Positions 1 through 64,000 of a stretch of DNA of 64,000 nucleotides are shown in pieces (positions within the stretch are counted from its first letter, which is position 1; the number at the start of each line of letters is the position of its first letter). The notes below the pieces were generated by a model. That model saw only the letters and a program-made list of their open reading frames with translations, had not been told where the DNA came from and ran no database searches. Source of the stretch: Elusimicrobia bacterium GWB2_63_22 (GTDB lineage: Bacteria; Elusimicrobiota; Elusimicrobia; Elusimicrobiales; UBA9959); the NCBI GenBank assembly GCA_001799735.1, contig MGUA01000027.1, positions 85,937 through 149,936 of the forward strand. The letters are read 5' to 3'. A program made the translations under genes and the position numbers.

Positions 1-692
1 CCCAGCAGGAGCCTTTCCACATCGTGGCTGTTAGCCAGCCAGGTGGCGTCAAAATCGTTGCCGCACTCCGCCGTGCTGCCGCTGAGCACGGGTTCAAGGT
101 AGCGTATCTTCCGGTCAAGCCCGGCCGACTTAGCGAACTTGATCCAGGAAAAATAAAAAAAATTAAGAAAAGCCCCTGCACGCGTGCCCGCTTCCCAGGG
201 ACGCGGGCGGGCGCGGCCCTTCCAGGACAGAAACTCAGAGAGCTGCTGGAACGGGTCCAGGAAACTGGGCATCGCCAGGACCAGCCTGCCTCCGGGCCTC
301 AGCACCCGGTGCATTTCGCGCAGCACGGCCTCGACATCTCCGACATGCTCCATGAACAGCGCGGAACAGACAACGTCGAAGGAAGCGTCCCGGAAGGACA
401 TCCTGGAGGCGTCTTCCACCGCGAAGCGCAGCAGCGGCCCTTCACCGTGCCGCCGGCGGGCCTCCTCCACGAAGAGCGGTGAAATATCCGTCCCGGTAAC
501 GGAAAACCCTTTTAACGAAAGCAGGCGGGAGGAATTGCCCAGCCCGCAGCCGCACTCGAGGAACTCTCCCCCCGGGCTCATGCCGGCCGAGCATTCGGCC
601 AGGTACTCCGTATATTCTTTCAGCTCGTTTTTCCCGAGGCTGTCCCTGTATTCCAGGGAAGAGGAGTAGAATTCTTTAAGTTTATCGGCCAT
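1..692 (-). CDS. class I SAM-dependent methyltransferase, truncated by the window edge
   Basis: Own minus-strand translation from ATG at 692: MADKLKEFYSSSLEYRDSLGKNELKEY...FLECGCGLGNSSRLLSLKGFSVTGTDISP...VLREMHRVLRPGGRLVLAMP; SAM-binding ExGCGxG and RxLRPGG motifs. The plus-strand ORFs listed here are antisense. Confidence 0.8.
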   Translation of the reverse strand, partial: MADKLKEFYSSSLEYRDSLGKNELKEYTEYLAECSAGMSPGGEFLECGCGLGNSSRLLSLKGFSVTGTDISPLFVEEARRRHGEGPLLRFAVEDASRMSFRDASFDVVCSALFMEHVGDVEAVLREMHRVLRPGGRLVLAMPSFLDPFQQLSEFLSWKGRARPRPWEAGTRAGAFLNFFYFSWIKFAKSAGLDRKIRYLEPVLSGSTAECGNDFDATWLANSHDVERLLL

Positions 693-693
693 T

Positions 694-1722
694 TCAGGTC
701 ACCGGCTGCGCCGCCTTCCTCCTGGAAAGGATAGCGCAGCAAACAGGCCCCCGCGCCCCGGAAAAGCGCGCCTCCCCGGAAAGGAGATCCCTGGCCGCGC
801 GATAACCGCCCGCAAAGCCCAGTTTTTCGGAGATGCGCTCCAGCCACCAGTCCCGGGGCCTAGTGAAAACTCCGGGGACCGGTTCTCCGGCCGCGTCCAA
901 AAAGGACCGCTTGGCGTTCAGCCCCGGTATCATCGCCCTTGAAACACGGACATAATGCGACGCGTAGAAAGAGGAAAAATCGAAGAACTCTACCTCGCAG
1001 TCAAGAACCCCGGCCGCGTATTCGAACGATTTTTCTGAGAACCACCAGCGGTGCACCGGCGGCAGATCGGTTTCCCAAACCGCCCCTTCAGGAGAAAAGG
1101 AGCGGTTAGGCGTGGTTATCAGGATCTTTCCCCCGGGGGCCAGCAGTTTTACGGCGCTCTGAAGCAAAGGTGCCGGGTCCGCCGCGTGCTCTATCATCTG
1201 GTTAAGCACCAGCACATCGAAGGTCGGCCCGCTTTCCACCAGGGCTTCCAGCGTGGAGCAGGTAAACAACCCTCCGAACGAGGCTTCGGCCAGTTTCACG
1301 GCCTTTTCGGAAACATCCAGGCCTTTGACCGCAAAACCGTCGGAATGAAGCGCGTAAGTCAGGTACCCCATCCCGCTGCCGACGTCCAGTACGCTGATCC
1401 GGCGCCCGCCCTCTTTTTTTAAACCGCGCAGGTACGCCGCCGTGGCCCAATACGACTCCTCTTTGTCCGCCAGATAGTCCAGCGGCGAGGCGGCCTTTTT
1501 TATATTCTCGCTGTACAGGAGGTAGCGCGAGTAGCCGGGAACATTCCGGATATTCCGATAAATGTTTTCATACAGCGCCTCCGCCGGCGCCATGGGCCAG
1601 GAGAACTGAGACCCGCAGCCCCGGCAATCATAAACGTCAAAACGGGCCGGGGCCTGATACCCGGTTAAACCCTTATGCACAAGAACGGCGTCCGTTCCGC
1701 ACAACCCGCAACGCATAATCAA
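694..1722 (-). CDS. SAM-dependent methyltransferase with N-terminal zinc-binding CxxC pairs
   Basis: MRCGLCGTDAV...YDCRGCGSQFSWP and VLDVGSGMGYLTYAL...LAPGGKILITTPN. Confidence 0.8.
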   Translation of the reverse strand: MIMRCGLCGTDAVLVHKGLTGYQAPARFDVYDCRGCGSQFSWPMAPAEALYENIYRNIRNVPGYSRYLLYSENIKKAASPLDYLADKEESYWATAAYLRGLKKEGGRRISVLDVGSGMGYLTYALHSDGFAVKGLDVSEKAVKLAEASFGGLFTCSTLEALVESGPTFDVLVLNQMIEHAADPAPLLQSAVKLLAPGGKILITTPNRSFSPEGAVWETDLPPVHRWWFSEKSFEYAAGVLDCEVEFFDFSSFYASHYVRVSRAMIPGLNAKRSFLDAAGEPVPGVFTRPRDWWLERISEKLGFAGGYRAARDLLSGEARFSGARGPVCCAILSRRKAAQPVT

Positions 1723-3056
1723 GTCCTCAGGACCGCGCGCAATTTAAGAACTATTAAAACACCGAAAAGCAGAAATCCCCCCAGCATACCGTACATAAGC
1801 CCGAGGGCGCCCTTCCCTATAAAGAGCCAGGTAAAGCCTATCACCGAAACTCCCCATAGTATATTAGCTAAAAAATTCTCCCACATCTCACCGGAAGCCA
1901 CCCAGTAAGCCACCACGGGGGCCTGTACCGCCTGGACGAAGGTAACGGCCTGGGCCGCCACGAAAACGAACCAGTGGCCCTTGAACCCTTCCCCGTACCA
2001 CCCCATTATAAAAGGGCTGAATAAAGAAAGCCCGGCCAGGAGCAGTATCCCGACGATAAAATTCACCTTCAGCGTCTGAAGGATCTTTTCACGGTAGGCG
2101 TTCCCCGCGGTCCCGGCCTCGACCCCGGCCATTATCGGGAGGGCCACCTGCAAAAGGATGCCTGGGACAGATAAGGCCAGCAGGCGCCATTGATTCGCGG
2201 CGTTGAATATCCCCAGCTCCGGGTAGCCGTTAGGCTGGTTGGCCAGCATGGCGCTGCAGGCCCACGTCACCGGGGCCACCATCAGGCCGCTGAGCAGGGA
2301 AGGAAGGCTGAATCTCCACAGTATCCCCCAGTTTTCCCTGAATCCGGAATAGCTGGCGCGGAGCCCGGCCGCGGACAGTTCTTTTCGCAGGGCCCAACTG
2401 CCGAAAGCGCAACTAAAAACGTTGACCAACAGCAGGCCGATCACCGCCCCGTTCAGCCCGCCCAGCATAACCCCGCCGGCCATTAACGGGAAATTAAGAA
2501 GCCCCGTGGCCAGGTTTATCTGCGAGATCCTTTTGAAAGACTCAAGCCCCGACAATGCCCCCAACTGCACGCCCGACCAGGCCCCGAAGACCAGGAGAGG
2601 GGCCGAGAGAGCCAGGAGTCCGGCCAGGCGGGGCGCGTTCAGGAAGCCGGCGGAAAGCCAAGGAGACAGAAAGAACAGCGCGGCGGCCAGCGCCAGGCCG
2701 CTGAAGATGGAAACGGCGGAACATAAGCCGAGCAGTTGCCCCGCCCTGCGGGGGTCCCTGTACCTGAATTCGGCGATGTGCTTCGTGGCTGTGAGCCCCA
2801 GCCCGAAACCGGCGAAGACGGCGAACATCCCAACGGTGTTCTGGACCACGCCGAACTCGCCGAAACCGGCCTCGCCGAGCATCCTGGCGACCAGCACGGA
2901 AGCCAGCAGGCCGCAGAGGCGGGAGACGAGCAGGCCCGCGAGAGACCAGAAGGTCCCTTTCGCCAGGCGATACAGAAGAGGAGAGGCCTCGATATGCGTC
3001 AGGCCCGGACGGAGAAACTCGGGACAGTGTTTATCTATCAGGCCCTTCAGGTCCAT
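1719..3056 (-). CDS. polysaccharide flippase, Wzx/MATE-like membrane protein
   Basis: multi-TM protein, N-terminal GTFWSLAGLLVSRLCGLLASVLVARMLGEAGFGEFG typical of the polysaccharide biosynthesis protein family. Confidence 0.82.
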   Translation of the reverse strand: MDLKGLIDKHCPEFLRPGLTHIEASPLLYRLAKGTFWSLAGLLVSRLCGLLASVLVARMLGEAGFGEFGVVQNTVGMFAVFAGFGLGLTATKHIAEFRYRDPRRAGQLLGLCSAVSIFSGLALAAALFFLSPWLSAGFLNAPRLAGLLALSAPLLVFGAWSGVQLGALSGLESFKRISQINLATGLLNFPLMAGGVMLGGLNGAVIGLLLVNVFSCAFGSWALRKELSAAGLRASYSGFRENWGILWRFSLPSLLSGLMVAPVTWACSAMLANQPNGYPELGIFNAANQWRLLALSVPGILLQVALPIMAGVEAGTAGNAYREKILQTLKVNFIVGILLLAGLSLFSPFIMGWYGEGFKGHWFVFVAAQAVTFVQAVQAPVVAYWVASGEMWENFLANILWGVSVIGFTWLFIGKGALGLMYGMLGGFLLFGVLIVLKLRAVLRT

Positions 3057-3060
3057 AGGG

Positions 3061-4449
3061 TTAAGCCCGTTCCGGCAGGGCCGGGGACCTCTTCAGGTAA
3101 AGGACGCTCAATAGCGCGGCGATAAACCAGAACGGCTCCATGATGCGCACAATGATAAAAGTATTGACCCCTACCGCCTGCAGGAGGAGTCCGGTTAGGG
3201 AGACCATGAACCCCAGGGATAACGCCCGTATGACCGGCGGGTCATATGAATTAAAGACCGTTCTCGCCGTGTGAAACAGCCGGTAAAGCATCCAGAAAAA
3301 GATGGCGGTTCCCAACAAACCCAGTTCACCCAGCAGCAGCGCGTACTGCGTATCCCCCATGCCCACTCCGGTTACGCCCCAACCTAATATCGGGCGCTTC
3401 GGCAGTTTCTCAAAAATGACCCGCCTTATTGAGCGCACCCGGGCGGCCGCGGATTCTTCCAGTTTAATTTCTCCGCCGGAGGTGGTCGCCACGGTCTGCG
3501 TGGCGTAAACGCCCTGGTAGGTCATGGTTATGCGGTCCATGACCCTGCTGGATATGCCCGGCATCAGCGCGAGCGCTATGATACCAGCGGAAAGGAAAGC
3601 CAGCATGAACAGGCGGCGCCGGCGCGAAAACAAAAAAAGCATCGGGATCATGGCTGAAAATCCGATATAAGAAGCCCTTGAGAAAGTAAGCAGGAAGGCC
3701 GGGAACATGAAGATGAAAATCCCGAGGGACAGCAGGAAAGCGTAGCCGGACGCCTCGGTAAGCATGGCCATCAGTATCCCAAAAATTATTATATAGTACC
3801 CGCCGAGCGAAGCCGGCTCCGACTCCCGGATATCCCCGCCCAGAGGAACTTCGAAAGGCGCCGTGACACGGATGTCAGGCCCCGACCCTGAAAAATAGTA
3901 AAAATATGCGTAGAGCGTCACAAGAACTGCGACAACAAGTCCATACCGCAGATATTTTTTTACCTCCTCCTCCGACTCCACTATGTTCACCGTCATAAAG
4001 TAGAGGAGGAAATACTCTACGTACTTCATCACATAGAAGAAAGACGTAGTAGCGTCGATGTCTCCGCGTATCACGTTAAGAGACGTCGACAGCACGCAGA
4101 GGGAGGTGTAGAGCAGCACCGGGGTCTGCACCGGGGTGGAGGTGATAAACGGCTTGTCTTTAAAAAGGGCCGTGCGGGCGAACCAGGACAGGAAAATTAT
4201 GATGAGGAGGATGTCGTCGTAACGCACCACTATGTTGCGGCCTTCGCCAACGGCGCTCAACCCTATCTCCGGCGAGAGGAGCATGGAGAAGACCAGCAGG
4301 GCGAGGCTCAGCTTCGGCCTGAAGAAAGCTATGGAGCCCACTACGAGCGAGCCGACGGACATTATCAAGCCGTACTGCGCCCCGGCGGCGGCCAGGTAGC
4401 CCAGCCAGCCGGCGGCTGCCAGCGAAATGACGACTATTATAATGGGCAT
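3061..4449 (-). CDS. O-antigen ligase/polymerase-like membrane protein
   Basis: multi-TM; FLLTFSRASYIGF and late-loop RRVIFEKLPKRPILGWGVTGVGMGDTQYALLLGELGLLG typical of Wzy_C/O-antigen ligase family. Confidence 0.78.
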   Translation of the reverse strand: MPIIIVVISLAAAGWLGYLAAAGAQYGLIMSVGSLVVGSIAFFRPKLSLALLVFSMLLSPEIGLSAVGEGRNIVVRYDDILLIIIFLSWFARTALFKDKPFITSTPVQTPVLLYTSLCVLSTSLNVIRGDIDATTSFFYVMKYVEYFLLYFMTVNIVESEEEVKKYLRYGLVVAVLVTLYAYFYYFSGSGPDIRVTAPFEVPLGGDIRESEPASLGGYYIIIFGILMAMLTEASGYAFLLSLGIFIFMFPAFLLTFSRASYIGFSAMIPMLFLFSRRRRLFMLAFLSAGIIALALMPGISSRVMDRITMTYQGVYATQTVATTSGGEIKLEESAAARVRSIRRVIFEKLPKRPILGWGVTGVGMGDTQYALLLGELGLLGTAIFFWMLYRLFHTARTVFNSYDPPVIRALSLGFMVSLTGLLLQAVGVNTFIIVRIMEPFWFIAALLSVLYLKRSPALPERA

Positions 4450-4464
4450 GGGGACAGCCCGCCC

Positions 4465-6321
4465 CTAGCGGCGGGCGTAATTCTTGTAATCGTAGTAGTA
4501 ATAACCGTACTGCGGCCCCATCTCGGAGGCGCGCACGCCGTTGAGGACCACGCCAATCATCTTGGCGTTGCCGTTGGTTATCTGCTCCTTGGCGCGCTTC
4601 AGGGCGCCGCGGGCGATCTTGCCGGCCTTGTACACCATCACCACGCCGTCGGAGGCGTGTTTGGCCACCATCAGCGCGTCCACGAACAGCAGCACCGGCG
4701 GGGCGTCGAAAATGATCATGTCGAACTCGCTCTTGAGGTCCTCCATCAGGTCGCGCCAGTTGGCCGAGTCCAGCACGTCCAGCACGTTGGAGGGCTGCGT
4801 GCCGCAGTTGAGGACCTTCAGGTTCTCTATGCCGGGGAAACGCATCAGCTGCTCGAAATCCAGGCCGCCCATTATGAAGTCCGCGCTCTCCAGCACCGCG
4901 TCGCGCCAGTCGGCCTTGCCGGCCAGCACGTCGGAGAGACCGGGCTCCTTGCGGGTGCCGAAGATCTGGTTTATGGCCGGGCGCCGCAGGTCGGCGTCTA
5001 TCAGCAGCGTTTTAAGGCCCGAATTGGCGCTGGCCAGGGCGAAATTGACGGCGGTAAGGGTCTTGCCCTCGGCGGCCCCGGAAGAGCTGATCACCAGCGA
5101 AACGCTTTCCTTGGTGTTCAGGTGGGACATGATGTTGGTGCGCAGCGTATGGTACGACTCTATCATGCTCGAGGCGTAGCGCTTGTTGACTATCAGCACG
5201 CTGCGGAAGGCGTCCACGGTGTAGCGCTCTTTTTTGAAGATCTGGGTCAGCCAGTTATCCAGGGGCTTCTCGCTCAGGATGTTGGGGATAATGCCCAGCA
5301 CCGGCAGCTTTATGAAATTCTCGATGTCCTCGATGGTGGAGATGGAAACGTCGAGGTTCTCCAGCAGGAAGACCAGCACCACCGCCAGGAACAGCCCCAG
5401 CACCGCGCCGGCCAGCATGTTCAGACGGAAATTGGGCGACACCGGAGAGGTTTCCGGAATGGGCCGGTTGACCACGCTGACGAAGGACACCGTCGACGAG
5501 ACGCCGAGCTTTGCCTCCTCGTACTGCTTGTTGAGCGTGGTGTAGAGGTCCTCCTGCATGCGCACTTCGCGGCTTATGCGCCCGAGCGCCACTTCCTGCG
5601 CCGGGATGTCCGAAAATTTGTCCTGCACCACGTCTATGCGCTGCTGCAGGGTGCGCACCTCGGGGTGGTTCGGGGTGTACTTCTCCATCAATTCGCGCTT
5701 TTTTATCTCCAGGTCGGCCAGCTGGTTGGCCAGCGCGGCGCCAAGCCCGGTCCGCGGGTTGCGCTCCACGAAATTCTGTTTCTGCCGCTCCAGCGTGCGC
5801 AGGTTGTCCTCCACCTCGTTCTTGCGGTTGGAAATATCCTCCAGCATCTTCCTGGCCTGCCGGGTTTTCTGCTCCAGGTCGAAATCACGGTACGCCTCTA
5901 TCACGGCGCCGGCTATGTCGGCCGCGCGCGCCGGGTCGGAATTAAAGGCGGAGATGGCGATAAGGTTGGAATCCTGCAGGCGGTCCACCTTGTAGGCCCC
6001 GGCGATGGCGGCGGCGGACTTGGGGCCGGCCGGCATGCCCAGTTTGGCCGCCGCGCGCTCGGCGATCTCCGAGGAGGTGATCACCCTGAGTTCCGTGGCC
6101 ACGGCGCTCCATGGGTCAAAATCCGCGGCTTCGGAACCGGGGATGCGGCTGTAGGAGGCCGGCGGTTTTATCTTTATCAGGGACTGGCTGCGGTACACGG
6201 TGGGCTGCAGCCGGGTATAAAAAAGCGTGGAGAAGATGGTGACGGTAAACACCAGCAGCGCTATCCATTTGCGCCGGTTTATTATGCGCCAATAGTCGTA
6301 AAGGGTCAGTTCTGCGTTCAT
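4465..6321 (-). CDS. exopolysaccharide chain-length determinant fused to BY-kinase (Wzz plus tyrosine autokinase)
   Basis: Start placed at MNAELTLYDYWRIINRRKW; Walker A SSSGAAEGKTLTAVNFALA, Walker A' LLIDADLRRP, Tyr-rich C-terminus YGYYYYDYKNYARR. Confidence 0.85.
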   Translation of the reverse strand: MNAELTLYDYWRIINRRKWIALLVFTVTIFSTLFYTRLQPTVYRSQSLIKIKPPASYSRIPGSEAADFDPWSAVATELRVITSSEIAERAAAKLGMPAGPKSAAAIAGAYKVDRLQDSNLIAISAFNSDPARAADIAGAVIEAYRDFDLEQKTRQARKMLEDISNRKNEVEDNLRTLERQKQNFVERNPRTGLGAALANQLADLEIKKRELMEKYTPNHPEVRTLQQRIDVVQDKFSDIPAQEVALGRISREVRMQEDLYTTLNKQYEEAKLGVSSTVSFVSVVNRPIPETSPVSPNFRLNMLAGAVLGLFLAVVLVFLLENLDVSISTIEDIENFIKLPVLGIIPNILSEKPLDNWLTQIFKKERYTVDAFRSVLIVNKRYASSMIESYHTLRTNIMSHLNTKESVSLVISSSGAAEGKTLTAVNFALASANSGLKTLLIDADLRRPAINQIFGTRKEPGLSDVLAGKADWRDAVLESADFIMGGLDFEQLMRFPGIENLKVLNCGTQPSNVLDVLDSANWRDLMEDLKSEFDMIIFDAPPVLLFVDALMVAKHASDGVVMVYKAGKIARGALKRAKEQITNGNAKMIGVVLNGVRASEMGPQYGYYYYDYKNYARR

Positions 6322-6329
6322 TTGGGGTC

Positions 6330-7013
6330 CTAGTTCTGGTTGGACACTAAGCCGACCGTGATGCCGAACATGAACAGCGTCGCCCACGGCACGATGTTGT
6401 CGGTTATCCAGCGGGAGGCCGCCGAGTAGGGCTTGCGGGGGATGTAAACAATGTCGCCACTGGCCAACAGGACGTTCTTATCCATCTTGCCGGAGAAAAC
6501 TTCTTCCAGGTCGGCCTTTATTACCTGCTCCGTCACTTTTCCGTCCTCGCCCTTGAGACGCCGGAAGATGCGCACCCGGTCCTTGCGGGCGTAGTCCTGC
6601 GTGCCGCCGGCCTGCGCCACCAGGTCCAGGAGGCGCATCCCTTCGCGGTACTCGAAATAGCCGGGCTGCAGGATCTGGCCGATCACGGCCACCCTGTTGG
6701 ACGAGAACTTCCTGACGTTGATGGTTATGCTGGGGTTGGAGACGTACTTGGAGAACCGGGCAGTCAGCATCTTCTGCAGGTCGTCGGCCTTGAGGCCCTG
6801 GGCTTTAAGCGAACCGAGCAGCGGGATCTCTATGTTGCCGTCGGGCTGCACGGTAACTTCCTTCGAAAATTCTTCCGCGGGGAACACGTTTACGCTTATC
6901 ACGTCGCCCGCCTCTATGAAATATTCCTTATCCAGGGCGGACAGGTCCAGGCTGTAGGCCGGCACACAGCTGAAAAAAGTCAGGATTGACAGGGCAAGGG
7001 AGATGGCTTTCAT
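6330..7013 (-). CDS. polysaccharide export protein (Wza-like, SLBB domain)
   Basis: signal peptide; YFIEAGDVISVNVFPAEEFSKEVTVQPDGNIEIPLLGSLKAQGLKADDLQ. Confidence 0.85.
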   Translation of the reverse strand: MKAISLALSILTFFSCVPAYSLDLSALDKEYFIEAGDVISVNVFPAEEFSKEVTVQPDGNIEIPLLGSLKAQGLKADDLQKMLTARFSKYVSNPSITINVRKFSSNRVAVIGQILQPGYFEYREGMRLLDLVAQAGGTQDYARKDRVRIFRRLKGEDGKVTEQVIKADLEEVFSGKMDKNVLLASGDIVYIPRKPYSAASRWITDNIVPWATLFMFGITVGLVSNQN

Positions 7014-7043
7014 AGGCTAATTATATATTTTTCGCGCTTTATT

Positions 7044-7658
7044 TTATTTATTATTCTGCTCCACCGCGCGGGACAGGCTTTTCACCAGGACGCGCAGCTC
7101 CTCTACCTTGTGCTCCAGCTCCCTCTCCTTTTCCGGCCCGGAGGAAGAGAGGGACGGCCCGGCGCCGGGGGAACGGGCCCCGAGAGCCTCCACCTTGCGG
7201 GTCAGGGCCTCCAGCCGCGCGGCCAGGGCCGGGTCGGGAACGGCCCGGCGCCTGAAGTTGAGGTAATAGCCGAAAAGCGCCAGGAACATGACCAGCGAGA
7301 AAAGAATAAAGAAAACGGCCCCGATAAGGACCAGGTATTCCAGCCCGGACAGGACGCCGCCCAGAGAAATTATAAGGGAGGCCAGCACCCCGAAAAGCAT
7401 GGTTTCCTTGTTCTCGCTCCAGACCAGGTTAACGCCGCTGCCCTGGGCCGGATCGCGCTGGGCCTCGGGCCGGTGAGGCCTGCCGAACCGGGAGAAACCG
7501 TTCTCGCGCTCACCGGGGCGTTCCGCCGGCTGCGCGGCCAGGGGACGGGGCTCCTCCCTGGGCGGAGCGTAAGTGCGCGGCTCCTCGGGAGGCGGCAGGG
7601 GGCCCACCTCGCCCTTAAGCCTGTCCAGCAGGTCCTTCAGGTCCTCAGTGCCGCTCAT
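7044..7658 (-). CDS. hypothetical protein with two TM segments and C-terminal coiled coil
   Basis: ORF translationally coupled to the upstream gene (overlapping stop/start); hydrophobic MLFGVLASLIISLGGVLSGLEYLVLIGAVFFILFSLVMFLALFGYYL. Confidence 0.65.
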   Translation of the reverse strand: MSGTEDLKDLLDRLKGEVGPLPPPEEPRTYAPPREEPRPLAAQPAERPGERENGFSRFGRPHRPEAQRDPAQGSGVNLVWSENKETMLFGVLASLIISLGGVLSGLEYLVLIGAVFFILFSLVMFLALFGYYLNFRRRAVPDPALAARLEALTRKVEALGARSPGAGPSLSSSGPEKERELEHKVEELRVLVKSLSRAVEQNNK

Positions 7659-8359
7659 ACGCGGCCCCCTTTGCCATTGGCCTCTTCCCTCGCGGCCAGG
7701 TTTTTCTCCCTGACGTCCATCCCGGCCTTTACCTTGTCGAAAGTGCGTATCAGTTCGGCCTTGCGGGCGTTAAAATCTTCTTCCATGGCTTTTTCCCTGA
7801 GCTTCAGCTGGCTGAGCCTGGCCGTGTAATCGTTCTCCAGGCCCTGGATCTTGGAATCTATGCTTTTATTCTTTTCTTCCCAGCGCCCCAGCATCTCCAG
7901 CTCTTTCTTGCTGACCCGGTCGTAGAGCTCCTGCATTTTAGCCACGTACTTGGAGTTCAGCGCGCTTTCCTCCTCCGCGGTCTTGGCCTTCAGCTCCGCC
8001 AGTTCGGACTCCTTGGCGGCCAGCACGCCTTTCACCTCCGCTATTTTGCGCAGGCAGGCGGAATGGGAGCTCTCAAGGGCCGAAAACCGCTTGTTAATGT
8101 CCTCTATCTCCTCTTTCAGGCGGCCCTCTTTCTGCGCGTACTCCCTGTCCTTGAAGGCCAGGCGGCCGGAGTAGTCGGTCTCATATTCGCTTATGATATG
8201 CCCCAGCGTCTTAACGTCGGGCTCGAACTCCTCCATGACGGCGTTGAGATGGACGGAGGCGGGGTTCTTGTCCTCCCAGAGGCGGGCCGCCAGGGCGCGG
8301 AGGCGCTCCATCAGCTCGGCCGGCACGCATTGTATGGCGCGTTCTTTTTCCATGGTCAT
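7655..8359 (-). CDS. hypothetical coiled-coil protein
   Basis: heptad-rich, overlaps both neighbours by a few nt. Confidence 0.65.
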   Translation of the reverse strand: MTMEKERAIQCVPAELMERLRALAARLWEDKNPASVHLNAVMEEFEPDVKTLGHIISEYETDYSGRLAFKDREYAQKEGRLKEEIEDINKRFSALESSHSACLRKIAEVKGVLAAKESELAELKAKTAEEESALNSKYVAKMQELYDRVSKKELEMLGRWEEKNKSIDSKIQGLENDYTARLSQLKLREKAMEEDFNARKAELIRTFDKVKAGMDVREKNLAAREEANGKGGRV

Positions 8360-11300
8360 TTCCTGCCTTTATAGTCCATTATCGCCCGGCTCAGCTCGGC
8401 CCTCATCTGCTCCAGCTCGGCGACCTTTACGGCGTAATCCTTCTCCAGCCTGAGCCTGTAGTCGTTGAGCGCCTTTTCTTTCTCCCCCAGCTCCTGCTTC
8501 TGGGCGAACAGGTCCTCGTTGAACTTGTTGACGCGCTGGTTCAGCTCGGTGTGCATCTCGTCGAGGTCCAGCTGCTTCTGGCGGTAGAACTTGTCCGCGT
8601 CGGCGAGCATTTTTTCCTTGGCGGACAGCAGCTCCTCGAGCTGTTTCACGCGCTCCCCGGTGCGGCTCTTTTCGGACGCGACCAGCACGCGGAAGCGCTC
8701 GTCCTGCTCGGACATCTGCTTGATCAGCTCGCCGGAGGCGCTCTGGCGGTACTTCACCATCTCGCGCTCCAGGTCCTGTATCTTCATATCCGCGCTCTCT
8801 ATGTAGCGCTCCCGGCGGTCCATCTCCTCGAGCATGCGGTCCTTCTCGGCGGCGGCGGCCTCTTCCAGGCGGCGCGCCTCGGCGGCGCCTTCCTTGCGCA
8901 CCCGCTCCAGCTCGGCGTGGGCGTGCGTAAGCTTGGCCTCCATATCCTCCATCGCGGCGGCTACGGCGCCGGCCACGGCGGAGTCCAGCTCGCGGGCCTG
9001 GGCTTTCTGCATCTCCAGTTTTTCCGCGGCGGCGGCTTTGGCGGCGGCCATAAGTTCTGAGGACAGCGCGGCGGAGCGGCTGTTGGCTTCGGCCGCGGCG
9101 GCGCTCATGCTGGCCAGCGCTTCCTTCATGGCGGCGTTCTCTTCTACCAGGCGGCCGTTCTTCATGGCGAACTCGTCGGTCAGGGCGGCGCGGCGCGCCC
9201 GGAAGTCTTCCTCCATCTCGGCGCGGCGGGCGGCCAGCGTCTCCAGGGCGGTTTTCTTCACTTTCTCCATCTCGGCCCTCATGGCCGAGTTCTCCTCGCT
9301 CAGCCTGGAGTTATTGCCGGAGAATTCCTCCTCCAGGGCGGCGCGGCGGGCCTTGAAATCCTGCTCCATCTCGGCGCGGCGGGCGGCCACGGCGTCGGCG
9401 GCGCAGCTGGCGATCCGTTCGTCGAACTCGCGGCGGGCCTGGGTGGCCTCGCCCCGGAGCGCGGCTATGGAGGTCTCCCTGGCTTCCAGGTCGGCGGCCA
9501 GGTCTTCCTGCTTTTTCCTGGCGGCCTCCAGCGCCTCCACCAGGTGGGTGGTCTGCACCGAGACGGCGTCCTTGACGCGGTAGGTCAGCTCCCTGTCGTA
9601 ATTGGCTTTGGTCTCCATCAGCTCGCGGTTGAAAATGGCTTCGCGCGCCGCGTTCTCCTCGGCGGCCTTGCGCAGCCCGGCGTTCAGGCCCAGGATCTCC
9701 TTTTGAGCCTCCTCAAAATGTCCGGCAGTCTCCTCCAGCGTATGCTCGAAACGGACACGTTCGGCCTGCCAGTTCCGGCGTTCGAAATCCATTTTCGCGG
9801 CGGCCTCGGAGTTCACCACCGCGGCGCGGGCGGCGGCGTCCGCCTCAAGCTTCTCCCTGCGGCCGGCGTAGTCGGCTTCCAGCAGCGCCGCCTTGGCGGA
9901 GATCCCCTCCTCAAGGTCACAAACGCGGCGTTCGAAAGCGGCCCGCAGTTCTTTTTCGGCCCCGGCCCGCTCCTGCAGGGCTTTCTCGAGCGAAGCTTCT
10001 TTTTCCGCGAGCAGCGCCTTCAGCCCGCGGGTATTTTCCTCGGCAAGAGCTTCCTGCCCGGCCAGGCGGCGTTCGTACTCCGCGCGCAGGGCGGCGGCGC
10101 GTTCCTCGGTCCGGTTATGCGCCTCTACGGACGCCTTTGAAAGTTCGTCGGCCAGTTTTTCCCGCTCCAGCGAGAGCACGCGGTCCTTTTCCGCAAGTTC
10201 GGAGCGCAGCACGTTTATGTCGGCCATCAGTTCGGCTTCGCGCGCTTTCGCTTCGGCTTCAGCTGTTTTCAGTGCGCGGTTCATCTCGTCTGCCACGGAA
10301 CGGCGCAGTTCCGCCATGGCCGAATCCATTTCGGCCGCCTTGGAGTAGGAAACTTCGAGTTGTTTTTCCCTCTCGGCCAGCGCCTCGTTCATTCTGCCCT
10401 TCTCGATCTCTATGGCCTTAAGCCTGTCGGCGTAGCGGGCCTCGAACTCGCGGCCCAGCTCTGCCTTGCGGGCCTCGTAGTCGGCCCTTACGGCGGCCAT
10501 GCGCGCATCTCCGTCGGCAGCGGTCTCGGCGGAGATCCGGGCGATATCGCTCTCGAATTTTTCCCGGGTCTGCAGCAGAGCCGCGCTTTTTTCCTTCAAT
10601 TCCCCGGTAAGGCCCGTTATCGTGTCGTTGTACGCGCGCTTCTCGGCCTCGAACCCGGCCAGCTTTTCGCGGAAGGAGTTTTCCGAAGCGCGGATGCGCT
10701 CCATTAATTCCTTATGGTGCTCCTCGCGGGAGGCGGCCATGGCCGCCTCCAGCTCCCGGACCCTGCCTATGGCGCTGCCCATGGCCTCGTCGCTGGCGGC
10801 CTTGGCGGCCTCCAGGCGCGCCCGTTCGGCCTCCAGGGCCTGGCGCTCCATCAGCAGGCGGGCGTTAAATTCTTTCTCGGTCTCCTCGCGGTTGACCGCT
10901 ATGATATTGTCGAGCTCCTCTTTTTTGCCGGCGAATTCCCGCTCCAGGCCGGCGGCGCGCTCGCGCAGGGACTTCTCCATCAGCGCCAGCCTGCCGCCGA
11001 ACTCGGCCTCCAGGCGGGCTTTTTCGTTCTCCCAGTCCGTGGCCTTCTTCTCCAGGCGGGACACCAGCTCTTTAACGGTCTCTTCCTTGGCGGCCTTCTC
11101 TTTCTCCAGCTCGGCCAGCTGGCCCCTGAAAGCGGTCTCTTTTTCGGTTATGAGCCTGAGCAGCTCGTTGTGATGGGTCTCCTGCTGGGAAGCCAGGCTG
11201 TTCTCGATCTCCTTGATGCGGGCCTGGGCGGCGAAGAACTGGGTATCGCGCACGCGCTGCTCTTCTATGAGCCGCTCGCGCTCGGTGAGCCAGGAAGCCT

Positions 11301-12072
11301 CCAGCGACCGCACCTGGGCGGCGTGGTCGGAATCCATGGCGCGCAGCCGCTCGTCCTGGCCGGCCTCCAGCATGTTCTTGAGCTTGCGGTAATTCTCCTC
11401 GGTCTCTTTCTTCTTGGCCAGGTATTCGGCCTCGAGCTCGCGGCGGCGGGTCTCCACCTTCTCCTCGGAGCGCAGCACGTTGCCTTCCAGCGCGGAGACC
11501 CTCTCGGAGAGCTCCTTCTCGCGGGACTTGAACGAGGTCTGCAGGGCGTTCATGCGGCCCTGGTAGTCGGTCTCCAGCTCGGTGCGCAGGGAATCGTATT
11601 TCTTCTGGGATTCGGCCAGCTGGCCGGCGTACTGGCTCTCCACCTCCAGCAGGCGGCCGTTCCAGCGCTCTATCACCGAGCGCTGGTTGCGGTCCAGCTC
11701 TTCGAATTTGTCCGAATATTCGGCTTCCAGGCTGTGGCGCAGGGTGTCGAGCTTGGCCTCTTTCTTGAGCAGCTGCTGGATGTCCAGCTTACCCTCGCCC
11801 AGCAGGGCCATGGTGGCTTCCAGCTTGGTGTAAAAATCTTCTTTTTCCTCTAGGTTCTTGGAGCGGGAGATGTAGGCGTCCTTCAGCGAGCCCTCTTTGG
11901 CCTGCAGGCGTTTGGACGTTTCCTCGGCAATGGTGAGGTTCTTCTTCAGGTCGGCCTTCTCTTTCTCGATGGTGTTGAGCCGTTCCAGCGCCCAGCGCAG
12001 CGTCATGCGCGCCGTGTCGAGGCTGGTGACGTCGTTTACCATCTGTTCAAGTTCGCCGTAATCGTTTGCCAT
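8356..12072 (-). CDS. very large coiled-coil protein (1238 aa)
   Basis: long minus-strand ORF, almost entirely charged/Leu heptad sequence; distinct N-terminus MANDYGELEQMVNDVTSLDTARMTLRWALERLNTIEKEKADLKK. Confidence 0.75.
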   Translation of the reverse strand: MANDYGELEQMVNDVTSLDTARMTLRWALERLNTIEKEKADLKKNLTIAEETSKRLQAKEGSLKDAYISRSKNLEEKEDFYTKLEATMALLGEGKLDIQQLLKKEAKLDTLRHSLEAEYSDKFEELDRNQRSVIERWNGRLLEVESQYAGQLAESQKKYDSLRTELETDYQGRMNALQTSFKSREKELSERVSALEGNVLRSEEKVETRRRELEAEYLAKKKETEENYRKLKNMLEAGQDERLRAMDSDHAAQVRSLEASWLTERERLIEEQRVRDTQFFAAQARIKEIENSLASQQETHHNELLRLITEKETAFRGQLAELEKEKAAKEETVKELVSRLEKKATDWENEKARLEAEFGGRLALMEKSLRERAAGLEREFAGKKEELDNIIAVNREETEKEFNARLLMERQALEAERARLEAAKAASDEAMGSAIGRVRELEAAMAASREEHHKELMERIRASENSFREKLAGFEAEKRAYNDTITGLTGELKEKSAALLQTREKFESDIARISAETAADGDARMAAVRADYEARKAELGREFEARYADRLKAIEIEKGRMNEALAEREKQLEVSYSKAAEMDSAMAELRRSVADEMNRALKTAEAEAKAREAELMADINVLRSELAEKDRVLSLEREKLADELSKASVEAHNRTEERAAALRAEYERRLAGQEALAEENTRGLKALLAEKEASLEKALQERAGAEKELRAAFERRVCDLEEGISAKAALLEADYAGRREKLEADAAARAAVVNSEAAAKMDFERRNWQAERVRFEHTLEETAGHFEEAQKEILGLNAGLRKAAEENAAREAIFNRELMETKANYDRELTYRVKDAVSVQTTHLVEALEAARKKQEDLAADLEARETSIAALRGEATQARREFDERIASCAADAVAARRAEMEQDFKARRAALEEEFSGNNSRLSEENSAMRAEMEKVKKTALETLAARRAEMEEDFRARRAALTDEFAMKNGRLVEENAAMKEALASMSAAAAEANSRSAALSSELMAAAKAAAAEKLEMQKAQARELDSAVAGAVAAAMEDMEAKLTHAHAELERVRKEGAAEARRLEEAAAAEKDRMLEEMDRRERYIESADMKIQDLEREMVKYRQSASGELIKQMSEQDERFRVLVASEKSRTGERVKQLEELLSAKEKMLADADKFYRQKQLDLDEMHTELNQRVNKFNEDLFAQKQELGEKEKALNDYRLRLEKDYAVKVAELEQMRAELSRAIMDYKGRK

Positions 12073-12225
12073 AGTTTTCCCTTTTTACTCTATATCAAGT
12101 GTAATACACCGCGGCCCCTATAGCAATAAAAGGAATGTTAAATGATTATTAACAGAATGTTGCGCCCCGGGCGCCGGTTCCGGGCATATTCCCCGGGCCG
12201 GGCCTATTTTTTATAGAATTTAGGC

Positions 12226-12651
12226 ATGCTAAAGCGCTTTTTGTGGATGGCGGCGGCCGCGGCGGCCCTCTTTGGGGCCTGGCGGTTCGGGTACCCGATA
12301 GCCCTGAAATACCTTTTCCATGTCTCGGGCACCGTCACCTTGGCGGAGCACCTGGTGCCGGCCACGCCCGGGGCCAACAGCATGCTCTTCGTGGTCGCGG
12401 TCAACGAAGGCGGCGTGCCGGTAGCCGTAAAAAAGATCATAAACCCCGTTTTCCCCACCAGGTTCGAAATGACGGCCTCGAACCTGATCATGCCGGACCT
12501 GCTTACCAGGAAACTGCACCTGGAAGTCCTGCTCAACACTCACGGCCAGCTGGGGATGTTCAGGCGCGGCGACCTGAGGGGAGACCTGCGGGAGCGCGTC
12601 AGCATCCGGCAGCGGGGCCTTTCCATAGCCGTGGATTCCACCGTAAAATAA
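12226..12651 (+). CDS. hypothetical secreted/anchored protein
   Basis: MLKRFLWMAAAAAALFGAWRFGYPIALKYLFHVSGTVTLAEHL; N-terminal hydrophobic segment; the opposite-strand ORFs lack comparable features. Confidence 0.6.
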   Translation: MLKRFLWMAAAAAALFGAWRFGYPIALKYLFHVSGTVTLAEHLVPATPGANSMLFVVAVNEGGVPVAVKKIINPVFPTRFEMTASNLIMPDLLTRKLHLEVLLNTHGQLGMFRRGDLRGDLRERVSIRQRGLSIAVDSTVK

Positions 12652-12702
12652 GAAGCCCGGCGCGCATCGCTGCGCCCCGGGCCATCCGCCGGTCTTTGCC
12701 GG

Positions 12703-12876
12703 TTAACTGCGCTTGGGCGGCTGCCTGCCGCCGTTAGAGAGCGAAAAAAGCCAAACCAGCTTATCCGTAGATTTCAGAAGGTCGTCCCAGTTCTTCTCAA
12801 GCTTGGGGGACTTCTCCGCCCGCTTGGCCGACCTGTTGTCCTGCTCGTAGCGCTTACCGATCTCTTCCCATGTCAT
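12703..12876 (-). CDS. small hypothetical protein (57 aa), not in the ORF track
   Basis: Own translation: MTWEEIGKRYEQDNRSAKRAEKSPKLEKNWDDLLKSTDKLVWLFSLSNGGRQPPKRS*; strong upstream SD (GGGGAGGTGAGGG). Confidence 0.6.
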   Translation of the reverse strand: MTWEEIGKRYEQDNRSAKRAEKSPKLEKNWDDLLKSTDKLVWLFSLSNGGRQPPKRS

Positions 12877-13059
12877 ACCCTCACCTCCCCCTGAATTTAC
12901 AGCCCCCCCGGGCCGTCAAAGCGGCATTCCGCCCTGATTAACGGGAAATATCCATGACAAATTGTTGCGGACCTTTCCCCCCGCTGATATTATACAACAC
13001 CTGAAAAAAACGCCAAGGGCATTTAGCGCAGTCCGGCCTGGGTCCTTTGACCCAGACGC

Positions 13060-13290
13060 CTACCAGCCCAGTTCCCTCGAAACGCCCATATAGATCAGCA
13101 CTCCGCCCAGCAGCACCAGCAGGAAGCCCCAGTTCCGGCGGTGCAGGGCGACGTAGGAGTCGTTGAGGAAAGTCTCTTTTATGATCCGGTTGATCCGCTC
13201 TATGATGCCGGGCTTATAGATGTAGCCCAGCCCCAGCAGCACGAACAGCAGGCCGAAGAATATTTTAAGATACGGGTTTATCGCCGTCAT
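13060..13290 (-). CDS. small two-TM membrane protein
   Basis: MTAINPYLKIFFGLLFVLLGLGYIYKPG...NWGFLLVLLGGVLIYMGV; overlaps pth end. Confidence 0.55.
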   Translation of the reverse strand: MTAINPYLKIFFGLLFVLLGLGYIYKPGIIERINRIIKETFLNDSYVALHRRNWGFLLVLLGGVLIYMGVSRELGW

Positions 13291-13861
13291 AATTGTAGCG
13301 GTTCATAGCCAGCTCCATCCCGTCGCGGAAAACCGCGGCCAGCGCGTCGCTGGCCCGGCCCAGGAACTCGGGCAGCCGCTCCCCCTCTTCTTTTGAAAAT
13401 CTGGACATCACGAAATTCTTGCCCGGTATATGCGCGGGCCTCGGCCCTATGCCCAGCCGCATGCGCGGCAGGGCGGGACCGACGGCGGAAATTATGGAAT
13501 CCATGCCGTTGTGGGAACCGGCGGACCCGTCCTTGCGCAGCCGCAGCTTGCCGAAAGGCAGCGCCAGGTCGTCGTAGACGGCGATGATGGAGGCCGGGGG
13601 TATCTTGTAGAACCCCCCGAGGCCGGCCACCGCCTGGCCGGAAAGGTTCATGTAGGTCTGGGGTTTAAGCAGGAAGCAGCGCTCGCCGCCGGCTTCGAAC
13701 TCCAGGTAAAGACCCAGGCCTTTCCAGTCGCGCCAGCGCCCGCCGGGCGCCAATGCGGCGGCCGCCAGGTCGGCCACCATGAAGCCGATATTGTGCCTGG
13801 TCTTTTCGTATTCCGGCCCCGGATTGCCCAGCAGGGCCGCTAGCTGTACGCGGTCTTTCAA
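13265..13861 (-). CDS. pth: peptidyl-tRNA hydrolase
   Basis: LAALLGNPGPEYEKTRHNIGFMV, YDDLALPFGKLRLRKDGSAGSHNGMDSI. Confidence 0.95.
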   Translation of the reverse strand: MKDRVQLAALLGNPGPEYEKTRHNIGFMVADLAAAALAPGGRWRDWKGLGLYLEFEAGGERCFLLKPQTYMNLSGQAVAGLGGFYKIPPASIIAVYDDLALPFGKLRLRKDGSAGSHNGMDSIISAVGPALPRMRLGIGPRPAHIPGKNFVMSRFSKEEGERLPEFLGRASDALAAVFRDGMELAMNRYNYDGDKPVS

Positions 13862-13885
13862 GCCCTAACCTCTCTTAAAAAAGAA

Positions 13886-13931
13886 CGGGGAGCAGAAGCC
13901 GAACATGTTAAAGTCCAACTTCTGCTCCCCG
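13886..13931 (-). terminator. intrinsic terminator downstream of rplY
   Basis: CGGGGAGCAGAAG (13886-13898) / CTTCTGCTCCCCG (13919-13931), 13-bp stem followed on the minus strand by TTCTTTTTT. Confidence 0.75.
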
Positions 13932-13947
13932 GTTAAGCGCGTCCCCT

Positions 13948-14679
13948 TTACTTTTTGGGCTCGGCTTTCTTGTCGGCGGGAGCGCCGGCGGCAGGCTTGG
14001 CGCCCGCTGCAGGCTTGGCCCCGGCGGCGGGAGCGGCGCCCTCGGCGCCCTCTTCCTTCTTGCCTTTCGCGCCCACTACTTCGGGAGCGGCGGCCGCGGC
14101 TCCGGCGGCAGGTTCCTCAACCTTCTCTTCCTTCGGAGCGGTCACGCTGACCACTATCAGTTCGGGAGAGTCGAGCAGCTCGGCCTTGCCGGGCTTCACA
14201 TCTTTCACGCGCAGCGAGTGGTTAAGATGCAGGTCGGTAATATCGATCTCGATCTCGTGCGGGATCTCGGTGGGCAGGCAGGAGACGTTCAGTTCGCGCA
14301 TCGTGTGTTCCACGAGGCCGCCTTCGGTCTTGGCGCCGTAGCACTCGCCGACCAGCTTCACGTGCACCTTCACCTTGATCTTCTCGGTGAGGGAGATGCG
14401 CTGGAAGTCGAAATGGCGGTACTTGTCCGACACAGGGTGGCGCTGGAAGGCCTTTATGATGACCACGTCCTCGCCGCCGGTGTAGCTGATGGTTATAATG
14501 GCGTTGGGGTTCGCCTTGATGACGGCGATTATGGCCTTCTCGTCAACGGTCACGTTCACGGGCTTCTTGTCCAAACCGTAGATGACGGCGGGAATGCGGC
14601 CGCCGGCCCTGAAGGCGCTGAGCGTACCGCGTTTGCCGGCGTGTTCACGCGTATCGGCGGAGATTTTAGTCTGTTGCAT
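13948..14679 (-). CDS. rplY: 50S ribosomal protein L25/Ctc family with Ala/Lys/Pro-rich tail
   Basis: GKRGTLSAFRAGGRIPAVIYGLDKKPVNVTVDEKAI...DFQRISLTEKIKVKVHVKLVGE; start placed at MQQTKI. Confidence 0.92.
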   Translation of the reverse strand: MQQTKISADTREHAGKRGTLSAFRAGGRIPAVIYGLDKKPVNVTVDEKAIIAVIKANPNAIITISYTGGEDVVIIKAFQRHPVSDKYRHFDFQRISLTEKIKVKVHVKLVGECYGAKTEGGLVEHTMRELNVSCLPTEIPHEIEIDITDLHLNHSLRVKDVKPGKAELLDSPELIVVSVTAPKEEKVEEPAAGAAAAAPEVVGAKGKKEEGAEGAAPAAGAKPAAGAKPAAGAPADKKAEPKK

Positions 14680-14715
14680 GCTGCTTTCCTCCTGCTGAAT
14701 TACATCCTGCTGCAC

Positions 14716-15669
14716 TCACTTGAAAAGTTCGCTTATGGACTCGCCCATGTGATTGCGCTTAATGGCCTCCGCAAGGATGGGGGCCACGGATACTACCTTT
14801 ATTTTAGCACTTTTTGAGGCATTTACGGGAATGGTATCCGTCAAAATCATCTCTTCTATGGGGGATTTATCTATCCTCTCCACGGCATCCCGGCTGAGCA
14901 CGCCGTGCGTACAGGCGGCTATCACCTTGGCCGCGCCCTGCTCCTTTATGGACTGGGCCACCATGCAGAGCGTGCCGGCCGTGTCCACCAGGTCGTCGAA
15001 AATAAAGCAGGTCTTGCCCTTCACGTCGCCGATGATGTTATACACCACGGCCTCGTTGGGGCGCGGGCGGCGCTTGTCGATGATGACCAGGCCCATGTCC
15101 AGGCGCTTGGCGAAGGACCGGGCGCGCTCCACGCTGCCTACATCCGGGGAAACCACCACGGTGTTCTCGAAATTGCGGCCTTTAATGTACTCCAGCACCG
15201 CGGGCCGGCCGTACAGGTGGTCCAGCGGAATGTCGAAAAAGCCCTGGATCTGGGCGGCGTGCAGGTCCAGCGTGATCACGCGGGTGGCGCCGGCTTCGGT
15301 GATCAGGTTGGCCACCAGCTTGGCGGTAATGGCCACGCGGGGGGCCGGCTTGCGGTCGGCCCGGGCGTAGCCGTAATAGGGGATCACGGCCGTGATGCGG
15401 CCGGCCGAGGCGCGCCTGAGCGCGTCCATCATGATGAGGAGCTCCATTAAATTGTCGTTGACCGGCGGGCAGGTGGACTGCACCACGTAGCAGTCCTCGC
15501 CGCGCACGCTTTCGAGGATGTGGATATCGGTCTCGCCGTCGGCGAACTTGGCCACCTTGGTCTCCGACAGCGGCACGCCTAGTATGTCGCAGATCTTGCG
15601 GGCCAGCGCCGGGTTGGAGTTGCCGCTGAACACTTTGAACGAACCCCTCTTCCTCATGTCGGGAGTCAT
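14716..15669 (-). CDS. prs: ribose-phosphate pyrophosphokinase
   Basis: FSGNSNPALARKICDILGVPLSETKVAKFADGETDI, VVSPDVGSVERARSFAKRL, FDDLVDTAGTLCM. Confidence 0.96.
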   Translation of the reverse strand: MTPDMRKRGSFKVFSGNSNPALARKICDILGVPLSETKVAKFADGETDIHILESVRGEDCYVVQSTCPPVNDNLMELLIMMDALRRASAGRITAVIPYYGYARADRKPAPRVAITAKLVANLITEAGATRVITLDLHAAQIQGFFDIPLDHLYGRPAVLEYIKGRNFENTVVVSPDVGSVERARSFAKRLDMGLVIIDKRRPRPNEAVVYNIIGDVKGKTCFIFDDLVDTAGTLCMVAQSIKEQGAAKVIAACTHGVLSRDAVERIDKSPIEEMILTDTIPVNASKSAKIKVVSVAPILAEAIKRNHMGESISELFK

Positions 15670-17060
15670 TTGGTCCTTTTTTTAAGCTGCTTAACCACCT
15701 GCCGGGCGCGCGCTATGGCCAGCGTGCCGCCCGGGACGTCCTCCGTTATTGTAGAACCGGCGGCCGTGTAAGCCCCGGACCCGATATTTACCGGGGCCAC
15801 CAAATTGGTGTTGGAACCGATGAAGGCGCCGGCGCCTATCACGGTCCTGTTCTTGTGAACGCCGTCGTAATTGCAGGTTATGGTGCCGGCGCCGATATTG
15901 ACCTTCTCGCCCATCTCGGTGTCGCCGACGTAGCTGTGGTGGTGCATCTTGGAGCCGCGCCCGATGCGCGACTTCTTAACTTCCGCGAAATTGCCTATCT
16001 CGGCTCCGGGGCCTATGTCCGAGAGCGGGCGCAGGCGGGCGAAGGGGCCCACTATGGCGCCCTGGCGCACGCGGCTTTTCTCCAGCGCGCAGGAATACTT
16101 TATCACCGCGCCGTCGTCTATAACACAGTCCTCTATCACGCCGGCGGGACCGATCTTGCAGCCTTTGCCGATGACCGTGTTGCCGCGGATAAACACGCCT
16201 GGGTGGATGACGGTGTCGCGCCCGATAACGGCGCTTTCCTCTATATAGGTATTGGCCGGGTCCACCACGGTAACGCCCGCGGCCATCAGGTCGGCGGCCT
16301 TGCGGGCGGTCAGCATGGCGTAGGCGGCGGCGAGGTCCCCGCGGGAATTTATGCCGGTCATCTCGGTGGCGTCGCCCAGCATGAACGCGCAGGCCTTGCC
16401 GCCGGCGGCTATGATGTTCTCCACCGCGTCGGTCAGGTAGTACTCGCCCTTGGAGCCCTTCTTCTTCAGGTTGCGGATGGCCTTTTCAAGCGACTTCACG
16501 TTAAAGAAATAGGTGCCGGAATTGACCTCTTTTATGGCCTTCTCCCATTCGTCGGCGTCGGCGGCCTCAACTATAGCCGCCACGTCGCCGGCGTGGTTGC
16601 GCTTTATGCGGCCGTAGGAGCCGGGGTTCTCCAGCTCGGCGGTCATGACCAGGCAGTCGTGGCCGGAGCGGAAATAATGGCCCAGCATCTTCCTGGCGGT
16701 CTCGGCGCGGAACAGCGGGGCGTCGCCGCAAAGTATCATCACGTGGTCGTGGCGGCGCACCAGGCCCATGGCCTCCTGCACCGCGCGGCCGCTGCCTTTC
16801 AGCAGCTTCTGGCGGATAAAAACGGTCTTGGCTACGATCTCGGGGGAGAGCTTTTTGGACAGCTCCGCCTCCACCAGCTCGGCCCGGTGGCCGGTGATCA
16901 CTATGATCTTCTCCGGGCCCAGGGCGGCTATCTTGCGGATGGCCCGCTCGGCCAGCGACATGTCGCCGAGATAATGCAATACCTTCGGCAGGTCGGATTT
17001 CATCCTGGTGCCGAGGCCGGCCGCCAGTACCACCGCCGCGAAATTTTTATTCTTTGGCAT
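15666..17060 (-). CDS. glmU: bifunctional UDP-GlcNAc pyrophosphorylase / glucosamine-1-P acetyltransferase
   Basis: VVLAAGLGTRMKSDLPKVLH; C-terminal hexapeptide repeats. Confidence 0.95.
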   Translation of the reverse strand: MPKNKNFAAVVLAAGLGTRMKSDLPKVLHYLGDMSLAERAIRKIAALGPEKIIVITGHRAELVEAELSKKLSPEIVAKTVFIRQKLLKGSGRAVQEAMGLVRRHDHVMILCGDAPLFRAETARKMLGHYFRSGHDCLVMTAELENPGSYGRIKRNHAGDVAAIVEAADADEWEKAIKEVNSGTYFFNVKSLEKAIRNLKKKGSKGEYYLTDAVENIIAAGGKACAFMLGDATEMTGINSRGDLAAAYAMLTARKAADLMAAGVTVVDPANTYIEESAVIGRDTVIHPGVFIRGNTVIGKGCKIGPAGVIEDCVIDDGAVIKYSCALEKSRVRQGAIVGPFARLRPLSDIGPGAEIGNFAEVKKSRIGRGSKMHHHSYVGDTEMGEKVNIGAGTITCNYDGVHKNRTVIGAGAFIGSNTNLVAPVNIGSGAYTAAGSTITEDVPGGTLAIARARQVVKQLKKRTK

Positions 17061-17118
17061 AATTTTTAAAAACTGAAAATAAAGAAACGGAAGGACTACC
17101 AGTAAATTCTATAAAAAA

Positions 17119-17213
17119 GGGGACGTTCATTCCTAATTCCTAATTGATAATCAGCCGAAACAACCAGCCTCTTGGACGCAAAACCGAATTAGGAATTAGG
17201 AATGAACGTCCCC
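17119..17213. repeat. 27-bp perfect inverted repeat with 41-nt loop (REP/MITE-like palindromic element)
   Basis: GGGGACGTTCATTCCTAATTCCTAATT (17119-17145) and AATTAGGAATTAGGAATGAACGTCCCC (17187-17213) are exact reverse complements. Confidence 0.85.
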
Positions 17214-17220
17214 TCCCCGG

Positions 17221-17766
17221 CTATTTACCGATCAGGTACAGTTTGTTGTCGGCCAGTTTGTAGTACATCGGCAGCACCTTGACCTTGGGGTACTTGAAGT
17301 TCATGCGGCGGGCCTCTGCTATCACGAAGTCGGCCTCGTTGCCTATCTCGAACAGCGGAGCGTAGGTGACGAAGTAATCCATTGCCTTCTTCCGCGTCCA
17401 GCCGGCGTTCTTAATTAGGCCTTTTACGAACGCTTCCTTCTTTGAGAACAGGTTGGACATGCCGCAGTTGTCATGCGCTATCATGGCCACGTGGCGCACG
17501 CCGCCGATGCCGATGGCGAAGGAGATCTTGAACTCACTGTAGCGGATATTGCCGCCGCCGGTCCGGAGTATGAAGGCGAAATTGTCGGGCACGCGCAGTT
17601 GCTTGCGGTTGTCCATGCACATGCAGGCCAGCAGCCGGGCCTTGTCGTATTTCTTGAAAGGTTTGCCTAAATTCTGGTACTGCAGCAGCTCCGCGAACGG
17701 CGTGCCGCGCAGCGCCTTGGGAATATCGGCGGCGGAATTCACGGCCTTCAGCTTTTTGTCGTTCAT
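17221..17766 (-). CDS. beta-carbonic-anhydrase-like protein
   Basis: Zn-ligand motifs CMDNR (CxDxR) and HDNCG (HxxC). Confidence 0.78.
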   Translation of the reverse strand: MNDKKLKAVNSAADIPKALRGTPFAELLQYQNLGKPFKKYDKARLLACMCMDNRKQLRVPDNFAFILRTGGGNIRYSEFKISFAIGIGGVRHVAMIAHDNCGMSNLFSKKEAFVKGLIKNAGWTRKKAMDYFVTYAPLFEIGNEADFVIAEARRMNFKYPKVKVLPMYYKLADNKLYLIGK

Positions 17767-18041
17767 ATCTTCCTCCTGCCGGCCACCAGACCGTCCTTCT
17801 CCGTCCTTGAAAGCTTCTTTATCGCCGCTTCCAGCTTAGAGGCCGCCGAGCGGTCCTTCTTGCGCCGCTTCCAGGCCAGCGTCACCGGCCCGAAAGCCGC
17901 CGTATACTTGGCACCCCTCCCCGCGTTATGGTCGGCAATGCGCCCCGCCAGGTTATTGGTTATCCCCGTATATAAGGAGCCATTAGCGCAGCGCACGATA
18001 TAAACTGTCCAGGATCTGGTTTTTGAGGGGGCGGCTGGCAT
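17763..18041 (-). CDS. GIY-YIG nuclease-family protein
   Basis: WTVYIVRCANGSLYTGITNNLAGRIADHNAGRGAKYTAAFGPVTLAW; start moved to MPAAP because the listed ORF reads through a tRNA. Confidence 0.85.
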   Translation of the reverse strand: MPAAPSKTRSWTVYIVRCANGSLYTGITNNLAGRIADHNAGRGAKYTAAFGPVTLAWKRRKKDRSAASKLEAAIKKLSRTEKDGLVAGRRKI

Positions 18042-18049
18042 ATAAAAAC

Positions 18050-18123
18050 TGGCTCCCGGGCATGGATTTGAACCATGTCTAACCGCGTCAAAGGCGGTTG
18101 TGCTACCGTTACACCACCCGGGA
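18050..18123 (-). tRNA. tRNA-Gln (anticodon TTG), CCA encoded
   Basis: minus strand TCCCGGGTGGTGTAACGGTAGCACAACCGCCTTTGACGCGGTTAGACATGGTTCAAATCCATGCCCGGGAGCCA; acceptor TCCCGGG/CCCGGGA, anticodon loop CTTTGAC. Confidence 0.95.
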
Positions 18124-18192
18124 ATAAAACTTATATAACACAAAATCCCCTCCCGCGAGAGCGGGAAGGGTGCTTTTTCCGTCTCGGGGTTC

Positions 18193-18492
18193 TTAGAAAC
18201 CCTCGGTTTGAGTAGGAGCCGCGACCGGACCGGCCTTAGCCAGCTCAGCCTCGTATTCTTTGAGGATGAGCTGCTCCAGCCGCCCGCGGAACTCGTTGTT
18301 GATCGGGTGCGCTATGTCCTTGTACGTGCCGTCCTTGATCTTCCTGGACGGCATGCAGACAATAAGGCCGTTGTTGCCGCTCACGACCTTCATGTTGTGC
18401 ACCACGAACGCGTTGTCAAAGGTCACAGTGGCGAATGCCTTAAGCCTGGCCTCGTTCCTGAGATGTATCCTCACTTCGGTGATTTCCATCAT
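18193..18492 (-). CDS. spoVG: SpoVG family regulator
   Basis: MEITEVRIHLRNEARLKAFATVTFDNAFVVHNMKVVSGNNGLIVCMPSRKIKDGTYKDIAHPIN. Confidence 0.95.
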   Translation of the reverse strand: MMEITEVRIHLRNEARLKAFATVTFDNAFVVHNMKVVSGNNGLIVCMPSRKIKDGTYKDIAHPINNEFRGRLEQLILKEYEAELAKAGPVAAPTQTEGF

Positions 18493-18590
18493 ACGAACTC
18501 CCCCCCATGTTGTCCGCCCCCCTACAGAGCCAAGCTGTTGCATACTCCTCAAGGCAGCGTTACTCTTGCTAATCTGAATTCTAGCAAAAA

Positions 18591-19475
18591 TCAGGAAAAC
18601 TTGGTCAAGAAAACCTTGTAACCCTTTATACGCGCCGCGGCGGCCGCCACCCTGCGCGCCCTCGCGGGCTCCCAGCACAGGGCGAAGACGGTAGCCCCCG
18701 AACCGGACATCATTACCGCGTCGGCTCCAAGCGCGGACAGCCGCTCTTTGGCGGTCAGCACCGCTTTGTGCCGAGGCAGCACCGGCTGCTCCAGCCGGTT
18801 AAAGATCAGCCCGGCCTCCGCCCTGGAAAATTTCCCCTTCTTAAGAAGGGAACACAGCCGCCTGAAATCCGCCAGCCGTCCCTTTATCTCCGCTTTCCCG
18901 CCAACCTTAAGACTGCCGTAAACTTCTTTAGTATAGACCGGCGCGCCGGGATAGACCAGCACAAGGCTAGGCAGGCGGCCGCGGGCTTTGAGGGCTTTAA
19001 GCTTCTCCCCGCGCCCCCTGCCTTCGGCGAAAGTCTCGCCCAGCATAAAAAAGGGCACGTCCGAACCTATGGCGGCGGCAATCCGCATCAGCCTGGGGAA
19101 GGCGGAACGGGGAGTCCCGTAAATTTTTGCCAGGCCCAGCAGCGCGGCGGCCGCGTCGGAAGAACCGCCGCCCAGCCCCGCGCCCACGGGAATTCGCTTC
19201 TCCAGCGTTATGTCCGCGTCGGGGATCAAATTGAAAGCCTCGAAGAACTTAACCGCGGCCTTGTAGACGATGTTGTCCTCTGCCCGCCCCAATTCTTTAG
19301 GCCCGCCTTTCACCAGCAGCCGTATCCCCTCCCTGCCCGTCCGGCGCAGCGCCAGCGTGTCGCACAGCCCCGTCCTGGCGAACAGCGTGGCCAGGTCGTG
19401 GTAGCCGTCCGGCCGCCTGGCCGTGACCTCGAGGAAGAGATTTATCTTGGCCGGGGCCTTAATTTTTACCATCAC
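18591..19475 (-). CDS. ispE: 4-diphosphocytidyl-2-C-methyl-D-erythritol kinase
   Basis: KAPAKINLFLEVTARRPDGYHDLATLFA; IPVGAGLGGGSSDAAAALLGL. Confidence 0.95.
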   Translation of the reverse strand: MMVKIKAPAKINLFLEVTARRPDGYHDLATLFARTGLCDTLALRRTGREGIRLLVKGGPKELGRAEDNIVYKAAVKFFEAFNLIPDADITLEKRIPVGAGLGGGSSDAAAALLGLAKIYGTPRSAFPRLMRIAAAIGSDVPFFMLGETFAEGRGRGEKLKALKARGRLPSLVLVYPGAPVYTKEVYGSLKVGGKAEIKGRLADFRRLCSLLKKGKFSRAEAGLIFNRLEQPVLPRHKAVLTAKERLSALGADAVMMSGSGATVFALCWEPARARRVAAAAARIKGYKVFLTKFS

Positions 19476-21636
19476 CGGGTTCCCGGGCGTCCAGCCCCAG
19501 CGTGTTGAAGGCGCCGAAGTTCATCTGCTCGTTGTCCAGCGTCACGCGCAGCGACACCCCGGGCAGCTTGAAATCCAGGCGGTAAGGGAAAAGGTAGAGG
19601 TTCTTGAAGAAATAATGCGCCGGCGCGAAAACCAGCTTCTTTTCCCTGTCGGGACGTATCTCCCCGGGCAGGCCATCGCCGGTCAGGCAGACTTCCCGGC
19701 CGCCGCCGGCGAAGCAATCCTCGCCCCAGCCTTCGGTTTTGCCGGTCCCGGCGGTCTTCCCGGAGAACCAGTCGCGCAGTTCGGCGCCCATCAGGGAAGC
19801 CCAGTAGGAGAACGCGTCGGGGTCCAGGCCGGCCAGCGAGACGGCATCCATCTCTATGCCGTCGCCGGTCAGGCGCGCCTTCCAGAGCGGCGCCATCAGC
19901 GGGCCCATCACGGTAATGGTGAAGTCTTCCGGCGGGGAATAGTGCAGTATCGCGTCGAACTTTACGGTCTTGCCGCGCAGTTTAGCCTCCACCTTGGCGA
20001 AAGAGGAGAACTCCAGCCCGGCCGGGAGGAAAGCTTTTAAATGTTCCCGGCGCAGCACGCCGGCCTGGTCGCCGGGAATGCGCTTCTCCAGCGCCTTCAG
20101 CCTGGCGGCGGCGGTCTTGCGTTTGGCCGGTTTTTCCAGCAGTTCGGATTTTTTCCAGGCCAGCCAGGCGGCCCGCAGGTCGCCCGCCGCCTCGTAGATG
20201 TCCCCGGCGTGGCCCCAGACTACGGGGTCGTCGTAGACCTTTTTAAGGGCCCTGGTTATATCGGCCAGGGCCTCGTCCTTGCGGCCCCGCTTGAACCGCA
20301 CCCAGGCGAGCGAATCCAGGTAGGCGCCGTTGCCGGGCTCGAGCGCCACGGCGCCGGCGATCAGCCCCTCGGCCTCTTCCAGTTTAAGGCCGCGGTCGGC
20401 CAGCGAGTAGCCCAGGTAGTTGAGCACGTTGGCGTTGGCCGGGTTCATCCGTATCAACTCCCGGAAGTTTTCCTCGGCCGCGGCCATGTCGCCCACCCTT
20501 TCGCTGATGACGGCGTACTGCATGCGCGCCTCTACGTTGCCAGGGACCTTGGTTATGATGGTCTTCAGCAGCTCGCGCGCTTTGGGCGTTTTGCCGGTAT
20601 CGTCGTAGCCCAGCGCCAGAAAATAGGCCAGTTCCATGTTGTCCGGCCATTTTTTAGCGGCGGTTTCCAGCATGGCGATGGCCTTTTCGTAGCGGCCGCT
20701 CTGCGTATAATAATAGGCCAGCCGCAGCGTGGCGTCGGAGTCTTCCTTAAGGGCCGAGGAACCTTCCAGGTAGCCGGCGGCCGAATTAAAATCCCGCTTC
20801 TGCTCGCTGATGATGGACAGCCAGTAGCTGGCCACCGGGTCCGCCTTGTCCAGCGCATAGGCCTTGAGGAAATATTTCTCCGCCATCGGCAGGTCGCTGG
20901 CGGCGGGAGACGTGTAGATGGCCCCGATATGGTCGTAGAGGGCCTTGTTGCCGGGCTCCAGCAGCGCCAGCTCCTCGTATTCGGCTATCGCGGCGGCCGT
21001 GTCGCTTCTGAGTTCGTAGAATTCCCCCAGCATGTAGCGCGGCTGCGGGTAGTAAGGGTCGGCCGCCTTGGACAGCACCAGGTTCTTCCTCACTTCCTCG
21101 TGATCGCCCTTCATGTTGTGCAGCACGGCTATCTGGTAATAGATCTCGGCCGCGTCCTCGGGGCGCAGCTCCAGGTATTTTTTAAGGTAACCCACGGACT
21201 TCTCCGGGGCGCGGGAGCTCCACAGGCTGGCCAGCTGGTAAAAAGCCTCGTGCGCAGAAGGGTCCAGCTCCGTCGCCCTCTCGTAGGCGCCGCGGGCCCC
21301 TTCCAGGTCGCCCTTGGCCCAGCGGACATTGCCGTACAGCACCCAGTTGTCCGCTGTGGAGGAATCGGCCTTCACCACGTAATCCGCCCACTGCGCGGCC
21401 TCTTCCACTTTGCCGATATGCAGGGCCAGGTTGAGCGCCTGCTTGTGGACGAAAACGGACTGCGGGTCCAGCAGCAGGGTGCGCTTGTACTCCTGCATGG
21501 CGGTATCGTAATTGCCGCGCCGTTCCTGCACCATGCCGTTCATGAAGTGGAGATAGGCCTCTTTGTCCGCGGCCGCCAGGGCGGCCGGAGCGCAGCAGGC
21601 GAGGAGGATGAGGGCGTTAAGCGTTCTTTTGATCAT
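19459..21636 (-). CDS. TPR-repeat protein with C-terminal lipoprotein-like domain
   Basis: signal peptide; many TPR motifs; C-terminal KVEAKLRGKTVKFDAILHYSPPEDFTITVMGPL. Confidence 0.75.
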   Translation of the reverse strand: MIKRTLNALILLACCAPAALAAADKEAYLHFMNGMVQERRGNYDTAMQEYKRTLLLDPQSVFVHKQALNLALHIGKVEEAAQWADYVVKADSSTADNWVLYGNVRWAKGDLEGARGAYERATELDPSAHEAFYQLASLWSSRAPEKSVGYLKKYLELRPEDAAEIYYQIAVLHNMKGDHEEVRKNLVLSKAADPYYPQPRYMLGEFYELRSDTAAAIAEYEELALLEPGNKALYDHIGAIYTSPAASDLPMAEKYFLKAYALDKADPVASYWLSIISEQKRDFNSAAGYLEGSSALKEDSDATLRLAYYYTQSGRYEKAIAMLETAAKKWPDNMELAYFLALGYDDTGKTPKARELLKTIITKVPGNVEARMQYAVISERVGDMAAAEENFRELIRMNPANANVLNYLGYSLADRGLKLEEAEGLIAGAVALEPGNGAYLDSLAWVRFKRGRKDEALADITRALKKVYDDPVVWGHAGDIYEAAGDLRAAWLAWKKSELLEKPAKRKTAAARLKALEKRIPGDQAGVLRREHLKAFLPAGLEFSSFAKVEAKLRGKTVKFDAILHYSPPEDFTITVMGPLMAPLWKARLTGDGIEMDAVSLAGLDPDAFSYWASLMGAELRDWFSGKTAGTGKTEGWGEDCFAGGGREVCLTGDGLPGEIRPDREKKLVFAPAHYFFKNLYLFPYRLDFKLPGVSLRVTLDNEQMNFGAFNTLGLDAREPGDGKN

Positions 21637-22067
21637 ATTTTTTTCCTGAGCAGCAGGGCGTCGTCCGCGTTATTATAAAATTTAGGTCTTCGGCCCACCA
21701 GTTCGAAGCCGTGGCGCTGGTAGAGCGCCAGGGCCGGAGCGTTATGCTCGTTGACCTCCAGGTCTACTTCCCGGCAGAGGTTCTTGGCCGCGTATTCCAG
21801 CAGCTTGCCTATCAGCGCGCCGGCGGCGCCCCGCCGCAGAAAAGCCTTTGAGACCGCCAGCGTGTTAAGCTGCACCTGCGGGCGCAGTATCCAGAAATTT
21901 ATGAACCCCGCCGCGCGCCCGTCGCATTCCGCCGCCAGCGTGACCGAGTTGCGGTTATTCTCCTCGGCTTCAAAGCCTTTCTCCCCCCAGGCCGGGTAGC
22001 CGGGATGTTCGGCTTCTATGGCCGCGAAAGCCGCGTAATCCTCTTTTCTCGCACGGCGTATGAGCAT
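21633..22067 (-). CDS. rimI: ribosomal protein alanine N-acetyltransferase-like GNAT
   Basis: GNAT fold LNTLAVSKAFLRRGAAGALIGKLLEYA...EVNEHNAPALALYQRHGFELVGRRPKFY; position next to tsaB/tsaE. Confidence 0.82.
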   Translation of the reverse strand: MLIRRARKEDYAAFAAIEAEHPGYPAWGEKGFEAEENNRNSVTLAAECDGRAAGFINFWILRPQVQLNTLAVSKAFLRRGAAGALIGKLLEYAAKNLCREVDLEVNEHNAPALALYQRHGFELVGRRPKFYNNADDALLLRKKI

Positions 22068-22068
22068 G

Positions 22069-22791
22069 TTATTTCCGGCCGTAACTGATATTGTTCTCTA
22101 GCTCGTACTTGGCCGGCTTAAGGTAGAGCGGGCGCAGGGTGCGGTTCTTATACGCCAGGCAGGCCTTTATGACCAGGGCCGGGATTATCTTCGAAACCGC
22201 GGGCGGGGCTTTGGGGACGCCGGCCGGCAGCAGGCCGTAGATGCCGGGATCCTCTTCCGCGTCGGCCGCGGCGTAGAGCGGGCCAGCCAGCCCGGCCAGC
22301 ATGGCCCTGAGGTCCTCGGACTTCAGCCACACGGGCTCGCCTTCGGGCCGGGGCGTTTTCAGTTTTTCCCCCGCGTTAAACAACTGGCAGAAATATTCGT
22401 CCTTGAAGGCGTGCACCAGCACGGCCAGGCGCGTGCCGCCGGTGGTTTTAGCCCAGGCCCTGAACTGCGGCGTGTCCGCCGCGCCCAGCGCCAGGATCTC
22501 GAAAAGGGTAGCGGTGTAGACTTCCGCGCCGGCCATGGCTTTAAGGGCCCCGGCCAGCGTGAGCGAGATGCGTATGCCTGTAAAGCGGCCGGGGCCGCGA
22601 ACGGAACATACCGTGTTCACGGAGCGCAGGTCCGAACCGGCCCTGGCCAGCAGGGCGCGGGCCATGGGGAACAGGGCCAGCTCCTGGTTGAATACTTTTT
22701 TCTGCGCGCTGAAGACCTTCCCCCCGGCCGAGGCGGCCAATTTAAGCCTCGAGCCCGAAGTGCAGAGTCCCAGGATTACTTTTGCAGCCAT
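22069..22791 (-). CDS. tsaB: tRNA t6A biosynthesis protein TsaB
   Basis: GLCTSGSRLKLAAS...VRGPGRFTGIRISLTLAGAL. Confidence 0.88.
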   Translation of the reverse strand: MAAKVILGLCTSGSRLKLAASAGGKVFSAQKKVFNQELALFPMARALLARAGSDLRSVNTVCSVRGPGRFTGIRISLTLAGALKAMAGAEVYTATLFEILALGAADTPQFRAWAKTTGGTRLAVLVHAFKDEYFCQLFNAGEKLKTPRPEGEPVWLKSEDLRAMLAGLAGPLYAAADAEEDPGIYGLLPAGVPKAPPAVSKIIPALVIKACLAYKNRTLRPLYLKPAKYELENNISYGRK

Positions 22792-23270
22792 TTTTCCTCT
22801 ATAACCTTCACCATTTCCGCGTCGCCGGCCGGGGCCGAGACCTTTATCACCCTGGCGTCACCGCCGGCGAGGAGAAAGTCCAGGCGCAGCGGCTCCATCC
22901 CGGCGTAGATGCCGCCGGCCTCGCCGGGCCATTCCACCGCGGTTATGCCGTCCGGGCGGCCCAGGTATTCGTCCAGGCCTATGTTCTCCATGTCCGCCTC
23001 GCCGGCGCGGAACAGGTCGAAATGAAAAAGCTTCAGCCGGCCTTTGTAGGAGCGCATCAGGTTAAAGCTCGCGCTCACCGGCAGCCGCCGCGCGCCCAGG
23101 GCCGCGGCCAGCTCGCGCACGAAAAAAGTTTTGCCGGAGCCTATGGGCCCCTCCAGGAACAGCGCGGCGCCGCCCTTAAGCCTCCCGGCAAAAAGAGCCG
23201 CCAGCCGCGCGGTGTCCGCGGGCGAAGCGCTGCTGAATTTAAAAGTGTTCGAAGTTTTTGACCTTGCCAT
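22776..23270 (-). CDS. tsaE: tRNA t6A biosynthesis ATPase TsaE
   Basis: FLEGPIGSGKTFFVRELAAALGA; FHFDLFRAGEADMENIGLDEYL; AVEWPG. Confidence 0.92.
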   Translation of the reverse strand: MARSKTSNTFKFSSASPADTARLAALFAGRLKGGAALFLEGPIGSGKTFFVRELAAALGARRLPVSASFNLMRSYKGRLKLFHFDLFRAGEADMENIGLDEYLGRPDGITAVEWPGEAGGIYAGMEPLRLDFLLAGGDARVIKVSAPAGDAEMVKVIEEKWLQK

Positions 23271-24222
23271 CGAAATTCTCTATTTCCGAACCGGAACCTT
23301 TCTCCACGCGGCCCACCACGGTTACGGCGGGCAGCAGCCGCTTTATCTTCTCAAGGTTGCGGGAGCCGGCCGTAAACACCAGGCCGTAATCTTCGCCGCC
23401 GTTTACGGCGTAATAGCGCCACGGCTTTTTCTTCAGCGCGGCGTAGGCGCGCAGCTCTTTTGTGCAGGCGCCTTCGCCGGGGCTCACCAGCACGCGGCAG
23501 CGGGACTGCTCCGCTATAATGGCCGCGCTGCGCGCGAGGCCGTCGGAATTGTCCAGCATGGCCGTGGCCAGGCCGGCGCGGCCGAGCGCGGCCCCCGCCG
23601 CCAGCATCGGCTCGGGGAGCCAGAAGGCCCGCACCAGCGCCGGGAATTTTTTCTTCTCCTGCGCTGAGCCGCCCATCAGTATCTCCAGCCCGGCGGCGCT
23701 AAGCCCCAGCGGCCCGATGTTGAAGAGCAGGTCCCCGGGCTTGGCGCCGTAGCGCGTAATAATCTTGCCGCGCCCGGTCTCGCCCCACACCGTCATGTAA
23801 AAATGGTTCTCTCTCGCCCCGGCCAGGTTGCCGCCGGCTATGGAGATGCCGAAGCGCAGGGCCTCGGCCTTCAGCGCCCGCATAAAGCGCGGGGCGAAAT
23901 CTTTTGCCGTATCCTTCCTGAGCCCCGCGCCGACCACGCAGGACACCGGCGCGACGTCGCCCATGGAGGCCAGGTCGCTGAGGTTGATGCGCGTGAGCTT
24001 GCGGGCTATATCCTCGGGCGTGGCGAAGCGGGCCAGGTAATGCGTCCCCTCCACCATCTCGTCGGTGGTGATCACCAGGTCCCGGCCGGAACCGTGCCTG
24101 AGCACGGCGCAGTCGTCGCCCGGCCCAAGCAGCAGCCGCCGGTCGCCGGGGAAGCGGAAAGTTTTTTCTATATGCTCTATCAGCCGGGCTTCGCTCCCGG
24201 ACTTTTTCTTTTTCACAGGCAT
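23239..24222 (-). CDS. thiL: thiamine-monophosphate kinase
   Basis: start placed at MPVKKKKSGSEARLIEHI; LLGPGDDCAVL...ITTDEMVEGTHYL...NLSDLASMGDVAPVSCVVGAGL. Confidence 0.9.
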   Translation of the reverse strand: MPVKKKKSGSEARLIEHIEKTFRFPGDRRLLLGPGDDCAVLRHGSGRDLVITTDEMVEGTHYLARFATPEDIARKLTRINLSDLASMGDVAPVSCVVGAGLRKDTAKDFAPRFMRALKAEALRFGISIAGGNLAGARENHFYMTVWGETGRGKIITRYGAKPGDLLFNIGPLGLSAAGLEILMGGSAQEKKKFPALVRAFWLPEPMLAAGAALGRAGLATAMLDNSDGLARSAAIIAEQSRCRVLVSPGEGACTKELRAYAALKKKPWRYYAVNGGEDYGLVFTAGSRNLEKIKRLLPAVTVVGRVEKGSGSEIENFDGKVKNFEHF

Positions 24223-25097
24223 TCCAGGGCCTCCGGCAGAAAATCCAGCAGCTCTCCCGCCAGCACGCAGCGCTCCGTATATTTTTTCGCGGCCAGCTCG
24301 CCGCACAGCCCGTGCAGGAAGACGGCCAGCGCCGCAGTGCCGAGGGCGGTTTGCGCGCTGAAACCCCGCGCCAGCCCGTTCTGCGCGTAGAAGCCGGCCG
24401 TCAGGCCGGCCAGCACGTCGCCCGTGCCGCCCTTGGCCAGGGCCGGGCCGCCGGAGCTGTTCTTTAAAATGGTCTTGCCGTCGCAAATCAGCGTGCCGGG
24501 GCCTTTAAGCACCGCGGTACCGCCCAGCAGCCGGGCCAGTGCCGCGGCCGCGGCGGGCCGGTCCGTCACTTTTTTTCCCAGCAGCCTTTCGGCCTCGCCG
24601 GGATGCGGGGTGAAGATCGCGGGCGCGGCCTTCAGTTTGAACGGCCTCGGCCCGGCGGCCAGCGCGTTAAGGGCGTCGGCGTCCACTACCGCCGGCAGGT
24701 CCAGCGCGGCCAGCAGCTTAAGCGCGAAAGCCCGGGCGCCCTTGGAGGCGCCGAGACCCGGGCCCAGCAGCAAAACGTTTATTTTTTTGGCGCGGGCGAA
24801 GGCGGCCACCTGTGCGGCGGCCCCGGCCGTAAAAGTTCCGCCGGAGCAGGCCGCGCCGAAGGTCATGGCCTCGGGCAGGGCGCAGGCTATTATCTTTCTT
24901 TCGCTCTCGGGGCAGGCTACCGTCACCAGCCCCGCGCCGGCCTTAAGCGCCGCGCGGGCGGAAAGGATGGCGGCACCGGCCATGCCGCGCGAGCCGGCCA
25001 CTACCAGCACCCGGCCGAAATCTCCCTTATGGGCGTTCCGCGGCCGCGGGGGCAGCTGGTCGGCCAAATAATACCTGGGAAGGGATTTTACTTTCAT
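24213..25097 (-). CDS. nnrD: ADP/ATP-dependent NAD(P)H-hydrate dehydratase, stand-alone C-terminal domain
   Basis: HKGDFGRVLVVAGSRGMAGAAILSARAALKAGAGLVTVA; FTPHPGEAERLLG; GGTGDVLAG. Confidence 0.88.
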   Translation of the reverse strand: MKVKSLPRYYLADQLPPRPRNAHKGDFGRVLVVAGSRGMAGAAILSARAALKAGAGLVTVACPESERKIIACALPEAMTFGAACSGGTFTAGAAAQVAAFARAKKINVLLLGPGLGASKGARAFALKLLAALDLPAVVDADALNALAAGPRPFKLKAAPAIFTPHPGEAERLLGKKVTDRPAAAAALARLLGGTAVLKGPGTLICDGKTILKNSSGGPALAKGGTGDVLAGLTAGFYAQNGLARGFSAQTALGTAALAVFLHGLCGELAAKKYTERCVLAGELLDFLPEALECL

Positions 25098-25101
25098 CGG
25101 G

Positions 25102-25455
25102 TCAGGCTTTAAAAGCTATTACGGAGGCCACGGCGTAGGCGCGGGTGTGGGAGATGGAGACCAGCAGCCGCAGCCCGGGCCGGCCTTTCACGGTGACTTT
25201 AGGGCTGCCGCTGGGAGTGTTCTCTACCTCTATGGAGTTCAGCGGCAGGGCGGTCTCGTCCAGCGCCTTTATGACGGCTTCCTTAACAGCGAAGCGTGCG
25301 GCCAGGCGTTCGAATTTATTTTTGCTTTTAAGGGCGTAGGCCAGCTCGCCCGGCGTGAAGACGCGCTTGAGAAAGCGCGGGTCCGCCGCCAGGCGGCGCA
25401 CCCTGGAAACCTCGGCCAGGTCCACGCCCAGCCCGGAGATGGTCTGTGCTTTCAT
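25102..25455 (-). CDS. acpS: holo-[acyl-carrier-protein] synthase
   Basis: GLGVDLAEVSRVRRL...RFAVKEAVIKAL...SISHTRAYAVASVIAF. Confidence 0.92.
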   Translation of the reverse strand: MKAQTISGLGVDLAEVSRVRRLAADPRFLKRVFTPGELAYALKSKNKFERLAARFAVKEAVIKALDETALPLNSIEVENTPSGSPKVTVKGRPGLRLLVSISHTRAYAVASVIAFKA

Positions 25456-25468
25456 TTTTAGTCCCGGG

Positions 25469-27343
25469 TCAGCGCACCGTAACGCTCTTGGCCAGGTTGC
25501 GCGGCTTGTCTATGTCGCATTTTTTGGCCAGGGCCACGTAGTAGGCGAAAAGCTGCAGCGGGATGACCGTCAGCATGGGCGTAAACAGCTCCCCGGTCTC
25601 CGGCAGGATTATGTAGCGCGAGGCCTTGATGGTCTTCTTGGAGGCGGCGTCCACTATGGCCACCACGTCGGCGCCGCGGGCCTTGGCCTCTTCTATGTTG
25701 CCGGCCATCAGTTCCAGCGTGCGCCCGGTCGGGGCCACGGCGAGCAGCGGCATGCCTTTGTAGATTATGGCTATCGGGCCGTGCTTCATTTCGCCGGCGG
25801 CATAGCCCTCGGCGTGCACGTAGGAGATCTCTTTTATCTTGAGCGCGCCTTCCAGGGCTATCGGGTAATTGATATGCCTGGAGATAAAGAGGAAATGCTC
25901 GCTGGCGGCAAAAGCCTCGGCCGCCTTGGCTATCTCCGTTTCCTTCTCCAGAGTTTCCTCTATCAGGCGCGGGATCTTAAGCAGTTCCTCGGCGTAGCGG
26001 CGGGCTTCGGCGGAGCTCAGCGCCCCGCGGGCCGCCGCGAAGTGGCCGGCCAACAGGTAGATGGCGGCGAGCTGCCCCAGGAAGGCCTTGGTGGAGGCCA
26101 CGCCTATCTCGGGCCCGCAATGGGTGTAGAGCACGTGGTCGGCCTCGCGCGTCAGCGTGGAGCCCACGGTATTTGTGATCGCCAGCACCTTGGCGCCGGC
26201 CGCCTTGGCCTCGCGCACGGCGAACAGGGTGTCGGCGGTCTCGCCGGACTGGGAGATGGCCACCACCAGTGTGCCCTTGTTCATCAGCTTTGCGCGGTCG
26301 GTAAATTCGCTGGCCACGTCGGCGTGCGCCGGGATGCCGAAATTCTCGAACAGCACCCGCCCGACGAGGCAGGCGTGGTAAGCGGTGCCGCAGGCGATGA
26401 ACTGCAGCGCGGACACGCCTTTCATGGTCGCGGCGGTAAGCCCCATCTCGGTCTCCAGGAGGTTCCCGCCCAGCGGCAGCAGCCGGCCGCGCAGGGTGTT
26501 CTCCACGGCCTCGGCCTGCTCGTGGATCTCCTTGAGCATGAAATGCTTGTAGCCGCCCTTCTCCGCCATGGTGGAGTCCCACTGTATGGTGACGGATTCC
26601 TTGGCGGTCTTCTTGCCGGCGAAAGTGTAGAAATCTATGCCGTCCTTCTTCACCGCGGCCATCTCCCCGTCGTTAAGGAAGACCACCCGCTTGGTGTACT
26701 TCAGGAAAGCCGACACGTCGGAAGCTATGAAGTTCTCGCCCTTGCCCAGGCCCACAACAAGGGGGCTGTGCATGCGGGCGGCCAGCAGCATGGCCGGGCA
26801 GCGCGACCACACCATGGAAAGGGCGAAAGACCCCTTCAGGTCGGCCACGGTCCTGCGGAAAGCCTCAAAGAAGACCGGCTCTATCATCTCCGCGCGCGCG
26901 GACTTCTCCTGCACGTGCAGGCTCTTGAGCTTCTCCTCCATCAGGTGGGCGATAACTTCGGTGTCGGTCTCGGATTTGAACTTATGGCCGCCGGCCTGCA
27001 ATTTTTCCTTGAGATCCAGGTAATTCTCTATGATGCCGTTATGCACTACCACCACCTGCCCGGTGCAGTCGGTGTGGGGGTGCGCGTTGTCTTCGGAGGG
27101 CGCGCCGTGCGTGGCCCAGCGGGTATGCCCCACCCCGGCCTGGGCGCCCTTAACGGGCTCCGCGGTCACCAGTTTATCCAGCGCGTCCACGCGGCCGCTC
27201 ACCCTCTTGAGGTAGAGCGAATTCTTGCCGTCCACTACGGCGATGCCGCAGGAGTCATAGCCCCGGTATTCGAGCCGCTTCAGCCCGTCCACCAGGATAT
27301 CGGTGGTCTTGTTGTCGCCGATGTAGCCGGTGATGCCGCACAT
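25469..27343 (-). CDS. glmS: glutamine-fructose-6-phosphate aminotransferase (isomerizing)
   Basis: MCGITGYIGDNKTTDILVDGLKRLEYRGYDSCGIAV; C-terminus DKPRNLAKSVTVR. Confidence 0.97.
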   Translation of the reverse strand: MCGITGYIGDNKTTDILVDGLKRLEYRGYDSCGIAVVDGKNSLYLKRVSGRVDALDKLVTAEPVKGAQAGVGHTRWATHGAPSEDNAHPHTDCTGQVVVVHNGIIENYLDLKEKLQAGGHKFKSETDTEVIAHLMEEKLKSLHVQEKSARAEMIEPVFFEAFRRTVADLKGSFALSMVWSRCPAMLLAARMHSPLVVGLGKGENFIASDVSAFLKYTKRVVFLNDGEMAAVKKDGIDFYTFAGKKTAKESVTIQWDSTMAEKGGYKHFMLKEIHEQAEAVENTLRGRLLPLGGNLLETEMGLTAATMKGVSALQFIACGTAYHACLVGRVLFENFGIPAHADVASEFTDRAKLMNKGTLVVAISQSGETADTLFAVREAKAAGAKVLAITNTVGSTLTREADHVLYTHCGPEIGVASTKAFLGQLAAIYLLAGHFAAARGALSSAEARRYAEELLKIPRLIEETLEKETEIAKAAEAFAASEHFLFISRHINYPIALEGALKIKEISYVHAEGYAAGEMKHGPIAIIYKGMPLLAVAPTGRTLELMAGNIEEAKARGADVVAIVDAASKKTIKASRYIILPETGELFTPMLTVIPLQLFAYYVALAKKCDIDKPRNLAKSVTVR

Positions 27344-27344
27344 A

Positions 27345-28064
27345 TTACTGTAGCAGGCGCTTCATTTCGGTCACGGCGCTCTTGAGGCCGACGAACATGG
27401 CGCGGGAAATTATGGAGAAACCGATGTTGAGGCAGTCCATGCCCTCTATGCGCGCGACGGGGGCCACGTTGTAGTAGTCGAGGCCGTGCCCGGCGTGCAG
27501 TTCCATCTCAAGTTCCTTCACCAGATAGCCGGCCAGCTGCAGCTGCTCCAGCTCTTTGGCCTGCAGCTTCTTGCCCCAGGCGGCGGCGTAGTTCTTGGTG
27601 CACAGCTCTATGGCGTCGGCGCCCATGTTGTGGGCGGCGCGGATGGCCATCGGGTCGGGGTCGGCGAACACGCTGACCTCTATGCCGGCCTTGGAAAGGT
27701 TCTTTATGATCTTCTCGAGCTCGGGCTTGCGGCCGTCGAGCTTCATGCCGCCCTGCGTGGTCAGTTCGCGGGCGCCTTCCGGCACCAGGCAGACCGAGTC
27801 GGGCCGGGCCTTGAGGGCGATCTTCTCCATCTCGGGGGTGGCGGCCATCTCCAGGTGGATCAGGCCTTTCACGTCGTGGCGGACCCTGTCGAGGTCGGAA
27901 TCCTGTATATGCCTGCGGTCCTGGCGCAGGTGCATCACCACCATGTCGCCGCCGGAGCTGTAGACCACCCGCGCGGCTTCCACCGTGTCCGGGTTCTTCT
28001 CCCCGCGGGCCTGGCGCAGCGTGGCCACGTGATCGATATTTACTCCAAGTTTAACGTGTTTCAT
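27345..28064 (-). CDS. pdxJ: pyridoxine 5'-phosphate synthase
   Basis: KLGVNIDHVATLRQARGEKNPDTVEAA; VSVFADPDP. Confidence 0.95.
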   Translation of the reverse strand: MKHVKLGVNIDHVATLRQARGEKNPDTVEAARVVYSSGGDMVVMHLRQDRRHIQDSDLDRVRHDVKGLIHLEMAATPEMEKIALKARPDSVCLVPEGARELTTQGGMKLDGRKPELEKIIKNLSKAGIEVSVFADPDPMAIRAAHNMGADAIELCTKNYAAAWGKKLQAKELEQLQLAGYLVKELEMELHAGHGLDYYNVAPVARIEGMDCLNIGFSIISRAMFVGLKSAVTEMKRLLQ

Positions 28065-28097
28065 TGGAAAACCTCCGTAAAATTCAACGAACAAATA

Positions 28098-29462
28098 TTA
28101 TTTAGCCGCGAGCGCGCCCGAATGCTTGCGGTAATGCGCCAGCAGCTCGTCGGCTATGGCTTTTATCTCCGCCTTGGACTGGCCTTCCACCAGCAGGCGC
28201 AGCAGCGGCTCGGTGCCGGAATAGCGGATGAAGATGCGGCCGTTGCCTTTCAGGCCGCCCTCGAGTTTGGAGAGCTTCTCGCTGAAGCCGGCCACGTCCC
28301 TGAAGGCGGGCTTGTGCAGAACCTTGACCTTCTCCAGCACCTGCGGGTAGCGGTTCCAGTGCCGCCGGAACCAGCTGAAGGGTTTGCCCATGTCGCGCAC
28401 GGCGGCCAGCGTCTGCAGCGCGGTGAGGATGCCGTCGCCGGTGGGGGCGAATTCCCTGAAAATGATGTGGCCGCTGGTCTCGCCGCCGAGCTTCAGGTCG
28501 CCATCTACCATGGCGTCGGTCACGTTCTTGTCGCCTACCGGCACCTGGGCCACGCTGATCCCCTGCCCCTGCAGGTATTTAATCAGGCCGTAATTGGACA
28601 TGAAGGTCAGCGAGACGCCGCTGTTGGTGAGGCGGCCGCGCTGCTTCATATAGGGGGCGGCCAGCGCTATCACATCGTCGCCGTCCAGCTGTACGCCCTT
28701 TTCGTCGGCGAACATGCAGCGGTCGGCGTCCCCGTCGAGGCTGATGCCGCAGAAAGCGCCCCACTTTGCCGCGGCCGCGGCCATCTTTTCTGTATGGAGG
28801 GCGCCGCAGCCCATGTTGATATTCTTGCCGTTGGGCTTGTCGCCGATAACCTTAACCTTGGCGCCCAGGTCGCGGAAGATACGCGGGGCTGTCTTATAGG
28901 CCGCGCCGTTGGCGCAGTCGAGCAGTATTTTAACGCCCTTCAGGGTGAAGCCGGGCGGCAGGGTGCTCTTGAGGAAAGCCTCGTAGTCGCGGGTAAAATC
29001 TTTTTTATGCAGGCCGGGGTGCGACGGCCGGAACTTGAGCGGCTTCTTGCCCAGCAGCAGGCGCTCTATCTTACCCTCTATGGCTTCGTTGAGCTTCAGT
29101 CCGTCGTTAGAGAAGAACTTGATGCCGTTGAATTCGGGCGGGTTGTGGCTGGCGGAGATCACTATGCCGAAGTCGGCGTTCTCGCGCTTTACCAGGTACG
29201 AGACGGCCGGCGTGGGGATAATGCCCAGGTCCACCACTTTGAACTTGCTGGCCCCGAGGCCCTCTACCAGGTATTTCCTGATGAGGCGGCCGGAGGCGCG
29301 CGAGTCCATGCCGATGAGGACCACCGGCTTGCCGTGGCCCTTTTTCTTGTACTTGGGCAGCACAAGCGAGGCCGCGTAGCCTATTTTGCGTATGAAATCA
29401 GGTGTAAAGGGGTAATCCCAGGTGATGCCCCGTATGCCGTCAGTGCCGAAAAGTTTTCCCAT
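28098..29462 (-). CDS. glmM: phosphoglucosamine mutase
   Basis: MGKLFGTDGIRG; ISASHNPPEFNGIKFF; DGDADRCMFAD; RYSGTEPLLRL. Confidence 0.95.
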   Translation of the reverse strand: MGKLFGTDGIRGITWDYPFTPDFIRKIGYAASLVLPKYKKKGHGKPVVLIGMDSRASGRLIRKYLVEGLGASKFKVVDLGIIPTPAVSYLVKRENADFGIVISASHNPPEFNGIKFFSNDGLKLNEAIEGKIERLLLGKKPLKFRPSHPGLHKKDFTRDYEAFLKSTLPPGFTLKGVKILLDCANGAAYKTAPRIFRDLGAKVKVIGDKPNGKNINMGCGALHTEKMAAAAAKWGAFCGISLDGDADRCMFADEKGVQLDGDDVIALAAPYMKQRGRLTNSGVSLTFMSNYGLIKYLQGQGISVAQVPVGDKNVTDAMVDGDLKLGGETSGHIIFREFAPTGDGILTALQTLAAVRDMGKPFSWFRRHWNRYPQVLEKVKVLHKPAFRDVAGFSEKLSKLEGGLKGNGRIFIRYSGTEPLLRLLVEGQSKAEIKAIADELLAHYRKHSGALAAK

Positions 29463-29583
29463 TATGTAAGCCCCGAAGCTATGTTAGTGCCGGCTAAAAA
29501 GCTATGCTTATCAGCCGGCCGCTTTTAACAGCCTTATATAATTTTATATTATATCATTCTAGCAGGGCGCTGTAAGGCCAGAT

Positions 29584-29674
29584 GGAAGGATGGCCGAGTG
29601 GTTTAAGGCGCCGGTCTTGAAAACCGGTGTACGGTTAATCCGTACCGTGGGTTCGAATCCCACTCCTTCCGCCA
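29584..29674 (+). tRNA. tRNA-Ser (anticodon TGA), CCA encoded
   Basis: GGAAGGATGGCCGAGTGGTTTAAGGCGCCGGTCTTGAAAACCGGTGTACGGTTAATCCGTACCGTGGGTTCGAATCCCACTCCTTCCGCCA; anticodon loop CTTGAAA, long variable arm. Confidence 0.97.
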
Positions 29675-31156
29675 AATTTTCTTCTCAGAAAATTTGGCAC
29701 AATTTAAATCCGCTAGTCCGGCTAGCTCCCGCAGTTTTTCCGCCGGAAGATTAAATTTTAATTTTATTTTCTTCCCGCCTAAAAGGAAGTTCGAACCGAT
29801 TTTTTTCAATATTTGCAGGTTTTCCTCCGGATTTCCCGCAACCGCGGACTCTCCGGCGTGAACTGCGGTCTTGTAGAAACCTATAAGCGGTTCGAACCGC
29901 TTACTCCCCTCCCGCTCAAAAGCTGCGAGTTTCATTTCATTTTCCTTTTTTTCTTCCAGGCATGAACGCTTCTTTTGGGCGTATTCATCCTGCGTTATCA
30001 ACCCGCTAAGTATCATGTCCAAAAGAGCGTTCATGCTCTTCGTAAGGAAATCTATTTTATCTCGCAGATTTTGTGCGGCTTCTTCCCCGGCCTGGGCCGC
30101 GCTTAGTTTCTCCTTATTGATATTGTGAAGAGCATCCGCGGCCAGGGCCGGGGGTAAGGAAACTCCTTTTAATAAGTCGCGTATCTGTTTTTCCACTTCA
30201 TCTTCTCGCACATAAGGCTCCGCGCAAGGTACCTTGCGCTTGGTGCAATGAAGGTAGTTACGTCCCTTCTGCGTTTCGGTGGTGATGAAGCACCCGCAAT
30301 TGGCGCAACGGAAAGCGCCTCGGTAAACATAGGGCTTCAAGGTCTTTGTCTTGGGCTTGCTTTTGTTTTTAAGCATCTCCTGGCACTTATCAAAGAGCGC
30401 CTTGGAGATTATGGACTTATGCTTGGCCTCATAGACCTCGCCATAGTAGCGCATAACCCCATAGTAGATAGGGTTCCGGAGCATATAGTGGCAGTTTGAT
30501 ACGGATAGAGGCTTATGAAGCTTGCGCCCGCGAAGCCCGGACCTGTTTACCATGTCCCGGATTTCAAGGATGGCATAATTCCCGGTAGCGTAAAGCTCAA
30601 AAGCCTTTTTAATAATGGGAGCGCGCTCTTTATCAACGTGTATCGTGTGGTTGCTTAGGTTATTTAAGTAGCCCATCGGCGCCCAGGAGGGCCAGATACC
30701 ATTGCGTAGCTTTTGGCGTATGCCGCGCTTTACGTTTTCCGAGAGGTTGTCCACGTAATACTTGGACTGGCCGAAGGCGATAGACAGCATGAACTTACCC
30801 TGTGGCGTAGGGTCAAACCAGAACGTGGGAAACTTCAGTTCCAAAACCTTGCCTGTGTCCACCAAATAGACCAGTTTTCCGCCGTCAATACTATTCCTCG
30901 CGAGGCGGTCAGGGTGCCAGGCCACTATGCCGTGGGCCGCGCCCTGCTCAAGGCCAGCGACCATCTCGTTGAATATGGCGCGGCCCGGCTCCTTGGCGGT
31001 TTTGCTTTCGATGAACTCGCGGGCTATGGCGAGACCGTTCTTTTTAGCGTAGTCGCGGAGTTCAGCGAGCTGCGCCTCTATGGAAAGGATCTGCCGGTCC
31101 GGCTCGTCCGTGGACTTGCGCGCGTAAAGGAAATACCGCATATTAGACTTCTCCAT
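29603..31156 (-). CDS. large serine recombinase (resolvase + recombinase + zinc ribbon + coiled coil); ORF reads antisense through tRNA-Ser
   Basis: MRYFLYARKSTDEPDRQILSIEAQ...FRCANCGCFITTETQKGRNYLHCTKRKVPC; the last ~25 residues WRKEWDSNPRYGLTVHRFSRPAP are antisense tRNA. Confidence 0.9.
   Translation of the reverse strand: MEKSNMRYFLYARKSTDEPDRQILSIEAQLAELRDYAKKNGLAIAREFIESKTAKEPGRAIFNEMVAGLEQGAAHGIVAWHPDRLARNSIDGGKLVYLVDTGKVLELKFPTFWFDPTPQGKFMLSIAFGQSKYYVDNLSENVKRGIRQKLRNGIWPSWAPMGYLNNLSNHTIHVDKERAPIIKKAFELYATGNYAILEIRDMVNRSGLRGRKLHKPLSVSNCHYMLRNPIYYGVMRYYGEVYEAKHKSIISKALFDKCQEMLKNKSKPKTKTLKPYVYRGAFRCANCGCFITTETQKGRNYLHCTKRKVPCAEPYVREDEVEKQIRDLLKGVSLPPALAADALHNINKEKLSAAQAGEEAAQNLRDKIDFLTKSMNALLDMILSGLITQDEYAQKKRSCLEEKKENEMKLAAFEREGSKRFEPLIGFYKTAVHAGESAVAGNPEENLQILKKIGSNFLLGGKKIKLKFNLPAEKLRELAGLADLNCAKFSEKKIWRKEWDSNPRYGLTVHRFSRPAP
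29669..29792. repeat. unit A, inverted repeat left arm (3' end of recombinase CDS plus last 6 nt of tRNA)
   Basis: reverse complement of 31348-31471, 123/124 identical by eye. Confidence 0.95.
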
Positions 31157-31347
31157 ACCTTGCCTCCCCTTGCTCTTAAGGCCGGTTTTGCCCAGCAGGG
31201 CTGAATCGGACTTAAGTGCTATTCTTCAACTCTGTGCCGCTGGTAAGGCCGGCCAGGCGCACCAGCGCTGGGCCGGCCGCACCTGCGGCCATAAGGATGA
31301 TAAATCGGTTCGGTAACCGTCTTCGGTTACCCGGTACGCCAGCACCG
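31157..31347 (+). ncRNA. candidate structured RNA/DNA region of unit A (three hairpins); strand uncertain
   Basis: hairpins 31175-31216 (CTTAAG/CTTAAG with apical GCCC-AGCA-GGGC), 31236-31289 (GCCGC/GCGGC enclosing GGCCGGCCAG/CTGGGCCGGCC), 31312-31347 (GGTAACCG-TCTT-CGGTTACC then CGGT-ACGCCAGC-ACCG); same architecture at 63717-63897. Confidence 0.5.
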
Positions 31348-31471
31348 GAACTTCCTTTCAGGCGGGAAGAAAATAAAATTAAAATTTAATCTTCCGGCGG
31401 AAAAACTGCGGGAGCTAGCCGGACTAGCGGATTTAAATTGTGCCAAATTTTCTGAGAAGAAAATTTGGCGG
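31348..31471. repeat. unit A, inverted repeat right arm (mirror of recombinase 3' end)
   Basis: see left arm 29669-29792. Confidence 0.95.
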
Positions 31472-31798
31472 GCCTTTCAGGATGAAGTTATAACCTACTT
31501 TGCGCAACATCCTGAGGCAACTTTATAAATACCGCCAGCAAGCCGTGTAGCGGCGGTATGGGGATCTTATCCGCGAGATGCCGCACGGTCGGCCACGCCG
31601 CGCGGCCGCCCATGCTTCGCCGCTAGGAAGTGGGTGCGCAGGGCTCGGCACTACGCGCCTTCGCACCTGCTCCGAAGGTGTTCTGCATCTTATAAACACC
31701 TCCTCTGCGCGTCCGGCCGGCCCCCAACAGGGCCTTGGCACGGCCGCTCCCGTCCGCCTTCGGCGTCCGTACACCGCTGAAATTATTTCCCGCGCGCA
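31466..31798 (-). repeat. 333-bp repeat R, copy 1
   Basis: reverse complement of 61597-61929 with a single mismatch by eye. Confidence 0.95.
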
Positions 31799-31856
31799 TA
31801 AACTCTTTGCTGTTGTAAGGCGCGGAATACCTTTCGTTCCGTTAAATACAGTATAC

Positions 31857-32972
31857 TTATTTTTTAGGATTATTGCCAGTAAACTTCCGATAAATTGCCG
31901 ATAACCGGTAAGCGCGCGCGCGGTTGGAGGGATTGGCTACCACAAGCCAGCCGTCTTTTACCCATACAGTAAGCAGATTTCTCACCATACGCCCCGAAAG
32001 GCCAAGAGCCGCCGCCACTTCCTGCGTTATCACAGTGTCCTTGCGGGCGAACAGCCCCAAAACCACCCTCGCCCTGCGGTCAAGCTTGCGGAGCAGCTCA
32101 GGCTCAAGCGGGATGCCCTCCTTGGCGTATCTTGCGGCCTCATCCTTTGCCCTGGCAAAGACATCAGCCAAAAGGGTGGTAAAGTACTCAAGCCAACCCG
32201 TAAGGTCAGCCTGGGCGCGGCCCTCGTAGTAATTATGGTGCTTATGCACGGCCAGGGAAGCGTAATACGCCTCAAGGTCCTTGGCGTGGTGTTCTTCCAT
32301 GGAGAAAAAGCCGCGTAGCCCGTAACCGTCCCGCTGTAGCAGGAATGTGGCAAGCAGCCGTGCCGTCCGGCCGTTGCCGTCGTAGTACGGATGAATCGTT
32401 ACAAATTGATAATGCGCCAGCGCCGCTATTATGGGGCCGGGCATACCGCTGCGCTCTGCGTGGCGCACCCATGCCGCCATTTCGGCCATAAGTTTATGAA
32501 TGTCCTTGGCCTCGGGAGGCATATACACAATAGCACCGTAGGCCGAGTCTTTAATTACATTTTGTCCGCTTCGGTAGGGCGTGGGCTTTGAGCGTTTTCC
32601 TTTTTCGACAATCGCGTGGAGCCTTTGGATCAAATCTTCCGTGAACTCCGTGCGCTTTGCAGCCCATTCCTCGACTTTCAGCAAAGCGTTCCAATAGTTA
32701 CGCACCTCGCAGGTGTCGCGCTCGCGTCCGTGGAAAGACGTTATTTTGTGTTCAATAACTTCTTGCGCCTCTTTCAAGGTAAGCCTGTTTCCCTCAATGC
32801 GGGTTGAAAAGTGCGTGGACCGCACTCTGGCCGCGCGCCGCAGTTCCGCCTCAACGATGGGAGGCAAAGTCGTTCGCTCCACAATGGTCTTTGCGGACTC
32901 AATGTTCATAAGCGCCCTGGCAACTTTAGGGCTGATTTTATAAACCGGTTCCCAAATTTTTGTTTTTTTCAT
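31857..32972 (-). CDS. Fic family protein with C-terminal helix-turn-helix
   Basis: Fic motif HPYYDGNGRTARLLATFLL; C-terminal DTVITQEVAAALGLSGRMVRNLLTVWVKDGWL. Confidence 0.92.
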   Translation of the reverse strand: MKKTKIWEPVYKISPKVARALMNIESAKTIVERTTLPPIVEAELRRAARVRSTHFSTRIEGNRLTLKEAQEVIEHKITSFHGRERDTCEVRNYWNALLKVEEWAAKRTEFTEDLIQRLHAIVEKGKRSKPTPYRSGQNVIKDSAYGAIVYMPPEAKDIHKLMAEMAAWVRHAERSGMPGPIIAALAHYQFVTIHPYYDGNGRTARLLATFLLQRDGYGLRGFFSMEEHHAKDLEAYYASLAVHKHHNYYEGRAQADLTGWLEYFTTLLADVFARAKDEAARYAKEGIPLEPELLRKLDRRARVVLGLFARKDTVITQEVAAALGLSGRMVRNLLTVWVKDGWLVVANPSNRARAYRLSAIYRKFTGNNPKK

Positions 32973-32973
32973 T

Positions 32974-33381
32974 TTACTCGTGGCGTGCTGCTATAGGGCC
33001 GAGTATCACCTTCGCCAGCAGAAAGCCATAGAACGGGCCCGCCAGCGCCGGCGCGAGATGTTTGATAATTCCCGGGGTAGGATCGCCCGTCCACAACATG
33101 GTTGCGGCATGGAGTAGCATAGCCAAAATCCCCATCCCTATGGCGCAGTCGGCCGCGTGACGGAGAATGGCTGGCTTTGAAGTACTGAATATCTCCCTTA
33201 GCGGGAAAGCCGTCCAGGTCAGCAGGAAAGTCCCGCCGAAGACCAGCAGAATAGCCTCGATATTTATGAACGGGGCAAACCCCATTACACCTTCACTGAG
33301 ATATATCGAAATTATCATCAGCAGCACAACAAACAACTGTTTGAAGAATCCGCCACCAGGTCTCACAATATTGTTTTCCAT
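32974..33381 (-). CDS. short MotA-like membrane protein
   Basis: VMGFAPFINIEAILLVFGGTFLLTWTAFPLREI resembles MotA N-terminus; only 135 aa. Confidence 0.4.
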   Translation of the reverse strand: MENNIVRPGGGFFKQLFVVLLMIISIYLSEGVMGFAPFINIEAILLVFGGTFLLTWTAFPLREIFSTSKPAILRHAADCAIGMGILAMLLHAATMLWTGDPTPGIIKHLAPALAGPFYGFLLAKVILGPIAARHE

Positions 33382-33497
33382 ATTTTCCTCTCAAGTTAAA
33401 ACAGCTTGTCTCTTTTTCCTGTTCTGTCTTTTCCGTTCTGGTGCTTTCAGGGCACTGCGGGCAATTGGCCTGTAGAATATCTCATAAGTTCCTGCGC

Positions 33498-35051
33498 CTA
33501 CGGCAGCAGGAATTGCTCTGTTGTCGCGCCAGTAACTTCCGCTTCCAGTGTGAGCGGCTCGATAGCCGGCATGGTCTTCACTCCCGGGCACTTTGTTTCC
33601 GCCGCCTTTGAAACAACAGCGTTGTTTTTGAAAGCCGGGTCTATAAATATCATGGCTCTCCCCGACAGGACGCGCAGGGAACAGTCCCGGCTCTTTAAAT
33701 GTCCCCGCAGGACCGGGAGCGATTTTTTTGCCGCTGGCCCGACAAAACCAAGGGCTACGGCAGCGGACCGCTTCACATCCAAGTCGCTGTCATTCAGCGC
33801 GCCGAGAAGGGCTGCCATCGCCTGCCCGCTCTTGGAAACCAAGCGGCTCAGCGGGAAGATCAGCGCGGCGCGGAGGCCGGGGTCTTTGTCCTTCAGCGCT
33901 TCTGCAAGTTCCTGCACGGCGGCTGTAGAAAACAATTCAGGAACCGACATGGCGTAATTGCCCAGGGCGTCGGCTGCGCCCAGCCTCACGGAGATATCCG
34001 CGTCTTTCAGCGCGGCCAAGACCGCGTCAAGCGCTTCTGCTGGAGGCGGGAACATGCGTGCGACTACCAGCGCCGCGCCGGCCCGTGACGCGGGGTCAGC
34101 GGCCTTTAGCGCGTTCCTGGCTATTTTCCCGGCAGGAGCACCCGCTCTTGCCAGCGTTATGGAAGCCCAGACGTGCGTGTCTTCATCCGGGGCCTGGGCG
34201 GCGCGGAATAAGGCGGAAAGAATATCTTCAGAAAACCGGGCCTGCGTTTCCGGCGGGTACCCGCCCAGCGCCTTTGCGGCGGCGGCGCGCACTCTGGCCT
34301 CGGTGTCGTCCAAAGTTGCCGCAAGCGGGACAACCGCTTCAGGCGAAGGATGGAACATATCCGCCAGGACAAAAGCCGCCTCAAACCGTATTTCCATGTC
34401 AGGCGACCGCAGGGCCGCGCCAAGCCAGACCCCCGCCGGCGGGCCTATTTTTACCAGCGCGTTGGACGCGGCTATTTTTAGGTCTTTTCCGCCTGAAAAA
34501 GCCGCGCGGGCAAGTGCAGGCACGGCGTCTTTAGCCGAAGCGCCCGCTTCACCTAATATATATGCGGATTCCTCGGCCAGGGCGGGATCTGCGCCCTCAA
34601 GGTTTAATGCAAGCAAGGGAGCCGCCAGCGCGCCTTGCGCTGGCAGTATCCGCGCGGCCTCCCGGTGCAGCGCAATGTCCTTACTTTTCAACGCCTCCAC
34701 CAGGGCCGGCACGGCCGCGTCCAGCTTTGACAGCGTGCGTGCTGCCGAGAAAGCAACAAGGTCGCCGCCGCTCATGGCATCCATAAGCTCCGGGACAGCC
34801 GGTGCGGCCGCCTGGCCCAGGTTCTCTAATGCGTTGGCGGCGGCCAATCTGTATGGGGAATTTCTGTCCGCGAGTAGCGTCTTCATGCGCAACACCACTT
34901 TTCCGCGGGCTTTATCATCAGCGCGCAATACTTCACCCAATGCCGCGGCGCGGACCTGCGGGCTGCCTATCAGCAGCCGCTTCGTTACGGAAGAGCAGCC
35001 TGCCAGTAGCAGTCCCGTGGTGCAGACGAAAAAAAGGAGAAAATGTCTCAT
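33498..35051 (-). CDS. HEAT-repeat lipoprotein
   Basis: signal LLLAGCSS lipobox; repeated RxAAAxALG.. HEAT units. Confidence 0.8.
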   Translation of the reverse strand: MRHFLLFFVCTTGLLLAGCSSVTKRLLIGSPQVRAAALGEVLRADDKARGKVVLRMKTLLADRNSPYRLAAANALENLGQAAAPAVPELMDAMSGGDLVAFSAARTLSKLDAAVPALVEALKSKDIALHREAARILPAQGALAAPLLALNLEGADPALAEESAYILGEAGASAKDAVPALARAAFSGGKDLKIAASNALVKIGPPAGVWLGAALRSPDMEIRFEAAFVLADMFHPSPEAVVPLAATLDDTEARVRAAAAKALGGYPPETQARFSEDILSALFRAAQAPDEDTHVWASITLARAGAPAGKIARNALKAADPASRAGAALVVARMFPPPAEALDAVLAALKDADISVRLGAADALGNYAMSVPELFSTAAVQELAEALKDKDPGLRAALIFPLSRLVSKSGQAMAALLGALNDSDLDVKRSAAVALGFVGPAAKKSLPVLRGHLKSRDCSLRVLSGRAMIFIDPAFKNNAVVSKAAETKCPGVKTMPAIEPLTLEAEVTGATTEQFLLP

Positions 35052-35096
35052 AAGAAGATAAAAGAAACAGGCCTTCCCTGTTACCGGGCTGTCCGG

Positions 35097-35915
35097 TCAG
35101 GGGAGAGCGTCCCAGAATTCCTTACCGGGATGCGTAAGAGCCGCGTCTATTCTTGTGTCGTGCCACATAAAATCGCAGCAGGGCCGGCCCTGGATAAGCG
35201 TGCCGCTCCTTGTCAGATGAAAAGCCGGGTTGTACATTTTTGCGGCTTCAAAATCGTAGTGGCAGGCCACCGCATAGGCGAAGTCGGGATCATTCAACTC
35301 TTTCATAACCTCTGCCCATTTGCACTTACACACCTTGGAGCCGCTCCTGCCTTCGTCTATGGTGAAATCGGTTGTTATAAAGGCGTTGCGGAAAGCGCCC
35401 TGCCCTTCACCGCCGAACACGAAATCGGAGACCTGCTCCGCCTTTTCAAAAGGCACGGTGCGCGTGAACTCGTCGCGTATCTTTTGATAAGCCTCGATAG
35501 CTCCTTTCCGGCCCAGTTGCGGCTCGAACGCTTTGGCCAGGTAATAACCGATGAACAGATAGCCCCGTAAGTATTGTTTGGCGTCCACGCTGATCCGGGT
35601 TTCCGGCGGGCAGAGCCGTGCCATCCCCAGCAGCTGTAGCACTTTCATCACCAGCGCCGCGCCCAGCACCTGGTCGGCCGCCAGTGCCGGATAATTGCCC
35701 AGAATAGGTTTAATCAGCTCCGGGTCACCTTCCACTCCCTCGGCGGGGACTAAAAGACGCAGCAATTCGCCCCTGTACCCGGAGAGATCGCAAACTCCGT
35801 TCTTCTGTATGTACTCCAGCGTAAAATTAGAATAAGCGAGCCGCTTCAGGTAATCCTCGAACACGAACGAGATCGCAAGCTCTTCTTTGTAACCGTCTTT
35901 ACGTAATGTTTTCAT
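35097..35915 (-). CDS. L-2-amino-thiazoline-4-carboxylic acid hydrolase-like (ATC hydrolase family) protein
   Basis: CKCKWAEVMKELNDPDFAYAVACHYDFEAAKMYNPAFHLTRSGTLIQGRPCCDFMWHD resembles the family C-terminal block. Confidence 0.55.
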   Translation of the reverse strand: MKTLRKDGYKEELAISFVFEDYLKRLAYSNFTLEYIQKNGVCDLSGYRGELLRLLVPAEGVEGDPELIKPILGNYPALAADQVLGAALVMKVLQLLGMARLCPPETRISVDAKQYLRGYLFIGYYLAKAFEPQLGRKGAIEAYQKIRDEFTRTVPFEKAEQVSDFVFGGEGQGAFRNAFITTDFTIDEGRSGSKVCKCKWAEVMKELNDPDFAYAVACHYDFEAAKMYNPAFHLTRSGTLIQGRPCCDFMWHDTRIDAALTHPGKEFWDALP

Positions 35916-35944
35916 ATGGGAAGAAGTCTTCGGCTACCTTTAAC

Positions 35945-36550
35945 CTACTGCGGTATAAACTGATTTTTCGCCTTATCCCAATGGAACGTTATTGCTGTTC
36001 CGGACGACCGATTGACCACAAAGTCGTGGGACAAGCTGATATCACCCGTCCATGTCTGCTCATGCGCCAGGAAAAAAGAGGGGATATATTTAGCTGGTTC
36101 TTTACCCGCAGATTGAAGCGGAACCTTGTAAACCTCAACGACGCGATAGAACATCCACGCCGCCCTTTTCTGCGCCTTCTCTACGGTTTCCAGAGGCGCG
36201 CTGAAACTGTCAACTATTTTACGCACTACCACTATTGCGATTTCATGTGTTTTATTATGACCGGCTAATACCGTCTCTATATAGTGGCCGGTAAATTTCC
36301 CCATAACGGCGCCGGGGGATGCCCATCTTGAGACAGTGGAGTTCTTACACAGCTCTACTGGGTAGTCCTTTCCTGTCCACATTACGAAATCAGGATCATA
36401 CTTCCGTATGGCGAAATTTATACTAGGCGATAAGGCAACTTCGTATTGGCAGTCATATTCAACTACAACACCGCAGCCATCGGTTTCCGATAGCGCGAAA
36501 CAGGGCTGAGAAAGAAGACAGCAGTACAAGAGCCAGGCTTTTAGTTTCAT
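35945..36550 (-). CDS. hypothetical exported protein
   Basis: signal peptide MKLKAWLLYCCLLSQPCFA; distant similarity to the adjacent ORF. Confidence 0.55.
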   Translation of the reverse strand: MKLKAWLLYCCLLSQPCFALSETDGCGVVVEYDCQYEVALSPSINFAIRKYDPDFVMWTGKDYPVELCKNSTVSRWASPGAVMGKFTGHYIETVLAGHNKTHEIAIVVVRKIVDSFSAPLETVEKAQKRAAWMFYRVVEVYKVPLQSAGKEPAKYIPSFFLAHEQTWTGDISLSHDFVVNRSSGTAITFHWDKAKNQFIPQ

Positions 36551-36568
36551 GGGCTTTTCAGGATCATT

Positions 36569-37213
36569 TTATTCAGGAGCCCCAAACCATTGGTTTAAGA
36601 ATACTTTCTTATTTTTGGCCCAGTAATATATTTCCCCCAGCCATAAAGTTCCGCTCAGCCTATCGCGTCCCAGATATTGAATTCCTATCGCTTCGTTTTC
36701 TAAAGCAAGGGTACGGACTTCCATGTCTCCATAGGTATAACGGCTGCCTTTCGGCTGAACGGATAATATGGGCGTAGCAAAATCAATCTTAGTCTTATCA
36801 AACCAGGGCTGATGAATTTCAACAACTTTATATGACGTGGCAGAATCCGACAATACCGCCAGCAATACGGATGACGTTTTGTTTCGCCCGGATAAAGCCG
36901 CATCCATATAGCCGTCGCCGTTAAAATCGCCTTTAATCGCGGAAGGCGATTGCCTTGCGGAAAAAGAGTACAAACCAATTACTTCGGGTTTATACTCGCT
37001 CTGTTCCCAGATCCTGAAATCCGGGGCGTAATTCCGCAGCGCTTCCTTTATTGCGGGTGCCAAGACAACCTTGTAACTGCATTGGTAAATTATTTGCGGG
37101 TCGGTAAGGTCTACGTCGCCGGCCGTAATCAATGAAGCCCCGGCAGCATTTGCCGGCGGTACAATAAACGGAAGCGACGACATCAAGGTCTTTAAAATAA
37201 ACGTAATCATCAT
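36569..37213 (-). CDS. hypothetical exported protein, FG-GAP-like DFNGDGYMDAALSG segment
   Basis: ORF with signal-like N-terminus; shared pattern Y(D/Q)C(Q/S)Y.V.L.P.I..A.R.Y.PDF..W with 35945-36550. Confidence 0.55.
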   Translation of the reverse strand: MMITFILKTLMSSLPFIVPPANAAGASLITAGDVDLTDPQIIYQCSYKVVLAPAIKEALRNYAPDFRIWEQSEYKPEVIGLYSFSARQSPSAIKGDFNGDGYMDAALSGRNKTSSVLLAVLSDSATSYKVVEIHQPWFDKTKIDFATPILSVQPKGSRYTYGDMEVRTLALENEAIGIQYLGRDRLSGTLWLGEIYYWAKNKKVFLNQWFGAPE

Positions 37214-37393
37214 TATTGGCGGCTATCAAACGTCAGGAGGTCCGGGATCCTCAGGGAATAAATCCCCGGCCTCGGAACTACCGGGGCTTTTGCCATAGTT
37301 CTTACCTTCCATTTCAAAATGTTTTACGCATTACGAATCAAACGTAAAAATGTCATAAGCCGCGTCGCTAGTTATGTCGCAAGTTTCAGGCAG

Positions 37394-37486
37394 TTATTTT
37401 ACCAGCCGATAGTAAAGGCGGCTTGTCGCCCCTTCCGGCGCCAACAGTCCCTTTTCGACCAAGTCCTTTAACTCCCGCTGAAGCAA
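37394..37486 (-). pseudogene. 3' remnant of a winged-helix protein (Fic/AlbA-type C-terminus)
   Basis: Own translation LQRELKDLVEKGLLAPEGATSRLYYRLVK*; no start, abuts the 25-bp repeat at 37486. Confidence 0.55.
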
Positions 37487-37510
37487 TCAATGGTGGCTGA
37501 CCCCATTTTC
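37486..37510 (+). repeat. 25-bp direct repeat, copy 1
   Basis: ATCAATGGTGGCTGACCCCATTTTC, identical to 39194-39218. Confidence 0.9.
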
Positions 37511-37533
37511 TCTACTAGCCCGGACGGATGTGC

Positions 37534-38877
37534 TCATTTCAACACCTCCCAATGGCCGCTTTTACGAGAACCGGCCCGCTTCAATCGTCCAGAGATTTGC
37601 AGCTTTAGTATACTGCGTTGCACCGCGCTTTCAGATTTTAATATCCGCAGCGATATTTCGGGAACAGTTAGGCTTGGGTTCTTTTGCAGCAGTTCCAGAA
37701 TGCGGGCAGGAGTCTTTCCCGGCGTTTTTCCTAGCGTTTTTCCTAGCGTTTCTACCAGCGTTTTTACCGGCGTTCCAGCTTCCCGCAAAGCGAACGCCAC
37801 CCAAAGTCCGTTGTCCCAGCGGAAGGCGGGCGCGGGTTTACCCGCAACGCGGCAGGCGTTACGGATAAGGTCTATGCCGCGCCCCCAGGATTCCATAAAC
37901 GCGACGCGAAAAAAGGCGTTGGCGATGTCCGGATTGCAGGGCGACGAAGCGTGTTTGGCGGTGAGGCGTTCAATCGTCCAATCCTGAGGCAAGTGTCCGG
38001 CATTCCAAATCATAAGCTTATTATGATAGACGCTGATTTGAATTGGTATGCCGGAGGCATAATCTTTGTGAGCGATGGCGTTGATAACGGCCTCGCGCAA
38101 CGCCGACTCCGGCACAGGAAAAGCTTCTAAGCGTTGGACGCCTTCGTAGGAAATGCCGGCGCGCAGGTACTTGGTAAGCAGCAGGTCCAGGGTCTTTTCC
38201 ACCTGGCTAAACAAGTCGCCGTGGATCTCGTCGTGATATAAGAGGTCGGAATCAGTGCGGAAATAGCCGATCTTCACATAAGCGCCGGTGACAACACGCT
38301 CGGGCTCATCATGGAACAGCATAACCGCCGCCCGCTTCAGGTAGCCATGATCGAACAGTTGCAGTTTATCGAGAAGAACGGCATCAGGTTCCGCCAGCAA
38401 CTCGGCGGAGAGCCGTTTGCTTTTCGCCGCCCTTTTTCTGAAGGTAGCAAGCACCTGTGGCGACAGGTCAGCGACCGGAAAATGCGGTATCGGCACGCCA
38501 TCCCAGTGCCGGCCCTGCTTTTTCAAAAGAAAACGGTCCAGCGCCGCGCCTTTCAGTTCCTGCTTGGTGCTGCCGCTGCGGTAGTGATACTCGCCCTTAT
38601 AGCTCACGGGATACGGGTAAGGCTCCACCACAATTTCCATGTACTCTTTTCCGGCTTCTTGACGCAGGTTAACCTGCACCATAATGCCCAGGATGTCGCG
38701 CACTTTGTTGGGGATCTCACCCAGCAACTTCGCCGCATTCGCCAAACCGACAACCACCCCTTTATCGTTCCGTCCGATGTGCAGCACACCGCCGGCAGCG
38801 TTCGCGAAGCCGCAGATCCACTTCAGGTATTCATCACGCCAGGATTCCTTGTATTCGATATGCTGGTTTTCTTTCAT
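37534..38877 (-). CDS. AlbA_2/Schlafen-type ATP-binding protein with C-terminal HTH
   Basis: ENQHIEYKESWRDEYLKWICGFANAAGGVLHIGRNDKGVVVGL; FPVPESALREAVINAIAHKDYASGIPIQISVYHNKLMIWNAG. Confidence 0.88.
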   Translation of the reverse strand: MKENQHIEYKESWRDEYLKWICGFANAAGGVLHIGRNDKGVVVGLANAAKLLGEIPNKVRDILGIMVQVNLRQEAGKEYMEIVVEPYPYPVSYKGEYHYRSGSTKQELKGAALDRFLLKKQGRHWDGVPIPHFPVADLSPQVLATFRKRAAKSKRLSAELLAEPDAVLLDKLQLFDHGYLKRAAVMLFHDEPERVVTGAYVKIGYFRTDSDLLYHDEIHGDLFSQVEKTLDLLLTKYLRAGISYEGVQRLEAFPVPESALREAVINAIAHKDYASGIPIQISVYHNKLMIWNAGHLPQDWTIERLTAKHASSPCNPDIANAFFRVAFMESWGRGIDLIRNACRVAGKPAPAFRWDNGLWVAFALREAGTPVKTLVETLGKTLGKTPGKTPARILELLQKNPSLTVPEISLRILKSESAVQRSILKLQISGRLKRAGSRKSGHWEVLK

Positions 38878-38943
38878 TTTAAATTATCCATTCTCAATTT
38901 TAATAAAAGAAGTAAAAAGCGCCGGCCCTTTTCACCTCATTCC

Positions 38944-39162
38944 TTAATTTTCAGGTTCGACGACTCTGCAAACATCCTTGCCGCAGATTTTGCATTTGCC
39001 TTTAAGGATCAGAACTTTGCTTTCTATGTCCGCGGTCTCCAGGACAATTTGAACGGTGTCACGGCAATTGCCGCACCACACATTTGCCAGAATCTTTCCC
39101 TGTACCTCCTGGGAAATCCGTTTCCAGCGCCTCGCCGCCGCAGGTGTAAATTGATCAGACAT
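38944..39162 (-). CDS. small Cys-rich (probable zinc) protein
   Basis: CGNCRDTVQIVLETADIESKVLILKGKCKICGKDVCRVVEPEN. Confidence 0.6.
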   Translation of the reverse strand: MSDQFTPAAARRWKRISQEVQGKILANVWCGNCRDTVQIVLETADIESKVLILKGKCKICGKDVCRVVEPEN

Positions 39163-39193
39163 TTGTCATCCCTTCTTTATTGACCACGATATC

Positions 39194-39218
39194 ATCAATG
39201 GTGGCTGACCCCATTTTC
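39194..39218 (+). repeat. 25-bp direct repeat, copy 2
   Basis: ATCAATGGTGGCTGACCCCATTTTC. Confidence 0.9.
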
Positions 39219-39232
39219 AGTAGGATTTTACG

Positions 39233-40135
39233 TCAGGGAACCTGCGTAATATCCTCAGCCTTTTTCACATTTAATTTTAAAACACCTTTAAATCCTTTTG
39301 ACGCGCTAGTTGAAACGGAATACTTCAACTCGAATGCACCGTCACTCTTGCCAGGCTCTATATAAAAAACATCTAACGCCTGTACAATCTCAGGATTAAG
39401 GCTTGGTATCTCCCAATGAATTTGCACATGTTCAGACTTCTGTTGCACATGCCAATGAATGCCTAACGGTGGGATGAATTTATCAGGAAGAATGAGTCCG
39501 AAGGGTGCTGGGGCGTATGGCTTTTTGGGCAACGTGACTAAAGGATTAAGAACTCGTGGAATATACAGGAACAAATCAATCTTATCGGCGGCAATATCGC
39601 CATCATTCACAATCGACAGCTTAACAGGATAGATTCCTTTCGTCCTGTATTCCCAAAGTGCATATTTGATTTTATATGTACGTCGCTCTTCCGTATTGCC
39701 TTCAAAATTTTGATTAAGTCTTATTAGTTGACTCAGAAAGTTATCCGCAATAGTTTTTTCTATCTCAGGAATCTTCCGCTCCAAATCCTTTTCTATAGAA
39801 ACGAGATCAACAAAAGCCGAAGATATTTCCGCATCTTTAGGTGATGAAAAGATTAAGTTCAACTTTGCTTCCTTTGAATATGATTTAGCTATTGCTCTAA
39901 CGTCATTCAAAAGGTTGTCTACTTTTTCACCGATAATTTTATCACCAGCTTTTCTGTCATACATATCATAGAGTGTTGCCAGGGTTGTGACGCTGGCGAG
40001 GAAAAATCCTAGGCGCAAGTAAAACGGGTTGTGAATGTCCGCGAGAAAGCCATAGCATATAACAGCCAAGGCTAATATTATCCCAACCGCAATTACAGTT
40101 TTTTTAGATGGAATAAATCTTTTTACTGGTTTCAT
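39233..40135 (-). CDS. hypothetical two-TM membrane protein adjacent to type I R-M
   Basis: TVIAVGIILALAVICYGFLADIHNPFYLRLGFFLASVTTLATLYDMYD. Confidence 0.6.
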   Translation of the reverse strand: MKPVKRFIPSKKTVIAVGIILALAVICYGFLADIHNPFYLRLGFFLASVTTLATLYDMYDRKAGDKIIGEKVDNLLNDVRAIAKSYSKEAKLNLIFSSPKDAEISSAFVDLVSIEKDLERKIPEIEKTIADNFLSQLIRLNQNFEGNTEERRTYKIKYALWEYRTKGIYPVKLSIVNDGDIAADKIDLFLYIPRVLNPLVTLPKKPYAPAPFGLILPDKFIPPLGIHWHVQQKSEHVQIHWEIPSLNPEIVQALDVFYIEPGKSDGAFELKYSVSTSASKGFKGVLKLNVKKAEDITQVP

Positions 40136-40172
40136 AATCTCAAAAAAATATTATCCGCGTAAACAAATCGCC

Positions 40173-41507
40173 TCATACTGCCTGCTTGTCCTCAAAAGCC
40201 TCGCGCAAAACTGACTGCATGAGCATTTCGGCTTGGTTTTTGCGTTCGGCTACTTGGGCTTCAAGTTCGCGGATTATGTCCATGGTTTTATTTACACAAT
40301 CAACTATGCGGCGGTGCTCAGACAAGGGTGGCAGAGGGAACAAGAGGGCGCCAATGATATCAAGGTTTATGTTTTTTTGTGCTGTCGCGGGGGCAAACTT
40401 TATTATTTCAGTTTGCATTGCTTCAAGATAATATTTAACAAGCCACGGCGTAGACCCCTCTGAGAGCGAAGTAAAGCCCACGACACTATCTGGAAAACAG
40501 GCATCTATATCCAAAAAGCCTGTTTCGGCGATATTTGCGGCAATGGTTATACACAATGTGCCTTTGGGCCAAAGCTTGCTTTGAGCCAAGCCGAAATCAT
40601 TATATTGCTTATCAAATCCCGATATTTTAAACTCAGTCTTTTTTGATGACGACACATCGCCGGTTTGAATAAACGGATAAGTGCCGTTATTAAACAACTT
40701 TGAGTCATTCCGGGGCCTGTGCTTTGACTTCCCCCGGCCGAACAGCCCCAATGCACCAAGCCGGCACCAGGTCCAGCCTTCGGGCAAGGGGAATGGTTTT
40801 TCAGCTTCGGTGATTGGGGGCAGGGGTTTTTCATTTTTTAGTTCGCCCTGCTGGATTAGGCGGGATTTTTCGGATTTTATTTTTTCCAGGAGTTTTGAGG
40901 CGTGATTTTCGCCGGTGATTAGGGCGGGGTTCTTTTTGCGCCAATCGGCGGTTAGCTTGCCTTCAATGGCGTCCTGCAGAATTTGCAGACGAAGTTGTTT
41001 TAATAATTCCAGTTGCTTGTCGGTCTCAATTAAAAGTTCAGCATGTTCGCCGGACATGGAATCCAGTTTGGACAGGGCCTTTTTCTGTTCCGTTAGGGGC
41101 GGCACCGGAATATTAATATCCGAGATAGCCGACACCGACAAAGAAACATTGGCCGCGCCTCTCATTAAAGGGACAAGAACACGGTCTTTGTTCATTTGCA
41201 GATAGGTGTGCAGGTAACGCGCATCTAATATTTTTTTATCTTTGGGGATTAAGGCGGCTAAAATAGTACCAAGGGCGAATTTTCCCTCCTGAAAATGAAC
41301 ATAGTTCAGGGTCTTTTTACCGTGGCCGGTGGAAGACACCAGCGGAATACATACTGCTGGTGTGTCGAACTGATAAGTTTGCGCGCTTCTTCTTTCCGCG
41401 CCGGTGGCCACCAGCGGATATTCACCGGGTGTAGCGGCGGCCAGGCCGGTAACGCCCTTTTCGACAGAGCAGATATCTCCGATTCTTAGCCAGCGCGGCT
41501 CAGCCAT
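40173..41507 (-). CDS. hsdS: type I restriction-modification specificity subunit
   Basis: two target-recognition halves with conserved linkers: IPVPPLTEQKKAL... and FPLPPLSEHRRIV; GWTWCRLG. Confidence 0.92.
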   Translation of the reverse strand: MAEPRWLRIGDICSVEKGVTGLAAATPGEYPLVATGAERRSAQTYQFDTPAVCIPLVSSTGHGKKTLNYVHFQEGKFALGTILAALIPKDKKILDARYLHTYLQMNKDRVLVPLMRGAANVSLSVSAISDINIPVPPLTEQKKALSKLDSMSGEHAELLIETDKQLELLKQLRLQILQDAIEGKLTADWRKKNPALITGENHASKLLEKIKSEKSRLIQQGELKNEKPLPPITEAEKPFPLPEGWTWCRLGALGLFGRGKSKHRPRNDSKLFNNGTYPFIQTGDVSSSKKTEFKISGFDKQYNDFGLAQSKLWPKGTLCITIAANIAETGFLDIDACFPDSVVGFTSLSEGSTPWLVKYYLEAMQTEIIKFAPATAQKNINLDIIGALLFPLPPLSEHRRIVDCVNKTMDIIRELEAQVAERKNQAEMLMQSVLREAFEDKQAV

Positions 41508-42933
41508 TGTTTATTTCCTTCTTAAGCGTTTCTAGTAGTTCGTCACTTTTGCGGAAAGAATCGTGCAGCATGTTCAGGAGCTGGGCGCTGGTGTAGGTTT
41601 TTTCGGGCTCGGGGATGTGCGGGTTTTTTATGTCCAGGTTGTAGCCGTTCTTTATTATGGCGGCTATGGGGACCTTCCAGGCCTGATCGGTTTCTTTGCG
41701 CTTCTTCCACCATTTTTTTAGGTTGTCGAATTCGGATTTCTGGATGGGCTTGGTTTTGCTGTAGGCTTTAACGCCTTCGGGGAGTTTGTGCTCGTAGTAC
41801 CAGATTTCGCGGGTGGGCTTGCCTTTATCGAAGAAAAGCAGGTTGGTGGCCACGCTGGCGTAGGGCTGAAAAACGGAATTGGGCAGCCGCACAACAGTGT
41901 GCAGGTTGCAGTTTTCAAGAAAATGCTGGCGGATGCGCTGCTTTACGCCGTCGCCGGTAAGGGAACCGTCGGGCAGAACAATGCCGGCGCGGCCGCCCTC
42001 GCGCAGGTAGCGTATCATTACAAGCAGGAACAGGTCGGCGCTTTCGGTGGTGCGGAAGGCCTGCGGATAATTTGTTTCCACGCCCTGTTTGACGGAAGCG
42101 CCAAAGGGCGGATTGGCCAGAATAACGTCCACTTTGTCTTTTTGCCCTATGGTGGTGTATTCCCTGTTCAGGCTGTCTATATAATCCACATTCGGCACTT
42201 CAATGTCGTGCAGGATAAGATTTGTGACGCAGAGCATGAACGGCAGCGGCTTTAATTCCATGCCGTGTATATCTTTCTCAAGCTGGCGCAGGTTCTTGAC
42301 GCCTTTAATATCCTGCCTGCGGATATTTTCAATGGCGCAGGTAAGAAAGCCGCCGGTGCCGCAGGCCGGGTCAAGAACCTTTTCCCCAAGGCGCGGATTT
42401 ATGGTTTCCGTTATAAATTCGGTTATGGCGCGCGGGGTGTAAAATTCGCCGTATTTGCCGGAGCTTTGGAGGTCTTTCAGGATGGTTTCGTAAATGTCGC
42501 CGAAGACGTGCCTGTCTTCCGAACTATTGAAGTCTATCTCGTTAAGTTTATTCAGGACCTGGCGGATAACGGTGCCGTCCTTCATGTAATTATTGGTGCC
42601 GTCGAAGATCTCGTGGACGATAAGCGCCCGCTTATTTCCCGTGCTGATATCCAGGTTTTTAAGGGCGGGGATCAGCTTTGCGTCCACAAATTCTTTAAGC
42701 TCATCGCCGGTGATGCCCTCCGGGTTGCCGGCCCAATTGCGCCACTGGAATTTTGACGGGATAACCGAGGCGTATTTGTCGTTCAGGAGTTCCAGCTCCT
42801 TGTCTTTGTCGTCCAGGATCTTCAGGCTTATCATCCAGCCAAGCTGCTCTATGCGCTGGGCGTCGCCGGACACGCCCTGATCACGCCACATTATATTCTG
42901 GAGGGATTTAATTACGTTGCCGATATCTTTCAT
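41500..42933 (-). CDS. hsdM: type I restriction-modification DNA methyltransferase
   Basis: GEFYTPRAITEFITETINPRLGEKVLDPACGTGGFL; NPPFGA. Confidence 0.95.
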   Translation of the reverse strand: MKDIGNVIKSLQNIMWRDQGVSGDAQRIEQLGWMISLKILDDKDKELELLNDKYASVIPSKFQWRNWAGNPEGITGDELKEFVDAKLIPALKNLDISTGNKRALIVHEIFDGTNNYMKDGTVIRQVLNKLNEIDFNSSEDRHVFGDIYETILKDLQSSGKYGEFYTPRAITEFITETINPRLGEKVLDPACGTGGFLTCAIENIRRQDIKGVKNLRQLEKDIHGMELKPLPFMLCVTNLILHDIEVPNVDYIDSLNREYTTIGQKDKVDVILANPPFGASVKQGVETNYPQAFRTTESADLFLLVMIRYLREGGRAGIVLPDGSLTGDGVKQRIRQHFLENCNLHTVVRLPNSVFQPYASVATNLLFFDKGKPTREIWYYEHKLPEGVKAYSKTKPIQKSEFDNLKKWWKKRKETDQAWKVPIAAIIKNGYNLDIKNPHIPEPEKTYTSAQLLNMLHDSFRKSDELLETLKKEINNG

Positions 42934-45326
42934 GATTGTGCCCTATAGTAGATGTGTGATTCAAGTTCTTTAATAGCGCTGAGGTAGCCGGTTTTGCCGC
43001 CGAAAAGATTTACCAGTTCCTTGGGGGTGCCCATGTGTTTGAACGGGTCTATGCGCAGAACCGCCATATCCTCGATATTGTCTATGCCGTCGTCAGCATA
43101 CTTGTCCAGAAGCGCGTCCAGGATCTTGCGGGCCTGCTCGCAGTATTTTGTGAAATAGTTCTGCTTACGGACATGTTCCGCGCGCTCCCGGCGTGTGAGC
43201 GGCGGCATATCCCAGGCTATGTGGCAGACAAGGTCGAAAACATCCAGGTCTTTTTTCACCTCTTCTTTAAGGTTTGCCAACTGGATGCCGTGCTCTTCCA
43301 GTTCCTCTATCAAGGCTTTCTTTTTGTCGGCGGAGTTCCAGCGCGTCAGGAATTCGTCTATGCTGCGGAATTCTTTCTCTATGCCGCGCTTTGTGTAATC
43401 TTTAAAGCTTTCGGTTATTATTTTGCCGTTGCCGTCCAGATACTGCTTGCGCTCGTGCAGAACGGAGACATCAATACCCGAGACGAATACCTTCGGCTTG
43501 GGATCGGCGCTTATCTCCCCGCCGCCTATAATGGGCGGCGGGAAAGATTCGGTCTGCGGAAAATCAACTATTTCGCCCGTGGCGGGATCAACTATCGGCC
43601 CGGTTTCGGGGTTGATATCGCCGTTATCTATAGGTTTTTCAGGCGGAATCACTTTTATCATTACCGGGTCGCCGTCGAATTTGGCGTCCGCAAAAAGGTC
43701 GGTGACGTTGCGGAAATCCATGATGGTGAAGAAAGTCTTGCCGTATTCCTCGTTTATGCGGGTGCCGCGCCCGATTATCTGCTTAAACTCGGTCATGGAC
43801 TTTATGTTGGAGTCCAGCACAATAAGCTTGCAGGTCTGCGCGTCAATGCCGGTGGTCATCAGCTTTGAGGTTACGGCTATAACGGGATATCTTTCCTCGG
43901 GGTTGATAAAATTATCCAGCTCGCGCTTGCCTATGATCTCGTCGCCGGTGATGCGCATTATATATTTATTATTTTCTCCGGCCAGATCGGGATTTTCGTT
44001 GACAAGCGCCTGGCGCATACGCTCGGCGTGTTCTATATCAACGCAAAAAACGATGGTTTTATCGAACCTGTTGGTTTGCTTCAGGAATTCCGTTATCCTT
44101 CTGGCCACAAGCCGGGTGCGCTCATCAATAACAAGATTCCGGTCAAAATCTTTGGCGTTGTAAATTCTGTCTTCCACTTCCTGCCCGTCTTTATCTGTTT
44201 TTCCAAGGTCGGGGCGCCAGCCTTCAAGGTCCACATTTATGCCCACCCGGATAACTTTATACGGGGCCAAAAAGCCGTCTTCAATACCCTGCCGTAGCGA
44301 GTATGTGTAAATGGGCTGGCCGAAATACTGAATGTTGGAAATCTCATCGGTTTCCCTGGGCGTGGCTGTTAAGCCGATATGGGTGGCGGAGTTAAAGTAA
44401 GTGAGTATGTCACGCCAGGCGCTGTCCGCATCCGCGCTGCCGCGGTGGCACTCGTCTACCACTACAAGGTCAAAGAAATCCCGGCTGAACTCTCTATAGG
44501 CATCCTTATCTTCGTTATAGTTTGTCAGGCCCTGATAAAGAGCGAGGTAAATTTCATAGGCTTTATCCACATTATGATTGCGGATAGTGGTCATCTTGCC
44601 CTTGAAGTGCTTGAAGTCCCCGCGCTTGGTCTGGTCTATAAGGGCATTGCGGTCCGTAAGGAACAGGATTCTCTTTTTTGTGCCGCTTTTCCAGAGGCGG
44701 TGTATTATCTGAAAGGCCGCATAGGTTTTGCCGGTGCCGGTGGCCATAACTATAAGCACGCGGGGCTGGCCTTTGGCTATAGCCTCTACGGTGCGGTTTA
44801 TGGCTATCTGCTGGTAGTAACGGGGGGCGCGGCCGGAACCGTCGAAATGATAAGCGTGGGCGGCTATTGTTTCCTGCTGCGGGCCGGAGATGCCTTTGTA
44901 TTTTTTGTAGATCTCCCAGAGGGCGGCGGGGGACGGGAAGGCGTCCAGGTGGATGGTGGATTCTGTTGTGGCTGAACTGCCGGAGCGGTCATGAACCACA
45001 AACCCGTCGCCATTGGAACTGATGGCCACGGGAATGTCCAGGATCTGGGCGTAATCCAGCGCCTGCTGTATTCCGGAACGGATGGAATGATTATTGTCTT
45101 TGGCTTCTATAACCGCAACGGGGATATTGGGTTTTTGGTAAAGGATGAAATCGGCGCGTTTGCGCTCGCCGCGCCTGGTTTCCTGGCCTTTTACGAAGAT
45201 GCGGCCATCTGTGAAGAAAACTTCTTCGCGGATCTGGCGGTCGCTGTCCCAGCCGGCTTTAACTATGGCGGGCAGTATGAACTTAGTGCAGATGTCGCGT
45301 TCGGAAAGGGCTTTCTTTGAGGTCAT
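42930..45326 (-). CDS. hsdR: type I restriction endonuclease, R subunit
   Basis: RADFILYQKPNIPVAVIEAKDN; VLIVMATGTGKTYAAFQIIHRLW; DECHRGS; TGID...IIGRGTRI. Confidence 0.95.
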   Translation of the reverse strand: MTSKKALSERDICTKFILPAIVKAGWDSDRQIREEVFFTDGRIFVKGQETRRGERKRADFILYQKPNIPVAVIEAKDNNHSIRSGIQQALDYAQILDIPVAISSNGDGFVVHDRSGSSATTESTIHLDAFPSPAALWEIYKKYKGISGPQQETIAAHAYHFDGSGRAPRYYQQIAINRTVEAIAKGQPRVLIVMATGTGKTYAAFQIIHRLWKSGTKKRILFLTDRNALIDQTKRGDFKHFKGKMTTIRNHNVDKAYEIYLALYQGLTNYNEDKDAYREFSRDFFDLVVVDECHRGSADADSAWRDILTYFNSATHIGLTATPRETDEISNIQYFGQPIYTYSLRQGIEDGFLAPYKVIRVGINVDLEGWRPDLGKTDKDGQEVEDRIYNAKDFDRNLVIDERTRLVARRITEFLKQTNRFDKTIVFCVDIEHAERMRQALVNENPDLAGENNKYIMRITGDEIIGKRELDNFINPEERYPVIAVTSKLMTTGIDAQTCKLIVLDSNIKSMTEFKQIIGRGTRINEEYGKTFFTIMDFRNVTDLFADAKFDGDPVMIKVIPPEKPIDNGDINPETGPIVDPATGEIVDFPQTESFPPPIIGGGEISADPKPKVFVSGIDVSVLHERKQYLDGNGKIITESFKDYTKRGIEKEFRSIDEFLTRWNSADKKKALIEELEEHGIQLANLKEEVKKDLDVFDLVCHIAWDMPPLTRRERAEHVRKQNYFTKYCEQARKILDALLDKYADDGIDNIEDMAVLRIDPFKHMGTPKELVNLFGGKTGYLSAIKELESHIYYRAQS

Positions 45327-45371
45327 AAGCCAAGGGTTATTTTATACGACTAGCCGTCTGTCGGCGGCTGG

Positions 45372-45461
45372 TTACTTCAGCGTCTCCCACTGCTCCGCTT
45401 TCGTAGGGCCTATGTGCTTAATGCGCCCGGATAACTTCAGTTTGTTTAAAGGTCTTTCATA
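45372..45461 (-). pseudogene. 3' remnant of an AlbA/RecG-like ATP-binding protein
   Basis: Own translation YERPLNKLKLSGRIKHIGPTKAEQWETLK*; compare C-terminus ILKLQISGRLKRAGSRKSGHWEVLK* of 37534-38877. Confidence 0.55.
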
Positions 45462-45490
45462 TCAAAACCCGTTAGAATTCCTCTGACTAA

Positions 45491-45560
45491 TTATATTGCT
45501 TTGCGCGGCGAATTGCCATTATATTGCCGCCTGATTGCCGTAAACCTTTTGAGAAAATAT
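45491..45560 (-). pseudogene. 3' remnant of a Fic-like gene
   Basis: Own translation KYFLKRFTAIRRQYNGNSPRKAI*; compare YRLSAIYRKFTGNNPKK* at the end of 31857-32972, with DNA-level similarity. Confidence 0.4.
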
Positions 45561-45635
45561 TTTGCGACATCAACCCGACAAAGGCCGGCCGCGCTAAAAA
45601 GGTTGTTTTCAGGCGCTTCTTGCCGGAACGAGCAA

Positions 45636-46796
45636 CTATTTGAGAAACTTTTTTACGTCCAGTTTTTTTCGGTCAGTCATCTTATCTATACCATAACTCT
45701 CAACGTCAGCTATGCCGTCATTTGAGATACTATGGACAAGATAGCGGCTTGTCTCAAATGACGTTCTGTCTTTCACGTCCCGGAAGATTGTCCTGGAACG
45801 CTGCCTTGTAATTTCAAAGACCGCTTCTTTCTCTACTCCCATGCCTGGCTTAGGCTCTAAGGGCGGCGCATTGTTCAGCCATATCGTGTAGGCCAGATAC
45901 CGCCCATTTGACGCCAGCTTATAATGACTAGGCCGCGGAGTTTCCTGGCCGGCGTCTTTACCAGGATAAGAAAATATTTCCTCGCCTGTAGTCCCATAAA
46001 CATGCAAAACCTCTCCGCCGGTCCCCTCTTCGGAGTCTGTTGTAACAAGGGCGACAGCCTCACCGGAATCAGAGATGCCTGGAGGAGCGTCACTATTGCC
46101 AATACTTAGAACGGTATCCCCTTCTGGGAAATGTTTTACCCACAGTTCCGTGCCAAAGGAGTCAATAAAAGTGGCCTTGGAGAAAACCTTCCAGCCCCGT
46201 GCGCTTCCAGCTTTACGGAAAAAGTGAGCCTTAAGAAGCACAAAATACGTTTCAGGTTGGTTTGAGTATAAGAAGTCCTGTGTCCGTAACTCAACATATG
46301 CCCCGCCCCACTTCCTGACTAACTCGTTAAGGATCGGACTATCGGGCGCCTTTGGGTCCATATCGGCGCCTATTTCGTTCGGCAAAGCGCTTGCCGCCAC
46401 CTGCCGTGTCTTTTCGCCTAAAGACACCATCCGGATCACTTCCCCGTTTTCGTCCAGCACCCGGAACATCTCCTGCTCGGCTTTCGGCAGTTGTTTTACC
46501 GCCAATATTTTCGAGACTTCCTCGATGTATGCCGCCCACAACTTTTTATCTATGACCTCACGTTTGCTTTTTACGCCAAGCTTTTTGAATGCTTTCACGT
46601 CCGCATCGCGTACAAGCTTTGCTTCTTCTTCGCTATTTCTTACCAGTGTCTTCGCCAGGATTTCCCTGCCATTTTCAAACACTTTTATTTCGTCGTAAAC
46701 GGCAGGAATTTCGACATGCGTTTTACCAGCGGCAGCATGCGCCCGGGACATGAGCAGAGGCGTCAGAATCAGGCTTAGCGTTATCGATTTAATCAT
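45636..46796 (-). CDS. hypothetical exported protein
   Basis: start placed at MIKSITLSLILTPLLMSRAHAA (signal peptide). Confidence 0.6.
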   Translation of the reverse strand: MIKSITLSLILTPLLMSRAHAAAGKTHVEIPAVYDEIKVFENGREILAKTLVRNSEEEAKLVRDADVKAFKKLGVKSKREVIDKKLWAAYIEEVSKILAVKQLPKAEQEMFRVLDENGEVIRMVSLGEKTRQVAASALPNEIGADMDPKAPDSPILNELVRKWGGAYVELRTQDFLYSNQPETYFVLLKAHFFRKAGSARGWKVFSKATFIDSFGTELWVKHFPEGDTVLSIGNSDAPPGISDSGEAVALVTTDSEEGTGGEVLHVYGTTGEEIFSYPGKDAGQETPRPSHYKLASNGRYLAYTIWLNNAPPLEPKPGMGVEKEAVFEITRQRSRTIFRDVKDRTSFETSRYLVHSISNDGIADVESYGIDKMTDRKKLDVKKFLK

Positions 46797-46889
46797 GGCC
46801 CCCTCTCTCCCGCTTACACACTGCCGGACGCGCTGAGCTATGGATTTATTCCTGTAATGCGTGATTCCCATTAGTTTTTTATAGCTTCC

Positions 46890-48647
46890 TCAATATTGCT
46901 GGCCGGCATTAATAATGCCGTCGGCTATCTTTTTCTGCGCCGCCGGAAGCGCCGGGTAAGCGCCGGTTAGAAACTCCGCCCGCACGGTCTTATCTTTAAG
47001 CTGCGAGACGGCCGCAGCGCGGCAGGTGAAATAGGCCCCTTGCGCCTGTGAGGGCTGGTGCGGGATCAACTCCGGGTGGCTGGCGTTCTCAACCGCTTTT
47101 AGAAGAGAAACGAGTTGTTTAACCCCCAACCGGTTCTTTTTGCTGGCCTCCGGATAGGTGATATCCAGATACAGGCAGCCCTGCTGCACCGGCTCGCCGT
47201 AGAATTTTTCCACCCCAGCCAACACCCCAGGCAGGAATTCGTCCTGGTAATGCAGTTTCTGCGCCGCGTCGCTGAATAGCAGCACCTCAGGGTTGTTGCC
47301 GTTGCCGGGCTTTACGCGCATGAAAAATGCATTCAACAACTCCACCCCCTTGGGACTGCCCGCCTCGGACAGAGCCTTCGCGCCTTCTATTGCCACACCG
47401 CCGGACTTAAAATCGGGGGTAGTGTTCTCTTTCATGGCCGAGAGTTTGAACTGCGACAGGCTCTTGCTTATACGCCCCAGAGCTTCCTTCTCCCTGGCCT
47501 TGCTCGGCTTATCAGGAAAGAGGCCGACCTCCTTGTAAGCATACACGCATTGACTCCCTTTGCCGGAAAAATCCTCGTCAGTGGCATGGTCCGCGATAAG
47601 GGCGGCCACATCCTTGTCTCCGAAAATGCAAAGATGGGATAGCGTCTCCCAGATTTTACCCGGGCTGAAATCGGCGGTTTCAATGGCGAAGGGCGCCAGT
47701 ACGTTGAACTGCGGCGCCAGGAATCTGGAAGAGGCGTATTCTTCCGCACCGGAACAATAACCGACCGACCAGCCGCTAACGGCCATTTCATTAAAACACG
47801 GGCGGATCGCGGGTGGGATAGTCATCGCCGCTTCGTAGAATTTCCGCTTGTCCTTCACGTCCAACACTCGCTGAAAAATAGCGATAAAATTATTCTTTGC
47901 CGGGGTAGTGCTGCCCTGCACCGTGCAAGTGCCGCTCTCGTCAAAGTCTTCATAGAGGTACAGCGCATAGAGAACTTCCAATTCCGGCGAGATCTGGTTT
48001 ATGCCAAGCTGGGTCGCGACCCACAGGTATCCGGTATATGGGTCCAGTTTGACAACCCGCACCAGGTTGCTGGTCAGCCCGTCCTGTTTAGAGATGGTCC
48101 CTATATGTGTGCCGTCAGTCAGTGATTGTACGACCAGGCCTTTGCCCGGGGACTCGCCCCAGCCGCCTTTTGACAGCGTACCGAGCCAAAGACGTCCGTT
48201 CTCTATTTCGGCCGAAGAGATACTGCCGCATGGGTCCACGGCATCCTTTATCACTTCGCCGTCCAGCTTCAGAACGTGCACTATTTTCCTTCCCTCGTAG
48301 CAGTCGTCGTTGACGGTTTGCAGCACAGTTGTCCCGGAAGAGGTGTACAGCGTGGCGGCTGCCCCGGCCTCGCTTTTGGCGGGGCTGGCAGCCTTGCCGC
48401 CCTTTGCGCCGCGCATAAGCCCGGCATACTCGGAAGGCGAAACCTGCTTAAACGCTCCTGTTTCCTTATCCAGCACCATTCGCCGCCCGTCAATTGCAGA
48501 AAAGCCAACCGTGGCGGTGGCAAAAACTATCTCGTCAATAACCGGGAGGAAATCCCAGGACGACGGCTCCATGCCGGCGTACAACTGTGGCGCGAAACCC
48601 GCCAAAGCAGCGCAAGCGAAGCACAAAAAGGAGTGTTTCTTTAACAT
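46890..48647 (-). CDS. hypothetical exported protein
   Basis: start placed at MLKKHSFLCFACAALAGFAPQLYAG (signal peptide). Confidence 0.6.
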   Translation of the reverse strand: MLKKHSFLCFACAALAGFAPQLYAGMEPSSWDFLPVIDEIVFATATVGFSAIDGRRMVLDKETGAFKQVSPSEYAGLMRGAKGGKAASPAKSEAGAAATLYTSSGTTVLQTVNDDCYEGRKIVHVLKLDGEVIKDAVDPCGSISSAEIENGRLWLGTLSKGGWGESPGKGLVVQSLTDGTHIGTISKQDGLTSNLVRVVKLDPYTGYLWVATQLGINQISPELEVLYALYLYEDFDESGTCTVQGSTTPAKNNFIAIFQRVLDVKDKRKFYEAAMTIPPAIRPCFNEMAVSGWSVGYCSGAEEYASSRFLAPQFNVLAPFAIETADFSPGKIWETLSHLCIFGDKDVAALIADHATDEDFSGKGSQCVYAYKEVGLFPDKPSKAREKEALGRISKSLSQFKLSAMKENTTPDFKSGGVAIEGAKALSEAGSPKGVELLNAFFMRVKPGNGNNPEVLLFSDAAQKLHYQDEFLPGVLAGVEKFYGEPVQQGCLYLDITYPEASKKNRLGVKQLVSLLKAVENASHPELIPHQPSQAQGAYFTCRAAAVSQLKDKTVRAEFLTGAYPALPAAQKKIADGIINAGQQY

Positions 48648-48673
48648 ATGTACGCGGCCCACTCTAACCCGCA

Positions 48674-49894
48674 CTATTGATTCTTGCTCTTGTGTATCCA
48701 CAGTAGTTCCTCATTGCCGGAGTAATAAACGATATGGGCGGCGCCTTTGCCGTCAAGCGCAAGCGAAACGGCGCCGCGGCCGATAGCCGGGCCTATAACG
48801 CTTGTTTCCCAGGTTTTGCCTGTCCATTTCGCATAGGTAAGAATATTATTTTCACGGTTTACATACGCGATATGCGGATAATCGTTTTTATCGAGGGTTG
48901 CCGAACAATGCGGTGAGAGGTGGCCATTTAGCGGCACATCCTCAATTTTCCACGCTTTCCCGTTCCACTTCGCATGCTTTAATTTGTAAAACGCCCACTG
49001 ACCGCCGCCTGTGTTTGCCAGCTCAATTACAGGGTCTTTTATAACTTCGTAATAGAAAATATGCGGGTAGCCGTTTTTGCCGATAATCAGCGAGACGATT
49101 CCCGTTACATCGCCGTCGGGCTCCACGGTTTTAGTCGACCAGGAAACTCCGGTCCACTTCGCGTAACCGATAGCCTTACGCTCATAAACACAATAGCTGA
49201 TGTGAGGATAGCCCTTGTCGTCGAACGCCATCGGCCCGTTAATGTTCTGGTCTGAATTAACCGTAGAGATAGCCCAAGTCTTGCCAGTCCACTTTGCATA
49301 TCTGAGTCTGCCGGTTTGTTCGTCTAAGTATGTAATATGAGGGTTATTGTTTTTATCCAGCCCTATGGAGGGATAGAATCCTGTAGCAAGTGTATAGGAT
49401 CCTTCATTACGCTCTACAGTAGCGGTTGACCAGGAGATACCTGTCCATCTCGCATATTTAAGTGCGAATTGGGTTTCATTGCAGTATGCAATGTGAGGAT
49501 AATTGTTTTCATCAAGCGCTATGGAACTCGGCGCATTGGGCACAAACCCGTCCGTAGAATCAATCGTTTGCGTGGACCAGGACAGCCCCGTCCATTTAGC
49601 ATATTTAAATTCATGGCCTGAATAATAGAAAATGTGCGCCAGCCCGTTTTTATCGAGGGCAAAGGAATAAGCTTGAACATCGTCTGACAACTTTTCGTGT
49701 TGAATAAAATCGCCATCAACCGTAACGCCCGCCGGCGAGGAGGAGCCGGCTATAACCTCACCGGCAATAAAGCCGGGGAGGCTGCTGTATTTACTCTGCC
49801 CTGCGAAACAGGCGCCGGCAGGGAAGAGCAATGCCAGCAAACACACAAATTTATTCCTGACGTTTGCTTCAGTCATATGCTTTGCACTCATCAA
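48674..49894 (-). CDS. exported beta-propeller-like repeat protein
   Basis: about seven repeats of the form LDKNxYPHIxYxxxxxxxLxYAKWTGxSWSTxTV. Confidence 0.7.
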   Translation of the reverse strand: MMSAKHMTEANVRNKFVCLLALLFPAGACFAGQSKYSSLPGFIAGEVIAGSSSPAGVTVDGDFIQHEKLSDDVQAYSFALDKNGLAHIFYYSGHEFKYAKWTGLSWSTQTIDSTDGFVPNAPSSIALDENNYPHIAYCNETQFALKYARWTGISWSTATVERNEGSYTLATGFYPSIGLDKNNNPHITYLDEQTGRLRYAKWTGKTWAISTVNSDQNINGPMAFDDKGYPHISYCVYERKAIGYAKWTGVSWSTKTVEPDGDVTGIVSLIIGKNGYPHIFYYEVIKDPVIELANTGGGQWAFYKLKHAKWNGKAWKIEDVPLNGHLSPHCSATLDKNDYPHIAYVNRENNILTYAKWTGKTWETSVIGPAIGRGAVSLALDGKGAAHIVYYSGNEELLWIHKSKNQ

Positions 49895-49921
49895 AGTTCA
49901 AACACAACGCGGCTAGTTTTC

Positions 49922-50371
49922 TCAGCCGCCAGCCTTTACACTCTTCCCACCATTAAATTCAACGACTAGAGCCACAAACAAAGCGACCACGCTTGGCATG
50001 TAATAACTGCCGACTGAAAATGCCGTAAGCGCGCAAAATGCCGCCAATAAAACAATCGAGATTGCCCCGACAATGCGCCTGGTCCGAATATTAAGAATAA
50101 GAAAGGGGAGGCAAGCGAGCAGGATAGGGATAAGCAATGGCCGGGCCGCGGAAAGCCCTTTGGTTTCGTACCATGACATCCTGGAATAGTTCGGCATAGC
50201 CTGAATACCGCTATGTTCACTGGAGAACGAGCGAGAAACACCGACGCTCTTAACCATGGGCGCGAACATAATATAGGCCGATATTCCAATCGCCCAGAAT
50301 GGTCCGATCAGCCAGATACCTCGTCTCATATCGTTTCCCGCCATTATGGATTCCTTCCCTTGTCTATCCAC
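49922..50371 (-). CDS. hypothetical membrane protein
   Basis: several TM segments; same strand as neighbours. Confidence 0.5.
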   Translation of the reverse strand: MDRQGKESIMAGNDMRRGIWLIGPFWAIGISAYIMFAPMVKSVGVSRSFSSEHSGIQAMPNYSRMSWYETKGLSAARPLLIPILLACLPFLILNIRTRRIVGAISIVLLAAFCALTAFSVGSYYMPSVVALFVALVVEFNGGKSVKAGG

Positions 50372-50392
50372 ATATGGTCGCTGCGGATACCC

Positions 50393-51385
50393 CTATTCTC
50401 CTGTTTTTTTGTATTTCTTAACCAGCGCTTTGAATTCCGGGGCGTCGTTTAACCCTTTCAGAAAATGCCCGGCGTCCGTTTCCTGGTAAAGCTCTTCCCA
50501 CTGGTCGAAGCCCCGCTGGAAAGACTTTTCAAACCATTTCAGGGCAGTTTCTTTATTTTTCCGGCAGGCCCACCAGTATACGCCGAGGTTACTGTGGGGG
50601 GATGGGGTCTTATCGTTTAAGGCAATCGCTTTTTCAAAGTCGGATTTAGCCTGGTCGCACTTATTAAGCCAAAGATATACCCCGCCTCGCTCAGCGTAAG
50701 CTTCACCTTTTTTGCCGGTGCCGCAGTCACCCGTAGGATCAAGCGCGATGGCCCGGTCATAATCCGCTATCGCCTTGCCGTACTCTTTCTTGTAGCAATA
50801 AGAATTAGCGCGGTTGACGTAGGCAACGGCGAATTTCGGGGCAAGCGAAAGCGCACTGTCAAAGTCGGCTATCGCCTTGTCGTATTTTTTAAGGTGATTA
50901 TAGATAACGCCGCGGTTGCTATAGGCCGCGCCTTTTTGCCCTGGGCCGTATTCCCCGGACGGCTTAATCTCGATGGCCTTATCATAATCCGCCAGCGCCT
51001 TATCGTATTGCTTGAGGGAGGAATAAGAAATCCCGCGGTTATAATAACCGTCAATATCTTTCGGATCAACTACAATGGCTTTCCCGTACTCCGCTATCGC
51101 CTTGTCGAACTTCCTAAGAGCGTGATAAGCAATCCCCCGGTTGTTGTATACCACGGCTTTATTGGAAGCCCCGTCCGAAGGGGCCCAGAGCTTGAGGGCT
51201 TTTGTAAAATACACCAGTTTCTCTTCCTGGGCCGCGACTCTGTAGCCCTTGTCGAAGCAGTCAAAAAAAGAATTGCATTCTCCGGTTAACGCTGACAGGT
51301 TAGCTGTTCCCGATAATATAATGGCCAGTACGGCTGTGATAATTACAGGGGTAAAATATTGCCGCAGTTTGTTCTTTAGCCGCAT
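50393..51385 (-). CDS. TPR-repeat protein
   Basis: tandem YNRGIAYxxLKxYDKAIADYDKAI units. Confidence 0.85.
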   Translation of the reverse strand: MRLKNKLRQYFTPVIITAVLAIILSGTANLSALTGECNSFFDCFDKGYRVAAQEEKLVYFTKALKLWAPSDGASNKAVVYNNRGIAYHALRKFDKAIAEYGKAIVVDPKDIDGYYNRGISYSSLKQYDKALADYDKAIEIKPSGEYGPGQKGAAYSNRGVIYNHLKKYDKAIADFDSALSLAPKFAVAYVNRANSYCYKKEYGKAIADYDRAIALDPTGDCGTGKKGEAYAERGGVYLWLNKCDQAKSDFEKAIALNDKTPSPHSNLGVYWWACRKNKETALKWFEKSFQRGFDQWEELYQETDAGHFLKGLNDAPEFKALVKKYKKTGE

Positions 51386-51403
51386 AAAGCGTTTATCTCT
51401 CCG

Positions 51404-52996
51404 TCACTCCAGGAAGTTAAACTGGTAATTGCCGTCTTTATTAACATCCGGTCCAAGGAATAATGCCTGCCCGGCGGCGTTCAGTATATAAATTCCCTCA
51501 TCACCGCCCAGAACTATGGAATCGCCTATTCTTTCAATGGCGCTTATGCCGGAGGGGACTTCATGAATTACGGCTTCTCCAGTGGCGGGATTCACCGCAG
51601 CCAGGCCTCCGGAACTAACAGAGCCTTCGCCGATATGTTGCAGCCCCATCCAGACAGTATTTTCTTCAGCCAGAATGGCCGAGCAGGACCATTTGGCCGT
51701 CTGCGAGGAGTACAGGATCTCGAACACTTTCGCTTTTGTATCGAAAAAGCCGGCGGCTCCTACGCCGCATTGGCCTTCCCCTCCGTAAAAGTTCTTGCAG
51801 AACCAGATGCGGTCTCCAAATTTCTGGAAAGGACCCAGCTTGTCGTTCAGGCCGCAGCCATGGGCCGCTCTATCCGGGCGGTAGCGTTTTAAAATATCTT
51901 TTCCGGGCACCGGCATGGGATAAAATTTGCAGGAATTCCCTTTGATATCATAAATCCCCGTTACGGCCTCATAGCCCGCGGCGGAGTTCCAAACGAAAAA
52001 TCTGCGCAGCGGAGTTTTGGAGATGTCTATGAGACTGGCGGAAAGGGCATGCCGTTCAAGAATGCCAGTGTAAGAATTGTGCAGCCAGGCATATTTCCCG
52101 GGGTTCTCGGTTTCGCAGCGGCCTTCATAGCCCACTAGCGCCGCGTCTCCCTGGGTGTGGCGTTCTTTGTCGCATTTATCGTACAAGAACCCATTATTTT
52201 TCATAAGTTCATCAGTTGAAAACCGCGAACAGGGGTCTTTCTCCGGTCGGAAATACCGCGCATCCACCCCTTTGGTCCTGCTCCAGGCTTTGCCGTCAAA
52301 AGCGTAGGTCTCTGACGGCGTATACATACGCAGCACGTCTCTCTCGATTTTCGAAAAGGTAATCGGTGTGAGATTCTCCCCGCTGATATTCTTGATTATT
52401 CCCCAGTCTCCGGCTGCCGGCTTACCGTTTTTCAGCCCCAGCCGGATTATTACACCGTTCTCCCCTTGCTGCCCAGTGAAATACAAACTGTCGTTGAACC
52501 GAGTAATCGAGTTTATCTTGACAGGTTTATAGCTTTGTAAAGTTGCGGGGGCGGTGGAAAGCTCGTTGAAGAAATACTTCCGCCGGGCCAGCTCTGTGGC
52601 GTAATCCACATCTTCATGCACTATGGTGACATAACCGGGGCCGGCCGTTTTTATGTCGGGCATGGCGTTGCGGGGATCGATGGAAGTTACAGCCGCAATT
52701 TTCTTAATGAGCTTACCGGAGAGCGGGTCTACCAGGAAAAGCCCGAATGGCCCGCTCCACCACGGGGAGCCGCCGGTGCCGACCAGCACTACGGCGCGGT
52801 CCGCCGATATCCGGCGCGTCGCTATTATAGCGGCCTGGTCCAGTTCCAGGTCTTCTTTCTTCAGGGCGGCAGTGATGCCGTAGAGGTTAGTGGTAGAGAT
52901 GTCCGTTACATAGTCGGGGTCCCACCATGCGCCGGCTGGAGAAATGCAAGCGATTAACAATAGGACGGAGAAAACGCTCTTTGTGATACAGGACAT
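51404..52996 (-). CDS. hypothetical exported protein
   Basis: signal peptide SVFSVLLLIACISPAGAWW; long ORF in a same-strand run. Confidence 0.6.
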   Translation of the reverse strand: MSCITKSVFSVLLLIACISPAGAWWDPDYVTDISTTNLYGITAALKKEDLELDQAAIIATRRISADRAVVLVGTGGSPWWSGPFGLFLVDPLSGKLIKKIAAVTSIDPRNAMPDIKTAGPGYVTIVHEDVDYATELARRKYFFNELSTAPATLQSYKPVKINSITRFNDSLYFTGQQGENGVIIRLGLKNGKPAAGDWGIIKNISGENLTPITFSKIERDVLRMYTPSETYAFDGKAWSRTKGVDARYFRPEKDPCSRFSTDELMKNNGFLYDKCDKERHTQGDAALVGYEGRCETENPGKYAWLHNSYTGILERHALSASLIDISKTPLRRFFVWNSAAGYEAVTGIYDIKGNSCKFYPMPVPGKDILKRYRPDRAAHGCGLNDKLGPFQKFGDRIWFCKNFYGGEGQCGVGAAGFFDTKAKVFEILYSSQTAKWSCSAILAEENTVWMGLQHIGEGSVSSGGLAAVNPATGEAVIHEVPSGISAIERIGDSIVLGGDEGIYILNAAGQALFLGPDVNKDGNYQFNFLE

Positions 52997-52999
52997 GAT

Positions 53000-54631
53000 T
53001 TAGCAACCGCCGCATGTAATATAGAATGCGCCGTAAGAGCTGCCTTTTATTTTTAGTTTAGGGAGAATATATTTCAAGTGCTCCTCGTATTCCTTCCCGC
53101 CGGGCAGGGACACGAGCTGCGTGTAATATTTGATTGCGTTCAGCCGGTGTTTCTCGGTGTTCTGCTCAAGTTCTACGCAGTATGAGAAAGAGCAAAAGGA
53201 GTTGTATTTATATGGCGACAGGCCGACCGAATAGGCGGTTTCGTTGGCTTTCCCCAGCAGGAAAAGAACGCGCGGCCGGAACAGAGAATCAGGGTGAGAA
53301 GCCAGGAATTCCTCGCCTTTCTTAATGACCACCTGCATATCGTCGGAGGAGTCTGGGGCTGGAAAGCCCCGCTCCATCTCTCTCATGAAGGCGTATTGCC
53401 CCCAGTAGGAGTTCGGGTAGGCCTCGTAAGCCGGGAGCAGGGAGTTATTGACCGCGAAGTAGCTTTCCTTCATAACAGGTTCAAGCTCGTAAGTAATGCC
53501 ATATTCCTCAAGGAGCTTAAGCCCAGGCGGTGGAGATGGCGCTTTTTCGTCTTCAGTATATGGCCTGAAGCCATGGTTTATTTTTACCATCGCCGCGTCC
53601 AGGAGATACTTGGAGAGTACCAGAAATGGCGCCCCGTCTATGCCCTCGGGCGGGACCATGCAGGCGTCCCTGGCGGCCAGCAGTTTTTCTGCTGTAACTG
53701 TCGTATTCATGTTCGGTCCGTGCAGCAGCATCGGCTTTATTTCCTCCCAGTCCGTGCCAAGCGCCTTCTCCGCGCCGATCTTTCCCAGGTCAGCTATAAG
53801 ACTTGGAATCGCATCCATGTCCTTTGATGCTTCTTTCACAGTAGGAGGGCGGGCGGAATATTTACCCGTATCTTTGTGTTCCAGCTTTATCCTGAGGACC
53901 GTCCCCATGCTGTGCGGTTCGTAATACCACAGGCCGTCCAGGTCTCCCTTGCTGATCTCCATGACTCCGCTCCAGTTGCGGCCGCCGGGGCTGGAGAGGT
54001 GCTTCTCGGTAGGTTTCGCCTCGAAGCCGGAGTTTTTCAGCAGTTCCATAACTTCGGTCTGCTTTATCTCTTTAAACGGTCTCCATTCCTGTTTTTTTAT
54101 ATTCAGCAGGTCGCGCGCGGTGTCCTTCCCGGTCTCTTCAAATATCTTCACTTCCCCGGACAGTATAAGTTCCTTGGCTTCGGTCAGGGACGGGACCGCG
54201 TAGGAGAACAGGTTTATTTCCATCCCCGGCCCTTTACGCCGGAAGGTTTTGGAATACGCCGGCGGGTCGCAGTATTCGGGCGGATAAGCCAGGAGACGCC
54301 AGTTGTTCTTTACGCTAATTATTTCTCCAGGCTCCTGTCCTAAGGGCGCGGTCAATAGTGTATTTATCAATTCCAATGGTGACTCTTTCTCCGTCAGTTC
54401 GAACGGTTCTCGCGATTCCACCGCTTCCTGCTGGGAGAACCCTTGCGCGTACTGCGCCACTTCTTTTGTGGCGGTGCCGATGCCAGGGGTTCGGGAAGCT
54501 TCGGCTGTTGGTATTGCCTCAGCGCTGGCCTCTATTTTGGGCGGGACTTTTACCGGCTTATATTGCGCATAAACCGCCGCTGCAACAAGCAGGGAAAGGC
54601 CGATTATTTTTATAATATTAATTCTGGTCAT
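53000..54631 (-). CDS. hypothetical exported protein
   Basis: signal peptide IIKIIGLSLLVAAAVYAQ; long ORF. Confidence 0.6.
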   Translation of the reverse strand: MTRINIIKIIGLSLLVAAAVYAQYKPVKVPPKIEASAEAIPTAEASRTPGIGTATKEVAQYAQGFSQQEAVESREPFELTEKESPLELINTLLTAPLGQEPGEIISVKNNWRLLAYPPEYCDPPAYSKTFRRKGPGMEINLFSYAVPSLTEAKELILSGEVKIFEETGKDTARDLLNIKKQEWRPFKEIKQTEVMELLKNSGFEAKPTEKHLSSPGGRNWSGVMEISKGDLDGLWYYEPHSMGTVLRIKLEHKDTGKYSARPPTVKEASKDMDAIPSLIADLGKIGAEKALGTDWEEIKPMLLHGPNMNTTVTAEKLLAARDACMVPPEGIDGAPFLVLSKYLLDAAMVKINHGFRPYTEDEKAPSPPPGLKLLEEYGITYELEPVMKESYFAVNNSLLPAYEAYPNSYWGQYAFMREMERGFPAPDSSDDMQVVIKKGEEFLASHPDSLFRPRVLFLLGKANETAYSVGLSPYKYNSFCSFSYCVELEQNTEKHRLNAIKYYTQLVSLPGGKEYEEHLKYILPKLKIKGSSYGAFYITCGGC

Positions 54632-54813
54632 TGCCCCGGTGCTCCCTGCTACTTTATAGATACTACAATTTGATGTTTGCCAATAAAAGCGTTTTCTATC
54701 CGGATGGGGCCATGGTCAAAAGCAGGAGTCTGAGAGTCGAAAAGTGCTAGCATTGAATTATCAATTGCGTCGAGGTCGATTGAGGGAAAGAAAAGCACGC
54801 TGGCAGCCGTATA

Positions 54814-56001
54814 ATGCTAAGTAAACCATCCCGCATATATCTCCTGTTCGAAGGGGCATTTAATTTTGCCGACAAAACTATCGCACCGGTCTTTGTCGTA
54901 TTTCTACAAAGCTTTAGCCTGACTTCGGCACAAATAGGCGTTCTTTTGTCTGTTTCTAACTGGGTAACGGCATTCCTTGATTTCCCGACCGGGGCGCTCA
55001 GCGATCTAAAAGGCAGGAAGCTCACTTCAACAGGCGGGCTGTTCCTGTTCGGGATCGGTCTCCTGATCTACGGACTGGGAAAAAACTTTTCAACCTTTGT
55101 CGTGGCCCTCTCGCTGATGGGGGCGGGCTTTGCGTTTGTCAGCGGTTCGATTACCGCGTGGTACCTCCATGAGATAAAAAAGATCGGGCTAAAGTCGGAG
55201 ATCCATCGCGTCTTTTCGCTCTCGACGGGTTTCTCGTCCGCTATAAGTGCCCTTGCGGGGGTGGTGGCTGGCATTGCGGCTTCTGTCAGCTTAAGGCTGC
55301 CTTTTCTCATCGGCGGCGCGGTCGCATGCGTTATGGCGGCAGTTTGTTTTTTCGTCATGCCCGAAAATTATGGGACTCAGAACAAGAAACATTTAGCTTT
55401 CATGTCAGATACGATAAAAACATTTTGGGGCGCTCCATTTATCCGCAGGTACGTTTATCTTCAAGTTCTGGCGGAAGTCGGTTTTTGTTATTTTATTCTT
55501 TCGTGGCAGCCGTATTTAATGTCGTTCGGGCTAAAAGCCAGCTCACTGGGTTTTGTATTCACGCTGATGATGGTGGCCGGGGCAATTGTCGGGCTACTCT
55601 TGTCCCGGTATATGAACCACACAAACAATCCGGGGGTGGTAGCTTTGAGCGTTTTGTTGATGGGGGTTGCTTTTATAGGGATGTGTGTCGGGCGCTCCTT
55701 AGCCGCCGCCGTTTTGTCCACTCTGCTGTATCAGTGCGCGTTAGCTATCAAAATGCCCGCGCATGCGGCCTGGCTTAATGGCTTTTTAAAAGACGAGAAT
55801 CGGGCGGCTATCCTGAGCGCTATCTCGACGTGTGTAAGTGTGTTCACCGCCTTGTTTTTTATTGGGCTTGGCGTGTGGATGCAGCATGTTCCTTTTAAAG
55901 CCGGTTTTATTCTTCCGGCGGTTGCGCTGTTTTGTGCCACATTGCTGGCAGTCAGCATGGATCGCACAGAAATAAGGGTCACTGTTTCAGAACAGGACTA
56001 G
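54814..56001 (+). CDS. MFS transporter
   Basis: 12-TM-like; GVLLSVSNWVTAFLDFPTGALSDLKGRKLTSTGGLFLFGIGLL. Confidence 0.88.
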   Translation: MLSKPSRIYLLFEGAFNFADKTIAPVFVVFLQSFSLTSAQIGVLLSVSNWVTAFLDFPTGALSDLKGRKLTSTGGLFLFGIGLLIYGLGKNFSTFVVALSLMGAGFAFVSGSITAWYLHEIKKIGLKSEIHRVFSLSTGFSSAISALAGVVAGIAASVSLRLPFLIGGAVACVMAAVCFFVMPENYGTQNKKHLAFMSDTIKTFWGAPFIRRYVYLQVLAEVGFCYFILSWQPYLMSFGLKASSLGFVFTLMMVAGAIVGLLLSRYMNHTNNPGVVALSVLLMGVAFIGMCVGRSLAAAVLSTLLYQCALAIKMPAHAAWLNGFLKDENRAAILSAISTCVSVFTALFFIGLGVWMQHVPFKAGFILPAVALFCATLLAVSMDRTEIRVTVSEQD

Positions 56002-56056
56002 GCCGTTTTGTGGGCGACATCCTGAAGTGTCATCAAACAGGTAATGGAGAAATACT

Positions 56057-56515
56057 ATGGGGCGAGCACCATTTCAAGTCTTAGTGTTACCGTATAGAGT
56101 TTCGACGAAAGACAATATTTACTACGCGATATTCAGCCGAAGTGATACCGATAACTGCTGGCAGGGTATCGCCGGCGGGGGCGAGGGAAGAGAAACCCCG
56201 ACAGCCGCCGCGAAGCGAGAAGCTCTTGAAGAGGCGGGGATTAAAAAAAGCAGTAAATATCTCAAACTCGATTCATGTTCAACGCTACCCGTTGAGAATG
56301 TGTGCGGTTTTAAATGGGGCCCAAAAGTTTTGGTTATTCCTGAATACTGTTTTGGCGTGAAAGTTAAAAGGGAGCGCGTACGGTTATCACGGGAGCACAC
56401 CAGTTTAAAATGGGTCCGTTATCCCCTTGCAATAAAGATGCTGAAGTGGGACAGCAATCGAAACGCTTTATGGGAGTTAAACCATCGGCTTAAATCAAAA
56501 ACAGGTAAGCCTTAA
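56057..56515 (+). CDS. NUDIX hydrolase
   Basis: GGGEGRETPTAAAKREALEEAGI NUDIX box. Confidence 0.9.
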   Translation: MGRAPFQVLVLPYRVSTKDNIYYAIFSRSDTDNCWQGIAGGGEGRETPTAAAKREALEEAGIKKSSKYLKLDSCSTLPVENVCGFKWGPKVLVIPEYCFGVKVKRERVRLSREHTSLKWVRYPLAIKMLKWDSNRNALWELNHRLKSKTGKP

Positions 56516-56517
56516 TC

Positions 56518-57300
56518 TCATAGCATCGCCGCAGCTTGGGCTATAAAGCGTCCGGCGTCCTGCGGGGCGTGAGCATCGGAAGCGGTAACTAGTTTAACTC
56601 GGTTGGCACGTAGCGCCGAAAGCAGAGGCTTGCAGAGGCCGATCTCATCAAGGCCATAGTTCACCTTTAATCCACAACTTATTTCTGTTTCCATCCCGCT
56701 TGAATTCAAAGCTGCGGCTAATGTATTGTAAACCGAAGAAAAATCGGACTTGGGAGAACAGCCGAAACATTTAATAGAGTCCGGGTGCGCCAAACAAGTG
56801 AAAAGCCTGCTTTCCACCAAATGGATCATTATTTCATAGTAACGCCTGGAGACCACATCAACATCCAATATCGCCCATTCCCCTTTAGTTTCTTTGTGGT
56901 CGAAACCCCAGCTGTCGATCCAATGAACGGAACCAGTTAAGAAGTCCCAATTGAAGCCTGAAAGCGCGGCGCTGGTCTCCGCCTCCATGTCCTCAAAATA
57001 GCAAACCTCAAGCCCAAATTTAACTTTTATCGGGAATGCTGTTTTTTGGGCAGTAGCGATAAGTTCTTTATAACCATCCAGCGGCATGACGCAGCGCTTT
57101 TTCAACCAGCCGCTTTGATATCCGCCGTATTTGGGATGCGCAACGATACCGCTGTAGATATTTTGGAATTCATGGAAGCGGAATGAATGCTCAAGGAACC
57201 GTAGTTCAGTTATTCCATTTTTCATCGCCTGCTCAATGAATTGGTTGAGCCAATCCAGGGTATAAGGGCCGCGTTCAAGATGCACATGCGCGTCAATCAT
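56518..57300 (-). CDS. PHP-domain phosphoesterase (histidinol-phosphatase-like)
   Basis: MIDAHVHLERGPYTLDWLNQF; LAHPD; TASDAHAPQDAG. Confidence 0.8.
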   Translation of the reverse strand: MIDAHVHLERGPYTLDWLNQFIEQAMKNGITELRFLEHSFRFHEFQNIYSGIVAHPKYGGYQSGWLKKRCVMPLDGYKELIATAQKTAFPIKVKFGLEVCYFEDMEAETSAALSGFNWDFLTGSVHWIDSWGFDHKETKGEWAILDVDVVSRRYYEIMIHLVESRLFTCLAHPDSIKCFGCSPKSDFSSVYNTLAAALNSSGMETEISCGLKVNYGLDEIGLCKPLLSALRANRVKLVTASDAHAPQDAGRFIAQAAAML

Positions 57301-57869
57301 AGCTTTTGCGATTTCCTTGGCTTTTTCTTCAGAACGTCAGAGATGAATTTGGCCTTACCGTCTATGTAGGCGTTCCTGTCGTCCGGGAATCTTTTGGACA
57401 AGCTGAGTTTTAGCCGGGCGTAGGCACGGGCAGCTTTCGCATCCTTTCTCAAAATGTTTCGAAAGCGGAGATGTTCTTTGCAGAATGTGCTGCCCGCCTC
57501 GGTTACATGCAGATGGAAACACCGTAGGCCGTCCATGTCTTTTGAAAAGAAAAGTCTGCCGGGAACAGAGTCTTCATCTCTGGGTTTGACCCTGTAGCCG
57601 CAGCGTTCAAAACGGAAGATATTCTTTTCAGCTTTCTCTATGGAAACAGCCGACAGCATTATGTCCAGTATGGGCTTAGCACAGAGGCCGGGGACAGCGG
57701 TGCTGCCGACATGCGATATCGCAACAGCCAGGTTTCCAAGTGTAGCCTTCAGCAACTTCCGTTCCGAGCGAAAAAGGCTCGGCCATTCTTTATTGTAGGT
57801 GGAGAGCATTACTTTTCCTTTTTTCAGCCCGAGCTGTTTTCCACCTGGGTGCTGTTTGGTCTTTATCAT
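57297..57869 (-). CDS. GrpB-family (nucleotidyltransferase-fold) protein
   Basis: YNKEWPSLFRSERKLLKATLGNLAVAISHVGSTAVPGLCAKPILDIML. Confidence 0.85.
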   Translation of the reverse strand: MIKTKQHPGGKQLGLKKGKVMLSTYNKEWPSLFRSERKLLKATLGNLAVAISHVGSTAVPGLCAKPILDIMLSAVSIEKAEKNIFRFERCGYRVKPRDEDSVPGRLFFSKDMDGLRCFHLHVTEAGSTFCKEHLRFRNILRKDAKAARAYARLKLSLSKRFPDDRNAYIDGKAKFISDVLKKKPRKSQKL

Positions 57870-57894
57870 GCTTGCGCCCTAACGGCAATGCCAA

Positions 57895-58380
57895 TCATTT
57901 AAGAAGTTTACACACGACTTCAAAGAATTCTGTAATGACCTTCGTGTTTTGCAAATTATTAATCTGCCACTTCTCTAGATACGGGGAGTATAGTTCTCCA
58001 TGCACCTTTTTCCAGTAGGCAACCGAACAGTCGCCTTCCCCCTCGGCTTTTGCAATGTCCTCGGAAATATCTTTAAAACGATGGAAGACGACACGTATGG
58101 TTTTTAGGATGCAACAGGGTTTGTTTTTTCCGTCCAGAACGATCCAATAATTTCCCACTGCAGGAAATGGTTCCCCATTAATCTCAAAGTCTTTAACCAA
58201 ACTGCTGCCTGCGGTTTTCTTCCCGGTTAAATATAGATTGATCAATTCGTCCGCAACTTCTCGATTGCCTGGCAATGCAGCCTCAACGTGTGGATGGCGC
58301 GGGCGTGTTGCGGCAGGCAGAGAACTTAAGTATCCCTGCCAGAACTTCATTTCATTCGAGGTTAGTGTTCTCATTGTCAT
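57895..58380 (-). CDS. ASCH-domain protein
   Basis: ELINLYLTGKKTAGSSLVKDFEINGEPFPAVGNYWIVLDGKNKPCCILKT. Confidence 0.78.
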   Translation of the reverse strand: MTMRTLTSNEMKFWQGYLSSLPAATRPRHPHVEAALPGNREVADELINLYLTGKKTAGSSLVKDFEINGEPFPAVGNYWIVLDGKNKPCCILKTIRVVFHRFKDISEDIAKAEGEGDCSVAYWKKVHGELYSPYLEKWQINNLQNTKVITEFFEVVCKLLK

Positions 58381-58406
58381 CCACAGATTCTCTTAGGCCA
58401 GCTTTT

Positions 58407-58838
58407 TTAAATCCTGTGCGTTTTACCAGATTGATTTTTGTAATTCCTGGATATCATCCCCGTTGATGGTTGCATTTTAAAGCGCTTATAGAAACCTTGC
58501 AGCTTCTTATCGCACATTAAATCTATCATGTATACGCTTTTCAGCTTCTGAAGCATTTTGCGGACAAGCTTCTGCCCTATCTTCCGGCCTTGGTATGCAG
58601 GCAGCACTTCCAGAAATGGAATATAGCAGGATAAAACCCTGTCGGATATGGCGGTAATAAATCCGATAACCAACCGCGTTTTTGTATCAATCGCCAAAAC
58701 GACCATATCGCTGTTTTTAAGTAACCTCAGGTGTGTTTTCGGCGCGGGCGGATTGGGCCAATCCACGAAAAATCCTTGCAGCATCGCGGGCGTGATACTT
58801 TCTATTGATTGCTGATATTTGATCATAGGTATTTTCAA
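58407..58838 (-). CDS. GNAT-family N-acetyltransferase
   Basis: SCYIPFLEVLPAYQGRKIGQKLVRKML. Confidence 0.82.
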   Translation of the reverse strand: MKIPMIKYQQSIESITPAMLQGFFVDWPNPPAPKTHLRLLKNSDMVVLAIDTKTRLVIGFITAISDRVLSCYIPFLEVLPAYQGRKIGQKLVRKMLQKLKSVYMIDLMCDKKLQGFYKRFKMQPSTGMISRNYKNQSGKTHRI

Positions 58839-58887
58839 AAGACCGTAGTTTTAAACTGCAAAAAGACGCCAGGGGTGCCTTTTCCTT

Positions 58888-59940
58888 TTAAACACGCGGG
58901 GGAATAATGTGACTCAATTTAAGCTTGTATACTTTTATAGGTCTATGTTTTTTAAAGCCGAGCCGCTGGTTTATTGACAGCATCGGCGCGTTTGAATCGG
59001 CGTTACCAGTGGAGATGTATTTCACGTCCGGGTATTCCCTGCGGATATACAGCAGCATTTTAGCCTTAAGCATCTTTCCAAGGCCCCGGCCCTTGTACGC
59101 CTGCCTTACGCCGGTTAGGTTCTGCGCGACTTTGTGGCCCAATTCTTTCAGGTAATATGTTTCAGTCAGCCCGCTGATCTTTCCGTCGCACTCTTTTGAA
59201 TACATGGTGGTCTGGACTACCCCCTGCGCGGCGTTCTTTTGCTCGGAAAACCTGATCTTTTCCGGGGTATATATGTTTTCAAACGCTAAATCCCCGGAAG
59301 GCGCCTGATTGAAGGTTTCGGTATAAGCTCCGCTGTAATCCTGAAGGTCTTCCTCTGGTATTGCGGGCACCGTTTTGATAACCGTCCCGGGGTTTTTCCG
59401 CGCACCCTCTTCCGCCCAGGAAGTCACCATAGGCCAATCCACGTCTTTCAAATAAAGCCGGTTTTCAGCCGTCTCAATTGAAACTGTTCCACCGAGCCGG
59501 TCCAAAAAGTGCCGCCCGGATTCCAGCATTACAGGAATAACAAGCTCGGCTAAAGACGGCTCTTTTATTTTTGCCTCGGAGATAACATGCTTTAACAATT
59601 CGGAACCCAGCCCCTTACGCCTATGGTCTTTTGAAACAGTTAGTTTCACTGTGCCTATATGTTTATTGGCCTGGTAGGACGGCGACTGCGGGGTTTCCAG
59701 GCATATGGCCGAATGGCCAGCCGCCTCGCGGCAGCTTTCCTCCGGAAATATTAAAAACCGGTGTGTGTAAAAAAAGGGATTGGAGGTATCTGAAATTATC
59801 ATGGGTTTTCTTTTTTCCCAGGACAATAAAGGATCTTCAGGCGAGGTCTCCCGGAGGATACCGTCTATATGTCTAAAATAAATATCCCAAGTTTCTTCCG
59901 CCGCTGTAAGAGCGTCAAACTCGACTATTTTTATAGGCAT
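58888..59940 (-). CDS. tandem-GNAT acetyltransferase
   Basis: two GNAT A-motifs: VSKDHRRKGLGSELLKHV and VRQAYKGRGLGKMLKAKML. Confidence 0.85.
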   Translation of the reverse strand: MPIKIVEFDALTAAEETWDIYFRHIDGILRETSPEDPLLSWEKRKPMIISDTSNPFFYTHRFLIFPEESCREAAGHSAICLETPQSPSYQANKHIGTVKLTVSKDHRRKGLGSELLKHVISEAKIKEPSLAELVIPVMLESGRHFLDRLGGTVSIETAENRLYLKDVDWPMVTSWAEEGARKNPGTVIKTVPAIPEEDLQDYSGAYTETFNQAPSGDLAFENIYTPEKIRFSEQKNAAQGVVQTTMYSKECDGKISGLTETYYLKELGHKVAQNLTGVRQAYKGRGLGKMLKAKMLLYIRREYPDVKYISTGNADSNAPMLSINQRLGFKKHRPIKVYKLKLSHIIPPRV

Positions 59941-60017
59941 AAATCTATGGTATCAAATTGACGAAATAGTTAATAAACTTTCAACACCGGCATCTTTACT
60001 GACCGCCGAGCGCCGGA

Positions 60018-61175
60018 TTAGTGGACTTCAACTTTGAATTTTGAAAGAGCAGATTTATCGTCTGTGGAATTAGCGTCTTTTTCAACCAAAGCAAGCGCCA
60101 TTTGCTGTAACGAATTAAACCCGTACTTTTGGTTCTCTTCCTCATCGTTGCCTGCTTCTATAGCGTGCAGGCGAACCACCACTAAATGCCACTTGGGATA
60201 AACCACCAGGTGTTGTCCCAACCAGCCGTCACCGCCGAACCCGGCAGCGGCAGCGGTGGCGTCTTTTCTGCCGGGATATAGCCGCCATAACAAGCCATAC
60301 TCGGGGATGTCCGCGCGGGCCGGCGAAGTGCCGGCGCGCACCCAGGCGGCGGGAATGAGTTGTTTTCCTTCCCAACTCCCGGAATCAAGCATCAATTGCC
60401 CGATACGGGCCAGGTCGCGCGGAAGCAGCCAAAGCCCGCCAAAGGCCAGCACGTTGCCGGCGGCGTCCCGGTCCCATTTGTAATCAGAAATGCCCATCGG
60501 TTCAAATAACCGGTCCCGCAAATAAATATCCAGGGGCTTTCCCGCTGCGGCCAGGGCTATTCCGGGGATCAAAGCGACCGCTTCGTTACTGTAAGCGAAG
60601 TTTTTGCCAGGCTCCCCGGCAAGCGGCAGACCGCGCGCATACCTGATCACATCCGGCTGCTGATAGAGTTTAGCGGCGCTTTCCTCATGATATAGGCCGG
60701 AAGTGTGGGTCATTATGTGCTGCAGAATGACTTTCGCTTTTTTTCCAACGGCCCATTCGGGGAACCATCTCGCAAGCGGTGTGGCAAGGCCTGGGATTTT
60801 TCCGTCCGCAACGAGCTGGCCAACAGCCAGCGACACAATACTTTTGGTAACAGAATTGATACGGAGCGGTTGTTTTGCGGGGCGGTCGAAATTGCGTTCC
60901 ACTACTACACGACCATCTTTGATTACTATGAGCGCGTTTGAATGAGTATTTTGCGCCTCGGCGACCAGCGCTGCCAGTGCCGCTGGATTAATCCCGACCG
61001 CCTCGGGCTCAGAACGCGGAAAAAACTCACTGGGAACTGCTGCGGAGTCAAAGAGCAATACTTGTTTCGGTTGTGGCGGAGTGTCGCGGCACGAGGAAAG
61101 CAAGAAAGCGAGTGCCAGAAACAATAGGCGCTGCGCTTTTATGGTACCCCATGTTATTTCCTTATCTTTAACCAT
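60018..61175 (-). CDS. beta-lactamase-family serine hydrolase, lipoprotein
   Basis: start placed at MVKDKEITWG; lipobox FLLSSC; SVTKS (SxxK) and YSNEA motif. Confidence 0.85.
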   Translation of the reverse strand: MVKDKEITWGTIKAQRLLFLALAFLLSSCRDTPPQPKQVLLFDSAAVPSEFFPRSEPEAVGINPAALAALVAEAQNTHSNALIVIKDGRVVVERNFDRPAKQPLRINSVTKSIVSLAVGQLVADGKIPGLATPLARWFPEWAVGKKAKVILQHIMTHTSGLYHEESAAKLYQQPDVIRYARGLPLAGEPGKNFAYSNEAVALIPGIALAAAGKPLDIYLRDRLFEPMGISDYKWDRDAAGNVLAFGGLWLLPRDLARIGQLMLDSGSWEGKQLIPAAWVRAGTSPARADIPEYGLLWRLYPGRKDATAAAAGFGGDGWLGQHLVVYPKWHLVVVRLHAIEAGNDEEENQKYGFNSLQQMALALVEKDANSTDDKSALSKFKVEVH

Positions 61176-61299
61176 ATCACCCTGGGTAAGTCTATAAAAT
61201 ACATATTGAGCATAACAGGGATGATTCATATAGATTACTCGATTCTGTAATCTAATTTGAGGGTGGGTTATTATGCTGTACCATGAATGGGCGGGAACA

Positions 61300-61466
61300 G
61301 GAAAGGCGGGCCAGGCCGGGTGCGGCGGCCCTCCCGAGGCCAGACGCTACCGGCCTGGCCTTTCCTTATGGTCTTTGCCGTTTCTGTGCCCCGCCGGTGG
61401 CTACAAATCAATCACAGAAAAGACCACCGCGGCGGCCGCAGTAGCGGACGCCGGGGTGGTTTTTTA
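61300..61466 (+). ncRNA. candidate small RNA/leader ending in an intrinsic terminator
   Basis: hairpin CCAGGCCGG (61311-61319)/CCGGCCTGG (61350-61358) extended by GGAAAGG/CCTTTCC; terminator ACCACC (61423-61428)/GGTGGT (61455-61460) followed by TTTTT. Confidence 0.4.
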
Positions 61467-61596
61467 TTAATACGTGGCCACCGGCATAAATATCTTTGAA
61501 CATTATCAGGAACAGGCCCGCGCCGCGAGCGGATTCAGCAGAATCCGCTGGCGAGCGCGGGCAGAATCTGTATATAATAAACTCAGTTCTTTGCAG

Positions 61597-61929
61597 TGCG
61601 CGCGGGAAATAATTTCTGCGGTGTACGGACGCCGAAGGCGGACGGGAGCGGCCGTGCCAAGGCCCTGTTGGGGGCCGGCCGGACGCGCAGAGGAGGTGTT
61701 TATAAGATGCAGAACACCTTCGGAGCAGGTGCGAAGGCGCGTAGTGCCGAGCCCTGCGCACCCACTTCCTAGCGGCGAAGCATGGGCGGCCGCGCGGCGT
61801 GGCCGACCGTGCGGCATCTCGCGGATAAGATCCCCATACCGCCGCTACACGGCTTGCTGGCGGTATTTATAAAGTTGCCTCAGGATGTTGCGCAAAGTAG
61901 GTTATAACTTCATCCTGAAAGGCCCGCCA
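61597..61929 (+). repeat. 333-bp repeat R, copy 2 (inverted relative to copy 1)
   Basis: 332/333 identity by eye to the reverse complement of 31466-31798. Confidence 0.95.
61707..61772 (+). CDS. candidate 21-codon sORF inside repeat R
   Basis: AGGAGGTGTTTATAAG-ATG; MQNTFGAGAKARSAEPCAPTS*; identical in copy 1 (31623-31688, minus). Confidence 0.25.
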   Translation: MQNTFGAGAKARSAEPCAPTS

Positions 61930-62050
61930 GATCTTTGGATTTCATAAGCGCGCGGCGCTTCAGCCGCAGCAAGCCGCGCGGACCTCTTAAGGGGGGTTCA
62001 GCGAGCGGGCCGCAGAAGGCGGCAGAGCGAGCGACGATGAAACGGGGGGC

Positions 62051-63715
62051 TTAGCCCCCCTTGTAGAGCGCCCGGCCGACAAAGGCCGGGGCGAAGCCTC
62101 CGAGCAGCAGCGAGGAGCGCGTTTTTAGACGGAGAGGTGTGTGAGCGGTTGAAACAGCAGGTCTCGAAAACCTGTAAGGGTCAAACCTTCGAGGGTTCGA
62201 ATCCCTCCCTCTCCGAACTTTTTGACTTTTTAAAAATTCTGCCGAAAAAATTATATTTTCCGCGCGCGCAGAATTAAAATTAAGTAGTAATTCCCAATGG
62301 TTTTTGTATTCGACGGAAAGCCGCCGCCTGCCTATACGGAAGTTCGAACCGATCTTTTTCAACTTTTCCCTGTTTTCCTCCGCTTTTCCGCTCTCCGCTA
62401 ATTCCCCGACGTGAACCGCCTCCCTGTAAAAGTTTATCTCAGGTTCGAACCGATTGACACTCTGCCGTGCAAAAGCTGCTAATTTATCCTGTATTTCCTT
62501 TTTGTCGTTGATAATTACAAACTTCTTTTGGACATATTCATCCTGCGTCAACTTCCCGCTTAGCACCATGTCCAAAAGAAGATTTAAATTACAGGTAAGG
62601 GAATCTATTTTAAATCGCAGCTTTTGGACGGTATCTCCCACGGCCTGGGCCGACGCGGCTCGTTCCTTCTCCGCCATAAGGATGAGCCCGGCGGCCAGGG
62701 CCGGGGGTAAGGAAACAGATTTTAGTTCACCTTTTATCTGGGCCGTAATCAGTTCCTCCCTTACATAAGGCTCGGCGCAAGGCCCTTTCCGCTTTGTACA
62801 CCTCAAATAATTATGATTTTTTTGGGTTTCGGTCGTTATGAAGCAACCGCATTCCTTACAGTGGAACACCCCCCGGTAGGTGAAAGCTTTCAATTTAGGC
62901 CCCTTGGGCTTGCTCTTACGCGTCATTACAGCCTGGCAACGGTCGAATAGGTCTTTCGTTATGATCGGCTCGTGCTTGCCCTCGTAGATCTCGCCCTTAT
63001 ACCTTATAACTCCGTAATAGACCGGGTTCTTGAGCATATACTGGTAGTTGGAGGTTGAAAGGGCGGTATGCCGCCCTTTCAGGCCGACGCCGTTCATTAT
63101 GCGCCGGACCTCGGCCAGCGGGTAGTCGCCAGTAGAGTAAAGCTCAAAGGTCTTCCGGATAAAGACCGCCCGGTCTTTATCCGGAAATATTGTGCGGGTG
63201 TTCTTGTCATTTATATAACCGAGCGGGGCGCAACAAGGCCAAATACCATTGCGAAGTTTTTGCCGAAAACCGCGCTTTATATTTTCCGAAAGGTTGTCTA
63301 TGTAGTATTTGGACTGGCCGAAAGCTATTGAAAGCATGAACTTACCCTGTGGCGTTGGGTCAAACCAAAAGGTGGGGAACTTAAGGGCAGTTATCTTGCC
63401 GGTGTCCACCAAATATATAAGCCTGCCTCCGTCGATACTGTTGCGGCAAAGCCTGTCCGGGTGCCAAGCGATAATGCCTTGCGCCTTGCCGTCCTCGATA
63501 GAGGCTATCATGTCATTGAAGATTTCGCGGCCTGGCTCTTTAGCGGTTTTGCTCTCAATAAACTCTTTTACGATTATGAGGTTCTCTTTCTTGGCGTATT
63601 CACGAAGTTCAGCGAGCTGCCCTTCTATTGAGAGGATTTGCCTGTCAGGTTCGTCCGTTGATTTTCTGGCATAAAGAAAATACCGCATATCCTGGTTTTG
63701 CATAAGACCTCCCAT
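62051..63715 (-). CDS. large serine recombinase, paralog of 29603-31156; ORF reads antisense through tRNA-Ser(CGA)
   Basis: MRYFLYARKSTDEPDRQILSIEGQ...FHCKECGCFITTETQKNHNYLRCTKRKGPC; C-terminal GRDSNPRRFDPYRFSRPAV is antisense tRNA. Real stop uncertain. Confidence 0.9.
   Translation of the reverse strand: MGGLMQNQDMRYFLYARKSTDEPDRQILSIEGQLAELREYAKKENLIIVKEFIESKTAKEPGREIFNDMIASIEDGKAQGIIAWHPDRLCRNSIDGGRLIYLVDTGKITALKFPTFWFDPTPQGKFMLSIAFGQSKYYIDNLSENIKRGFRQKLRNGIWPCCAPLGYINDKNTRTIFPDKDRAVFIRKTFELYSTGDYPLAEVRRIMNGVGLKGRHTALSTSNYQYMLKNPVYYGVIRYKGEIYEGKHEPIITKDLFDRCQAVMTRKSKPKGPKLKAFTYRGVFHCKECGCFITTETQKNHNYLRCTKRKGPCAEPYVREELITAQIKGELKSVSLPPALAAGLILMAEKERAASAQAVGDTVQKLRFKIDSLTCNLNLLLDMVLSGKLTQDEYVQKKFVIINDKKEIQDKLAAFARQSVNRFEPEINFYREAVHVGELAESGKAEENREKLKKIGSNFRIGRRRLSVEYKNHWELLLNFNSARAENIIFSAEFLKSQKVRRGRDSNPRRFDPYRFSRPAVSTAHTPLRLKTRSSLLLGGFAPAFVGRALYKGG
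62131..62215 (+). tRNA. tRNA-Ser (anticodon CGA), CCA not encoded
   Basis: GGAGAGGTGTGTGAGCGGTTGAAACAGCAGGTCTCGAAAACCTGTAAGGGTCAAACCTTCGAGGGTTCGAATCCCTCCCTCTCCG; anticodon loop CTCGAAA. Confidence 0.95.
62243..62345. repeat. unit B, inverted repeat left arm (visible part)
   Basis: reverse complement of 63898-64000 with 3 mismatches by eye. Confidence 0.93.
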
Positions 63716-63716
63716 A

Positions 63717-63897
63717 CCTTGCGCTTAATGCCGGTTTGGCCCAGCAGGGCGGAACCGGCATTAAGGGCTAACTCTGCAACTCTCCGCCGCGCGTAAGGCC
63801 GGCTTTGCTTACCAAAGCTAAGACGGCCTTACATGCGGCGATAAAGACGAAGATCGGTTCGGGAAACGCTCTGCGTTTCCTCAGGGCGCCAGCCCTG
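63717..63897 (+). ncRNA. candidate structured RNA/DNA region of unit B; strand uncertain
   Basis: hairpins 63724-63765 (CTTAATGCCGGTT/AACCGGCATTAAG, apical GCCC-AGCA-GGGC), 63785-63840 (CGCCGC/GCGGCG enclosing GTAAGGCCG/CGGCCTTAC), 63861-63897 (GGAAACGC-TCT-GCGTTTCC then CAGGGC-GCCA-GCCCTG). Confidence 0.5.
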
Positions 63898-64000
63898 AAA
63901 CTTCCGTAGGGGCAGGCGGCGGCTTTCCGTCGAATACAAAAACCATTGGGAATTACTACTTAATTTTAATTCTGCGCGCGCGGAAAATATAATTTTTTCG
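63898..64000. repeat. unit B, inverted repeat right arm, cut by window edge
   Basis: see 62243-62345. Confidence 0.93.

Follow-up and report, generated by a model that had tools for sequence, protein, structure and literature searches.

The question raised by this locus was why the gene of a large serine recombinase, lodged against a tRNA gene, should be accompanied by an inverted copy of its own 3' end. In the window, i.e. the whole stretch of 64,000 nucleotides of Elusimicrobia bacterium GWB2_63_22 that was analysed here, positions 29669-29792 and 31348-31471 formed an inverted repeat of 124 nt (99% complementary, with 1555 nt between the arms), which contained the 3' end of the recombinase gene and the terminus of tRNA-Ser(TGA). 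Such a repeat is far beyond chance, because two further copies, one elsewhere in the window and one on a different contig, each displayed an inverted repeat of their own. The recombinase ORF (29603-31156, minus strand) passed through the first arm into the tRNA in antisense. Its product displayed the Resolvase N-terminal, Recombinase and zinc-ribbon domains of large serine integrases (PF00239, PF07508 and PF13408, all three above Pfam cut-offs), and its structural neighbours were solved serine integrases. The locus is interpreted here as an integrative genomic island of a large and apparently undescribed family, in which the serine integrase carries attP in its own 3' end and a mirrored spare end would let an inversion restore it; to this reading as a whole we give about an even chance.

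The integration target was tRNA-Ser(TGA) (29584-29674, plus strand), recognised by ARAGORN, by Rfam (RF00005) and from empty sites. Its last six nucleotides, CCGCCA (29669-29674), constituted the core of attL. The original prediction had considered a tRNA-targeting transposon of ~1.8 kb with terminal inverted repeats, and had overlooked that the right arm (arm2) runs on into a longer repeat which marks the far end of an island, designated island A: arm2 ended at TGGCGG (31466-31471) and continued into a 339-nt sequence (31460-31798) that was found again, inverted and 99% identical, at 61597-61935. This far copy of the P half-site also stopped at a core CCGCCA (61924-61929) and was followed by GATCTTTGG, with tRNA-Ser(CGA) 200 bp further on. 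attR denotes 61597-61929 (minus strand, P half-site plus core), with chromosomal B' beginning at 61930. An empty site was reconstructed by joining 29500-29674 to 61930-62216. It was uninterrupted in five congeners (76-89% identity), as the original prediction had suggested looking for in relatives, and in G015 it was exact around the junction (CTCCTTCCGCCA joined to GATCTTTGGATTT); the integrated island is therefore 29675-61929 (32,255 bp), arranged as arm1, integrase, arm2/attP copy, cargo and attR. With the core at both of its limits, an inverted P half-site at both ends of the cargo and an uninterrupted empty site in relatives, it is a tRNA-integrated genomic island. The empty site and the distant attR ruled out an insertion sequence or a 1.8-kb transposon with terminal inverted repeats: both arms lie within the element, which is bounded by attL and attR, and the mobile unit is the 32.3-kb island.

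The cargo of island A (31857-61229) included genes for Fic, a HEAT-repeat protein, an AlbA/Schlafen protein and type I restriction-modification (40173-45326), as well as MFS, NUDIX, PHP, GrpB, ASCH, GNAT and beta-lactamase-fold proteins. No conjugation, phage or replication genes were recognised among the scanned cargo proteins of island A, which covered part of the ORFs. Likewise, the scanned cargo proteins of island A and of the Patescibacteria elements presented below (part of the ORFs) displayed neither the relaxase and conjugation genes of an ICE or IME nor a Rep domain.

Arm1 (29669-29792, minus strand) corresponds to the P' half of attL and codes for the ~40 native codons that immediately precede the core; arm2 (31348-31471, plus strand), the inverted copy of the integrase 3' end, corresponds to the P' half of a retained, inverted attP. 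Together with the adjoining P half-site and flank (31472-31798, plus strand), of which the copy at 61597-61935 is the 99% identical inverted counterpart and which includes GCCTTTCAGG, arm2 makes up a complete attP, here called att2. Read outward in the integrase frame, arm1 gave KIW-RKEWDSNPRYGL, which is antisense tRNA, and arm2 gave KIW-RAFQDEVITYFAQHPEATL and a stop, which is the native integrase C-terminus. The native codons past the core (31466-31528, plus strand) were W R A F Q D E V I T Y F A Q H P E A T L stop. Apart from the inverted copy, attR was the sole place where they occurred, and they were conserved across phyla. attP straddled the last ~20 integrase codons, and comparison of the junctions shows that integration swaps the native C-terminal helix (ending in WRAFQDEVITYFAQHPEATL and a stop) for antisense tRNA codons, while the last ~17 native codons end up at the far end. 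attL then consists of integrase body plus tRNA, and attR of native tail codons plus chromosome. A second attP, intact and equipped with the native 3' codons, lies inverted directly upstream of the integrase, so that the gene is bracketed by mirrored attPs. A 28-nt palindrome, GCCAAATTTTCT-TCTC-AGAAAATTTGGC, was also observed at the tips of both arms (29671-29698 and 31442-31469), beginning in the tRNA 3' end.

Element B, the second unit in the window, was targeted to tRNA-Ser(CGA) (62130-62216, plus strand), i.e. the gene located 200 bp beyond attR of island A. Its integrase (62051-63715, minus strand) was 64% identical to that of island A, and its inverted repeat (102 nt, 98%) was formed by an arm1 at 62243-62344 (minus strand) and an arm2 at 63899-64000 (plus strand), cut off by the contig end. 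The third copy, on contig C5, was found at tRNA-Asp with a 90% identical integrase and a 132-nt inverted repeat. More P-type repeats, 71-86% identical and mostly near contig ends, were observed on contigs C22, C23, C37, C41, C43 and C1 of the same genome (G000) and are probably ends of other islands. On C1, near 80.8 kb and beside the tmRNA gene, L061/L016 displayed a 24-bp palindrome (CCACCATTTAAACGGCCGGTCTTC-GCAA-) leading directly into the P-type tail W W G L L V D V R R F F D E H P E G I E and a stop, the arrangement that a deletion of the integrase from between its arms would leave.

Scanning species genomes uncovered 80 loci, distributed over Elusimicrobiota, many Patescibacteria groups, Omnitrophota and Verrucomicrobia (Verrucomicrobiota), and further whole-genome searches brought the total to 217 distinct integrases; these loci were found with family queries and are related by descent, so that counts drawn from them are not independent. 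The fully visible set comprised 102 tRNA-facing integrases with at least 400 nt upstream and at least 250 nt downstream. The original prediction had proposed to inspect the flanks of homologous recombinases for an inverted copy of the CDS 3' end, and had allowed that relatives might generally lack the mirrored tail. The opposite was found: the repeat was present in 88 of these 102 integrases, from Elusimicrobiota, Patescibacteria, Omnitrophota and Verrucomicrobiota. The inverted copy of the 3' end thus exists, forms part of the element and recurs in relatives. An assembly artefact, also envisaged at the outset, was excluded by 163 repeat-bearing copies from independent assemblies, with unrelated arm sequences and on contigs of up to 0.72 Mb. 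Metagenome assemblies do tend to break at these repeats, and upstream of the integrase many contigs run out within a few hundred bases; the mirrored repeats beside integrases therefore explain why so many contigs in these genomes break there.

Targets included at least 15 tRNA identities as well as tmRNA. In a tree of 118 integrases, repeat-positive copies clustered, and so did the repeat-negative ones, including an outlying clade of five, several of which were beside tRNA genes; the repeat is therefore a trait of the family and not of every integrase at a tRNA. In Patescibacteria, 11 elements could be delimited, with attL, att2 and attR sharing a core of 3-6 bp. In the survey, attR was located inside the fetched flank of 13 loci, some of them also among these 11. 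The cargo of these delimited elements was 1.2-9 kb and often included restriction-modification genes. One Patescibacteria island (L176:4168-7983) harbored a radical-SAM protein whose neighbouring ORFs look, on visual inspection, like the other [FeFe]-hydrogenase maturation genes (HydG, HydF), and another island (L147:2649-9333) a reverse transcriptase and a restriction-modification pair. Phage and plasmid matches displayed at most 33% identity in the best-ranked hits, and one IMG/VR contig was matched besides; with matches this distant, a phage or plasmid origin was rejected.

The orientation of the integrases was strongly biased. Repeat-bearing copies pointed toward the tRNA in 140 cases and away from it in four (p = 1.6e-36 against 50:50, shared ancestry ignored), namely L214, L180, L181 and L257. 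In L214 the flipped ORF ended in a restored native tail (WRCFLDEVRTFFDENPEN and a stop; NWRCFLDEVRTFFDENPEN and a stop), and this locus is decisive for what flipping does to the integrase end. Flipped L180 had a 94% identical counterpart, L179, whose integrase is in the usual orientation toward the same tRNA-Gln isoacceptor. The opposite orientations came from different genomes and not from one population, and the flipped copies were few, on contigs ending near the integrase. An Elusimicrobiota copy, L063/L026, also displayed the native tail followed by P, on a contig starting in the leader, where a flipped and a circular form are indistinguishable. The integrase segment is flanked by inverted crossover sites, as in DNA inversion systems, and self-inversion, one of the roles put forward in the original prediction, is plausible, since flipped isomers exist. 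The two att copies are near identical over arm and P, and a symmetric reaction in an excised circle predicts ~50:50. Despite these near-identical copies the bias is extreme, and the away state would therefore be unstable, avoided or converted back. This bias is the main argument that orientation has a consequence.

The inverted attP could instead be only a second integration site, or a standing attP for another tRNA gene, with the orientation of the integrase having no regulatory meaning; this explanation is unlikely. Three loci were flanked by two different tRNA genes, and in L225 and L282 each side of the integrase directly joined a different tRNA gene, the outcome predicted for recombination of att2 with the attB of a second tRNA, so that att2 can serve as attP. 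Integration via att2 would also yield flipped copies. Equal use of near-identical attPs nevertheless predicts a balanced ratio, contrary to that observed, and a standing attP would produce harmful chromosome inversions. In a further locus, L113:9595-11552, the 5' half was of Ser-type, beside tRNA-Ser(TGA), while the 3' arm was 100% identical to a Glu-type element at tRNA-Glu, suggesting either a hybrid of Ser-type and Glu-type copies or a misassembly.

The farthest-reaching form of this interpretation, which we put somewhat below an even chance, is a mobility switch: integration would truncate the integrase, a flip across the mirrored attPs would restore its end, and a locked element could thereby free itself without an outside integrase, in a family spanning Elusimicrobiota, Patescibacteria, Omnitrophota and Verrucomicrobiota. 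The anatomy is firm; from it we infer the function. Integration would remove the native C-terminal helix, of which att2 would hold the spare. Recombination between the mirrored arms would then flip the integrase, which would run away from the tRNA and regain the helix; lying downstream of the tRNA and no longer antisense to it, the gene could come under new transcription. An integrase facing the tRNA, as is usual, would represent the locked form and a flipped one a short-lived mobile form, and the mirrored attP could also react with a second tRNA gene. It counts against the switch that the tail helix, which may matter for integrase activity, was predicted with low confidence (residues 491-507 in L214; pLDDT ~36-55 in the last blocks) in a structure model with an overall LSR fold. 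For known serine integrases an attP of ~50 bp is sufficient, and attL does not react with attP; A118 integrase left attL and attP unrecombined, and recombined attP with attP at less than 5% (PMC3556126). Because attL and attP do not react in known systems, the enzyme may not drive the inversion, which argues against the switch, and RecA-type recombination in arms of at least 75 nt would be the likelier route.

Upstream of the integrase, a structured leader RNA (31157-31300, minus strand) was conserved in Elusimicrobiota copies. Covariation supported it: 38 pairs were predicted, 11 of them with compensatory changes on both sides. No Rfam family matched the leader, the match to RF04351 reflecting only the tRNA antisense. 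The leader possibly acts in translational control. RNA-guided target choice was not supported, as the leaders at Ser(GGA) and Asp hardly differed (L022 vs L023). The inner edge of arm2 was occupied by a twin hairpin (31304-31350, minus strand), which closed a GUUC...GAAC three-way junction; it sits inside the GTTC/GAAC of arm2, where arm1 has a bare GTTCGAAC. It was also found in L003, L029, L045, L185, L214 and L239, including some Patescibacteria, with stems that varied between copies and a structure that was kept. This structured leader, together with the position of arm2, which in several loci ended 12-34 nt before the start of the integrase match and would place the promoter in arm2 or beyond, is what could be expected if att2 were the promoter or operator of the integrase, which would bind the upstream attP and repress itself, arm identity being kept since both copies must bind Int. 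This explanation is improbable: it requires neither identity over an arm of ~120 nt plus a P flank of 70-330 nt nor native tail codons in frame, and a simple promoter scan uncovered nothing convincing.

The arms themselves had a median length of 123 nt (39-199) and a median within-locus identity of ~98.5%, whereas between loci with integrases 40-60% identical the arms were just 48-50% identical, which is near random; in this comparison the two arms of one locus shared 98.6%. What is maintained between arms is thus identity itself and not sequence, and this difference argues for recombination between the arms. Of 114 loci, 96 had the native tail motif beyond arm2, whereas past the core on the tRNA side it was absent throughout (0/114). 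Variation in the tail codons was mostly at third positions, and the arm2 reading frame was open in 101 of 113 cases, stops occurring in the other 12. All genus copies with enough flank had an arm2 leading outward to homologous sequence, mostly the same coding tail, although a few were frameshifted in the inner part of arm2; in Patescibacteria and Omnitrophota the tail took forms such as LLNKIRTFFQENPDAEF followed by a stop. Gene conversion could produce arm identity incidentally, with no selection for inversion, and this counts against the switch. Carried further, the repeat would be the functionless relic of a single inverted duplication in an ancestor, its two nearby copies homogenised by gene conversion. 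Gene conversion is required in any case, given an arm identity far above that between loci, and the repeat was lost in some clade members. A passive relic is nonetheless quite improbable, as the arrangement persists across integrases down to ~45% identity and across several phyla with the tail frame intact. Least credible, with hardly any weight, is an action in the excised form, either as an inversion-driven double rolling circle or as a single-stranded panhandle attP: the architecture does resemble the mirrored recombinase sites in the inverted repeats of the yeast 2-micron plasmid (PMC3147054), but the scanned cargo held no replication or transfer gene and no excised form was seen.

Several known systems share part of this organisation. 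Serine-integrase phages and islands (A118, Bxb1, phiC31, SPbeta YokA) display the same order of Resolvase, Recombinase, zinc ribbon and coiled coil, a short core, and attL and attR. To our knowledge, attP occurs just once in these systems, adjacent to the gene or elsewhere outside it, and has no inverted counterpart. In Hin/Gin/Min, invertons and the Rin shufflon, a recombinase likewise lies beside inverted crossover sites and inversion swaps a protein C-terminus; here, in contrast, the integrase itself would be the inverted segment and the integration sites the crossover sites, the inversion being deduced between genomes. In phages with integration-dependent immunity, the repressor gene has attP close to its 3' end (PMC6109161), and C-terminal residues of a control protein are similarly swapped on integration, but it is the repressor that is altered and not the integrase, and there is no mirrored spare copy. 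The yeast 2-micron plasmid, with its FLP-type double rolling circle (PMC3147054), also has recombinase sites (FRT) in two inverted repeats; it differs in being an autonomous plasmid with a tyrosine recombinase, while no replication gene was recognised in the island cargo.

A parallel in gene fate concerns the archaeal 'suicidal' integrases of SSV-type, in which att lies inside the gene, the target is a tRNA and integration damages the gene (PMC8371274). They are tyrosine recombinases split into two inactive halves, were described in 2021 as exclusive to Archaea, and the exit route of their elements from the chromosome is an open question (PMC8371274). Common to both are an att within the integrase coding sequence, a tRNA target and a gene altered on integration. 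The present integrase differs: it is bacterial and not archaeal, a serine and not a tyrosine recombinase, and instead of being split into two large parts it loses ~17 residues and has a mirrored spare end in cis. No description of an integrase with a mirrored attP was found in open-licence full texts, an absence that is not proof of novelty.

Self-disrupting integrases, previously described as a peculiarity of archaeal tyrosine recombinases, would have a counterpart among bacterial serine recombinases, one that brings its own spare end. The family occurs widely in lineages from which few mobile elements are known, and restriction-modification genes are often part of its cargo. It offers a directly testable model of integrase self-control, together with a large number of new serine integrases that target tRNA genes and whose att sites are mapped.
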